Assembly (NCBI RefSeq): GCF_040954835.1
Contig: NC_090700.1
Span: 19,573,501 to 19,637,500 of the forward strand
Length of the DNA stretch: 64,000 nucleotides
Reading direction: 5' to 3'
From: Lepisosteus oculatus
Lineage: Eukaryota > Chordata > Actinopteri > Semionotiformes > Lepisosteidae
Shown: positions 1 through 64,000 of the stretch, in pieces
Position numbering within the stretch: the stretch's first letter is position 1
Layout: each line of letters opens with the position of its first letter
Notes under the pieces: generated by a model
The model's database searches: none
Told to the model about the DNA's origin: nothing
What the model saw: the letters and a program-made list of their open reading frames with translations, nothing else
Position numbers and translations under genes: made by a program

Positions 1-250
1 ACCTGTAAATGTTTATAACGTTATTTTTAAGAAGTAGAACAGATATGAAGAGATGTACTAAAATGTGAAGGCTTAAACCTGACAGAAAACTGACATTTCA
101 ATCAATGGTATTCATTTTGCAAACAACAGCAAGAGACAAGAGAAAGGTCAGTCTTCACGGAAATGCAAGGAAGTTGATAAAATCAAATTCTCGTTTATAG
201 AAATTATATGACTCCAGTTTTTTAGTGTTACTGAGTAGTTCAGAAGTCTG

Positions 251-467
251 GTAATTAATTAATTAATTGCTTACACTTATATAGCGCTTTTTCTGGACAC
301 TCCACTCAGAGCGCTTTACAGGTAATGGGGACTCCCCTCCACCACCACCAATGTGCAGCATCCACCTGGATGATGCGACGGCAGCCATAGTGCGCCAGAA
401 CGCTCACCACACATCAGCTAGCAGTGGGGAGGAGAGCAGAGTAATGAAGCCAATTCACAGAGGTAAG
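251..467 (-). mobile_element. 5S-SINE, 3' half
   Basis: Shares the terminal module of the longer 5S-derived copies at 39158, 53391, 54069 and 59507: a stretch reading (minus strand) through GGTGGTGGTGGAGGGGAGTC and CGCTTTGAGTGGAGTGTCC and ending in an ATTAATT-type tail at 251-268. The 5S-like head is absent, so the copy is 5'-truncated. Confidence 0.8.
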
Positions 468-1334
468 CTCATAATGAATGTGATAGAGGGTTAGACAAAA
501 CAGAGTATTCAGTTTGACTCACCTAGCCGACGGAATGGCATCCTAGGAGAGGAGATAGTCCGCTGCCCACTCCCCTCTTGTTATTGCAAAAAAATGAGCT
601 AGGGAGCTGCTACAATATTGCAGATGGGTTGGGATGAGCAGTGAAAGTGAGATACATGAAGGGAAGTCCCAGGTGTAAGACTTAGAAACATAAGCCAGCA
701 GAAAGGGGAGAGATTAGTATTTAACTTTCCTCCCCGACTTCTGTTATAAACTCCAGTTATTGATGTCATAGCTCAGAAGATAAATCACTGTTAGCCACAG
801 TTATCCTGTTAGTACACAAGACGTATTATCTTTGTATAATCGTAAATTAAATATTTTCTTTTAATACAGCTCATACATAGTATAACATAATGATTAATAT
901 GAACCTTTAAAGGGCAATGGCAATCCTATTTGAAAATCAATGTAATATTTTTCACACTATTTTAATAATTCTGTTCTGAAAAGGTATGCTCTCAGATTTT
1001 AACGATTTGAAGTTATTTTGTTTTCCTCCCAGCTCTGCAGCCACATTATATGGCAGACCAGATACATATTGCAATTTTAAACCACAGGTGTTACGAGTAT
1101 CTAATCTGGAAAAACATCTCCCTGCAGAGGGCATGATAAATCTAACACTTAAAATTGGCAAATAAAATGTTATTCAACTTGCAAACTCACTTGCTTTTGA
1201 GGCTGATTCCTTGGATCTTCAAGAAACATCCTTAGATCACTGACGGACTAACAAGCAATCAACAATTGCCTGATGCGTGCAATAATAGTGCAACATAATT
1301 TCAGAATACACCTGCCTATAAGGTAGCGAATTTC

Positions 1335-1372
1335 AAATGAAGGGGTGAATACTTTTGCAGGGCCCTATACAT
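1335..1372 (+). mobile_element. Tc1-like transposon terminus (remnant)
   Basis: The words AGGGGTGAATACTTTTGCAG and GGCCCTATA match the inverted-repeat end that many fish Tc1/mariner elements carry (GGGTGAATACTTTTGCAAGGCAC type). Only this end is recognisable, and no transposase segment is seen nearby. Confidence 0.5.
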
Positions 1373-2107
1373 GTTGTTAACATAGTCATCATCTTGAGCC
1401 TTTATTGATCTGCTGCAAGATGAAGTCCTACCCAAGATTTATCCAAGAACTTGGATACCACTTCCATATACCTTCATCTTGGTCACTTTGGACTCTTATT
1501 ATTCAGTCCAGTCTTCCCTTGGTCCACCAATAATGTGCAATTACCACTGCAGAGTCTCAAACATCCAGTGCTAAACAACTGATTGAGATACAGTAGCATT
1601 CCACAGAGACATGATGAGAAACCAGAAGTAGCCAGAGTAATCCAAAGATTACTTTTATCACAGACTCCAAGATGCGACAGGCAGGGAAGTATTCAACAAT
1701 AAACACAGCAATGAAAATGGCACTGACACTAATGAAAGATAAGAAAATGTATTTCTGAACAGCTGAAAAAAGATGAATAGCCTTATATAATTATTTATAA
1801 TGAAGTAATTGTTTTTTTAAGAAATATACAGTGATAAAGTCAGTTGAGTAATTCTGTAATATTTCTCTATTTCAATATATTGTCTGCGTTGACTTCAATT
1901 CTAAGAGGCATTACTACCACATAAAATGAGCCCTGGATCTTACAGCATGTTCTACCTCATAATAAGATATATTATGCAGTAATTACAATTTAACTTTTAC
2001 AGAATAATGAACTAGGTTCGTTTTCATATCTTATGATCTTTAAATACATGTGATTGGGACTATTTGTAGCTGTTTATCTGAAGTCACTAAAAAAAGAGTA
2101 AACTATT

Positions 2108-2283
2108 ATGTCCATCGATCTATTTTCTAACAAGTTAATCCAATACAGGGTTGTGGTGCAGCCGGAGCCTATCCCAGCAAGATACACCCTGGATGAGATG
2201 GCTGTCCATCATAGGGCAGACAGAGACAGGCACACACTCACACCAAGGCCAGACTCCCCAGAAGCCAATTCACCTACCAGTAG
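2108..2283 (-). mobile_element. tRNA-derived SINE, 3' half
   Basis: On the minus strand this reads as the second half of the dispersed SINE also seen at 6838 and 60006: AATTGGCTTCTGGGGAGTC, then a GTGTGAGTGTGTGCCTGTC-like run, GATGGACAGCC, a GGGTGTATC box, GCTGGGATAGGCTCCGGCTG and a final GGATTAACTTGTTAGAAAAT. The tRNA-like head is missing. Confidence 0.75.
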
Positions 2284-4189
2284 ATCTTTATTAACATAAT
2301 CACTACAAATAAAAACTAATATATAGTCACTACCAGCTCAGGAAAAGCCTTAGTCCTTTACATATTGCCTCTGGTCTCTCATCCATTTCAGGTCCCCTTT
2401 ACAGGGGCCAGAGCAGGGAATTGTGCTGGTGACATATCATTAAGTATCATTAGGTGCTTCCTGTTAAAAGCAATTCCTTTCTAGTGCTGGGAACTGATGT
2501 TGAATAATCCGTTGCACTTTCAGGTTACTTGAGCAAAATCATAACTAGTTACAGTTACTTACTCTGAGAAATTTTAACAAAAAATAGAAGAATGTGTCAG
2601 TTTCAAGGAGAGGAGGGTGAAATACTAAGATAGCACAAGCAAACACCAGATTCTTCCACCACAAAAAATGTGCCTGCAAGTCCAAGAGCCTTATCCACAT
2701 AACCCAAAGCAAAAGAAAGGAAGACCTAGAGGAAGAAGTAATGTTATCACAATGACTGACTACACATTATGAGCACTGAATATTTCAAATATTTCAAATT
2801 TCCCTATGTGTCATTCAGCCTATAAGTACTATGCTACATAAACAGCATCAAGGCAGCACTACAAACACTTCCTTCAAAAGCTTTTTTCATAAATAAAAGG
2901 TGACATAACAGTAGCATTTAATCACATAGAAAAAACAGTCTAAAAAGCAATGGTTACATTCACCATTTGCCGGCAGTTCTAATCAAATTACATTTCACTT
3001 CAACTAGTTGCTCTCCTATTCATAAAAAAACGTTTGGCATTCATTTGTAGTATTGTGAGATTCTTCTTTGTTTGTTGGGGTCTTTGTCGATTTGAAAGTT
3101 GTCCAATGCACACTAAGGCTCACAGGGTACTCCAATGTTAAGTGGTTTATTGAAATGCAGTTTACAAAGTGAAAAGGCAAAAAAGTCAAACGTACAATTA
3201 AAGTGGGTTATTTTGCATTATCTGCCTAAAATATACAGATGTATTTACAAGCAGTTATTCCAGTTATTTTCAATATACTTTACACTATTCTTTCCAGTTT
3301 GATTTATAAGTTAGATTTAATTGTTCTAAGAATCAGAAAAGGGGGTTCAGCATTTATTATAACATTAAAGTGCCAACACAGCATTCCAAGTGTGCTGACA
3401 AAACTTTCACTGTTAGATGCAAGATCATGCTGGTGGCTACTAGTTATCAAGAGGCTCCTTGATCAAGCCCTGGATCTACCACTGTCTAACTGTTTCTTAC
3501 CCTGGCTTTGATTACAGGCCTGCGGAGTAGCAAAAGTGAGGATCTATTTTAAGTGACCATGCAAGCACATTGATGCTTTGCAGATGCTTTGTTCAATCTC
3601 TAAATCACTAAATCACTACAGATGAAAGCATCTGACAAGTGACTTATTTTTAGATGCTTTCATTATTACATTCAAAAAGTCTAGGAATATATTAATTCAT
3701 GGTAGCTATACCTTATAATGACTACTGTGCTGCAATAATTCTGATTTAATCTGGCCCTAAAACGTAAAAGCTTTGTTGGTTTACTCAAGCTTAATTATTT
3801 CAATATAACACGCTTTGCTAGGAGTTTTGTCATGCTGTGATCATTGTATGCTTTTATGCAAATTTGGCCTCTCAAAACCTGTGTGTAAAAACAAAAAAGA
3901 TTTTTTAAATTTAGTGTTTTCAAAGAAACAGACAAACACAAAAGCTTTTGAGTTTCAATTGGACAACATAGTTTTTGTTTCCTGAATACATCTGGGTAAA
4001 TCTGATGGATTTTGGGCTGCTGATGACATAAATAACCATGGAATTTCATCATCACGCAGTGTTTTTGTTATTTCAAGTCATAACTTAGGCCTATTAAAAT
4101 GTTGCTGCCAATGTATGCTAGAAAGTTTTCCAGACAATCCTGGGTATGCTATGCCATTGCACCCAGTGCAGGTCACAAAACACTAGAGT

Positions 4190-4870
4190 GGGAATGCATC
4201 TTGTGGTGATCTGAAAGTAGTGGCGCTGCTACTAGGAATGCAGCTCGGATACACCAAGTACTGTTGTTTCATTTGTGAGTGGAATAGTCATGCTAACGAT
4301 TCTCATGACACTAAAAAGGACTGGCCACTCCACAAGCATTTGGTTTCAGGCCAGGAGAGTGTGGCACATAAACCACTTGTTGATCCGACAAAGATATTTT
4401 TATCATCTCTCCACATCAAGCTTGGACTCATGCAAAATTTTGTGAAGGCAATGAACAAGAATGTGGAGGATTTCAATATTTCCACTGTGTTTTTAAGAAT
4501 AAGTGATGCCAAGAATAAGGAAGACATTTTCGTTGGTCCATAAATCAAATAGGTCATCAGTGACAGACAGTTTGAAGAACTTGTAGTGGGGCCCGAGAAA
4601 GTAATATGGAAGTCATTCAAGGATGTTGTTGAAAACTTTCGTGGCAACTACAGAGTGCCAAACAATGTCCAATATCACTAAAGATTAATTTTCTTCATTC
4701 ACATTTGGACTTCTTCCCTTGGTGCAGTCAGTGATGAGCATGGTGAAAGGTCTCACTAGGACATCGCGACACTGAAAACAGGTATTAGGGCAACTGGAAT
4801 CCATCGATGCTGGCCAATTATTGTTGCATACTGATCAGAGAAGCATCAGATACTGAGTACAAATGAAAAT
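4190..4870 (+). pseudogene. Degraded transposon-derived ORF
   Basis: The longest open piece (4202-4543) reads CGDLKVVALLLGMQLGYT, KYCCFICEWNS, then WPLHKHLVSGQ, PLVDPTKIFLSSLHIKLGL, MQNFVKAMNKN and DIFVGP. This is the style of a protein found in many copies in Hydra, aphid and fish genomes (LGLQLGYTKYCCFLCEWDSR... LPPLHIKLGLMKNFVKAMD), which marks it as mobile-element derived. The exact superfamily I cannot name. Similarity continues in other frames to about 4870, with several disruptions, so the copy is dead. A similar protein would normally run a few hundred residues. Confidence 0.6.
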
Positions 4871-6837
4871 CATCCACAAAACATTTTTAGCTCAGCTAAA
4901 CTCGTGCAAGGGCTCAGCACCATTATGTGATTAAACGCATTATATTGTATCAACGTTAATTTCTTTTTTCTCAATAATCCTACGTGATACAAACAGTCTA
5001 AAATTATACAGTATTTGTCTTCAACTTCAAGAGGTCTATCATAATCACCAAAAACTTCTGGGGAAACAACACTTTTGAAAGAAATTGTAGTCCAGTGTTA
5101 CTATAAAGATTTAGTTACATCTTTTAGCTATGCAGATGTCCGTCTGTAATGTGCTACACTTGAAGGATTTGTTGCTGATTTTCTTTGCCTTACATCATTC
5201 TAAAAACATCAGAAACTGGTCCCACATTTAATCCATATTACTCCTGCTAGAAAGAAATCAAAGTTTACTGGCTTTTAAATTAATGAAACAAAAATCTGGA
5301 GGGCAAATCACTTAGAACCAGATAGCTAATGAATGCTGCTGAACAAGATGTTTTTAACAATATAAGCATTTTAGCACCTTAAATCATCAGCATCACTCCT
5401 GCTTTCACTGAAAATACAACAAAGCACACATTCAACTTTTTTGCTGTATTTACTATTCTAGAAGAAGAGAATCCAATGTTCTTCCCTCCACCCCACCTGA
5501 AGTTTATACCAAAGCTCACAGTTTGAGCAAGCTTTTCCCAACCTTTTCTTTCAAATTAGTTTAACTGTAAAGATTCAGCTCTGTGCTTAATGCAGCTGTC
5601 TTTTGGTAACAGTCTCTCAGTTGGCCAAGGGGGCATACTGTCAGCTCTAAAATATAACTAGGGTTCAGGGACAAATCTGGTGATGCCAGCAGAATCTGTG
5701 GGGCACCTCTGCTAAACCCTGAACTGGATTCTGCTTGATGAGTTCAGTCTACCGTGGTGATTTTAGTCAACAATTCATAATGTGGTTTACAGTCCTCTGA
5801 GATTATCACATCTATTACTGGAGTACCTTATCTCAGAATTGAACAAAAGCCTCATTAAACTCTTCCTTCTGCACGACGATCCCCTTTCAAACAATAAAGC
5901 ATCTTTGCAAAGCTACCACATACAGTACTCATGTTGTATATTATGGTGAAATTTGAACAAAGGGGTCCAAGGACAAGCTGAGGTTACAGAATTCAATGTC
6001 TGAATGAAGAAAACAAGCAGCCCTACACAATACTAAATACTGCTAGGACTTAAAAGGCCTACAGTTACTGCTTTAAAGATGACAAAAGGATCAATAAATT
6101 AAGTCAATATGCTATTAGCAACCAGATGAGTAAGGCCAGAAGAATAGTCTCCTGTTTGTAATATTTTCTTGTGTTCTCCAAGACTAGAGTTCCAAATTTT
6201 TTAACACTCTTCTGTGCTAGAGTGAAATGAAATATTTAAGGAATTTTGAAACACAGCACTGTTTCAAGGGTTTGTAAGAAGCAATGGAAATATATATTTT
6301 TCAGTTAAAGCACTTAAGAGGAGGAGCAGCAAGATCTGCATTAGCAATCCCCCTGCCCAAAAAACAAACCAAGCCAGAAATTTCAGTTAGTAAAGATCAA
6401 CAGCTTTCATCACAGAACAAGCAGATAAAACGTTGGTAATTCTTTTAATAAGACTTTTATCATATGGTAGTTCACCAGTTCCCTCAGTTCTCCTCACTGA
6501 TTTACAGCATTTAATTCTTGATTTCAGTTCTGCGCAATACTGTAGGTCCTTTCAACATGCTGCTCACTGTTCTGGGTTTCTCCCCCACTCAAGATCACCT
6601 TCAGCCTCCACCAACAATGAAGCATTGTAGCATCTTTTCCAAATAATGCTGGAAAGGATATGGTTCAGCTATATTATAACAAGTGCTTTATAAATATTTT
6701 GATATTGTTAATTTAATAAAGTAATTTGATTATATGAGACACTGATTTATAGCATTGTAGCAAGGTCACGTATTATGTATAGTTTGTGGAAGATGTTCTT
6801 TGAGAACATTAAATATACGTTATTAAGTTGTCACTGT

Positions 6838-7142
6838 GCAGTGAGGTGGCACAGTGGTTATCATTGCTGCCTCTCAGCTCTGGGGCCCTGGGTGCAATTT
6901 CTGGGGTGCTCTTTACATGCATTTCTTCCAGGCACTCTGGTTTCCTCCCACAATCCAAAGGCTTGGACATAGGTTAATGACTTCTGTAAATTGACCCTGA
7001 TGTGAGTGTGAGCATGTTTGTGTCTATGTGAGCCCGGCGATGCACTGGCACCTCGTCAAAGGTGTATCCTGCCTTGCTGGGCTAGGCTCCAGCTTCCCCC
7101 AAGACCCTTCTGGATAAAACGGTTTAAAAACCGGAAGGATAA
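6838..7142 (+). mobile_element. tRNA-derived SINE, near full length
   Basis: Starts with GAGGTGGCACAGTGGTTATC and GGGCCCTGGGTGCAATTTC (a pol III A/B-box-like tRNA head), continues through GTTTCCTCCCACAATCCAAA, a GTGTGAGCATGTTTGTGTC run, GCGATGCACTGGCACC, GGTGTATCCTGCCTTGCTGG and TAGGCTCCAGCTTCCCCC, and ends GGATAAAACGGTTTAAAAAC. This is the best plus-strand copy of the family in the left half. Confidence 0.85.
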
Positions 7143-7194
7143 TTAAAAACACTTCCTAAGTAAATGTCCAAATATAAATACAAGTAATTGTATA

Positions 7195-7440
7195 TATACT
7201 GTAACTGCATATAAATGCAACTCTTTCACAAACTTTAGACTGAAGACTTATCTGTTTAGTCAGGCTTAATTAATTAGTCTACCTCTTCCCCTTTTTCCAC
7301 ATTTTTTTTCTTCATCTTAATTTCTGTTAAATGATATTTTGATTTTTGGGGGGCTGTTTAGTTTTATCCTGTAAAGTGCCCCAGACACTACGTATACACA
7401 GTATGCACCACGTATCAGAAATGCTATAGCACTGTGCTTC
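7195..7440 (+). mobile_element. Possible LINE 3'-end fragment
   Basis: The segment around 7215-7260 can be read as SFTNFRLKTYLFSQA, resembling the WNSLP...SFKSKLKTHLF tail of fish LINE reverse transcriptases. It is followed by a T-rich 3' stretch and a TCCTGTAAAGTGCC motif. The resemblance is short and weak. Confidence 0.3.
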
Positions 7441-8380
7441 TGGCATGGCAATTTTTTATGTGATGAAAGACAGCAAGTGTTAGCCACAGCACAGTAAATA
7501 TGGTCTTTCTATCTTACTACAGATATTAATCTTTTTGTTTTTTGGTTTGTTTTTTGTATTCTTAAGTTTACAGCTTCATAGTTTTGGAAGGAATTAAAAC
7601 AAGAAGCCTAGACTTTTAGGGAAGACATCTAGCACATCACTACATGTGTACAAGAATTTAAAAACATCAGTACAAATAAGAAGTTAAAATGGCACCAATT
7701 TTACTAACACATATCACTCTCCTGGAAAGAATTGATAGGCACTCTTCCACAGCCAAAAAAAAAGTCTTATCCAAAATTGCCTTTTATAAATATAGTATTA
7801 TAACAGTCTTAGAATGACTTTTAGTGTTAGAATTTAAATGCCATTAACATGTTTCCTGTAGCCATGCTGGAAAACAAGAAACAAGTACTTTCATTAAAGT
7901 TCAGATAGTCAGGCTACAAGAGATGTGTCATCCAAAGTGTTTCACTTCTGAGGGATCTAAATTTCATGTCAAGCAGAGCCAAAATTGGTCAGGCAGATAA
8001 TATTGCTGGTGTTCTGTGTTACACAAATCCATAAGAAAAAGTGTGCTTAGGCTCCAAGTCTGTCCTTGGGCCACGGTCACCAGAATGATTTATTTTTAAC
8101 AACTAAAGTGGAAAAAGGTTACTTTATTCAGTTACACATGGGTTACAATTCCCCTTACTCTCTGCAAAATCAGAGATAAGGAGAGATTTTCAAAACTAAT
8201 ATTACATCACAGTCAATACTTTATTTTCTGCACAGGAATATACTGAAAATTACTCAAAACCCTTATCTACATGACTCTAATGAAGAAGAGCTAGTTTAGT
8301 ACATCTGCCTAACAAGCCGCAAGTTAAAACTGACCACAATGTGTCCCTTTCATATTGTGTGTTACAGAACTTTAAAGCAA

Positions 8381-8408
8381 CTAATTAAAGCTTTGATGCT
8401 TTAATTAG
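8381..8408. repeat. Perfect 11-bp-arm palindrome with TAATTA cores
   Basis: CTAATTAAAGC at 8381-8391 and GCTTTAATTAG at 8398-8408 are exact reverse complements around the 6-base loop TTTGAT. Each arm holds a TAATTA homeodomain core, and another TAATTA lies at about 8426. It sits in grik1 intron 1. Confidence 0.7.
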
Positions 8409-8734
8409 AAGGAATATCCCTTGCTGTAATTAATATTTCATAAATATTGCAGGGTATACCAATACAGAAGTTATGCAATAGGGTTAAGGTGTGGTCTTTC
8501 TTAATTCTACACTTTTCTAACTGAGTCAGGAACAGGGGAATCTTGTAATGTACTTTAATATGAATAATGAACTCAAGATAATCTTTTGTCCAGCAATATG
8601 ATAATCACAATTCAACAGGTAATTACTTTGGTGGGCAAATATCAAAATTAAATGGATTGCAAGGTTAAGATAAAAAGGCAAAGTAAATATTAAGACAGTT
8701 AAAAGCATAACACTTATAAAAGTGATGTTATGTT

Positions 8735-9230
8735 GTATAATTGTATAATGCATTAGTAAGGCTTGATTTTGAATACTGTGTACAATTTTGATCACCACAT
8801 GATAAAGTTTTTACAGCTCTGAAATTAGTGCAGAGAAGACAACAGGATACGTTCTCAGACTAAGGGGAATGTCCTCAGATGAGAGGCTGAAAGAATTGAA
8901 CCTGTTCAGTTTGGAATGGAGAAGATGATGAGGGGACCTGTTACAAGAATTCAACATCCTCAAAGGCTCTGACAATGTGAACCCAGTGGACTTCTTCAGA
9001 GTGAACACTGAAACATGACAAAGGTGACAAATGGAAACTATGTAGAAGTGCATTAAGAACCAAGAAGAAAGAGGAACTTCTTTATCCAAAGTAATGTGGG
9101 AATGTGAAACAAGCTACCAAGCCAGGTTGTTGAAGCCATAACATGGCTTCTTTAATTAAACTGAAGAATGAGATCCTGGATCAATTAACTACTTAAATAA
9201 AATCAAGATGGACTTTATAGTCTCTTCTGA
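8735..9230 (+). mobile_element. CR1/L2-like LINE 3' fragment
   Basis: Matches the end of a vertebrate non-LTR reverse transcriptase ORF: a LEYCVQFW-like start (TTTTGAATACTGTGTACAAT), the SERLKELNLFSLEWRR-type block at 8880-8930 (GAGGCTGAAAGAATTGAACC), the VDPVDFF-like block near 8975 and the FFIQSNVGM-type block near 9070-9100 (a short LINE remnant of FFSQRVVNEWNSLP). Disrupted and short. Fragments of the same family lie at 41385 and 50640. Confidence 0.7.
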
Positions 9231-12156
9231 TTTGTATTAATTCTCATTGTCTTAAGGCACCACATTAGTTGTGAGTTATTTCTTTTTGACTGCTTTTCAG
9301 AAATATAAAAAAATACTTCAGACTGCGTTTAAAAGCTCTCTTGGAAAATGCTGTCTTGATTAAAGCTCTATAAATGTATTAAAATGCATGTGATAATTAA
9401 ATTTAAAACAAATAGGATGAGAATTTTGCCAGTAGATTTTGATGTAGGTTTCTCTGTCCAAATCTGGGGTGAATCCTAAATGCATTTGCATATATATTCA
9501 ACAATTGATTAGGAGGTGTCTAAACAATATGAAATGTATTACTTGGAGACTTCATATCCTACAGCCACAATTACAATCTTAGTATCCTGGTACTGAGTCC
9601 TCCAGCCATGTCTTTTACCAAAGAGGTTATTTACAATGTCTGTGAAATTAGGGCTCATTAGTATGTAAGGGTAGTGTGGCTTTGCTGAAGCTGAGCAAAG
9701 TGCCAACTTATACAATGAAAGACTTGTCTCACAGCAGATGATCCTTATTTTCACCCATCATTACGTTCTGGACTTTTGCCGGGTGTATAGGATTTTTACT
9801 TTTTCGTCCAGATGAGACTGAGACCAGCATACTCATTCAACTTATGATCAGAAATATTTCTGAGACTCAGACCACCAGAAAAAAATCTTTCCCCACAGTC
9901 GAAGCACCACCCAACTGTGTTGCTGCTCTTGAGACCACTTTATGAGATCTCGGTTTCATTTATTGGATATTAAAAGCATTATTGTTTTTTATTTAATATA
10001 AATGTTTCCTAACTAACTTACGTTTCAATCGGTGAATGGCATACATGAAAATACAGGATATCAGCCAACCCAGGTCTCACGATGTGAAGGACCGAGTAAC
10101 TAAGATGCAAACTTTAAAAAGCATCTCATGGGAACAGAGTGAAGTGACAGCAATTTACCTGTCACTAACCAAACAACAGATCACAAATATCAATACTGTC
10201 CCAGTGGGAATTTAGAAAAGTACTAATAAAGACCGTCCTAGATAGAAAATAAATATTTTAACCAGCTTGGAATCTTAGTGTCAGTCTAGATTAGAGAGGA
10301 AAGGACTATGTGCAGCCTACATCAGGAGCTGTCTGTAAAAATAATCACTGTCAGTGTTTGGATGGGATTTCGGGTTCTGCTTAAGTGCAATCTTTGAGGA
10401 AGGGAGTCAAATCAAGCCTTTCTGAGTAAAGAAGATTAGTGTTGGTTGTTTAAACTGCTTGGGGGAAAGATTTACCATTATTACCAGCAAGGATGATGGA
10501 AATTGTCAGTAATCAAAAATCAGTGGCGGCAATGTCCTCACTGAGAAAATGGAAAATGTTAATTGAAGTCCAAGCCATATGGGGCAGCTTATGAGTATTC
10601 AATAGAAGTCATAAGGAAACAAAGATTAGAAGACACTAAAGAGGGGAGGAGGGGGGTGGTGGAATGATTACAAAATTAAGGACAGATAAGGACATAACAG
10701 TCCAAAGAGAATGAAAGACAATGGCTAAATACAGAGCTTTAGGAAGCACGATGTTTCAATATCTATCGGTTGTGTTTTCGTGTTTTTATTTCACCTTCTT
10801 TAAAACCTTCACTTCAGATTTTTTCAATCACTAACAAGGAAGAGCATTAAAAAGCTTTTTAGAGCCCCAACAGCAGGCTCTGTGTCATACTGTAAATGGA
10901 TACACATTTTGCAACAAAATACACACAGCTACAAAACTCCTAGACAAGCAAGAATTCAATGCTCAAGAACTGCTTTGTTAAAAAGGAGTTAAAGGCCTGC
11001 AGTTTAGAAGATAGTGAAGAATTAAAATTTGACCAATTACAAAAGTACAAATTCCACAAATAAATTCTGTTATACACACTTTGTGTTAACATACAGTATG
11101 TGTGCATTCTTGTGGAGTTCAATGAAGTCAAACAGGTAGGAATAGAAATGTGTTCTTAGATACAGACTAATAGTTGGTATTTTAAATAAAAAAGGAACTT
11201 TTTAGTGTTTTCTAGGGCAGACAAACTGTGGTTTCACACAAACGTTCTTTATCCATTCAATAGCCTAACATTTGACTTATCAGGTTTTTTTTTTTCAATT
11301 TATTTTGAAGGCTATGGAGTGAATAATCGTGTAATACTGACAATGAATAACTATTATAATAAATCTAAGACTTTGATCTATGCTCTAGAATGAAATTAAA
11401 TTTGAAAGCTTTAATACGTTACCTATTAATCCGTTATCGATGACACTACCAAACATTATCAAGATATGTACTGTATATGGGATAGCATGTTTTATAGAAT
11501 TGTACACTGATTTATATAAAATAGAAAACTGAAATTATCCCTCATTTTGTATAATGTTCTAAAATGAACAACTTTTTTTAGGCAACTAAAATGTAGTATT
11601 TTGCACTGAATACGTGGGGTCAAGTCTGTATATTATTTAGAAAATGTCTCTATTATAATAAGTTCAATATTTGTCTAATTTTAATAATTTTTTATCATTT
11701 GTTTTTTATAGGAGTAATATCATGCAACCGAGATAGAAAAATACATATTTCTTGAGCCATGCAAAACGGTATTTTTTTCACGAGAATAAACTGACACCAT
11801 ACAAGTAACGTTTTAACAAGGCTATAGACGCACTTTGAAATGTTAAAACATGTATAAGATGTAATTTAATTAGAATTATTCTACAATATATGCATATTTT
11901 TAATTATTTACCTCTGTAACAATTTGTCACCAGGAATGTAATCAGTTTTATCCTTGCCTGAAGACGGATTTTCACTGCTGTGAGTTTTTCAACCAATAGC
12001 AAAAAAAAAGAGTTGGTCCATTTAAGAAACTGCTATCAACAATGCAAATTGTTGCAAATTGACAATATAACTATTAAACAAAACACTGCTTTAAAAAAAG
12101 AAGAGCCGATTTATACACAATGAAACAATTGCAACAGTAAAACCTGTGCGACTTAC

Positions 12157-12280
12157 CGATTCTGAGGACCTGCTGCGAACTCAAATAAAACTCTGCCATT
12201 AAGTAAACCAGCGAAAATAACAGTCCCTTTCTCGTCTCCATTGTGAACAAGCTGGAGTCGAAATTAGCTTTAATCTCCAT
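12157..12280 (-). CDS. grik1: Kainate receptor subunit GluK1, first coding exon (partial gene)
   Basis: Exon 1 of an ionotropic glutamate receptor of the kainate class, a glutamate-gated cation channel of neuronal membranes. The exon encodes 41 residues plus one base: MEIKANFDSSLFT, then METRKGLLFSLVYLMAEF, then a stretch ending in QVLRI and a split Gly codon. It is followed by a textbook donor, GTAAGT, at 12156-12151. The hydrophobic run GLLFSLVYLMAEFYL is a signal-peptide core, and QVLRIG is the conserved start of the mature amino-terminal domain of GRIK1. The first ATG (12280) and the second (12241) both have A at -3 and G at +4; the first gives 42 residues, close to the human leader. Downstream exons would lie to the left, outside the window. 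The identity rests on this short exon plus linkage to the claudins and tiam1, all in the human order and strand. Confidence 0.82.
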
Positions 12281-13050
12281 TTCCTTTAAATTAAAGCGGA
12301 TACTTTCGTCAGTCCTTGTTATAGTACTCCTTTAAAATTGGGCATCCTTCCCCCATCATTCTTTCTACTTTCGCGTTCTGCTCTGAAAAAAACTCACTCG
12401 CTATAGATGATAAACTCACAGTGAGCTCCGCTTCTCCATTCTTTACCCCATCAGTGCTAACAAATGAACATTTTGTATCTTCAAGACGTCCCAGAAATGC
12501 ATGTATTTTGTTTAGGTCTTTCGATACATATCGGAGTTACAACACCGAACTGCAATGTCCTACCCTTGCATACACTTTAACAAGAACACAATCTGCAGAG
12601 TCTACAGCCTGCGGATTAACCTCAAATCTGGCAGCATTCACCCTCAACAACTTCTTTACGATGGAACACCGAGGAATGATTAAATCTTCGTTCGAGTCCT
12701 GATGAAAAAGCAGATCTAATCTCCATAATAGCCAGTGACGCTCTCTCGGAAGATTAAGTACCTCTTCAGTTCGGCTTTTCTGCGCTGTTAGAAACCATGT
12801 TCTTTTTTCTTTTAGGTTCGCTGTAAAATTGCTTTGTTTTAATTAGGCATGCGTATAATATCCAGAAATGCTTTCTGATTATTCCTGCAATCCCATCGGT
12901 ACTGTAACAATTGGAAAAAAGCACCGCATTGTTCAGCTACCACCTGTCAAGCGAATTCTCTGACAACTGTGCCATCGAAATTTCAGCGCTTTTGCAAATC
13001 GCGTGTTAGTTACTTGCTTGGAAGCGCTATGTGAAAATCTTTTCAAATAA
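12281..13050 (-). promoter_or_regulatory. Probable grik1 5' UTR and promoter region
   Basis: Directly upstream of the first grik1 ATG. It is free of recognisable transposons and has more CpG dinucleotides than the surrounding AT-rich DNA (for example around 12305, 12540, 12690-12700, 12740-12800 and 12990-13030). No clear TATA box is placed at a defined start site, and the transcription start cannot be read from the sequence. The call is positional inference. Confidence 0.4.
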
Positions 13051-16000
13051 AACAGGCCATCTGCCTTTTTAAATGTGGTCTCTGTGTAAAGCTTTGAAAA
13101 TTATAAGAACTGTAAATGACACTGGCCTTTATACTCCCTATGTGTCCTTCATACTCGATTCGTCATCTTTGTAACGCTGTCACATTGAACAAGCTGAAAA
13201 ACGTTATTAGTCTAATAAACGAAACTGTATTAATAGCAATATAAATTATGTTTATGCTCTTCGTGTAGGGGTACACCCATAGGCCACAGTAAGTCTTCGG
13301 GCTTTTTCTTTACAAAAAATAAGTTTTAGATGTGGCCTGCTAGAAATGCGTTCCTGTGAGGATGCTTGGTGATTTACCACTATATTGGTGTAATAGGCGA
13401 TAATAAAACCTACTAGATCTTTATATAATGAGCTTATGTGTTTTATTTGATAAATCTTTGTAAGAATTCTCATTTAATTGCTTTGTGTAATTTTTTTTTT
13501 CGGGTACAAAGGAGTTGATCTAATCTGTTTCAGCTGAGAGGTAGACTGAGTGTAGTGTAAGATGTATTCAAAACACATCTCTACAGAAAAGTGATATTCC
13601 ACAAAGAGCGCTCTTTTGGTACAACACTACTAACAACGTCGTTAGGAGTGAAAAAGCTTTCCGTGGCTTTTATGAAAGCTAAAAGCAACTCTTGATATTT
13701 ATCATGTCCAGCTGTGACTGACTGGATGCTTTTAAAGGCACGATATACACTATAATATTAAACTATTGTTGAATGTTGCCTGCTTGGTCAACTTTGGGGA
13801 CAATGGAGAAAAGATTAACAAAATTGTTCAACTAAAGATTTGGTCTATTTCGTCATTGACAGTTAATGAAATCAACAGATCTTTGTTGCCATCTGCTGGG
13901 TAGAACAGACATGCATAACAAATCAATTGTAGTTAAAAGAAATAAAATATAGTAATATAGAATCTTAATCGTCACCTTCGTTAAGAAGCACAGTGAGTCA
14001 CGCTGGCATTGTCCTCTTACAAGAAAGCCCTTTAAGAAACTCCTTTTCTGTAACCTCCTGAAGAGCCACAGGTTTCTCGGATTCTAAACCCTTATCTCAG
14101 CCGATAATTGTCTTATTAACTCAATGATTTCAATTTTAACGTATGCCTAAGACTAGGCCCACGAGCAGGAAGATACAATTTAGCTTGTAAACTTATATAT
14201 TACAGACAACTTCACAAACGATGGATGACATCATTTTATGGTTGTTTTTTTAAGCATCGACATACAATGTATCTTCACAATAATCTGTCCAGTTAGCAGT
14301 TTAAGGGTGTAGTTTCTCACAATGTCTTACAGTGTAGTGTCTCATTTTGTATTATTATTATTACATGATAATTGGGGAGAACCAGGACCAGACACTTCGG
14401 GCCAGTTATTATGTACAGTTCCAGGTGAAGGTCACCTTCTTCAAATCGTAAATGTCCCACACCAACACACCCATTCTGCCCCGAACAGTTCTGGAAGAAA
14501 TAAACACTGACCTGATATAAAATGTATAGTACAGTACCTCACCGATAAGAAGGGCTCTTATCGATAAGGGGCTCTGTTCATCGCTTGCTTCAGACCTGGG
14601 AAAGTGGTAATAAATAATAATATTATTTCTGTGCTATAAAACATCTTCGAGACCAAAGTGAGACTTTGAGGCTTAAATAAACCCTTTCAATGACATCGAT
14701 TAAATTGGGATGTTAAGACAAATAGTTTCTGCAATTCACAACAGACAGCAGTGTCCATTGAAATTCGATTCCAATGCATTAGTATGTCCCGTCCAGGGAA
14801 TATATCTAATCCAATGCCGACAGAGGCGGGAAGTGTTATTTATCATTTAAAAACGGTGATACACGTATGAGGATATATCCAAGAGCACTCTAAACCCCTT
14901 TAACAGATTAAAAACCCATACAAAACTAAATATATTATACTGTATACAACATTATAATATACGCACATTATATTCTGCGTCTATTCGGAAATATCACTTT
15001 AGGCTGTATAATTAGATCGATGTTGCAATTGTTGCTAATTAAGCGTCCAGAACTGGGCTGAAGGGAGCCTTTGTTTAAACGTTTGAATAAGTCTTTGATT
15101 GTCCCTTTCATTGTCTGCACACGACCAATCCTAATGGCGAGTCCACGGACTACAGAGTAACCCAACCAGCAGGAAACGTTTCGCATTTAATAATTCTAAA
15201 AATAAACAGGGTTGCAGGATGAATCATCTTAAATATTGCTTGATTAAAAAAACTCGCCATACAACACCTATCACTACAATCCCTTCTCCGAATTCAGGTG
15301 AGCTTCAATAGCTCTTAAAAAAGGTCATTCTACTGATCAGGTGATTTCAATTAAATAATTGAGAGAGAGCGAGAAGGAACACAAAGTATATTGAGTATTT
15401 TAAAGTCATAACTTTGAAAATCATTACGACGAATCAAATGGAAAAATAATCTACAGTTAAAGCACATAATAGTATGTGTGTTATTGTTTAATCGCCAGTT
15501 GTTGTTACACTGTATCCACTATTGTATGTTATTTTTTTCAATAGGTTATGATGTAAAACCAGCTTCATTATAACAATAACTTAGTTACTTTGTATTACTT
15601 AAAATAAATTATAAGAATTTTATGTACATCATACTAGATAACAATAGGTATATTGTTCAATTAAAAAAAATGCACAATATTCAGCTTCAGAGGGCTTTTT
15701 ATGTTTACCATTTCACACGACGACATCAAGGGGCTAAACAGAACAAACTGTAGACGGAGTATTCTAATTATATAAATTAATTTCTATGTTTTTGTGAGTA
15801 CAAGAATTTGGGCAGGGGCGGTGGGCCGGGGTGGCAGCTGGATCAATTGTTTCACATATCTTGGGTCCAGGGTCTGATTGTCGGTTGGGATTCAAGTTTG
15901 CTTCTTTTTGCCGAGCCACCTGTGAAACCTGCATTATCAATCTCAGGCTATTCCATACTGTAGTGTTTGATCAAAGTATCATTTTTTGAATAACTTGTTT

Positions 16001-17902
16001 ACCAATGTGTAATGTTTTATCTTAAATATCTGTTTTTCTGTTGTCACGTACAAAAGTGCAAACAAATATTGAAGCGATACATAGCTAAATCAAAGGTGTC
16101 TTTAAAATTAGTCTGGAAAACAACAGGTTTTTAACAGTGTCCACAAGGTGGAGACATACTTTTACAATTACGATTCCACAATTTAGCGAAATACTCTTGT
16201 ATTTTATCGATGCTAAAACGCAGATAATTGCGTTTATATATCATAATAATATGAAAATTAAATAAAATATTTCACATTCTTTTATTGATCAATTTCACAC
16301 ACTCTGTTAAAAGGTTAACACATTGAGGAAGTGTTGGGGGAGATGAGCAATGCTATATGCCTTTAATTTTTTTTATATTAAGCCTTATAAATGTATAAAA
16401 AATAGCCTTTCAGCCCATCACTAAAAGTACGTTACATGCATACAAATTGAGAATTGAATTGTTTCGTTCGTTTGCCATTTTTTTGTCAAGAAATGTACTG
16501 TATCTGCTCACCTCACAGACTACCGGATTTAGTTCCTGCTGTTAAGAATGACCTGTCAGACCTTGCAGAAATTTTGTACCATAATTCTCTGCAATTTGCA
16601 GTTGCACTTTTTTCTTCCTCTTATCCATTAAGGCAGTGATTTGTAATAGTTTCTTCGGGGTTGAAAGGGCTTACCCAAGTGTATTTTAGAATGCTTTCAG
16701 AAGATTTTTAGTATGTTCTATTGCCGTAGATAATGCACATTTTGATAATTATATCTCCACTTTGCCCTCAACCCTGGTTTGAAGAGCTACACTGCACATG
16801 GAGAAGCTAGCAAAGACTAATGCAGAATCACTCTTCAAACCCATTTTTCTTTATAGCATGTGTAAGCATATTCATTAATACATCAGGAAAATATATTTTT
16901 AATAAAGTGAAAGACTGAACAAACAGACAAAAGGAAAATAAATCTATAGGGGATATCTATTCCTATTACAAACATATACTGGTGACAACATATTTTGAAA
17001 TATGCAGTTGTTTTCTGGAAATCATTTTACCCTTAGCCAGGACATGAAATAAATGTAAATGTTTGACAGTAGAGATGGGCCTTGTCCAATGTTCATTCTC
17101 TAGAGATGTGCTTGAAAGTCGCAGTTTGTACCCTTGGAAACTAAAATGACATGTGCAATCAAGACAGCTGGTAAGTCAGGTGAAATCTTGAAATGTTAAA
17201 CCTGATGAAGAATGCAAAGCACTCTCTGTTAAGAGCCCTTTGATACACTGAAACCTACATGGATCTGAGCCACTTCACACTGCAAGCTAGCATACTGTAG
17301 CAATGTAGCACTTAAGTGCTGCTGTGGGAATCCAATCGTTTAACCAAAGCAAACAGAATACAGTACTTCTCATTTTATTTTATTTGCACACAGTGTTTTA
17401 GTATATACAAGCGATCAGACCTCCATGACTGCTACAACACAGCCAAGCACACAGGCCAGCTAAAACAATGGGATCACACACTAGATACTCCCATAGAAAA
17501 TGTAACACGTACGTAGTTCACACATTCTGTGTACCAGAGACACTGGGGTTACTAACAAGAAGAGGAGCACACATGGAACTTGTAATAGAAGAAATCATTG
17601 ACTTTATTCTCCTTTTGTTTGGATCATAATTTTTTAATCACGCAACTCTTGAATAAAAAAAAAGTCTTCTGCAAAATTTGGTGATAATTGAAAAGGGTTC
17701 AGCAGATTTTCTCACTACCCCCTTAAAGTACGCTAGAACCTTTGTCTCTATAAAAACCTTACCTGACCAATAGGTGGCACTCTTCCGTCTGGTGAAGGAG
17801 TAAACTGCATAATAGGCATTTCCAGCCCTGGACCTGGACAGCCTCTGCCCAGCAGGCTTTACAGATCACCATTAAATCAGCAATTTGTTGATATCAACTG
17901 TA

Positions 17903-18195
17903 GTTATATAAGATAAGATCACTTTATTGGCCGTATACAATGTCTTGTATTAGGAATTTGTCTTTTCGCATACCCCAACTTGCTCTCCATGAGACACACA
18001 GACAGGGAGAGAAGCTTGGGGTCAGAGCACATGGTCAGCCATTTATATGGCACCCCTGGAGCAGTTGGGGTTAAGGGCCTTGCTCAGGGTCCCACTGGAT
18101 TAGGATTCCTCTACTAGCCGCGGGATACAAACCGGCAAAACTTCCAGCCGTGGGTACAGATCCTTAGCCACAGAGCCACTGCACCGCCCACCAGT
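17903..18195 (-). mobile_element. tRNA-derived SINE of a second family
   Basis: Read on the minus strand it begins GGTGGGCGGTGCAGTGGCTC, has a B-box-like CCGGTTTGTATCCC, then CTGAGCAAGGCCCTTAACCC, CAACTGCTCCAGGGGTGCC, and ends near TATACGGCCAATAAAGTGAT followed by CTTATCTTAT. This differs from the GGATGGATGG-tailed family, so it is a separate SINE lineage. Looks close to full length. Confidence 0.75.
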
Positions 18196-18355
18196 GCAGT
18201 GTGTATAGTAGTCAATCACATGGCAAATTATATATGATTTGAAACGTGATGTCAATCAGGACATAATTGGGAACAGATGGATGGGGTAGAACAGGCGAAG
18301 AACTTGCTTGCTGAAATCCATCCTGAAAATCTTATTAGAATTTTATTCTACAGTA

Positions 18356-18481
18356 TGTGCCATGCAATGGACTGGTGTGCCCTTCCAGGGTGTATCCCAC
18401 CTTGTTCCTGTTGCTTGCTGGGATAAGCTCCAGGTCCCCCATGACCTTGAATTGGATTAATGGTTAGAAAATGGATGGATT
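18356..18481 (+). mobile_element. tRNA-derived SINE, 3' end
   Basis: Contains GCAATGGACTGGTGTGCCC, CCAGGGTGTATCCCACCTTG, TTGCTTGCTGGGATAAGCTC and TTGAATTGGATTAATGGTTA, ending in AAAATGGATGGA. 5'-truncated. Confidence 0.8.
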
Positions 18482-18840
18482 TTATTATACAGTATGTGTA
18501 AGCTATTGGTTAGCTCTTTGATTTCTTCCCTTCTTAGATATTAGTGCCTATGCCCCCTTCATGAATTCCTCTTTCATTCATTTTCCAGTTCAACTGAAAA
18601 TAACAGTCTTGTCTCTGAAAAACAGATTTGTTATGCTGAGGCCACTCTTATTTTGCTGATCAGGTACACTGAATTGAGATACTGTACCTTTATCAGTACT
18701 GTATAAGGCAATTGAGAGTTTAATTATGTCAAAGTTTACAATGTTTTCATGTCATATCTTACAAGTTGTCTGATCATTGAGAAAATGTTCTTTATGCTGT
18801 ACATTGATACTTATTTAGAAGTATCTATGACTGAATAGTT

Positions 18841-19018
18841 GGAGTGTCCAATCTTGGTCCTGATGGGCCAGAATCCCAGCGGGTTTTTCCGAGTCAATTA
18901 CTGACTTAATTGGACCAATTTACCATAGGGTTTGCCATAAGTTCTTCAGCTGCTTCTGTTTTAAAGAACTTTTAAAAACTGCAGACACTGGCTCTCCAGG
19001 GCCAGGATTGGACACCCC
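18841..19018. mobile_element. Foldback MITE with ~30-bp inverted ends
   Basis: The left end GGAGTGTCCAATCTTGGTCC and the reverse complement of the right end GGGGTGTCCAATCCTGGCCC match over about 30 bp with a few differences. This is a 178-bp non-autonomous DNA element of a type common in fish (ends with GGCCCTCCAGGACCAGG-like words). No clear target duplication is visible. Confidence 0.65.
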
Positions 19019-19689
19019 TATTCTGTTGTATTCTCAGTTTCTTTCATATGATACAAGAGTGCTACCTGGACAATTTAAATCTTGGATCCTATGTAGAAGG
19101 TACTGGCTCTGGTTCAGACATAACAGCGCCTGTAGGGAACTGACTATGCAATGGAGCTGTTTTTTTAACATCTGAATTAAAAACTCTCATGAAATAGAAA
19201 AAAAAAGTTCACAAGGCATGGAGGCAGCACAAGAAAAAATACTTGCACATGACTAGAACACATGGAAAGAAACTATGCTGAACAACCAGCACACCAGCCT
19301 AATTTATTCTTTCTACAGGAACATAAAACCTTATTGCAAGATGGAGTAAATGTACTTGTTTGTAGGTGTAACTATGAAACCATAAGACTATGCATATATG
19401 TGGTTTGAAACTGTGCAGTTTCACTTACCTGTCTCTTCTGAGTCAAATCGTTTTTTATATTCTTTGCCATTGTATATTAGTAATCTCCCATTCCCCATCT
19501 TGGCCCATGGTTTTCACATAAAAATAAGAACTTGTTCGACCAAGAGGGTGGCAGGGTTATGTGGTTTATGTGCCTTACAGCTCTTGACTCCTGGATTTGT
19601 TTTCAGCCTAGGGTGCATTCTACATGGAGTTTGTATGTTCTCCCTTTGGCTATATGTTTTTTTTTTTCAGGTGTTCCAGTCCCTCCCAC

Positions 19690-19965
19690 TATCAACAAAG
19701 ACTGAATCCCCTTTTGTTTCCACCTGGTCTTATAAGTCTCTTAATTAGCCCAGGGGAGTGGCTAATTCCTTACAGAGCCTATTTTGACACCTCCTTTCCT
19801 TCATATGGAATCCCCATTCCTCTGAGTGCCAACCACTTATCCACACCAGCTGTGTCTCATTCTGGAGCTTTTCTCAACTAACAGTTGGCCATCTTGGCTC
19901 AAGGCCACACCAGTTGGCCTGTGTTTTGAGCCAAGATGGTAGCTTCTGCATAAAGCCACCTCTCA
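19690..19965 (+). repeat. Dispersed repeat, copy A (unnamed family)
   Basis: Shares with 58975-59190 the blocks AGTCTCTTAATTAGCC versus AGTCTCTCAATTAGCC, then GTGGCTAATTCC versus GTAGCTAATCCC, CAGAGCCTATT in both, and the end CATAAAGCCACCTCTCACTA versus CACAAAGCCACCTCTTACTA. Spacing between blocks is similar. I do not recognise the family, and there is no coding potential. Confidence 0.55.
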
Positions 19966-21596
19966 CTATGGATGAGTGGTTTAACCAAGAGTCTAAGATA
20001 TTTTAGAGAACTGGAATAAGAGCACCCATTGAAATTTGAGTCTCAGAAAATTTCCAAATTCCTATCCTGAACCTGAGGTTTTTTCAGTTACTTTGTTTCT
20101 TGTGTATTAACGTCTTCAAAAGTGTCCATGAAAAGACATGAATTGACAATTTGACCAGCAAACTTTCATATTATACCTGTAATAAAAACATGCATGAAGG
20201 AGCAAGAACAAGGTAGCAGCCCTTCATAGAGATGTTCAAGTACTGTACCTTCATGTCTTGCTTAGTCTTGGTATAGAGGTTGGTCTGTCATCTTCTGTCT
20301 GTAACATCAATTGTTGTAAAGCAGCAGATGAGATTTCCGAGAAAGTGATCTGCATTACCAGATATAAACATGAACTTCGGGTAATAAAAGCATTCTCTCG
20401 AGTTTTAGTGCTGTCTCTTCTTTTATAACACCACTGGATAGTTACAGTCTCTCCCAAGGGATTTATTGATTCACCTTATTCATCCCATGTTTCTTTATGA
20501 TCTTTCAAGAGCTGGCTTGACAAGTTTCTTCTGATCAATAAGTTTGTAACTTACCTGTCTGGAAAGAGGACAAAAAGCATTGTTTCTTGTTTGATTTGAT
20601 GTGTTAAGATTCACTCTTCTTTGTGCCAGTGAAAAGGTTTACATTTGTTTATCTACTTTTAATGCTCACTATGCTCGTGTCTTAAAATATCAATTATTAT
20701 ATCAGTACTTTAGACTGGCAAGAAAAAGTATTTACTTGATGAGTCAAGCCTTGTACTGGGAAGGTTAGCAGACTGTGCCTCCCACAGTGACGCACAGGGT
20801 AGCGATCAAATACATTAGTCAAGCTTTATTTCAAGGTTGACTTGAAGGAGAAAATAATTTCAGTTGGAACTGGTCTGTGCACTTCACATTTTTTAGAGAT
20901 GGCATTTTTTTTGTACTGCAAAAACATTTTTTTTAATGAAGGTACATTCAGCTGTACTGAGACCTTGCGACATAAGAACAGTTATAACCAAGAGAACATT
21001 CATTCCATCTAGTCCATTTGGTAGAAAATGAATGTGGCTGTTATTCATAATTGTAAATATGATGGAGGTATTAGAAACACATCAATCTTTTTATTTCCAA
21101 AGTACTTTACTATTGGAAAATCCTACCTTAATCACGATTCAATTTATGTTTTGGCAAAAGTCTTGAGTGCTATTTAATGATTTAATGAAAGCCTAATGGT
21201 TCAGAAGTTTTGACAAACATTAACAAGTTGTTTTGGCTTCATGGCTGCTGGTCTTTTTCATATGTATCAACTTTACCAAGAGTCACCTTTCTGCCTGTTT
21301 TGGAATGGAGCTGGCATTCTGGGAATTTCAGACAAGCCAGTACTGACTCTGTGTTGCCCCCTGTGACATCCCTTTAGACGGTTTGGCTGCAAATTAATAT
21401 TTCTTATTTTTTTAGCCAAATTGTTCTGGTATGATTCATACTAAATTGAACTTACGCCTCAATAATAATATGCTTTAAAGTGCAGATTAAACTGATCTGA
21501 TTTTTCATGTTACTTTACTTATAGCTTCTCATATTATGTTTACATATTCTTTGTTTTAATATCATATTTTGTTGTATATAATTCCTCTAGAGACAT

Positions 21597-21868
21597 CCAT
21601 CCATTCATTTTCTAATTATTTTATCCAGTAAAAGGTTGAATATGAGCCAGAGTTTATCCCAGCAAGTAACAGGCACAAGGGTCAATTTAATCAGAAGCCA
21701 ATTGTCTTTGGGCTGTGGGAGGAAACCGGAGCATCCAGAAGAAATCCATCCAAACAAGGGGAGAAAATACAACTCCATGTGGATAGCACCCCAGGAATTG
21801 AACAGAGGGCCTCAGAACTGTGAGCAGCAATTAGAACTACTGCCCAGCTGTGCCACCCTCTGGGGCCA
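21597..21868 (-). mobile_element. tRNA-derived SINE, near full length
   Basis: The plus strand shows the reverse complement: CATCCATCCATTCATTTTCT, then TTTATCCCAGCAAGTAACAG, AGAAGCCAATTGTC, GGGCTGTGGGAGGAAACCGG and GGAATTGAACAGAGGGCCTC, ending at CCCAGCTGTGCCACCCTC (the tRNA-like head). Head and tail are both present. Confidence 0.85.
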
Positions 21869-22471
21869 TTAGATGACCGAAATTACCCTTAAACATGTTT
21901 TCCGAGGTATTGTTTTTGACCACATTGTACATATTACTGCAATGCATCCATATTTGATCTCTATGATCACTTTACCCTACAGACTTGTTAACAATCACTG
22001 AAAAAACAAACTGACTTTCAATTATTATATTGAGTTAGATGTTTTGTTCATTGAAAATCAATGAAAGCTTATTAGCCAGTCCATGGAGCTGTTAGACTGC
22101 TTCCATTTGTCTTTGATTTGAGTTTTCAAATGACTATGCTGAAGCTGTTTAACAACAGATTCAAAAAACGCAGTCTAGATATAGACAGTAACTCGTGCAG
22201 AACACAAACTTCATTTAGCAAAAATCAACCAAGTAAAGCAAAAATATATTTGTCTTAAGATAATGTACTGTAGCATGGACAAAACAAATGACAATTCATA
22301 ATGTTAGGATGAATATTCATTTGAAAAAAAATCTGTTTGTGTTTAGGACACTTGCTGTCAAGGGGAAGCAATTTCAATGCACCTGATGCACCACTTACTG
22401 TAGCTGATCTTAGATACCTTTTTAAAACATTGACAGAACCTGCCACACATCAGCGTGAAATACAGGAACAA

Positions 22472-22562
22472 AAGACAAGTCATAACTGCATTAAACCTGT
22501 GTGATACTGTATTTTAAAGACCAGTCATAACTGCATTAAACCTGTGTGATACTGTATTTTAA
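22472..22562. repeat. Two-copy tandem duplication, 45-bp period
   Basis: The segment beginning AGTCATAACTGCATTAAACC and ending in GATACTGTATTTTAA occurs twice in a row with a 45-bp period and about one difference. Near-identity implies a recent local duplication. Confidence 0.8.
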
Positions 22563-22711
22563 TGCACTCCAACCGGTTTTAGAGTTGTCTTTTAAATCCA
22601 AGGAACTGAACAAGGAACTAAACAGAATGCTAAGCATAATTTAAGAATGATAATAAGTGTATTATGGGCAGAAAACGCAGGGAGAATTGGCTCGGCTGTG
22701 ATTGTATACAT

Positions 22712-22768
22712 GTCCGTGTGGCCACCGATGGACTGGCATCCCTTACAGGGTGTACCCTAACTTGTGAT
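22712..22768 (+). mobile_element. tRNA-derived SINE, short fragment
   Basis: Only the CCGATGGACTGGCATCCC and ACAGGGTGTACCCTAACTTG part of the family is present. Confidence 0.55.
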
Positions 22769-23289
22769 TTTTTGTTTGTTGGTGAAACACAATTATGGCA
22801 TTTCCCTTTTCAGAAGAGAGCATTTCCGTTGAAATGAATAAACCGATTAAATCAAATTTGCATTTAAACCAGGAACAGGGAACAAATGGTCCCACAGAAA
22901 ATACCGTAATACCACAGAAAACATGTTACAGGATAATTCTGGCCATGTAATACCCCAAGAAGAATTACATACAACAAAATATGCTATTATATACAAGAAT
23001 TAAATACAATACATACTGCACAAGGAAGCAATGTAATGTGTGCTTATTATAATATCTTTCAGCCTTTAAAGGTTCCAAAGTATATTCAAACACTGCAGAG
23101 GAGCTCTGTTTGAACATTGTAAGAGAAAGAACCAGAAATGAAGTGGCCTGCCCATGTGAAAACAGAAGAAATACCAGAGAAAACATGTTACAGGATGCGT
23201 GTATTAAATTAGATGATGTAAATTGACCCATCGATTTCCTGTCAGTGAAGAGTTGTACAGGTCTGTTGAGTTCTGTCTTAGGTTAAAAA

Positions 23290-23985
23290 TGAAGACCTTT
23301 AAAGTACTGGGAAAACTCCTCAGGCTTTTGGATTGTCCATTCCAAGCAGTTTCTGGTATGCAGTTTTTGATCCTTCCAGATCCCTCGGGCTCTGCCTAGG
23401 AGCTCTGCCCGTGGCAGCTCGGTTTGGAGATTCCAGTGGCATCTGATGTCACTGTCAGCCCAGTCTACATGGTGCCTGTGAAAGCTGTTCTGTCTTCTTC
23501 CAGGTGCTTCCCCAGAGGACTGCCTTCCAGGAGACCGCTCCAACAGTGCTTGTCTGGTCTTGAATCAGCTAGCTCCTGGCTCCCTCCGGTCAGAGCACCA
23601 CAGTTTCCTACCCAACCTGCGACGTCAGACTCCACTGGGCTCAGATGCCTAATAGACTAAGCACAGCTCTGGACTTTGGTGGCTCATCCTACACCCTGTC
23701 CTACACCAATTTTCCTTGCAGTTCCCCCTTCCTATGCTCCAGTCTGAAAGTCCGCCTGCCTGCAACCTGGGCTGCCCGTCATTCCTCTGTGGCCCCCTTT
23801 TCCGCAGGAACCTGGCTGCGGGAGTCCACTCCGACATTAATGAGAGCAGCACTCCAGTGGCCCTTGCTCCCATATTCTAGTTGGTGGACTTAAGCAGACA
23901 TTTTCACCCTAGGCTGGTGCTGTGTTGTGTATCCCGAGGTTCAGTGAGCTGGCCACTCCCCCAGGACTGTCGCGTTCTTGGGTCT
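23290..23985. other. GC-rich segment of unknown origin
   Basis: About 700 bases clearly richer in G+C than their AT-rich surroundings, with open frames on both strands (86 codons at 23543-23283 minus, 78 codons at 23424-23660 plus, 82 codons at 23645-23893 plus). None of the translations shows a family motif I recognise. It abuts a SINE at 23996. Most likely part of an unclassified mobile element, but no terminal repeats were found. Confidence 0.35.
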
Positions 23986-23995
23986 GATACTATGA

Positions 23996-24186
23996 TGATA
24001 CTACACCCTGATGGGGACAGCAGCCCATCATAAGGCCAAGCACCAATTTAATCCAATTAAGTTGACCAACATGTCTTGGGAAGGATGGAGGAAACCCATT
24101 TACACTCAAGGAGAACAATGCAAACCCTGCTCAGAAGGCACCCCAGTCCAGAATCAAACCTACAACAAACAAGCTATGAGGCAGAA
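23996..24186 (-). mobile_element. tRNA-derived SINE, diverged
   Basis: Reverse-complement landmarks: GACAGCAGCCCATCATAAGG, AATTTAATCCAATTAAGTTG, GGAGGAAACCCATTTACAC and CAGAAGGCACCCCAGTCCAG, ending near CTATGAGGCAGAA. Followed by (AATAAG)n at 24184-24203. Confidence 0.65.
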
Positions 24187-24329
24187 TAAGAATAAGAATA
24201 AGAATCTTTATTTACAGATTACATTTCAAATTATGAAATGCTTTACAGAAAGGTACAAACAGGTCACTACACATGTAATATCAGTTATGAAAAACTTTAA
24301 AAATATACAAATATTATAGACAAAACAGA

Positions 24330-24606
24330 TTGACTGCTTTATCTAGTACAGGGTCGTGGGAGAGTCAGAATCTTTCCTGGTAAATAATGGGCACAAGGCA
24401 GAGATACCAGTCCATCATAGAACAGACACACAGACATACACACACTCATAACAGGGCCAATCTTCCCAGAAGCCAATTAACCTGTTTGGACTGTGGTGGA
24501 CAAACCTGAGTGCCTGGCAAAAACCCAGGAGAAATCTGGCATCATATACAAACTCCACACAGATAGCACCCGATGAATTGAACCCAGGGCTCCAGTGCAG
24601 TGAAAA
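24330..24606 (-). mobile_element. tRNA-derived SINE, near full length
   Basis: The plus strand reads CTTTATCTAGTACAGGGTCG, CAGTCCATCATAGAACAGAC, CAGAAGCCAATTAACCTG, TTTGGACTGTGGTGGACAAA, CAAACTCCACACAGATAGCA and TGAATTGAACCCAGGGCTCC: the reverse complement of the family from tail to tRNA-like B box. Confidence 0.85.
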
Positions 24607-26038
24607 GTTTAAAATGGAGTTTAAAATACACCAAGACTCTGAGAAGTGTACTTCTTACATGGTATTTATTATCTCCAGTACCAGTGCAAGCACTGTGGTT
24701 AATGAATGATAATTCAAAAATGAGTGGGTATAAAAATCAGACATGATAATGGAGAGCCACTGAATATTTAAAATGGAATATTAATTAGTAAATCTGAGCC
24801 AGAAAGGATTTATGTGCAGAAGTATAGATATAGATCACATTTGGATGTCTGAAATTAAAAATATTTTCAAGGGCAGGCTGGTCAGTTCAGCATAAAATGA
24901 TGCCTTGAGGGAGCACTTTCCTAGAATTTGAAAGTTAGCGCCAAATTACATCATTATCACAATCTACTGAACTTGAATTGAAGAGGGCTTCCAGCTTTGG
25001 ACCCTTTATGATGTCAGATTAATGGTATGTTTTACTGTATGGACCTGGATTTATGTTTTTCAATCCAGTGTATTCTATAACTCAAAATGTAATTTGCACA
25101 ATTCCAGGGTTTAGCAATGCTCATAATTGTCAAATTCAGGCTGCACCTTGACTTTTTGCATTACATATTCTGCATGCAAAAATGCAGACTCCAAATTTAG
25201 TTCCATCTTTCCTGTTCTGAGGAAATATTATTTTGGCATAAGGCTACTTATAAAACCACATCAATTACTGGAAGAATGTACCAGATTGTACAGTATAAAC
25301 AAATGGAAAATAACATATAAGAAATTATTTGTTTTCTTTTTCAAATCTGGCCTTGACCTTCAATTTAAAAGCACATTTGTTTGTTTTTTATTGAGTTGTG
25401 TTGACAGTCAATACATGTTGTATTAACGTTGTCAAAAATTATAGTTTACATTACTTCAGAAACAATGCCTTTTCTATTAAAAGCCCTTTTTAATATCTCT
25501 TTGACATATTATTTAAGTAACAATTATAAAAAGTAAAAGGTACTGATTTGGCTACATGCAGTATAGGCTATATTTATCATATCATGAACAGATAACAGAT
25601 AGAACATAAAGACAAGTTCTGGTGTCACAAATGGTGTCAAATATGATTTAAATCAAGGAAAGAATGTTAATAGCATAATATAAAATGCAATGTAAACAGA
25701 TCCTATATACAGAACACTTAGGCACTAAAATCCCAAGGAGAAGTAATCGGGTGTGAAATGCTCAGATTACGTAAGTGTTTTGAAAATAGCACTCAATGTT
25801 AACACAGCATATAAACAGATAATAATAGTGTGGTAAATTAAACATATCTCTGACCAACATTTGCAAACACCACTTGTTCTCATTATTTAATGAAACAGAA
25901 GAATCCCAAGCAATTTTTCATCCAAAATATCAGTTCAATATTTAAAAATGTCAAGAAAGTAGCCATATAAAACACCAAGCGAATATATTATGAATATGTG
26001 TGTAAAAAACAGTAACTATAAAGAATTTGAATAAAACA

Positions 26039-26102
26039 GATCAGATAGAGAAAAGGAGTTTCTTTTACAAAATAAAAAGATCAGATAGAGAAAGGGAGTT
26101 TT
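26039..26102. repeat. Short direct duplication, 40-bp period
   Basis: GATCAGATAGAGAAAAGGAG and GATCAGATAGAGAAAGGGAG recur 40 bases apart, close to a minus-strand AATAAA at 26105-26100 that could serve claudin copy 1. Confidence 0.6.
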
Positions 26103-26732
26103 ATTACCACTTATTTTATGAAAAAATAGAAGTCCCGTATAAAGTAAATTATATATGATTTATTACCATTTAATTATTTGTCAAAAGTGATTATATTAGT
26201 GGTCTTACCCTAATATACAGTAGCCTTAAGACTAATTTAACCATCAGAAAGCTCAACTTGCTTTCTTGCAACAGTTTTTGCCTGAATTTGATGAAAATTC
26301 ACATGAAAGACGAATACAAGTATATCTGGCAAAGTTAATGAATTGCACCAAACAATGAGACGTAAGTATTTCCTTCTTTATATGAACAAAGCAATGTTGA
26401 GGAAATAGCAGTCCCAGTGTTTACTGAGTTTTAAGTAAGCACTTTAGAAATGACCACAGTAAACTCATCTCATTCAAGTCAGTACACTTCACATTAACCC
26501 TCCTACTGTACTTCACCTTCCTCTTCTTATTATGTCTCAGGCTTAACGTCACAGTGATGGGCTTTGTGGTGAGTAAGGTCCCACTTTCAACTTCACAACA
26601 AGTAGGTACACGAGGGTTTTAAGGAGAATAGAGATCTTTTTAAGAAGACTTCAGTTCCTCGTTCTTGTCAGCTGTATTGAAAAGAAGAAGAGAGCTGCTC
26701 TTTGTCCCATTTTCAGCTCACACATATTCCTC

Positions 26733-27392
26733 CTACACTGCCGGCAGATCCTGCTGCAAAACAGCTGGTTGGTATGCAGTTAGTCTAGGGTTTGGTGGGT
26801 AAAAAGATCCTTGTGACGCTTTACTGTGGGGAATGTTACAACATACAAACATTATCCCGCTAGCAAACATGACACCCGAAGACACCCACCCTATGTACAG
26901 GGCTTCTCCCAGCTCTCGTCTCTGAGCATCCAGGAGCAGGGGATTGTAGAAGTCCCTGATGATCACGTGGGCGGTCCAGGACACTGGGATAAGGACACAA
27001 AGGCAGGCGACAATTAAAATGCAACCAGCAATGGCAAGGATGATCCCTTTTGTGTGGTCATTGTCCTGAATGCAGACAGTACATTGCATCCCCATGGTGG
27101 CTATCAGCAGGCCCAAGACCCCCAGAGCAATCGAGCAGCACATCAGTCCCCGGGCGGCCTGGAGGTCCGGAGGCAGGATCAGCAGGGAGTCGTAGACTTT
27201 GCACTGCATCCTGATGTTGGCCTGATGGAAGCAGTTCATCCACAGCCCTTCCCAGCGGGTCTCGAACACGATGATGTTCTCCCCGATAAAAGCTGTCACT
27301 CTCCACATCGGCATACCCGTGGCGGCAGAGGCTCCAAAAAGGCCGATGAGGCCCAGGCATAAGGCAACGATCTGCAACAGCCGCTGATCCAT
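26733..27392 (-). CDS. Claudin-8/17-type tight-junction protein, copy 1 (nearest grik1)
   Basis: 219-residue, intronless claudin: a four-pass membrane protein that polymerises into tight-junction strands and sets paracellular ion permeability in epithelia. The W30...GLW(49-51)...C54...C64 signature of the first extracellular loop, Lys65 and Arg81 are all present. The second loop carries DFYNP, and RRELGEALYIGW enters TM4. Transmembrane segments are at roughly 8-28, 82-102, 117-137 and 165-186. Position next to grik1 is that of human CLDN17, but the loop QANIRMQCKVYDSL is more CLDN8-like, so I leave the symbol open. Unusual points: His56 (FHQ) where the other copies have Arg, and the C-terminus LPAV instead of a YV PDZ ligand, because TAG (26735-26733) precedes an in-frame GAG GAA TAT GTG TGA. 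A minus-strand AATAAA lies at 26105-26100. Confidence 0.95.
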   Translation of the reverse strand: MDQRLLQIVALCLGLIGLFGASAATGMPMWRVTAFIGENIIVFETRWEGLWMNCFHQANIRMQCKVYDSLLILPPDLQAARGLMCCSIALGVLGLLIATMGMQCTVCIQDNDHTKGIILAIAGCILIVACLCVLIPVSWTAHVIIRDFYNPLLLDAQRRELGEALYIGWVSSGVMFASGIMFVCCNIPHSKASQGSFYPPNPRLTAYQPAVLQQDLPAV

Positions 27393-27557
27393 CTTTCACT
27401 CCTGGCCAAGGTGCTCTGACAGACCCTGACAGAAACACGCCGATAAAATCTTCTGTACTTGCCTGTGGGAAAACAAAATTGCCTGCACCTGACTGGCCAA
27501 GTGATGTGTGGGCATCATGGTCTGCTGCTCCCAAGTTTTCACATTCCCTGAAAGCTG

Positions 27558-27572
27558 AACTGGTCTGGCAGC
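27558..27572 (-). promoter_or_regulatory. Shared claudin upstream element, copy 1
   Basis: Minus strand GCCAGACCAGTTCAGC, with the Grainyhead-like half ACCAGTT, 166 bp from the ATG. The same relative place in copy 2 holds a perfect AACCGGTT, and GTGAAA follows downstream in both. Whether it is promoter or 5' UTR is not known. Confidence 0.4.
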
Positions 27573-27599
27573 TTTCACGGATCAAGGGTATGTGAAGGA

Positions 27600-30500
27600 T
27601 TTATGGAGTTATTGGAAAACAAGCAATTCCTTTATAGAAATTATTTTCCCATTGTAAACTGTCTGTATTTAATATGAATGGAATGTGTACCTTAATATGT
27701 AGAATGTAAAAAATAGATATACAGTATATATTATTAAACATATATACAATACTTATTAATGTATCATTTCAGTGTGTATACTTATCAATACAACCGAAAA
27801 ACAAGTTAAAGTCATTTTATATTTTCATATTAAATTTTGTATATCTCTTTCATTTTGGCTTCCAATTGAAAGTCTAATACAATCGTATAGGTGGTGTTGA
27901 AGTTAATGGATAAACAAAACTTAATTTATTTAAAGAATAATGTCCCTCATGATCTAATGACTCGTCAGGTTTTTGACAGTAATAAAACCTCACAGCATAT
28001 GTGTATCAAAAATTACAGCCCTCAGCAAGGTGGCTATTAACATGTTGTGATGTAATCTGCAGCATCATATGTGTAATATGAGTAGCAGACATCCAAAACA
28101 GTCATCTCCTACGTGGAAATGTAGTGGTAATAACAGTGAAAAATGTTCAGCACAACATCTGCCAGCACATCAATTCAGGCATGAAAAAATCAAACATTTG
28201 AAATTCCCAAAGCAGAACAGCCACATGACAAAATGAGAATTTATGGAAAGGAGACCAAATTTTCTGGAGTTTTGAAACAAGATTTTCTGTGGAGACTTTG
28301 TGGACCATGAGTGATACAAATTGCACAGCTTGGATGTTTTCCCAGTGGGGAATGTTTAATAAATCCTGGCTATTGACAAGGATGTGTGGAGTAAAAAGAA
28401 TTAGTTGATTTTCACAAGCTTTTTACATATCAAAGTAAAACACATTTTCCAGGTTTTTTGGAAGAGCCTGCAGTTTCGACTCAATAATTATTTAAATACT
28501 TGATTGAAAATGTATTATTTTTAATTTTCAAATCTTTTGATTTCTTGACAGAATTGTATTATTTCAATTATTTTTTTAGATTGAATTAGTTGAGTGTGCT
28601 TGCTCCTTTGAAGTGTCGAGGTTCAAGGACCACAGAAAATATTATTCCAAAACTCTTGTGTTTTAAGTTGAATCTGAAGCCTGATAGATGGAGGAGCTTA
28701 TCTGTTTAAAACAATATCTATAACTTTTTCCACTATTCTTTAATCCTAAAACAATGTAATCCTCCTGATTTGTTCTATTACCTTGACACAAAAGTAAATC
28801 TTACTGTCATTTTTTTTTTATTTGTAGAAGTCTTCCACTATCACAGAGGTGCTTTTGGCAGATAGAAAACAAATGAAAAAAAGTGTTCAGCAGCTGACAT
28901 GTTTAACCAAACTACGTTTTTCTTTGCACCATTATAGTAATTTCAGAAATATAACATCAAAGAGTGACTAGGCACCAGAAACTAATGTAAAAATCAAATT
29001 AGTCAGAATTATTTAAGAATTATTTTCAATGAATGCATTTTGCTGCCCAGTGGATCTCATGAACCCTTTCCCCAATAATATTGCAAATCCTTATTGTGTT
29101 GTTACCGCTTCGATTTTAATTCATTTCAAAAATATCTAATTAACTGCAGGCAAATTAAATGAGAAAAAGACATGTTTGTAAAGAGTATAAGAATCCTTTA
29201 TCATATAATGGGAGGGTCTTGTGTTGCCAAAACACTGAAGTTTTCTGAACAAACTAGTTGTCATGCAGTGTCTCATATCTACAAAGGCCAATTTAAAACA
29301 GACATCAGTTGAATCCAAAGCATTAATTTGCTGCTAGTGCAAGCTACCCCCAGGAGGAAATGATGATACCTTTCTCATTTGTTCCAATTATAGACACACT
29401 TGGAGAAAGGTTATTTTCAGAATTCTCTATTCAAAATTGCCTGGAATTAATTACTAGACTGCAGACATGCTAACAACATTATGCCAGCTTTATTAACAGC
29501 ATGCTTCTAATGTTTTGCATTGTCTCAGTAACAGCAGTAGCCTTACAGTATAGTGGTAGACACTCCTCTGGAAATTACAGTTCAATCTTAATCACTTTTC
29601 ATTGTTTGTGACATAGTTGTCCTCAGGAAAGAGAATCTTTAGCTCTTAAAATTACAACTGGACTTTGTTATTTGTAAAGAAATCGCTGATGAATTTACAA
29701 TGGAAATAAGAACAAGGTATAGAGATATAGTATATAGGTTTGTGTTCTTTAAAGAATAGCAACATATCATTTAGTGCTCAGTACTGTACCACAATCCAGA
29801 GTAGTAAATGGGTACAGAGTTACCAAAGGCTCAATATAGACCTGTTTTCCACACATCCAGTGTGGACTCCAGAAGCACTGAAAGGAACCGGGACTGAAAA
29901 GCAAAAGGTAGCTAAGATGAAGTAACTTTAACAACATTTATAGCAGCTCAAGTGACAGTAGCAGGCTGCTTTTCTCAGATACACATGCGCCACCATAATG
30001 TAGAAGTAATCAATTAATCAAAAATACTGCAGAGGCCTGAAATGTGATTACTTTATTGGTTTAATAAAACTGAAGACAGATTACAAAAAACAGCTTAAAA
30101 TGTTTAAGTTAAACATTAAATCATCTTGAACTTCATGTGCTACATAAAAAGAGCAAAACAGGAAGCATAAAATTATATTAGTATATTTTTAATTTCAATT
30201 TGAGTTAAACTGCTAAAGACACTACAAAGGATAAATAAAGGTAAAAAGAGATCAAGGTGTTTTTAATAAGTAATAAGTACAAAACAATAAGCATATAGGT
30301 GCAATGTTAAATTTACTTTTGCTCCATTTCTATAATTGAGTGAATTTCACAAAAATACAAAACTCAAAATTGGTATGAAAACACTATAAAAATTAAGAAG
30401 GGGTGGTAATGCATAGGTAACAGAGGGTAATCTAACCTGCAGAAATTATACATATGCTACAAATGTAAAGTTACTGTAGCTTAGATAAAACACTTTCACT

Positions 30501-30893
30501 TCAGTACTAATAACTGGTATTTCTGTAATATTAAGTGTTTTCTTTACTTATAATATCAGGTGTCTGATTGCACTCACATGTGATTTTAGCATTCAGTAAA
30601 CAGATGGTTGACAACACAAGAGGCTCATGTTCACATTCTTCCAGAGCTTGGCCGTTTACACCCGTTCATCAGGTGCTGACAGTAAACCCCATGATGTTGT
30701 CAGAAACAAAGGAAGCCTTATTGTTAGCAAGAACAAAGGTCTTTTACCATATTTCATCCGAAAATAAAATCCCATGCAGAGAGCATGTCCTGTTCTGTTT
30801 TAACCCTTTAAGACACATCAGCTGTGAACAAGCTCTGCACCCTTTCACTGATGTTGAGTTTTAGAACAGCCATGTTCATTTTCTTCTTGGTTT
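27600..30893. other. Intergenic region between claudin copies 1 and 2
   Basis: AT-rich, with no recognisable gene and remarkably few identifiable transposons. Its right end would hold the 3' UTR of copy 2; a minus-strand AATAAA (plus TTTATT) is at 30057-30052, about 840 bp past the stop. Open frames at 29136-29318 and 29740-29925 show no family features. Confidence 0.55.
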
Positions 30894-31574
30894 TCAAACA
30901 TAATCACTTCTGCTGCGCACACTTGAGGGGAGGCGCTGCAATACATGGGGCTGGTACCCTACATGCTGAGCATTTCTGGAATATAGTAACCTTTGTGAAT
31001 TTTTGTCTTCAGGTACACTGCGGCACGCAAAAATGCACCCACCAGCAAAGAGAAAAGCAGACGTCACCCACCCGATGTAGAGGGCTTCTCCCAGCTCTCG
31101 TCTCTGAGCGTCCAGAAGCAGGGGGTTGTAGAAATCCCTGATGATTACGTTGCCAGTCCAGGACACAGGGATAAGAACACAAATAGAGGCCATAATTATA
31201 AGACAGCCGCTTATAATGAGGATGATGCTTTTGGCACGGTCGTTATCCCGGATGCAGGATGTGCATTGCATCCCCATGGTGGCTATCATCAAGCCCAAGA
31301 AGGCCAGGGCAAGAGAACAGCACATCAGTCCCCGGGCGGCCTGGAGGTCCGGAGGCAGGATCAGCAGGGAGTCGTAGACTTTGCACTGCATCCTGATGTT
31401 GGCCTGTCGGAAGCAGTTCATCCACAGCCCTTCCCAAAGGGTCTCCATCACAATGATGTTCTCCCCGATGAAAGCCGTCACTCTCCACATCGGCATGCCC
31501 GTGGCGGCCGCAGCGCCTATCAGGCCGATGGTACTCAGAATCATGGCGACAATTTCCAGCACCGCTAGAGCCAT
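30894..31574 (-). CDS. cldn8: Claudin-8-like tight-junction protein, copy 2
   Basis: 226 residues from MALAVLEIVAM. An upstream in-frame ATG at 31586 would add only MHPE, and the later ATG aligns with the other copies. Claudin signature W30, GLW 49-51, C54, C64, Lys65, Arg81; second loop DFYNP; TM4 entry RRELGEALYIGW. The tail ends SRSDYV, a canonical claudin PDZ ligand for ZO-type scaffolds. Leu46 (TLWEGLW) replaces the Arg of the other copies, which removes a positive charge from loop 1. The TM2 region SLALAFLGLMIATMGMQCT shares IATMGMQC with copy 1 and SLALAF with copy 4. Single exon, like human CLDN8 and CLDN17. A candidate polyadenylation signal is about 840 bp downstream. Confidence 0.95.
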   Translation of the reverse strand: MALAVLEIVAMILSTIGLIGAAAATGMPMWRVTAFIGENIIVMETLWEGLWMNCFRQANIRMQCKVYDSLLILPPDLQAARGLMCCSLALAFLGLMIATMGMQCTSCIRDNDRAKSIILIISGCLIIMASICVLIPVSWTGNVIIRDFYNPLLLDAQRRELGEALYIGWVTSAFLFAGGCIFACRSVPEDKNSQRLLYSRNAQHVGYQPHVLQRLPSSVRSRSDYV

Positions 31575-31736
31575 CTCTGGATGCAAAGCACGGCCTGGTC
31601 CGTGTTAGAACAGGTTCTGCAGGTGCTTCAGACTTGAGAGAAGGAGACCGTTGTTCGCATTTAACAGGTGAGGTGATGTGTGGAACAGAAGCTCTGCTTC
31701 CTGAGAGCTTTCACAGTTCAGCTCTAACTGATTCAC

Positions 31737-31752
31737 CTGAACCGGTTTAGCA
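31737..31752 (-). promoter_or_regulatory. Grainyhead-type site upstream of claudin copy 2
   Basis: Minus strand GCTAAACCGGTTCAGG; AACCGGTT (31740-31747) is the palindromic consensus of Grainyhead-like factors, which are known activators of epithelial junction genes including claudins. It lies 166 bp from the start codon, the same distance as the related word in copy 1. Confidence 0.5.
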
Positions 31753-32119
31753 GCCTGAATTGAGCCTATAGTGGAAAGAGGAGGGATTTGTGGGGTGTGT
31801 TTTTGAATTAAATCCCCTGAGGACCTGTGTTTTTCCTTGTGCTGTATGCTACACAGTTTCAGTGATCCTTCTAGGTGTTTGTTTGCCATGATACCATTGC
31901 CGTGGTCATTTTTTTCTATTATCCTGGATAAAGAGTCATAAATCTCAAATAATAAAAATAATATTTTAAGTATAATTGTACATTTAGATTTAGTTTAGAT
32001 TTACAGAGATATTAGCATGCATTTTGTTCTTTTTTCAATGCATGCTTACAGTTAGAGGCTAAGTTGGATACATGAAAATAAAAGTTATATTTGCAGTTCA
32101 AGAAAAGAAGTGTTAGTCG

Positions 32120-32210
32120 TTATACTCTATATAACATTATTTTAATTATTATTACTCAGTTTTTGATTGAAATATTGAAGCACATCAAAGCCTTAGGACT
32201 GTAAGTAGGG
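32120..32210 (+). repeat. 91-bp inverted repeat, left arm
   Basis: The reverse complement of this segment matches 35195-35285 at 90 of 91 positions by hand alignment, with no gap. The inner end reads CTTAGGACTGTAAGTAGGG and the outer end starts TTATACTCTATATAAC. The enclosed DNA is about 3 kb and contains older SINE copies. Confidence 0.9.
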
Positions 32211-32569
32211 CTGTGTTATTTCTTGTAATTATCCAGCATTTTTATACATGACAAAAATGCATCTTAAAAATAACATATAATATTTGGTTTATACTGTAGT
32301 TGATGTATAAAGAGACCTTTTACGAAAAAATGAGATATGAAAAGCCAGGTTGCACAGAGTAATTTAAAGACCAGGGAAGTAGGCATGATGCTATTTATAG
32401 ATATGAAAATTAATTCCAAACACAAGGAAAGGTATTATACTGTAAATGTTGGCAGCAGATTCAGTGTTCCTGTGAGTGTAATAAATAAGTGTTTTTCCAG
32501 TCACAAAGTAGAAGCAGGACTGTGAGGACAACTTAAAGCGATTAAAAGATTCCAATGGGTCAATTATAG

Positions 32570-32725
32570 AATATAATAATAATAATTATTATTATAACTA
32601 CTTTCTGGACACTCCACTCAAAGCGCTTTACAGGTAATGGTGACTCCCCTCCACCACCACCAATGTGCAGCATCCACCTCACCACACATCAGAATATCAA
32701 CGCTCACCACACATCAGAATATCAA
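32570..32725 (-). mobile_element. 5S-SINE 3' fragment with internal duplication
   Basis: Contains TTTCTGGACACTCCACTCAA, AGCGCTTTACAGGTAATGG and CACCACCACCAATGTGCAGC. The word CTCACCACACATCAGAATAT is then duplicated in tandem with a 25-26 bp period at 32678-32725. The tail is an (AAT)n run at 32572-32595. Confidence 0.75.
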
Positions 32726-34761
32726 AGAGCTTAGGAAATTGAAGAGAATCAACAGCCTAATGCCCAGGGAAAACAGAAAATACAAGCCTCAGTTGATACA
32801 AGGCCCTTGAATTTTAAGAGCTCATTTGGAGATGTCTGAAGAGTGGTTAGTTACTGTGAAATGCTTGAAATAAAAGGCCTGATCATTGGACATGAAAGAA
32901 GAAAACCTGTTACTAGCAAGAGTTCCTTTCTGGGATGCCAGGATGATTTCCAGTCGAAATCCAAACAATGCACCTTGCTAACATATGGATATTGTCAAAC
33001 AGGCCATGTGTCTGAGCTGAATGGTGATCCTTAGCAGTTGAGGTATTCCTGTTCCTTTCTGATTACTTCAGAAATAAGTAGCGCTGGACTTCTACTCGTT
33101 TGTATTTGTTCCTGAAGATCCTTTGTTTTTGGATAGCTGCTGGCTTTCACCACAAAGCTGAAAGCATGCCTGCTCTGCTTGCTTCCATTAAATCTTCTCC
33201 TCTTGATCTTGTAATAGTACCAGTTACCTGCAGAAGCCTGTGGCTAAAATACCTCTTTCCCTTTATAATGCTGATCCCTGACTAGACCTAAAAGCCGTCT
33301 AGGCGTGGTTTGAGTGTGACTTTTGCAAACTAGCTGGAACTGGTGATCTCTTCTATACTCATGGGCAAAGCAACAAGTGCAAAACAAGTATCCTGTTTGG
33401 TTTTATAAGTTACGTTTCTCAAAGCTTAGGTGACAACAGTAACAAATATAATTCACGGGGTCAAATTCTGGTTCTGAGAGCCACTGTGTCTGCTTGTTTT
33501 CTATTAATTGTTTAAGTATTAACTGCCTGATTCCACTAATACAAGCTTATAAGAACTGCACCAGAAAAGCAGTTATTCTCTCCAGGATTAGTATAAGAGG
33601 TAAATACCTCTCCCCTAAATCGTATTTTCTCCAGCTTTGTTCCTCCCTGAGAGCTGTCCATGTCTGAAAATTGAAAACCACAACTACATCAGATTGTGCA
33701 GGTATTTTAAATTTTGAATCATCATCAAGATCCATTCCAAATCATCACTGACCAGTTTTGAAACAAAAAAATGTTGTTAAAGTTGAGGATAAACTTAGCC
33801 TTTTATAAAACTATTTTACTATTTCCTTTTGATCAGAAAGACAGTTTCATTAAATGAAAGCCCATTACAGTATCATTTCACATTTTGACACAAGTGTATT
33901 TTTATTAAATGAATGGTAAATTAAAACTGCAAATCACTTAGTCTTAAGCAAAAACAAATGGGCAAGGTAACTTAAGATATATTGAAGTAAATTTCCACCA
34001 CTTACTGTACAAAAAGAATGAAATTTAGCATTGAAAATGTTTGAAATGGAAATAACTTTGAAACAAAATACATTTAATATTTACTGTAATGTACTCCCAA
34101 TTGTGATTTTCTTACTCGTAGAGCAAAAATTCAGCCCCAGAACTGGATCTGTGTGCAGAAATTCAGAATTCAGATTACTTTTAATCATTCTGTTCCTTAA
34201 CAGAAAATGAAGTTGGACTACAACAAAAGAAAACTGGCCTGTTTTATATTATGAAAAATGAAGCAAAGAAATGACGCAGTCAAGTAACAAAGAACACATT
34301 CAGAATTCCCTCTGATGCCCACTGAACACGTAAGACCAGTTTCGAAAATTGTTGTCACAGAAAAGCAGGTGATCAACAACCAATGACGTTGTACAAGGTA
34401 CAAGGCCTGCTATTTATCACAAACAAACACAGAAACAATTTCTGTCTGCCTTCCCTTTCCACTCCCAAAGTGAAGCAGCTTGTTAAGTTCTCTGACAAGG
34501 AAGAAGGAACTGGCACATCATATCATAGAAGAATAAACAGCTGTCATACTGTAGTTTTACCAATTTTTAGGCTTGCTATTTTTTTAGCACATGTTGATTT
34601 TGATGCCTCTGTTCTGTAGTCATTCTCTCATTTGTTTGAAGCACAACAATGAACATTTTCTGTAACACAGCACTATGCGAAAGGTCATCACTTGGAATCT
34701 GAATAAATCAGTGGGCATCCTCACCTCTGTCAGTTTGCTACATGTTCTTCAGTGAGCACTT

Positions 34762-34888
34762 GTGTGGCATCCAGAGGAAACCCATGTGAACACAGGGAAA
34801 ACATACAAACTCCCGACAGATAGCACCCCAAGTCTGCAATTGAACCCAGGACCCCAGGCTGCAAGGCAGAAATGTTACCCATTAGAGC
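34762..34888 (-). mobile_element. tRNA-derived SINE, head portion
   Basis: The plus strand has GCATCCAGAGGAAACCCATG, CATACAAACTCCCGACAGAT, AGCACCCC and AATTGAACCCAGGACCCCAG, the reverse complement of the tRNA-like head and the following box. The 3' half is missing. Confidence 0.75.
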
Positions 34889-35194
34889 TTATTTCAAACA
34901 AAAAGAAATTTCTGGGGGGAATGAAAGAGAGTTTCAGTCTGGAAAGCTTTCACAGGCTCAGGGCAGATGCACAAATTCGGTACCGTGTCTCTGAAACTGC
35001 TACATTTCCAGTGTGCTATCTTTCTAATATGGGTCTGACCTCCAGCCTACCCCAGCTCCCCACCAAACCCTCTTTAGGAGTGGAACTAGCACACTCTGCT
35101 CTTCACTTCACATCCACTTGCTAACTAACTCACCCACACATGCACTGCAATTATGTTCCTCCAATACAACAATGAACACAATGCCTAATTATTA

Positions 35195-35285
35195 CCCTAC
35201 TTACAGTCCTAAGGCTTTGATGTGCTTCAATATTTAAATCAAAAACTGAGTAATAATAATTAAAATAATGTTATATAGAGTATAA
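35195..35285 (-). repeat. 91-bp inverted repeat, right arm
   Basis: Partner of 32120-32210 in inverted orientation. The single difference is at TATTTAAATC versus TATTTCAATC. No matching target-site duplication is seen outside the two arms. Confidence 0.9.
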
Positions 35286-35679
35286 AAAGTGGGGTGTTCC
35301 TCAAAGCTATCATGAAAGCTCTTTTGGATGCATTTTTGAAAATAATGTGAGCACAATCTGACAAATGTCATAGCACGCAGATGCAGATGCAGATTAATGG
35401 CACAGTGCCAGCTGAAACACTATTTTACTATTTTGAGGCTTTTTGCTCTCCTTTGAGATTGTTTGACAAGAACGTACTGGGTTTCCCAAAGGCTGACAGA
35501 AGATGGACTTCAGGTGAGCATCGGGGACAGTCTTGTAGACACGGAACAGAGCAGGAGTATCTTGAATATTAATAAATCAGTACATGGTAGTAGGTAGACC
35601 ATTTTCTGTAGTATTTTCCTAAAGTGTTGTGATGCATCAACAAATACAAAGCCTAGAAGAAGTCCTGCTAGTCACACTC

Positions 35680-36036
35680 TGTTGCGAGCCAGTTATTATG
35701 AACTCTGTGCAGCTCTCTAAGAGAGTCCAATGGCTTACGAGTCCAAGAAGGGTGAAGCAACAGAGGTGTCAGTTGTTCCAGGTGAGGTCGAATCTGGGTT
35801 GAGAGATCAGCGAGGCAAACAAATCCGAAAAAAGGAGGGAGACGAAAGGGTTGTCGAGAGGTCCAAGGCTAAATGGATCTTCGTCTCGGTGGTCAGAGGT
35901 AGAGGACGATGCAAGCTCAGGGGGTGGATAGATTCCTATTACCCAGCGAGGACTACAAGTGAACGGAAGGTTTAAATAGTGAAGGAAGAGGAGATTGGAT
36001 AATGAAGATGAATTGATGCCTGCTGTGCTCGTAACA
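35680..36036. mobile_element. Solo LTR, 357 bp, with 5-bp target duplication
   Basis: Fossil of an LTR retroelement. It begins TGTTGCGAG and ends CTCGTAACA (imperfect inverted ends, TG...CA) and is flanked on both sides by CACTC (35675-35679 and 36037-36041). No internal region is present, as expected after LTR-LTR recombination. Ty3/gypsy-type by end structure and length, which is inference. Orientation was not determined. The intact target duplication suggests moderate age. Confidence 0.8.
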
Positions 36037-36184
36037 CACTCAGAGAGGACAAAATGCGTTTCAGATTCCTGCTGTTTTTCTTCTTTCTCTTCCATTTTGC
36101 AGGCCTTATGAATTCCAATAAAATAAAATTTGTATTACTCCAAGCATCTAATTAAGGGGCTGTTAAGAGCACTATGACTGAGTC

Positions 36185-36326
36185 GCTGGGGGTGTCACAC
36201 TACACAACTGATAGTATCGTGTGTGTGCACTGCGACTCTCTACAACTCGCTATGATTTTCTTCCTATTATATAAATGAAGGCCACGACTAAAAATCCTAG
36301 GAAAAGTTGTGTAGTGTGAGACCAGC
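36185..36326. mobile_element. Small MITE with ~22-bp inverted ends
   Basis: The left end GCTGGGGGTGTCACACTACA, followed by CAACT, pairs with the right end, whose reverse complement reads GCTGGTCTCACACTACACAA followed by CTT. About 140 bp long, with no coding capacity. Confidence 0.6.
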
Positions 36327-37908
36327 TTTACAAAACATCTGCCTGCAAATTCATTCTGAAGAATTAAACCTGAAAATATAGGTCCAATCTAGGATTTATA
36401 ATAAATATGACTGTATATTGTTTCTGTCAGTTCCACTAACTAAACATTAGTCTTGTGGTTCACTGTCTTTCAAAGTCATTGTAATCAAGACAGGAGTAAA
36501 TACCACAGACCTTGTCATGGCAGAGTTTTTCTTTTCAAAGTGTGAGTTAGTTAAAGGCTTTCCTGTATAACGCCTTTGATACAGTCATCACAAAGGCAAA
36601 TTCTGAACAAAAGATATGTTTTGAGCTCATATTGCAGGTATAGTCTTTAAACACAGTCCAGGAAACAAAACTCAGCTATCTCTCGTACAATCAAGCCTGT
36701 AAGCAAATTTACATAACAGGTGTGACTGACAAGTCTCAGTGCTATGTGGTAGATTTCCATTTGCGTAATGAAACAGACAAGATGTCCACAGGCAACACTC
36801 CAGTCCAGAAATGGGGCTGAGCATTGGTAGTTGAATTTATGGACAAAGCAATTCACAGAGAAATATTTAATTTGTTTTTATGGTACAGATTTCCTTATAC
36901 AACATAACAACATTGAACCCAGAGGCCATTGCATACCTTTAAAATCATGATTACGAAACCATGTTTTGGTTTTGAATTATTATTTTAAATAACCTGTACA
37001 CATTCATGTACAACAAACAGGTCTGTTGGAATTGGACAATTGAACAGTTTTTTCATAATGGTTATTTTTTAAATAAATTGCTGCATAAAATTCTAATTCC
37101 TCATTTGAATGAGAAAAGGTTATTATACTAATGCTCACCTGGAATTCTCTTTGTCTACCCTTGTTCAACAAAATATATATAATAAACTTTTGTCTGAGTG
37201 CTGTCTTTATTTTACAGCAGAATTTACAATTAACACATAAGATTATGAAAATGTGTAGTTACATAGAATAAATTGTATTTGATCTCTAAAAGTATGAAAA
37301 GAGGATACTCTAAATGATTATGACAAAAGAAACATATTTACTTCAATTTGTTTTAGTAAACACAGATACGAATATCAAGAATGACATTTATTACAAAATA
37401 AATCACAGATTTGTCCAGGATAATAATTCCAGTACAAGGTTAAACAAGAAGTGGAAACAGATTAATCATTTGAAATACCATATACATATTATATATGCAC
37501 TGTTTACACATTCTTTAATATAGACTATTTACAACCAAGGTGAACAAAGTTAAAACATAATGTGAATTTAAGTTAGATAATAACTTGTGAGGTGAGATCT
37601 TTTTACTCAGAATTCATGTTATTACATGAGTGCTGTCTGACATGTATAAATCAATAAAACACTTACAGTACTTTGACCAATTCAAGGAATGCATTCATTA
37701 AAAAGCAAGCGAAAGAGATATCAAATGAACTACGAAGAAAAAATGACAACAGCTGCAAAAGTCAGTGTAAAAATAGAATATATCCTTTCTCTTACTTCTC
37801 AAAAACCAGCACAGGAAGATTTACTTCCAATAATGTTTCAAAACTCTGGAACTCAATCCCTTCTGCTGGTCAGTTTGGCTTTTGGTAATTGAAGCATTTC
37901 ATATTTTC

Positions 37909-38667
37909 TCAGATGTACTGCCCTCTTTTGCTGTATATAACTGAACCCTGTGGTGGCAAAGAGTAAGCTGGCTGGTAAGTATAAGCTGGCTGATAGGTAT
38001 AAGCTGGTTGGTAGGTGTAAGCTGGCTGGTAGGTGTAAGGTTGTTTGTAGTTGGGAGGAAGGGAGCTTCCATTGTACATATACTTTTCATCTTCTTGTGC
38101 TCGAGGTGCGTGGCGGCACAGCAGTATTACCCCAGCAGCAAACAGAATGGCAGACGTCACCCACCCGATGTAGAGGGCTTCTCCCAGCTCTCGTCTCTGA
38201 GCGTCCAGAAGCAGGGGATTGTAGAAATCCCTGATGATTACGTTGCCAGTCCAGGACACAGGGATGAGTGTGGTGATACAAGCCAGAAGAAAAAGACATC
38301 CACCTACAATCAGAGTGATATGTTTGGCACGGCCATTTTCTTTAAAAGCCGCTGTGCATCGCATCCCCACGATAGACACTATTAGGGCAAAACTGGTCAG
38401 AGCAATCGAGCAGCACATCAGTCCCCGGGCAGCCTGGAGGTCCGGAGGCAGGATCAGCAGGGAGTCGTACACTTTGCACTGCATCCTGATATTGGCCTGA
38501 CGGAAGCAGTTCATCCACAACCCTTCCCAACGGGTCTCCATCACGATGATGTTCTCCCCGATGAAAGCCGTCACTCTCCACATCGGGAGGCCTGTGACAG
38601 CGGCCACACCAATCAGTCCGATGAAGCCCAAACATATGGCAACGATTTCCAGCGCCCCCTTCGCCAT
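37909..38667 (-). CDS. cldn8: Claudin-8-like protein with tyrosine-rich tail repeats, copy 3
   Basis: 252 residues from MAKGALEIVA, about 25 longer than the other copies. Full claudin signature: W30, GLW 49-51, C54, C64, Lys65, Arg81, loop-2 DFYNP at 147-151 and TM4 after RRELGEALYIGW. The extra length is in the cytoplasmic tail, where residues 211-234 are four perfect YTYQPA units encoded by an 18-bp tandem repeat (37966-38037). The tail ends GQYI, a variant of the usual YV PDZ ligand. Nucleotide blocks for loop 1 and for TM3-loop 2-TM4 are nearly identical to copy 4, while TM2 and the intracellular loop differ strongly. Single coding exon on the minus strand. Confidence 0.95.
   Translation of the reverse strand: MAKGALEIVAICLGFIGLIGVAAVTGLPMWRVTAFIGENIIVMETRWEGLWMNCFRQANIRMQCKVYDSLLILPPDLQAARGLMCCSIALTSFALIVSIVGMRCTAAFKENGRAKHITLIVGGCLFLLACITTLIPVSWTGNVIIRDFYNPLLLDAQRRELGEALYIGWVTSAILFAAGVILLCRHAPRAQEDEKYMYNGSSLPPNYKQPYTYQPAYTYQPAYTYQPAYTYQPAYSLPPQGSVIYSKRGQYI
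37966..38037 (-). repeat. 18-bp coding minisatellite (YTYQPA)4
   Basis: Four in-frame 18-bp units, minus-strand consensus TACACCTACCAGCCAGCT, with a few synonymous changes between units. Lies in the tail of claudin copy 3. Confidence 0.9.
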
Positions 38668-38787
38668 TGTCTCAAATCCTTCTCTAGACTCGGCTCTTCG
38701 GAAGTCTTACAACTAAGCCTTGAAATGGGAGAGATGACTTGCTGGTGAAGTATTTTCACACCCCAGCGAAACTTTAAATGATGTGAC

Positions 38788-38801
38788 CTTACAGGTTTAG
38801 C
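38788..38801 (-). promoter_or_regulatory. Shared claudin upstream element, copy 3
   Basis: Minus strand AGCTAAACCTGTAAGG, 123 bp upstream of the ATG. It matches the GCYARACC word of the other copies, and GTGTGAAAATA follows about 35 bases later. The Grainyhead core is only partial (AACCTGTA). Confidence 0.35.
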
Positions 38802-39157
38802 TACATTACTGTGCCCTTTTAAGGAAACCGGAGATTCTTGACTTTCTTGAATCAAACAAGAAAACATTTAATCGTCTCTTCAATACTCAACAAATCAATA
38901 ACGATGATCTGAACCTGTTGCTTATTAATTTTTCTAGTTCTTTTTAAATATGTAGATTATTCCGGTTAACCTTGTAAGATTTTATTCTGTTGGTTTTTAA
39001 CTGTCTCCTCTCTGTTGGATCCTTTGTTGACAGAAAAAGAACAGCAGCATGAATTTATCACGTATTTTGGAGGAAGTTTGCCATTGATGCCCTTTTTCAA
39101 AATTAAATACCAAATGTATGAAAATTCAAATGCCAGCAGCCATGTTACTGTTCAACT

Positions 39158-39729
39158 CATGAGTGGCAACTTACTGAAGCTAAGCAGGAGGAGTCTGGTT
39201 AGTACCTGGTTGGGAGACCTCTGGGGAAAAACTAAGACTGCTCCATGAAAAGGTATTAGATAGACCAGTAGAGGGTGCTCACCTGGTGGTTTGTGTGGCT
39301 CCTAATAATATAGGACCCATATTTGGGGGTATTCCAAAATGCCCAATTATCAAGTATTTGGATGCCCAATGGAAATTTTGGGATTGTCCCATTTTGGGAC
39401 TATATATTTTGGTGACACTATACCATACTGTCCTTCAGCTGAGACGTAAAACTAAGGTCCCGACTCTCTGTGGTCATTAAAAATCCCAGGGTGTTTCTCA
39501 AAAAGAGTATGGGTGTTACCCTGGTGTCCTGGCCAAATTTCCCCTTGGCCTTTACCAATCACAGGCTCCTTATAATCCCCATCTATGACTCCCCATAACT
39601 GATAGTTGGTGTGTGGTGAGTGTACTAGTGCACCATCCATGTGGGTGCTGTCCATTGGTGGTGATGAAGGGGTGTCCCCATAAAAGTGCTTTGAGTGAAG
39701 TGTCCAGAAACCTCTATATGAGTGTAGGA

Positions 39730-39781
<52 letters not shown>
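39158..39781 (+). mobile_element. 5S-SINE, full length with insertion
   Basis: Head ACTGAAGCTAAGCAGGAGG and GGTTAGTACCTGGTTGGGAG is the internal-promoter part of 5S rRNA, so this is a SINE3-class element. Body landmarks are GACTCTCTGTGGTCATTAAA and GTGTCCTGGCCAAATTTCCC, then GCTTTGAGTGAAGTGTCC. It ends in (ATT)n at 39731-39781. About 100 bases at 39300-39405 (around GGTATTCCAAAATGCCC) are absent from the other copies. Confidence 0.85.
39731..39781. repeat. (ATT)n microsatellite at a SINE tail
   Basis: About 17 ATT units that form the 3' end of the 5S-SINE. An antisense poly-Asn open frame here is an artefact of this run. Confidence 0.95.
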
Positions 39782-39828
39782 GACCAAAGGAGCTGCTCAT
39801 GTTTACATCATTTCTTATTACCATTTCT

Positions 39829-39930
39829 TATTATTTTAATTAATTACAATAACATCATTAATGGAAAATACCAGATGAATAATTATTTTAATTAATTACA
39901 ATAACATAATTAATGGAAAATACCAGATCA
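39829..39930. repeat. Two-copy tandem duplication, 52-bp period
   Basis: TTATTTTAATTAATTACAAT then ATTAATGGAAAATACCAGAT recurs once in tandem with one or two differences, directly after the SINE tail. Confidence 0.8.
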
Positions 39931-41384
39931 ATACAGTGAATATACAGTAGGTAAGTGTTGTCAAAGGAATGTCTTTGACAACAGGCTTTTTCAAAGATAC
40001 AATACATAAATCTAGAGATTTTCATCACAGACTAAAGCAATACCCAAACAAAGACAGTGCATAATGAAATAGTTACCTTAGGCTAATCTAAAAACTTCCA
40101 TGTGAAATAAAGACTACCAGAGCTGCAGAAGAGTTGCAGCTCTTAATGTTGGTCCTGGAAACTTCCAGCAAAGGTACAGCCAGCAATACTGACAATGATG
40201 TAAAAATTACAGCAGGATAGATTTCTACAGATCTAATGCATTTCAATCCCACTACAGTATTCTCACTATGGATTATCATAAAGTTTTGAATTTCCATGTC
40301 CAGACCATGTGTGATATTCCCACACAAAAAACCCTTAACTCTTTTGTGTACAGGTGTACCGTTATCGACAAAGTGTAATGCAATTCTGCTTGTTTATACT
40401 TCTGGACCCAATCTCAGGATAAAGTACATCAGGGTTGTCCATAAGGACACTTTAACTGCTGCATTCCATTTTGCAAGACAAGAATGGTGTATAAGCATAA
40501 ATACATTTTTTGAGAAAGATGGCAAATGTGGGCATTTTGGATTTGAGTCCAAAAAATTCAAATGTGTGGTTTTGTAAAAGGATTAAAAATGCTTGAGGAG
40601 CTCATACTGCTTTGTATAAACATTCTTGAATTGTGCAAATCATGAACTTTTTGAAGACTATTTGAAAGTGGTCAGGTCACTCATACGAGGCATTCAACAA
40701 TGAGTTGTGATTTGGCAAAAGCCTCTTTAAACTACTACTACTTTAAAACACACAGTGATATACAGTACAATCCAGTGTTAGTACTAGCTAGAAGGTGTTT
40801 AAGGAGATTAATGTGAATTAAAGTTTAAAGTGAGAATGTTTTCAGTCTAAAGCTTAGAATTAGATTAGAAATGTGACCCACCCACAAGCTAACTTAGAAA
40901 CCAACTACATTTCAGCAAAATGTGAGCAAAACCAAAGGTCTTCCTCCAAAACAGAAAATTCTGTTTTGAGACTCAAAAACACAAAAGCTTAAATTTATTT
41001 CAGAATTGACATGTTCTGCCATTTGTTGTTTTTTTTTCATTTTGGATGGTCACTCTCAATCAAAGGAGTCTAAGAGACATGAAAATACTTTTTTTGACTG
41101 CTGTAAATATAACCAAACAGAGTAGAATTAAAAATATTCTAAGCTAGTCTTTGTTACTGACAAAAAAATGAAAATGGTTGGTGTGATCACTGGTAAGTCA
41201 GTTCACCTGAACTAAGATACTTCAGACTTTTATCTGCACGCAACTGAGTGCAGATTAAAATACATGAAGAAACAAATTAAACATACTTGTGAGTCAGTCT
41301 AATAAAACAATGGGAGAGATATACCAAATGGACATTTCCTACCAATTATTTAGATCTAAGCTGCAGACAGAATGTATTCTATTG

Positions 41385-41660
41385 GAACCTAAGAATGTAT
41401 GAATGGCTACCAACAATCTGGATGAACTAGTCCATTTGAATTTAATAGCTAATTAATCCAAGGATCTTGTGCAGCTTTTTCATGAAGGAAGCCAGGGTAT
41501 CAGCTTCAACAACATAGCTAAGTAGCTTGTTCCAGACTCTCACAACTCTTCAGGTACAGAAGTGTCTTCTGTTCTCAGTCTTAAATACACTTTTATGTAG
41601 CCTCCATTCACATCCTTTATGTTTAATCTACTATAGGTGTACAAATCTATACAATGTGTT
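41385..41660 (-). mobile_element. CR1/L2-like LINE 3' fragment
   Basis: On the minus strand the block near 41580-41470 reads as FKTENRRHF, then RVVRVWNKLLSYVVEADTL and ASFMKKL: the end of a LINE reverse transcriptase (FFSQRVVNEWNSLPQEVVDA type). Same family as 8735 and 50640, opposite orientation. Confidence 0.65.
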
Positions 41661-42856
41661 TAAATAATAATGATCACATTTATGTAAATATTGGTTTAAT
41701 TATGAAATGATTCAGCCATTAGATAACTTACAAATATACAGTCATATATTTGATTCCTAATATTTTGAATGTTAAGCTCAAGAGCCCGACACCATTATAG
41801 TAGATTGAAAACAGTATGGACGCAAAAACCATGTGCCTTGAAGAATAAATTGATTAACAAAATACAGTATGTACAAAACTGCAGCTATGTCTAACCATAA
41901 GCAGACATCTTTTTTCATTCTGTCTCTACACCCAGGCAAAGCACATCTATAGACAGGATCACAGAAGTGTAGGTTGCAGAATCAAGAAAAGAGAATACAT
42001 CACACTCGCATTATTTGCTATTTAATCAGATACAAACAATACTTTTGCAAGGAAAAGTTTGTTACAAATATGGTGTGTCATGTCAAATAGGATATGTCGC
42101 AATATAGAACTGAGCAGGTTTACAAAGGTGGATGCAATAATAACAGAAAATGCTATTAAAAACAATATGAAGAAAAATATATATACAGTAAATGTCCAAT
42201 GTTATCATTCCAAAAATAGATACAAGCACATTTGCATTGAAAAGTCCTTTGTAATAGCAACATCTTTATGTTCTGGATTTCTGAGTGAAAAAAAAATACA
42301 GACACCCATAATCTGGATTTCTGCAGTGCTCATTGTTCTAGTCATTAAATGCTTGTCATACATGTTCTATTTCACTACTGAAGTGAATTTACTAGTCGTT
42401 TATACCACTTTATATCACTTCTAATTTCCTCATTAATTTTTAATTATACCTGTTTTAAGCTCCTTTGTGCATCACATTTGAATTTTTTAAAGAGGTCTTA
42501 AATATGAATTGATATTACAGTAACCTCAACCGAAGAAACAAACCTTGCATGAAAACCATTCGTTTTCTGTAAATGTTGCACACTGCTTTTTACTTTGAGG
42601 TCAGGAAATCGTTATACTGTATATAACTTAATTATAAGTGGATTAGAAATAAGAAGCAATGCTATACAAAACTGGATCACAGAATTTCTCTTTAGTGGTA
42701 AAATTACATATTATTGCATACAATCAGTTTTCTTTAAACTCCAGATAAGACATTTTTGGAGCGCTGACACACAAACTGTTTTTTCCATGCAAATTGAAGT
42801 ACCACAGTTACTCGGTTCATTTTGATCAGATTGTCCATATTGTCTTTTGTGAGTTA

Positions 42857-43534
42857 TCACACATACTGACTTTTGCTGTAAACGCTGGAGGGTTGCCTCT
42901 GCACTGCCGGCTGAGGCATACTGTGTACCGAGCCCTTGGTATAGTAATATTCATCCTCTTTCTGCTTTCGGGGCACATAGCGGCACAGCAGTATTACCCC
43001 AGCAGCAAACAGAATGGCAGACGTCACCCACCCGATGTAGAGGGCTTCTCCCAGCTCTCGTCTCTGAGCGTCCAGAATCTGGGGATTGTAGAAATCCCTG
43101 ATGATTACGTTGCCAGTCCAGGACACAGGGATGAGTGTGGTGATACAAGCCAGAAGAAACAGGCATCCGCCTACAATCAGGATGATATTTTTTGTGTGCA
43201 TGTCATCCTTGAGGCATCTCGTTCCCTGTATGCCAACAGCAGAGATGATCAGTGCGAAGAAGGCCAGGGCAAGAGAGCAGCACATCAGTCCGCGGGCAGC
43301 CTGGAGGTCTGGAGGCAGGATCAGCAGGGAGTCGTACACTTTGCACTGCATCCTGATGTTGGCCTGTCGGAAGCAGTTCATCCACAGCCCTTCCCAACGG
43401 GTCTCCATCACGATGATGTTCTCCCCGATGAAAGCCGTCACTCTCCACATCGGGAGGCCTGTAATAGCGGCCACACCAATCAGTCCGATGAAGCCCAAGC
43501 ACATAGCAACTATTTCCAGCGCCCCGCTCCCCAT
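42857..43534 (-). CDS. cldn8: Claudin-8-like tight-junction protein, copy 4
   Basis: 225 residues from MGSGALEIVAM. The frame stays open for 64 further codons upstream (ATG at 43726), but those residues have no claudin character and the chosen ATG aligns with the other copies, so the upstream part is treated as 5' UTR. Signature W30, GLW 49-51, C54, C64, Lys65, Arg81; loop 2 reads DFYNPQIL, where the others have DFYNPLLL. The tail ends YSKSQYV, essentially the CLDN8 C-terminus (SQYV), making this the most CLDN8-like copy and the one nearest tiam1, as in human. Loop-coding blocks are about 97 percent identical to copy 3, while the TM2 start SLALAF resembles copy 2. Confidence 0.95.
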   Translation of the reverse strand: MGSGALEIVAMCLGFIGLIGVAAITGLPMWRVTAFIGENIIVMETRWEGLWMNCFRQANIRMQCKVYDSLLILPPDLQAARGLMCCSLALAFFALIISAVGIQGTRCLKDDMHTKNIILIVGGCLFLLACITTLIPVSWTGNVIIRDFYNPQILDAQRRELGEALYIGWVTSAILFAAGVILLCRYVPRKQKEDEYYYTKGSVHSMPQPAVQRQPSSVYSKSQYV

Positions 43535-43686
43535 CTTTCTAAGAGGTGCTGCAAAACAGTACTGCTTGAAATGCTCTGCAGAGTCCCTGGAGGTGAAGAC
43601 CCACAGCTCCTTGCTGGTTCCGCTTGTGAATGAGAGAAATTCACGGGCTGAGAGTTTTAACACCTCACAATAACGCCAACAATGCG

Positions 43687-43702
43687 ATCCTGCTGGTTTG
43701 GC
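43687..43702 (-). promoter_or_regulatory. Shared claudin upstream element, copy 4
   Basis: Minus strand GCCAAACCAGCAGGATC, 157 bp from the ATG, matching the GCYARACC word of the other three copies; TTGTGAGGTGTTAAAAC follows. The Grainyhead core is partial (AACCAGCA). Confidence 0.35.
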
Positions 43703-44671
43703 GAGATTGCCCAGTGCTGATTTCACAACAAGGAAACTGGCATCTGTCTGTTACTTAAAAATCTCCAAGGATGGGGGTCTTGTCATATATGGATATGACA
43801 TCTTGTCATACAGTACAAGAAACATGTACCAATTATAAGACATTCTTACTGCTTTACAGTAAATCTGTATTAAAACCTGTTCAAATTTTTTATACATGTA
43901 AGCCTAATTCTTCATCTTAAGTGTGAGCTTTGTCAATCCCAAAACATAGCCTCAAAATTAGGGAAGGAGAAAAAGGTACATAGAAAAATGTAGACATCAA
44001 TTTAAAATGTAGATGATGGTAAATGTATTTTATTTCCAAGGGAACAGTTCACACAGCAAGATGTGAGATAAATCATAATACATTTTATGCAAACTAAACA
44101 AGTTTTATTACACATGTAGTTTGTCTAGTTGTGGTTAACTCTTACACACTACTTTCTAAGAATAAAGTGTTCTATAAGGGCAAAAGTGTATTTTTATTAA
44201 ACCAGCATGTGCTCTGTTCAGTCAGGGATAATAAAAATAACTCAAATGCAAGAATTAACAGGATATATTAATTTACTTAATTACAGATGGCTCACCCTTC
44301 ACCCTAAAATATAGCTGACAAATAGATGGTCAATTAAAGTATATACAGCAAGAAATACATGAGCAAGGCAAATGAGATGGAAATTTCTTAAGGTTTGCAG
44401 GGGTGGTGCAGCATACACAGAAAAAGAATAATGGTTGCAAAGAAAACATGTACTTTATTGCAGATTTCATGAGCACAATTTAGTACAATGTGAGAGCAAG
44501 AGGAAGATGGCATGGCTGTGGAGCAGTGGTAAAGAACCAAGGAATGAAAGAACTGTAATGTGTGTGGAAACTGTGCCCAGTACAGACCTGAAGGTCTTCG
44601 CTGGTTTGTCCCTGTGAGAGATGTGACAACCCAGAGCCCATCCCAGAGACACAAGACTGTTTCACTTAAAA

Positions 44672-44795
44672 TCTAACCAAACCATCTGCAGCAAACCAGG
44701 GGAGATCATGCTAACTCTGCACAGAAGGCACCCCAGTCTAGAATGGCACCTACCTGTAGGACCCAAGACCTATGAGGCAGCCTCGCTAACCAATC
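44672..44795 (-). mobile_element. tRNA-derived SINE, fragment
   Basis: AACTCTGCACAGAAGGCACC and CCAGTCTAGAATGGCACC, then ACCTATGAGGCAGCCTCGCT: the reverse complement of a head region, closest to the diverged copy at 23996. Confidence 0.6.
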
Positions 44796-45094
44796 TGCCT
44801 TGAGGTATTTACATTACCTGTTTGACACTATACTCAAAGGATGCAGTATTCATTTGATATTTAATTAAAAGCATCCATCATTGGATTTTAGATTTGTAGT
44901 CTCTGGTTTTCTGGTTTTGTGCCCTCCCAATCTGGACTCATCTACAAGCCTAAATTAGTGAGCCCAGTAATTTAACCTAATTTAACAAGAGTGAAGACCC
45001 GTGTCTCCCATGAGGCATCCATTTGTCTGATCCATTTATGATTTGTCAAACTCCAAGCTCTATTGTGGCTTACAGGAGAAAGAACGCTGTTTTA

Positions 45095-45315
45095 AGGAGT
45101 ATCTCTCTGATGAGATACGATTATGATGATGATTGCTGGCACCATGCAATTCCCAGGCATCACTGTTGAGCTGCTGACTGAGGATACTGGTTAAGTCAAG
45201 CCCCACGATTGATAGAATCTCAATCAACACAGCTCGGATTCAAACCTGTGACACTTAAACCATGAATCTCAACCTTTGTTCCAAGAGAGAATCTTTACTA
45301 GTTTAGCCACTCGAA
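45095..45315 (-). mobile_element. Possible tRNA-derived SINE
   Basis: On the minus strand GAGTGGCTAAACTAGTAAAG (A-box-like) is followed by GGTTTGAATCCGAGC (B-box-like) about 70 bases on, then a non-coding body. No second copy exists in the window to confirm it. Confidence 0.4.
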
Positions 45316-45319
45316 AGAG

Positions 45320-45880
45320 TTCAGCAGGGTGTTTTTTAAGTCGCGGCTTGCTGAACCCTGTTCCTCCCCTTTTTTTTTGGCTTCATGTGAAGGGAGAAGC
45401 GGTGTTACGCATTCCTACACGCACACCCTTTAACAATCGCTCACGCCGCAAATAATACACCTATCACCGTTTACTCCACTCGCTATTTTGGCTCTGCTCT
45501 TTTCTCATTTCCCTGCTCACTATTGCGGATACTCATCGAGCTCCCATGTGCGCATTATTCTCTTGCTTAAATTTCGGTATTTGATCTCCTAGCCTGCTCC
45601 TCGTTTTCGACTTCGTCTTGTGATTTGGATTGTTGCTTCCTCGTTGTCTCTCCATGTTCCGACCTACCCGCCTTCCGCCAGAAATACCTTCCTGGTATTT
45701 GTTTTTGCTTGGCGATTCGGCTTAGTGTTTTTCTCTGTCTCCAGAGTCCTGCACAGGATCCATTCACCCTATCAGCCCCATTCTGACAAGTGGCAAATCG
45801 TTGGCCCCCTGCCCAGGTCCTGCCATGAGAACAGCAAGCTATGCATAGATGAGTTATATTGATGGCAGGGGCACCTCGGC
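45320..45880. other. GC-richer unclassified segment
   Basis: Locally higher G+C with several CpGs (for example CACGCCGCAAATAATACACC, GACCTACCCGCCTTCCGCC). A 142-codon minus-strand frame at 45995-45567 has a charged C-terminal half but no recognised motif. No bounding repeats were found. It may be part of a mobile element. Confidence 0.3.
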
Positions 45881-47065
45881 AAGCAATGGTGAAGGTCAAT
45901 AATGGACAAATGAAAAAATAAATCACAGGTGACATGAGCTCATTCACTGAAAATAAAAGCAAAGCACATACACAATTTTCATGAAGACTAACCATCCATA
46001 GATATAGGATTTGATGTAATGTAATAAATTAAGGAAGCTCCAAAAGATTCTGGAATTTACAGGAAGCTATAATCTTACCTAAGGTCTCAATATGTTAAGA
46101 GAAAACAGCAATGAAAACAGGCAAATTAAATGAATGTCATATTAGCACTGTTATGAGACTGTATATATATAATATAAATATAAATACATTGACTTGAGAA
46201 CTGAATTGATCCGTAAAATATTTTTTTTTTGCTCCTAAAAACTCACACTAACTCGATAACTTGTCAACCAGGAGCAATAGATAAGTTCCATTCACAGATT
46301 GATCAGACAGGATAATCACCAGTCTTCCGCTTTACATCCTTCCACTGTGCCACTGAAGTTACTAGAAGGTCCCATGTTTCCGTGGTCTCATATATGAAAC
46401 AGGAAGTTGAGAAGTAAACAAGCCCATTTAATTAAGTATTGTATCTAAAACAAAGTAATGGTTGTACCCTGTTAAGCAAAAGTTTGGGATATTTAGTTTT
46501 TATACTATGTTATAGTCTGAGCTACCATTTTTAGTTGTGTCTAAAGTGTAAAAAAAAAAGGCTGCATTTGCTATATTCTTTTATACCCTGCAAACCAGCA
46601 ACCAGCAAATAATGAACAACTGAGCCTCATCATTGGAACAGTGCAGAGTAAACTGTAAACTTTAGGACACAGGGTTATGGTGAGTAGAAGATTCTAATAA
46701 GTGGCCCAAAATGTAGGCTGTGTATATCCTTCTCACATATTCTGTCGCAGCAGAAACACAATTCCATGGTGATCTTTGACTAAAATTTTAGCAATTGTTC
46801 TAATCAAGAGTTTAACCTGATAAATAAAAATAAAAATACAATTTGCAGTACATAAAGCAGAGTTTGTGGATTTGTACAAAGGAGCATATGTTAACGGCAG
46901 AGAATGTTTGGTTGGTAAATGTGGTGGATTAGCACCTATAACATTTCATATTGGCTGCTATAAAGACTGTGGTCAATGTGAATTAAAGATGCAAGTTCAG
47001 TTCTTATATGTTTGAGAGAGCTGTATTAAAACATGTTACAATAGTAATATTTTGGTGAGTATGAC

Positions 47066-47694
47066 ATACAGTATATAGTAGTTCAGGTGGGTAGCTGCGT
47101 CAGCATGCGTGGGCTGCAAAGGAACAAGTAATAGGTTTATTCCATGCTGAAAAAAAGAAGAAAGAGAACACAACATTTCGGCCGTGGAGCCTTCTTCAGG
47201 AGACCGCTTCAGAGAACACGTCAGGGCTGTGAAGATTAAAGATCTCCCCAAGCCCATTGTTTTTGATTTCACCTCTGACGGCCACGACCACTCTAATCTC
47301 TCCGTCTGTGTTCTCAAAGACGGTTTTCCGAACTCATACATCAGAAAGACCACCGGAACTAAAATTATTCTGCAGCTAGGATCACACATTCTCCCTTCCC
47401 TTAACGCCAGACTACTGTTCTTTTAAATTTTCTCTATTCATTGGAAGTTTCATTTCACACCTCTTTGCACCCATTCTGACTTCACATCTCTTGATTGGCC
47501 CCTCTTTCTGTCCCCTGCTCCCGCCTCTCACTCCTCCTCCCTCCCAACCTTTGTTCTCCCGCTACTTTACCTTTGCCTACTGCCCTGTCTCTCTCACACC
47601 TGAAGAAGGCTCCACGGCCGAAACGTTGTGTTCTCTTTCTTCTTTTTTTCAGCATGGAATAAACCTATTACTTGTTCCTATACAGTATATAGTA
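47066..47694 (+). mobile_element. Penelope-like retroelement insertion with 15-bp target duplication
   Basis: The insertion proper is 47081-47679 and is flanked by ATACAGTATATAGTA at 47066-47080 and 47680-47694. The right end, CCTGAAGAAGGCTCCACGG to ACTTGTTCC (47599-47678), recurs inverted at 47121-47200 with one difference in 80. Between them, 47204-47420 encodes FREHVRAVKIKDLPKP, then GHDHSNLSVCVLKDGF, SYIRKTTGTKIILQLGSH and LPSLNARLLFF, the C-terminal part of a Penelope GIY-YIG endonuclease (R..EH...I... spacing). Reverse transcriptase sequence is absent, so it is a short 5'-truncated copy. Confidence 0.8.
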
Positions 47695-50639
47695 TGTAAA
47701 TCCTAATTGTGTCAGAGAAATCCCCACATTTTTCTGCAGTAGCGTAGATGGAAATGTACATCAACAATAAAAAAGGTCAATAATGTTTTTAATGATGTGT
47801 ATTTGCAAATGAAATCCTTATGTGAGCAACCTACAGTATGAAATCCTGAGTGCAATTAAAGACTTTGTGAGGCTGGTTTGTAACCAGGCTGTTGTTATGG
47901 CCAGTAGAGTTAAAAAAGTGTTGCTTTTCAAGCAGAATGCTAAGAGCTGGGCGGACTGAGGTCAGCCTGAGAATCTTAAGCCTGTTGAGTAGCAGGTTCC
48001 CTGTGGAAGTAAAAGTGGTCACTAAAAATGGGGTGTCTGTCCTCCTGCTGGCTTTGTCATTGTGTTTGCATTTCCAAACAAGAGGGCGTGTCAATATGAC
48101 TTCAGATTCACTGTGTACAATGTATTTCTCTGTCAGTGACAGAAGTAAGTCAACTATCCTAAATTAACAGGATTGAAAAAGATGTTAAAATATCATGCCA
48201 GTTAGAGTGCTGCTCTGACCTTTTACTAGATGTTACATTATTATGACAGTGCTCTCAGGACAATTTAAAATGTGCTGTTTAAGACAGTTTTGAAATAAAT
48301 TTGAGCCTAAGGTTCCAGCTCATTTAATATGTTTTCTACAAAATGAATAACTGAATACAACTAGAATAGTGGCTTGTCTCCAGTCTTTCAAGCATTTGAA
48401 ATATATCTAATATTTTATGAGCTGAACAGTTTTACAAAGACTAAGCACAGTTATTCCTACTTTACTATTCTATTATGAAGTTTGCTCCCATTTGTCAGCA
48501 AGAAATTCTTAACATGAATTCATCTTTCATGAATGATGAAATGTGAAAATGTGTTACGCTCTGATTCAATATGTGATCTATCCGTCACAAACCACAAGCA
48601 ATCTAGAAACACTGCAGGCCTTTTAGTCATTTCTCCTGCCATCATATGGCTATGGTGTGACTATTATGGCCTGACTCAACAAAAGAACCAACAAAAGTGT
48701 TGGCTTTTGCAATGGTTAAAGATCAACCAAAAGAATGTGATTCTGGCTTGTTCGAAATGACAAAACATGAACAGCATCAATTCACTTTTCCAGCATAACA
48801 GGTGCATCAGCTTCTGTGCAGAGCCACAGTGTTAATTATGCAGAACCAACGGACAGGCATTTTTTAAAACAATGTTTTTGAAGATGTTGCTTTGGATAAT
48901 ACAAAAGCTAGTGAATAAACCTTTGAACAGTTTACCTTTCCACCTCCATCTCAAATACCTGCTTGACTGATACAATCTGTTAAACACACTGGGGCTCTGA
49001 AACAGTCATGAATACAGTGGTTCTATAGTACAGTTTCAGGAAGAGCAGATGGCTATTACTCTTGGTTGTTATTTAATGTTTTTGTTGGAATTGACATTAA
49101 GGAGTTTAGGTTCAATGAGTAACATTGTTGTGTGTCACCTTGTTCATAAACCATACAAAACAGGCCTGGACGATTCACTGTGGCAATACGTTACCAGAGC
49201 AGGCCTTTCAATTTTCTCTCCTGCAAAATCCCCCCCTCCCAATATCTGCCTTTTCTGAGATGGAGTGTGCAGTCTGTGGTTCAATCCCTCTGTTCTCCTG
49301 CCTCATGCCATAGGATCTCTCTCACTACTACCTCTCTAATAGACTGACTAACAAATTCTTCCAAATTAAACAGGCAGGGTGGGTCATTGGGTTTGTCCTT
49401 GAACTCACAAACATTGATCTCACTGGTAGTCAACATTAGTGTTGCTTGCAGATGAAATCTTCATGGATGTCTACACCCATAGGCAAATATTCTCAAGCCA
49501 GACTCTGTAATGGCCTTGTCCTCATGCGTTTAGGTTAAAGTTAAGCTACTGATTGTGACCAGAACAGTACAGTATGCTAACAACATACTGCATCTGTTAA
49601 AAGCCATCAAAAAGTACACAAAATTCTAGGATTACTCAAAAAGCAGAGGAAAAAAGAAACTGTAGAAGGAGCCAAAAAATAGTGCAGCTGTTGTTCTCCA
49701 GAGGCTTTTAAACATTCTGGCATTTCCCAACAAAGATACCTTATCAGCTCAACTGGAAACACTTTAAAGATCTATAAATTATATTAGAGGTCTCATCTGT
49801 ACTGCACGTTAATGTGGCAATTAATGTTTCACCAACAGCAATAAAAACAGATTCCTTAAATCAGAAACAAAACCTTTCTCTATATGTACGTAGCCTCACC
49901 GGAAAATATGAAAAAGGTCAGGATCTGCAGAGTCCTGCAGTTTCTTACAACCTTGTGATTGTGCTTAAAAGAAGAAACCTTCTCTTAATAAAGAAAAAAG
50001 CCAGAAAATTGAGACCTACTGTACATGTTCAATTTGCACTAGCTGGGAATCAGTGTGCTTTAGTTATATCTCCCTGAACTACAATGTGGTCAATCTGAAA
50101 TGGCAGCTCCAGTTAGTTCTAAGGACAAACGTACCTACAAGATTGTAGCCAAACAATAAAAAAATCTTATGTTTATGAGGATGTTAAATTATAAAAAGTC
50201 ACAAAAGTCTTTTGCACTTATAAGCCAATTATAGCAAAACTGATTAATCATTTTTAAACCTTAAAGCAATACACCTGGATTAGACAACATATTGATCATA
50301 ATATATGGTGAGAGGAACTAACAATTCAGGCGTAAAATTATTTTATGGCTGCAAGAAAGACCGTATGGCAAATTCATTGCCTGGTTTCGTTTGTCAATAC
50401 AATCAACAAGGGAAAGTCATCGCTATTGTGGGTGTCCGTGACAAAAGTAATGAAAACACTCATCACTGATGATTTGTAGTTATGGTTGAACACAACTTCC
50501 CAGGCGTGGGTCCCTGCAGTGTAACTGAGTTCATATTGGGCAATAGTGAAGTGAAGCTAGATATGTCATGCTGATAAGGCCTAAAACAGGTCCTACACTT
50601 ACATGCTAGACTTAAGCCATTTAAGGGGACTACTACTAT

Positions 50640-50830
50640 GTCTTCAGAATGAAAAGTGAAACCTGAACCAGGGGTCACAAATGGAAACCAAGATCAAGAA
50701 TCTTTCCCAAAAAGGTTGTGGGAGTATGGAACAAGCTATCCTGTCGTTATTGAAGATATACTCACTTCTTTCAAGAAGTGACTGAGAGAGTTTAATCCAT
50801 TTTCTACCAGGCTAAAGAGTCTCTTAAAAT
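50640..50830 (+). mobile_element. CR1/L2-like LINE 3' fragment
   Basis: Parallels 9030-9230: GGTCACAAATGGAAACCAAG, GGTTGTGGGAGTATGGAACA, AGCTATCCTG, and CTTTCAAGAAGTGACTGAGA. This is the WNKLP region and tail of the same LINE family. Confidence 0.6.
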
Positions 50831-53390
50831 GTGTAACTTCCCTCTGGCTCTTATGGTTCTTGTTTTCTAACATGCACTTTTTTATTAGCCATAATAAGAA
50901 CTCCAGACCTTACCTTGCATTAAGATGGGCATGTAACCTCAAAAGATGTTTTTCTTTTAGCTGTGTCAATGTTTGTTTCAATGAAAATGTGTTCACTATT
51001 AAAAACTACTCCTGCTCCTGCCAGCAGGCTTCCCAATACTCATGATAGAGGACTGGAGTTTAACATGTCTTTGACAAATGTTAAAATGAATTTCAGCGCA
51101 CATGTGGGCTTTATTAACTTAGCCACCATCCTTTTCATTGATATCTAGAGCTTTAGGTGTTAAATTATGCTTTAATTAAAAATCATACTTCCTTTTCTCA
51201 GTCTAAAACAGAAAATGAATATTCATAGTTAAAAACAGCTCTTTTGTCAAATTCATTGTCTTTTATAATTTATAAATTACTTTCTTGCAGGTATATTAAA
51301 AATTATGTATGATTGTATGATTGCTTTTTTGCTTTTGTATTCCACATTCATTTAATGGAACTTATTGCATAACCCAAGGATTGGAAAACTGCTGTCAAAA
51401 TAAATTTGTTTTCATTTCCTTTCTGCCAAAATACACATTCAGCATTGTATTCTAACACAAGAGGCTCAAGTTTTAGTTGTAGTGCTTCTTTAATTACAGG
51501 GTTCTCTAGTAAGCACTCATTAGCTTGGATAATTTGGTTTAGCATTTTATGGTTTTACACATGAACACGTGATAAGATGACAGAATATACAGTACATAAA
51601 CATGCTGTAAAAATATAGATAGCTAGCCTGTCAAGGGCAGAACAACCAGGGTTGCTATCAATTGAATAGGATGTGTTTATTCATTGACCAAGAGATCAAA
51701 TTTACAAAACTCTTGGTTGTCACTTCACTGAATTAGGACAATCCTTTCAGTTAATCAAATATTTTAACTGTTATTGCATCTGGCATTTGTATTAATTATA
51801 CAGCAGGGAATTAGGGAACAGATCATATAACCTACACCAGTTAGAAATTATTTAGAAAAAAAACAAAAGTTATATCTCTAGAACAGAACACAGCCAAACT
51901 CAAGATGGACTGTCAAGTGCATAAATGTTGGAGCAACAGAAATTAGGGCACTCTTAAATAACATGGTTAGCAGTCTTTAAAGAACCACCACCACCAAAGG
52001 TGAGGCCCATGTAAAACATATAAGTTCAGAAGTGATTGTTCCCAATTCAAAGCAGGTTATGGACCCAGGAGGGGAGGAGTTTTTGGAGGTTCATGCCTGG
52101 TGTTTTTGCCATACGTTCAGAGTCTCTAAGCCTGCTTGTTGCAGTGCTTCTAACAGAGGCATGCTGCTAAAGCATCTGGGGAAAGGTTTTCCAGTTTAGG
52201 GCTGCTGTCTCCAGATGGAGAAGCAAAAACTGGACATCTTCAATCGGATTTACTCAGCTCTATGACACCAAAACCCCGGTTCTTATTTTGCAGTTTGATG
52301 GCACAACAACACTGACCAAACATGGCCTTTACAAGTACAAATTACACATCTTCCTCAGTCCAACCACAATAACATTTCTTTCACTCACAGCATTCCGATG
52401 AGCTAGAATTTTATAAATACCAACCTGAACAGCTTTAAAGAAGACAGAGCTAAATTTGTCATCACTCTCCTGGAACTAACCAGTTCTGACTGTGTTGACA
52501 CCCTTGTCATCCAGACCTCAGCAACAACATTTATGGTTAACATTTGTCCCACATTCCAAGATAGAATGCCGAGTGCAAAACACAGCTGCACCAGATTTCC
52601 CCGTAAGCAAACACCACACCCTGAAATGACCAGAAACCAACCTTTTTATGGCTAAGAACAAGGGGACAGCACATAGGACATGTATCCTAAACAAACCTGG
52701 TAGAGTGGGCTGGGTGAGATACATATGATAACTTGCAAATTATATAAATACAGCTCAATATTTGTAAAGTTAACATCAGGGTCTTTGTACCTTTCTCTGT
52801 ATTACAAAATAAAAAATATTGCATGCAGGTTTTTCCCTCAAAGCAGCCTTTTGGTTAGTACACTTCTCCTGAGTTATAAGAACACATAATACCAAGAAAC
52901 ACTACACAAACAATACAAGGTCATTATGTAATTATTCAGGAGCTAGGACCTGAATAAGCTACCTTATAGAAGGCTGTATTGTAGAAGCATCCAGAACAGC
53001 ACACATGACAATGCCTTCACCTTGAAAACCTGAGCAAACATTCTATTGTTATTAGTTCATTGGTCACCTGTTAACTCTGGTGTAATATGATGAGTCTCTC
53101 TCATCCCCTTCCAATAGAAGACACTGCTATTCACAGTATACTGTTATTTGGTTCCTATTTACCTTTCAAAGGCTGAAGTTAATATATCACTCATTATCTT
53201 GACCTACATTACCACTGTTTGTTCAGCCACTGGGGATTTAAAATTACTTAAAGAACGTGTTGTACTTCATTGCTCCCAGAAAATAATTGTTATTTAAACA
53301 CTGTTATTTTGAATTTATCATAACAAGCCTGAAATTGTGGCTTCTAGTTTACATAAATTTCTACAACTGTTCGATGCATGAGTAGTACTT

Positions 53391-53945
53391 GGTAATAATA
53401 ATAATTGCTTACATTTATATAGTGCTTTTCTGGACACTACTCAAAGTGCTTTACAGGTAGTGGGGACCCTCCATCACTACCAATGTGCAGCATTCACCTG
53501 GATGATGTGACAGCAGCCATAGTGCGCCAGAACGCTCTCCACACACCAGCTATCAGTGGGGAGGAGTGATGAAGCCAATTCAAACATGATTATTAGGAGG
53601 CTATGGCTGGTAAAGGCCAATGGGAATTCAGCCAGGATGCCAGGGTGACACCCCTACTCTTTCTGAGAAATGCCCTGGGATTTTAAATAACCACACAGGA
53701 CCAGGACTTCAGTCTTATATCTCATCCAAAGGGCGGAGCCTTTTTATATTATAGTGTCCCTGTCATAATACTGGGGCATTAGGACACAAACATACCACAG
53801 GGTAAGCACCCACTACTGGCCCCACTAACACTGCTTCTAGCACCAACCTTAGCTTTCCTGAAGGTCTCCCATCCAGGTACTAGCCAGGCTGACACTTGCT
53901 TTGCTTCAGTGGGCTGCCAATTGTGAGTTACAGGGTGATATGTCT
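53391..53945 (-). mobile_element. 5S-SINE, full length
   Basis: On the minus strand it starts CATATCACCCTGTAACTCAC, with CAGCCTGGCTAGTACCTGG and ATGGGAGACCT (5S rRNA internal promoter), and ends near GCACTATATAAATGTAAGC with an ATT tail at 53391-53405. It is head-to-head with the plus-strand copy at 54069. Confidence 0.85.
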
Positions 53946-54068
53946 GCTGGCATGGTAAAACATGGTAGAATAATGTTAGATCCAAACCCATTCTCTTAAG
54001 TAACATTTCTTGACTTCTATAAGAGAATTTCATGCTTTAAATATAAGACTTCTATCTGAGTTTTCCCA

Positions 54069-54429
54069 ATTATGACACAGGCGCCGTCCTTTGGATGAGA
54101 CGTAAAACCGAGGTCCTGACTCTCTGTGGTCATTAAAAATCCCAGGCACTTCTCGAGAAGAGCAGGGGTGTAACCCCGGTGTCCTGGCCAAATTTCCCAT
54201 TGGCCCTTACCAATCATGGCCTCCTAATAATCCCCCTCTATGAATTGGCTACATAACTCTGCTCTCCTCCCCACTGACAGCTGATGTGTGGTGAGCATTC
54301 TGGCGCACTATGGCTGCCGTCGCATCATCCAGGTGGATGCTGCACATTGGTGGTGGTGGAGGGGAGACCCCATTACCTGTAAAGCGCTTTGAGTGGAGTG
54401 TCCAGAAAAGCACTATATAAGTGTAAGCA

Positions 54430-54513
<84 letters not shown>

Positions 54514-54515
54514 AT
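54069..54515 (+). mobile_element. 5S-SINE, 5'-truncated, long ATT tail
   Basis: Begins inside the body at GCGCCGTCCTTTGGATGAGA and runs through GACTCTCTGTGGTCATTAAA, CTGCCGTCGCATCATCCAGG and GCGCTTTGAGTGGAGTGTCC, into about 28 ATT units at 54429-54512. The least diverged copy of this family in the window. Confidence 0.88.
54429..54512. repeat. (ATT)n microsatellite at a SINE tail
   Basis: Uninterrupted ATT run of roughly 28 units. Length suggests it is polymorphic. Confidence 0.95.
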
Positions 54516-56204
54516 AACAATAGTGACAGTGTCATATGATCTTTAAAGTTACCGTTATACAGCCTGCAGTGTTAGTTTTCTCCACCTTCTATCATTCTGT
54601 TTAAACAGAATTACTTCTGTACATGAGATAAAGAACAGAAACTTGCAAATCAGCAGAGCCGGATAGACCAGGTCGAAACTTACCACTCCACCTTTTCAAG
54701 TGTAAACAGAGACTTAGTTAACCCTGAGGCCAACTGATATGATACTCACACACCTCATAGCAGCTGTTGGCCAAAAATAATATAGAGAAATGAATAAAAG
54801 AATCCAATCTCTTTATACAGACATTTTATTCTTGTTTTTGTAACATTTTGATTAATTTGATAGCCACAAGATTAATGACTTTATGAGACAAAGATGCATC
54901 AGGTCAATAATGAAAAACTGTGTTCTACAGTCATCAGAGTTTTGTGATTTTGTTTTTCCGCTTTTCACTTTAATAGACATTTAAGTATCTACAGTAAGTC
55001 TGAAGCATATAATATACATGTGGTTGCCAACAGAGAGTCTCCTGGGTGTCCTGAGATAAGGTGTCCTCATCTCCTGGGATAAGGATTCTCCTGAAAATAA
55101 AAACAGCTATATGTGGAAGAGCCTTGTTGTGAGCAATTGCTTAACAAAAAATTCCTACATTTAGAAAAGGTTAAAAAACCTCAGGCACAAAAATATTGAA
55201 TAGATTATATTTAACCCCAGAAATCGTTCTTTATGGTTTGTCTGATAAAAAATGTCTACAACACATATGGTCTAGAATCCAATATGGTAAGTACCCTGAA
55301 CATGGACTACTGTATGTGACCATATCAAAGCAAAGGAGTTGCATTTCCTTGTTTTAATCTCTGAAGCTTTCAAACTGGCCTTACGTAATTGTTTAGAAAG
55401 CAAGACCATGAAAGACAAACATCAGCTTAATACCAAAGTTAAAAAAATGAATCCACTTAAAACTGAATGAACATATAATACCCTGATTATTTCACTTTCC
55501 AATTTACTATAAATTGCAAAACATAACCCTGAGTGTGGACTCAGGGTTATATATTGCATGGTAAGAATAAAAAATAAATATAAATTTTCTGATAAAAAAT
55601 GTTAATTCTCTACAAATCTAACAGAGGTTTGCTTTGACTTCCAAATTTAAAAATAAGGCCAGAATTGTTAATATTTCAGTTATGAGCCCCAGAAGAATAG
55701 AGTTTGTCTTGTGTAGAACCCATCTGAAACACAGTTTATATAACTTGATCTGAAATGCCTGACCGAAACCTCAAAACTGGTAGAGCAGGTTTAGGACAAA
55801 CAAAACATTCCCGACATTCAAAAGTGCTCAGAGATAGTTTAGACAATAGACAAACCTCATGACCTGTGGAAGAGCGGCCAAAGATGTACAAAAGTTTTAT
55901 GACAGAATGCACTAGCTGTGGTACCATGTATACACACATATAAAACCACGTATTGCTGTTTCATTAAACAGAAAATAGTTAGATGTATTTATAATCATTT
56001 GTTAACCCTACACTTTAGTACACATGCACGACATTTAGCAAACAGCAAGCGGTGAATAAGGAGGCACATTAGACACATGTTTTATTCATTATTCATCAGT
56101 TATTTTATGAGGTACCAGCAATTAAAACTGCTGTCACTGTGTTGAACGTTAGTGTTGCAAACAGATATAGATTAACGTGCTTCTTTTATTAAATTAGGCA
56201 CCTG

Positions 56205-56405
56205 TACTGTACAGTTCTGATCCTGGAGGTTGTGTCTGCAGGTTTTGCTAGGTCTCTTTAAAGCAGCAGCACCTAAAGAGCTGAGAGAATCTGTTCAACA
56301 GGTCCCATTAAGCCAGGAGCCAGCTGGGTTAGCTCATTAAGATCTGAGGTGGAATGCAAATCAGCACACATACCAGCCCTCCTGGACTAAGATTGGACAT
56401 TCCTG
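56205..56405. mobile_element. Foldback MITE, related to the one at 18841
   Basis: The left end CTGATCCTGGAGGTTGTGTC and the right end CAGCCCTCCTGGACTAAGAT followed by TGGACATTCC are imperfect inverted counterparts with the same TCCTGGAGG and TTGGACA words as the 18841 element. The middle is unrelated to that copy. Confidence 0.5.
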
Positions 56406-56786
56406 GCTTAAACAGAGTCCACTGCCTGAACCATGGCTTTGCTTAATTCCATTCAAAATACAATAAAGGTCTTTCAGTTTCATTGAAACCCTAGCTGACC
56501 TCAAAGGATCATCTGAAGAGTTTAAAATGATTTTTAAAGTGGTGTTGGCTGACCATTGAAAAAAATCACTGGTCTTTTCAATTTCTTGACAAAGGTCAGC
56601 TTTCCGTTTTTTACATATATGATTAAGAGATTATTTGTATGATGGTATTGTATTTTATGTGTAAGGTTTTCCACACTTATTTCAGAGCCTGTTTCAACTT
56701 CAGTGCTCCATCTGCTGTCAAGATGGAGTCAGTGCATTAGACTTTGATTCACCTGTACCTGCATAAAACACTGCAGCTTGATATGG

Positions 56787-57122
56787 AGTTCCATCCATCT
56801 GTTTTATAAGCACTTTATCCAATTCAGGGTAACCTAGGGTGGGGTAACAGGGGGGGAGCTTAGTCTGGTAAACATTGTGTGTAAGGCAGGATACACCCTG
56901 GAACGCCAGCATACCACAGGGCAGACACAGAAGCAAACAGCCACACACATACTGTACTAGGGCCAGGTTCACAGAAGCCAATTAACTTACCAGTATTTCT
57001 TTGGACTGTGGGAGGAAACTCAGTCAGTAAAATCAGGAAGCCATCCAAACTCCACCCAAGGAATTGGACCTGGGCTTGCAGATATTGCCAGGCAGCAATG
57101 CTAACCACTGCATCACCGTGAC
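56787..57122 (-). mobile_element. tRNA-derived SINE, full length
   Basis: The plus strand shows CCATCCATCTGTTTTATAAG, CACTTTATCCAATTCAGGGT, CAGGATACACCCTGGAACG, CAGAAGCCAATTAACTTACC, TTGGACTGTGGGAGGAAAC, CCAAACTCCACCC, GGAATTGGACCTGGGCTTGC and CAATGCTAACCACTGCATCA. Tail to tRNA-like head in reverse. Confidence 0.85.
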
Positions 57123-57477
57123 GGTCTGTGATCTCGTGATATGACAAAAATATGAAAATATAAGAGTATTGCCTTTTTGTCAGCCCTAAGTATTTTGAGG
57201 TATTGTAACACCATGCAGGAAATTCAAAAATGTAAAATCCTTTTTTGTTGCAGCACTATATATATACACACATGATAATGTGGATATGCAATAGTTCCTG
57301 CTATGTTTAAAAATCACAACTATTAAGGCATTTAACACCCATTCACTGTCAGTGAGCTTCTCATAATGGAAGCACAGGGCACTGGATGAATAGAGAGGAC
57401 AGGATGGGACACGCCTGTCAAAGAGAAAGAGTTCCTTTAAACTACCAATCAGACACAGTCAGTATGTCTTTAGGAAA

Positions 57478-57535
57478 ACCTGTAAACTCCACACAGACAG
57501 CTGTGAGGCTGAAACTCGTAAGCATTCTGCCACCC
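57478..57535 (-). mobile_element. tRNA-derived SINE, short fragment
   Basis: Only CCTGTAAACTCCACACAGAC, AGCTGTGAGG and CATTCTGCCACCCA remain. Confidence 0.45.
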
Positions 57536-58049
57536 ATATGCTGAATAACTTATTAACAGAAAGATAAAGAAAGGTTGTCTCTTTCCATACCAGCCTTCCT
57601 GTGGTGTAATGTGTGTTGACAGCATTCTCAGTTCATAGATAAGACAATAGCTATGGCTTCAAAATGCATCTAATCCTCCTCATCTGCAACACAAGAAGAC
57701 ACAGGCAATTTCAGCTGACTCTGACAATGGCACAACAAAGCTATCAACATAATCAATTTCAACATTTCAGTGACTGTGCAGAATGTGACTAGACTTGGAA
57801 AAAGGCCTAATATCAATTTATCTGATCCATTTTGTACAGGGACACTTCTCTATAGCCTCCTGACAGAGCAGTGACCTGTTTTTTGTGTTCTCTTGCTTAC
57901 TCTCTGAGATGAAAAACTATCTGCTGATTGTGAGACTCAGGAAGTACTTAAGACTTAACCTGTGCTAACCAGACTCTTCTCTAAGCTGTGGGGACAGGAT
58001 ATACTCCTACATTTTCAAGTGATTTTCTAATCCTCCAGGTGTTGATTGT

Positions 58050-58633
58050 TGTTACGTCCCAGTGTGTGTTCTGTGTGTGTGTGTGTGTGTGTGTGTTTGG
58101 CTTTGGCTTCTTTGTACTTTTTGTTTGTGTGTTCATCTTTGTTTTGTCATTACCTTGCCCCAGTGTTACATGTTCAACTTGTGTGTTCTTTTTGTACCCT
58201 GCTCCTATTTATTACTCTTGTTTTCCCTTATTTGTCTTCCTGGTTCACTTGTTTTTGTGTGAACTTTTGTATTTAAAGTTAGTTTAGATTGTTGGGTACA
58301 CTTACACACTTAGTTGATTTTGTATTAGTACACTAGTTTAGTACGGGTGAGTGCCGTTTGTCTTGTATGGTTTTGGGTATCAGTGCAGGTTAGCTAGGGT
58401 GTTGTAGACACTGAAGACCGTGTGTTTCGGGGTTTCTTTTGTAGTCAGATTAGCTTTCCCTCACGGTCCTAGCCAGCTCCATTTTGTTTATTTTCTTTCC
58501 TTTGGCACCACTCTAGTTCCTTACCCTTGTTATCATACTTCCTAGTCCCTCACCAAACCCCCCCCCCCCCGCTTCCAAAAGAATTATCCTAAATGTTACA
58601 CCCCTTATCCCCTAGACACTTGGGGTCGTAACA
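58050..58633 (+). mobile_element. Solo LTR, 584 bp, with 5-bp target duplication
   Basis: Fossil LTR. It begins TGTTACGTCCCAG and ends TTGGGGTCGTAACA (inverted ends, TG...CA) and is flanked by ATTGT at 58045-58049 and 58634-58638. It contains a (GT)n run near 58071-58095 and a C-tract at 58560-58570. No internal retroelement region is attached. The ends resemble Ty3/gypsy LTRs; the strand is tentative. Distinct in sequence from the solo LTR at 35680. Confidence 0.8.
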
Positions 58634-58637
58634 ATTG

Positions 58638-58860
58638 TCAATGCTCCTTTGTTATGGAATGTCCTTTCTCTGACTCTTTGAAAGAAATTCTGTGGCTCTC
58701 TTCAAATCTATGCTCAAAACTCACCTCTTTCCCTAGGGTCTGTCTGATTGCCGTAGATTTTATTCTATGTTTTTGCTGAATCTTTTCTTTTACTTTTTTC
58801 TTTACTCACTATGTACAGCCTTTTTGGGTTTGGAAAGGCACTTTATACATAAATATTACC
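58638..58860 (+). mobile_element. LINE 3'-end fragment
   Basis: Reads NAPLLWNVLSLTL, then FCGSLQIYAQNSPLS, matching the LWNSLPLSLR...FKSKLKTHLF tail of fish LINE reverse transcriptases. It then has a 3' region ending TTTTTGGGTTTGGAAAGGCA and CTTTATACATAAATA. The solo LTR lies immediately to its left. Confidence 0.5.
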
Positions 58861-58974
58861 TGTAACACCACACAACACAAGCTGCATTTTCTCTAGCATC
58901 ACTGAGATCCACAGGCCAGCTCAATGTGTTTTTAATGATTTTCTAACTCACTTTTTGCAGGCTGAAGCCAGGAC

Positions 58975-59190
58975 AAACTGAAACCCTTGCTCTCTTTGAT
59001 GTTCTTATTAGTCTCTCAATTAGCCAGAGGTGTAGCTAATCCCAAGCAGAGCCTATTATTGCAATTCCTTTTCTTCACACAGAATTTCACTCTCTGATCA
59101 CGAATTATTTAGACCATCTGTGCCTCCTTTAGCAGGTTTGCCAGTTAACAGGTGATTTTTTCACAAAGCCACCTCTTACTACCTCACACC
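58975..59190 (+). repeat. Dispersed repeat, copy B (unnamed family)
   Basis: Collinear with 19690-19965 through AGTCTCTCAATTAGCC, GTAGCTAATCCC, CAGAGCCTATT, and the end AAAGCCACCTCTTACTA. Confidence 0.55.
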
Positions 59191-59506
59191 ATACATTGAA
59201 ACACATAAAAAAAGTCAAAGAAATTGCAACTTTGTCTGATCTTACAAGGTGTGATTTAACACTATAAATTCCACTTAAGCCAAATCAAAAAAGGAAATAC
59301 ACAGCATTTTCCTCTGTGCATTGGCATCTGTATGTCTGCTGCTAAATTTGTGATTGTATATACAATAAACAGTAAGGACCGTTGCATAGAGATCCTTAAT
59401 TTGGTGAAACATATCCTGCATTGTATGAGAGATGCATTTCGAATTAGTACCATTAACCAAAACCAATGCAAACATCAAATACAGTGGTGGCATTTTCACT
59501 TGCAAC

Positions 59507-60006
59507 ACAAGCCAACAGCCATATCACTAGCCAGCTGTGAGCCTGGTCAGTACCTGGATGGGAGACTTCCTGGGAAAAACTAAGGTTGCTGCTGGAAGAG
59601 GTGTTAGTGGGGCAAGCAGGGGGCGCTCACCCTGTGGTCCATGTGGGTTCTAATTCCCCAGTATAGTGACGGGGACACTATACTGTAAACAGATGAGACA
59701 TAAAAGCGAGGTCCTGACTCTCTGTGGTCAATAAAAATCCCAGGGCATTTCTCGAAAAGAGTAGGGGTGTTACCCTGCCATCCTGGCCAAATTTCCCATT
59801 GGCCCTTACCAATCATGGCCCCTAATAATCCCCTCTATGAATTGACTTCATTACTCTGTTCTCCTCACCACTGATAGCTGATGTGTGGTGAGCGTTTTGG
59901 CGCACATTGGTGGTGGTAGAGGGGAGTCCCCATTACCTGTAAAGATAAAGCGCTTTGAGTGGAGTGTCCAGAAAAGCGCTAAATAAGTGTAAGCAAATAT
60001 TATTAT
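59507..60006 (+). mobile_element. 5S-SINE, full length
   Basis: Head GCCAACAGCCATATCAC aligns with the 5' start of 5S rRNA, and GAGCCTGGTCAGTACCTGG followed by ATGGGAGACTTCC with its internal promoter. Body and 3' module are as in the other copies, ending at AAATATTATTAT. The next element, a tRNA-type SINE, begins at its tail. Confidence 0.85.
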
Positions 60007-60275
60007 AACACTGGGGGCCTTGGTTCAATTCTGGGTACTGTATGGAGCATGTTCTCCCCATGTTTGCATTGGATTATTCCCCCAGTCCAAAGACATACTG
60101 GTAGGATAACAGGCTTCTGAGAAACTTAGCTATAGTGTGTCTGTTCTGTGATGGAGTGGCGACCCATCCACGGGGTTTCCTGCCTTGCACTCGATTCTTG
60201 CTGAGATAGGCTCCAGCTGCCCTGCGACCCTGAACTACATGAAGCAGTTTGAAAATAGAAGGATGGATGAACGAG
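60006..60275 (+). mobile_element. tRNA-derived SINE abutting the 5S-SINE
   Basis: ACTGGGGGCCTTGGTTCAAT (B-box-like), GCATGTTCTCCCCATGTTTG, CAGTCCAAAGACATACTGG, GATGGAGTGGCGACCCATCC, GAGATAGGCTCCAGCTGCCC and a GAAGGATGGATGA tail. The first few tRNA-head bases are missing. Confidence 0.8.
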
Positions 60276-60317
60276 GACAGTTGAGAAAATGAAGAAAAAG
60301 GGGACACAATTCCATGA

Positions 60318-60642
60318 AAAAAGTATTTACCCCCCCTTTCAGATTTTCTGAATTTCTGAGTAATTATGTTATTAGCTAGCTGTCCCTAGTTGTTCCTTTA
60401 ATTGATTGAACCAGTGGGATATTCACCTTTTCACACAGGGATATTGGATATTGTGTGATTTATGAAATAATTGAAACAATGACCACACTTTGGTATTATT
60501 TGTTCACTCAGACTGGCTTTGTAGATCACTAGGACCCACATGGAGCTCTGATATGATTCAGTGGCAAAAATATACCCCAAAAAAAAACAGAAAATTTGAA
60601 AGGGAGTAAATACCTTTTCATGGAACTGAACGGGTATTTGCT
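60318..60642. mobile_element. Non-autonomous Tc1-like element
   Basis: The left end CCATGAAAAAAGTATTTACC, with CCCCCTTTCAGATTTTCTG, matches the reverse complement of the right end, CCATGAAAAGGTATTTACTC, with CCTTTCAAATTTTCTG. About 325 bp with no transposase frame. Confidence 0.65.
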
Positions 60643-61414
60643 TTCTAGAAAAATACAAGCCTTTCTAACTCTTCCAAAATGACTAAGTGTGAAGACTCAG
60701 GGTGTGATGCTCTGAGTTTTATTTTAGGTACAGATGACAATGGGGTTACATTATTTGGCCCCACAGAGAGCCTCCACAAAAAAAGATGAGATTCAGGTCA
60801 CAAAATGCTGACATGGAACCAGAATGAAGAAATGGAGACCATTTGTGAAGACAAGGGACTATGAAATAATTTCAGGAAGGAATAGGGGACACAGGGCTGC
60901 TGAGCTGAGGCAGAAGGTGGGAAAAGTTGAGGGAGAAAGTCAGGTGCCAACACTGCACCATGGGGTGGGGCTCATCACCACCACAAGGTCTGAAATAGGG
61001 CCACTCGAAGCTGCAAGGACCGGAGTGTGGGTACAAGCGACAGTGAGGGTTGCTCACGAGAAGCCCAGACCAGTTGAGGACTGAGCTGCAGGCTGAAGGT
61101 ACAGCCGGTAATGTAGGGTGCCTAATGGTGAAAAGCAGGATGAAAAAAAAAGGAGAAACAAAAGAGTTGAGTAGGCCTTTCACCTGTGGAAGGAAAGGAT
61201 TGCCAGATATGAGAATAATAGACTGCAGTGTGCAGCATTTTTGTACTAAACCATTGTGGTTGAAACCATCAGTCTGGTTAGTAACTCACTAATGGGCCAA
61301 CCACTCCAGATGCTGAATTATCACATGATTTGACAGGTACATTAAGACCCTGTGTCTCATGTACCAAAGTTTTACTTTTTCAAAAAGAAGACTTCATAAC
61401 CAGGATATTACCTT

Positions 61415-63160
61415 GTCTTTATTTAGTTTTTTTTTTTGACAGGCATTTACATCTTTTCAGAACAGTACTCCTAAAAACATAAAAAATAGACTTTTTAGCT
61501 TATAAAAAAAAGAAATATATTAAGAACCCCTTAGCTTGTCTTACAGAAGTGACATTACTTGTATGTACAGAAAGAAATGGCAGCATGCATCAGCAGGTTA
61601 CTATCGAACAACACCTGAGTAGAAAAAAATACCCATGTGCTATGGAATATAGGTTATCTATATTGTACTGTTCATTCTTAAACAAGACCTGCTATGTACA
61701 CGTTACCTAAGGTGATTAAGCAAAAAAACATTGCAAATACAAAAATAAAGATATTAAAGAACTCACAGATGCAGGAGTAGCAGCTTTAAGAATGTAAAAA
61801 AGTCACCAGCACCTCTAAAATAACCAACATATACATACACATCACAGGAGGAATTTGTTGATGTCAGCGTTAAGAAAATTTTACAAAATGTCATCACACA
61901 ACCAAATTAGTAGCTTTAGAACAATCCGTTCTTGGCATAATGGGGTTTATAAGAGATTTCTATATTGTCCACCTACAAGACTACCTCAGATAATCACTAA
62001 AACTTTTCTTGTATTAATATATATTGCAGGGAGTCAGCTATTCAATAAAAAACCTGGAACATTCCAAGGTTTTATTTTAAGTTTAAGTTAATTAAGTTTT
62101 TCAAAGTAATTAAAGGCTTCATCATACATATTAACACAGCCTTAGAGATTCGTTGTGCTTTGTGTATGTTACTCTGGATCATGATTTTCAAAAATGTACA
62201 GCAGTTGGTGACAGCAAGTGTAACTTTTATATCTGAGGGTAAGCAATGATTTGTATGTAGAATCTAAGTACTGCTTGCAAAAGATCTGAGGAAAAACTTG
62301 CGTTCATTACTGTGAATTAATAGAAAAGCTTTAAAACACAGCACTGCATTGATACCCTCTTTTGTTCTGTTTTCAATGTCGTTGTAGGGGTCACATGAAA
62401 ATATAAATTCATTATATAAAACTTCAAGTAAAACAGGATTCATTTTTAAAAAAATCCCTTATCTTCAGTTAACAGGGCTCATTAATACTGGAGTGTGTGA
62501 TGCCATTTGTAAACTGCACTTCAACACAACACTCAGGCTGCCTCAAGGAACAATGTGCAGAAGCTTAAATATTTAATCTCATTCTTAAATGAAAACAGAG
62601 CCAGATATGTAAAAACTTTCTCCTGGTGTGATCTGAAGGATGTTAAGCAAAATGAGTAGTTTATTGTGCTCTAAAACTCTGTGCGCAGCAGTCATACAAT
62701 GAATGTACAAGTACAGTAATTTTGCCAGATATGCAACTGAAAATATTTTACATCATAAGTTACTCAGAACCCTCTGATAAACAGAATAAATAACAAAGCC
62801 CTTAGTATAATACATCTTCTGCAAGCCTCTTTTTTCCCCAAAAATACCCAGATTCCTCATCTGAAAATATAAATTTGGCAACAAAACGCAGTCCATGTGA
62901 TGTAGCTGCCCAAGTCCATGTGCAAACCTTGCCCATCCAAAATACACAATTAGCAGATATGATTGTACAGTAAGTATCCTGCTCACAATAGCTTTAAATG
63001 GGTTTAAATACATGGGCAGTGGGTGACTTATGAGTCTGGAAACCAGTGTTGGAGTTTGGGTGAGGTTGAAGGGGGAGATGGGATGGATCAGGCTTTTTTA
63101 AAAAGAACCATTTAAAGCTTTGTGAGGTAGGTGCCACAAGTTGCTCAGAAAGGTCATAGT
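61415..63160 (-). other. Probable tiam1 3' UTR
   Basis: Directly downstream of the tiam1 stop codon. About 1.75 kb without any recognisable transposon, in contrast to the flanking DNA, as expected of a constrained or transcribed 3' UTR. Minus-strand AATAAA words occur at 62665-62660 and 61423-61418; either could end the transcript. The exact end is unknown. Confidence 0.45.
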
Positions 63161-63648
63161 TCAAATTTCACCATTTCCACTGGCCACAAAGTCTTCCCTA
63201 CGCACCCAAATCACCTCCTCACCACCACTTTCAATGGTCCCGTTTAGTCCAGACACGGCACACTGTTTCTTGAGCTGGGCCATTTTTAGGGCGTGAGAAC
63301 TCTCCGCAGCCTTCTGGGGAGCGTCCTCTGGCTCACCCTCGCTGTCACCATCACCGTCGAGCGACAGTGCCTTCACAGGGGCCTCCAAGTCCTGCTCCGC
63401 TGCCGGCCCTTTGACTGACTCGCAGTATTCATCGTCGTCACTGAGGATGTCGGTCTCCTTCACGTCCTCTTGGTCCTCGTACCGGTGCAGGTCAAACTGC
63501 TCCTCTACCCAGCGGTCAGTGTCCGTGGCTGGGAGTGCCTGCGGGGAGAGGTCCCTGGCAGAGCTGCTGTCGAAAACCACGTCCGTGTCTATAGTGAACC
63601 GGTTCCTCACGAGCTTCCGCCGCGCCAGGGTCCGGGTCGGAGCCGACA
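63161..63648 (-). CDS. tiam1: TIAM1 Rac guanine-nucleotide exchange factor, terminal coding exon (partial gene)
   Basis: The last exon of a Dbl-family exchange factor that activates Rac1 at the plasma membrane and cell junctions. It opens at a clear acceptor (minus strand CGCTTCTCAG, AG at 63650-63649), with two bases completing a split codon, and encodes about 161 residues to the stop at 63161. Diagnostic blocks are RFTIDTDVVFDSSS, TDTDRWVEEQFDLHRYEDQ, DVKETDILSDDDEYCESVKG, MAQLKKQCAVSGLNG and EEVIWVRREDFVAS, ending NGEI; these match, from memory, the C-terminus of mammalian TIAM1 (ending NTEI). The catalytic DH-PH and other domains would lie to the right, outside the window. TIAM2 has a similar tail, but linkage to the CLDN8 cluster favours TIAM1. 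The apparent GTG start of the frame is not a start codon. Confidence 0.88.
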
Positions 63649-64000
63649 CTGAGAAGCGAGATATATGATATTAGAGGTCAGGTTTATAACCCAATTAAAA
63701 TGGAGTTTCATTCTTCAAAGGAGATACTAATATTTATGCACTTCCAGTGCTCATTTACATCCATCCATTTTCTAACCACTTTATCCAATTTAGGGTCACA
63801 GGGGGAACTAGAATCTATCCCAACAAGCAATGGGCATGAGGCAGGGCATACCATAGATGGGATGCCAGTGCACATACACGAGGCCAATATTTCCATAAGC
63901 CTACCAGTATGTTTTTGGACTGTGGGAGGGACCCTGACGAAACCCACACAAACACTGGAAGAACAGAATCTCCACACAGATTGCACACCAGGTCCAGAAC
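63649..64000 (-). other. tiam1 intron (partial)
   Basis: Intron upstream of the terminal tiam1 exon. Most of it is a SINE. The polypyrimidine tract before the acceptor is short and interrupted (ATATATCTCGCTTCTCAG). Confidence 0.7.
63756..64000 (-). mobile_element. tRNA-derived SINE, running off the window
   Basis: The plus strand reads CATCCATCCATTTTCTAACC, ACTTTATCCAATTTAGGGTC, CATAGATGGGATGCCAGTGC, TTTTTGGACTGTGGGAGGG and CTCCACACAGATTGCACACC. It is the tail and most of the body in reverse; the tRNA-like head is cut by the window edge. Confidence 0.85.

Follow-up and report, generated by a model that had tools for sequence, protein, structure and literature searches.

A 64,000-nucleotide stretch of Lepisosteus oculatus DNA, referred to below as the window (NC_090700.1, positions 19,573,501 to 19,637,500), carries a tandem array of four claudin genes on its minus strand. 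One of these genes, copy 1, terminates immediately before codons that read EEYV followed by a stop, an ending of the kind by which claudins bind the PDZ domains of ZO-type proteins. Was a functional ligand cut off by a nonsense codon, or is this stop an error or a minor allele, a fortuitous neighbour of a YV ending, or a codon that is occasionally bypassed?

The claudin cluster

The window contains 38 percent G+C and no N, and each claudin gene consists of one open frame in the ORF list. Copy 1 (26733..27392, 219 aa, C-terminal sequence YQPAVLQQDLPAV) is followed by copy 2 (30894..31574, 226 aa, C-terminus RSRSDYV), copy 3 (37909..38667, 252 aa, C-terminus SKRGQYI, its tail carrying a TYQPAY repeat) and copy 4 (42857..43534, 225 aa, C-terminus YSKSQYV). 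The translations agree with the original prediction that copies 2 and 4 end in DYV and QYV; copy 3, absent from that account, ends in QYI. The closest sister of copy 1 is copy 2, with 73 percent identity, followed by copies 3 and 4 with 64 percent each. From the tail YSKSQYV of copy 4, the members of the cluster may be claudin-8-like.

All four copies match the Pfam family PMP22_Claudin (PF00822), copy 1 with an E-value of 2e-25 over residues 5-182. Among solved structures, the top phmmer match of copy 1 is claudin-4 (4.8e-59); this similarity already points to a claudin fold, and four membrane segments would be expected from family membership. The signature of the first extracellular loop, given in the available part of PMC11172262 as G-L-W-x-x-C, a spacer of 7-9 polar or charged residues and a second cysteine, is present in copy 1 as GLWMNCFHQANIRMQC, with nine residues between the cysteines, some of them neither polar nor charged. 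In one scan each, relatives were sought in viral contigs (55 pattern matches, none confirmed) and in prokaryote genome contigs (29 pattern matches, none confirmed), as expected for a vertebrate gene. Elsewhere in the window, close to its edge, a minus-strand open frame of 169 aa (63161-63670) appears by eye to be rich in D and E and has no Pfam match at 0.001.

The open frame of copy 1 is complete, spanning both the claudin domain and the cysteine signature, and its sequence bears no sign of a dead gene. Over the whole alignment, the dN/dS pairs of copy 1 are 0.18/0.78 with copy 2, 0.26/0.81 with copy 3 and 0.26/1.07 with copy 4, and in alignment columns 28-87 dN falls to 0.02 to 0.03 and dS to 0.19 to 0.26; these values compare old paralogues, and a recent loss of constraint would stay invisible to them. 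Codons for the same residue are mostly identical at columns about 21-80 and 131-180, which correspond to extracellular-loop stretches, and far less often between these two regions and in the tails. The longest run of such identical codons reaches 56 between copies 3 and 4 and 36 between copies 1 and 2, lengths that were attained in 0 of 10,000 permutations in either case; the runs of the other four pairs of copies were not significant (permutation p 0.07 to 0.36). The extracellular-loop DNA of some copies thus looks homogenised by gene conversion, and the run shared by copies 1 and 2 suggests that these two genes exchanged sequence at some time. A literature search combining claudin, gene conversion and extracellular loop returned only papers on a bacterium and a virus, as judged from the titles.

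The tails of the cluster, by comparison of the sequences, diverge fast: in alignment columns 172-220 copy 1 has 46 to 54 percent DNA identity with the other copies. In the tail of copy 3, an 18-base tandem repeat of 4 to 5 copies (37963-38050) encodes TYQPAY units, and a single YQPAV or YQPHV occupies the matching place in copies 1 and 2. Claudin tail sequences were not found in the accessible parts of two papers on fish or teleost claudins (PMC2937028, PMC8215749).

The stop codon of copy 1 and the frame behind it

Read directly from one genome sequence, positions 26738-26718 of the minus strand are GTG TAG GAG GAA TAT GTG TGA. The coding sequence of copy 1 ends in CTG CCG GCA GTG TAG and its protein in DLPAV (last seven residues QQDLPAV), the terminating TAG lying at 26733..26735. 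The codons GAG GAA TAT GTG TGA (26732-26718, minus strand), likely the relic of a PDZ-ligand tail, follow in the same frame, which is kept up to the YV ending with no second stop in between. The in-frame EEYV announced by the original prediction is indeed there, its placement five codons past the stop being loose wording for four sense codons that directly adjoin the TAG.

Copies 1 and 2 can be aligned through YQPxVLQ..LP, after which copy 2 continues with SSVRSRSDYV and copy 1 with AV, the stop and EEYV. This homology up to the stop places the latter just before the ligand region. The TAG pairs with different codons in the alignments with copy 2 and with copy 4, and the assignment of a single ancestral sense codon at this position was dropped since the two registers disagree. 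The EEYV codons are probably carried by the copy 1 mRNA, because polyadenylation-like hexamers sit beyond them on the minus strand. Downstream of the TAG, four of the eight hexamers lie at distances of 307 to 627 bases (26105-26425) and the remaining four at 841 to 1,696 bases.

Chance or homology of the EEYV ending

When the six frames of the window were examined for a YV-stop located in frame 2 to 12 sense codons past a stop, 8 of the 7,340 stops were found to be followed in this manner, copy 1 included. The tail was then compared at the DNA level with the final 60 coding bases of every sister copy, using 5,000 random pieces of the window as a null distribution. The 15 bases after the TAG scored 18 against copy 4, a value reached by 22 of the 5,000 random pieces, and their final nine bases are identical to the coding end of this copy. 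Against copy 2 the score was 16 (76/5,000); against copy 3 it was 8, reached by 4,884 of 5,000, so that no support is obtained from this comparison. With a 21-base piece that also includes the TAG and the preceding codon, the corresponding counts were 68/5,000 for copy 4, 76/5,000 for copy 2 and 4,984/5,000 for copy 3. A 45-base piece gave 12/5,000, 91/5,000 and 3,863/5,000 for copies 4, 2 and 3 respectively, the copy 4 alignment (score 25) being in another register, in which the stop region is covered but the YV ending is left out. At the peptide level, where X-EEYV was added to copy 1, random in-frame extensions equalled it in 77 of 3,244 cases for copy 2, 397 of 3,244 for copy 3 and 70 of 3,244 for copy 4.

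As judged from these comparisons, EEYV resembles the termini of copies 2 and 4 beyond chance expectation, at about 1 in 1,000 in the sharpest test and 1 in 40 in the bluntest, and copy 3 lends no support to the homology. The support is genuine though moderate, because the piece amounts to four codons.

Quality of the putative ligand

The ligand of many claudins has been described as (Y/L/F/P)-x-K/R/L/V-K/R/T/S-x-Y-V (PMC11172262, available part), and a tyrosine at -6 is stated in the accessible text of PMC6928914 to influence binding to the first PDZ domain of ZO-1. With V or I accepted as the final residue, YSKSQYV of copy 4 is the sole full match among the four copies, and it also has the tyrosine at -6. 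Copies 2 and 3 depart from the full consensus, as does QQDLPAV, the end of copy 1 as encoded. Read through, copy 1 would terminate in AVXEEYV, in which the final YV is present and E occupies -3 and A occupies -6. The original prediction had called this exactly such an ending as the standard YV ligand of claudins, a description that holds for the final YV and fails at -3, where the consensus has K/R/T/S; copies 2 and 3 likewise fall short of the full pattern. These departures are weak evidence for decay of the tail, because two of the sister copies also miss the full pattern.

Origin of the copy 1 C-terminus

The original prediction offered three options: a recent loss of the ligand, a small read-through fraction bearing EEYV, and a polymorphism or sequencing error. 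The loss by a nonsense codon that left a relic tail is the best supported of these, and copy 1 probably derives from a YV-tailed claudin truncated by the in-frame TAG. A YV-tailed ancestor is favored because the sisters end in YV, YI and YV, because a YV-stop is rare behind the stops of the window and because the nine terminal bases equal those of copy 4; the ancestral state would accordingly be read from three paralogues. Directly observed are the stop itself, the in-frame YV ending with its likeness to the C-termini of copies 2 and 4, and the complete frame of the body. In this scenario, copy 1 would be an intact four-helix claudin, descended from an ancestor that presumably used its C-terminal YV as a ligand for ZO-type PDZ domains. 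The TAG, which we infer to be genuine and common in the species, would now halt translation at LPAV and leave EEYV-stop beyond it as an untranslated relic of the ancestral tail. The truncated protein should still fold, get to the membrane and engage other claudins through its extracellular loops, and its tether to ZO proteins would be either indirect, by way of co-polymerising tailed claudins, or absent.

Two other explanations bear on the nature of the TAG and of the tail. It is unlikely that the TAG arose as an error of sequencing or assembly, or that it represents a minor allele: the usual copy 1 protein would then continue through a sense codon to EEYV, for which a single wrong or variant base would suffice, the ligand behind the stop being in frame. 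The tail is off the consensus at -3 and -6, which may suggest some decay and would speak against this explanation, an argument weakened because copies 2 and 3 also miss the full consensus. Somewhat less probable still is a coincidence, in which copy 1 gained LPAV as a new C-terminus and the in-frame YV-stop lies in its 3' UTR by accident. The fast divergence of the tails, a peptide-level null that is not extreme and the silence of copy 3 fit such an accident; the scarcity of YV-stops within 12 codons of a stop and the nine bases identical to copy 4, found right at its coding end, argue against it.

A recoding of the UAG, either by read-through or by A-to-I editing of UAG to UGG, would add X-EEYV and allow a minor isoform to gain PDZ binding. 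The YV frame is preserved without an intervening stop, and UAG is a favourable sequence for ADAR editing. There is a precedent in LDHB, where read-through appends an extension containing a targeting signal (PMC4359377, available part). Copy 1 has a G immediately before its stop, and A or G at this position is reported to favor read-through in the accessible text of PMC12233894, in which a reporter that combined the MDH1 context with a UAG stop gave 0.4 percent read-through. In the parts of PMC4359377 and PMC4132726 that were available, however, the reporter-confirmed vertebrate cases have CUA or CUAG directly after a UGA stop, and the replacement of UGA by UAG in one such gene lowered read-through about threefold. 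The context of copy 1, UAG GAG G, differs from this motif, as do those of some reported read-through genes: UGA-CUA occurs in only 1 of 42 read-through genes from ribosome profiling (PMC4359377, same part). According to the accessible portion of PMC7089771, UAG read-through is below that of UAA and UGA genome-wide in untreated cells, the order being UGA > UAG > UAA in reporters and drug-treated cells.

RNA structure as a signal for read-through or editing was considered and set aside, the three stretches folded around the copy 1 stop being no more stable than shuffles: z was 0.24 for 98 bases (112/200 shuffles at least as stable), -0.82 for 101 bases (44/200) and -0.30 for 801 bases (7/20). 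A literature search for claudin and stop codon readthrough gave no match with either term in title or abstract, and the X-EEYV extension misses the full ligand consensus. Read-through or editing of copy 1 is possible, without positive support specific to this gene, and the read-through fraction of the original prediction finds none in the UAG-GAG context or in the ordinary folding. Recoding is on the whole improbable, and slightly more so is a two-state gene with a PDZ-less majority and a small YV-tailed fraction. Such a gene would by itself determine how much claudin is free and how much is tethered to the scaffold, the extracellular loops being nearly identical to the loops of the sister copies.

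Comparison with known systems and consequences

Copy 1 shares with the claudins that carry a ZO ligand, such as copy 4 with its YSKSQYV, the claudin domain and the GLW..C..C motif of the first loop, and differs from them by the lack of a terminal YV, owing to the TAG. It can be likened to claudin-12, which is described in the available part of PMC11172262 as having no PDZ motif and forming no strands; of the two reasons suggested there for the lack of strands, the absent motif is one. In copy 1, in contrast, the lost ligand can apparently still be read behind the stop codon. LDHB, AQP4 and OPRL1 (PMC4359377, PMC4132726) and MDH1 (PMC5133446), as described in the accessible parts of these papers, resemble copy 1 in that an in-frame extension would equip the protein with a motif for sorting or binding, and differ from it by a UGA-CUA stop in place of UAG-GAG.

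The truncated copy 1 protein may well co-assemble with tailed claudins while being itself unanchored to ZO proteins. According to the title of a paper cited in PMC11172262, claudins 1 and 5 localise apically without requiring the PDZ motif. Should the TAG turn out to be an allele or an error, the case would be an ordinary matter of curation. If it is genuine, the cluster would offer a natural comparison between near-identical extracellular loops with and without a ZO ligand, and would help to separate strand formation from scaffolding.
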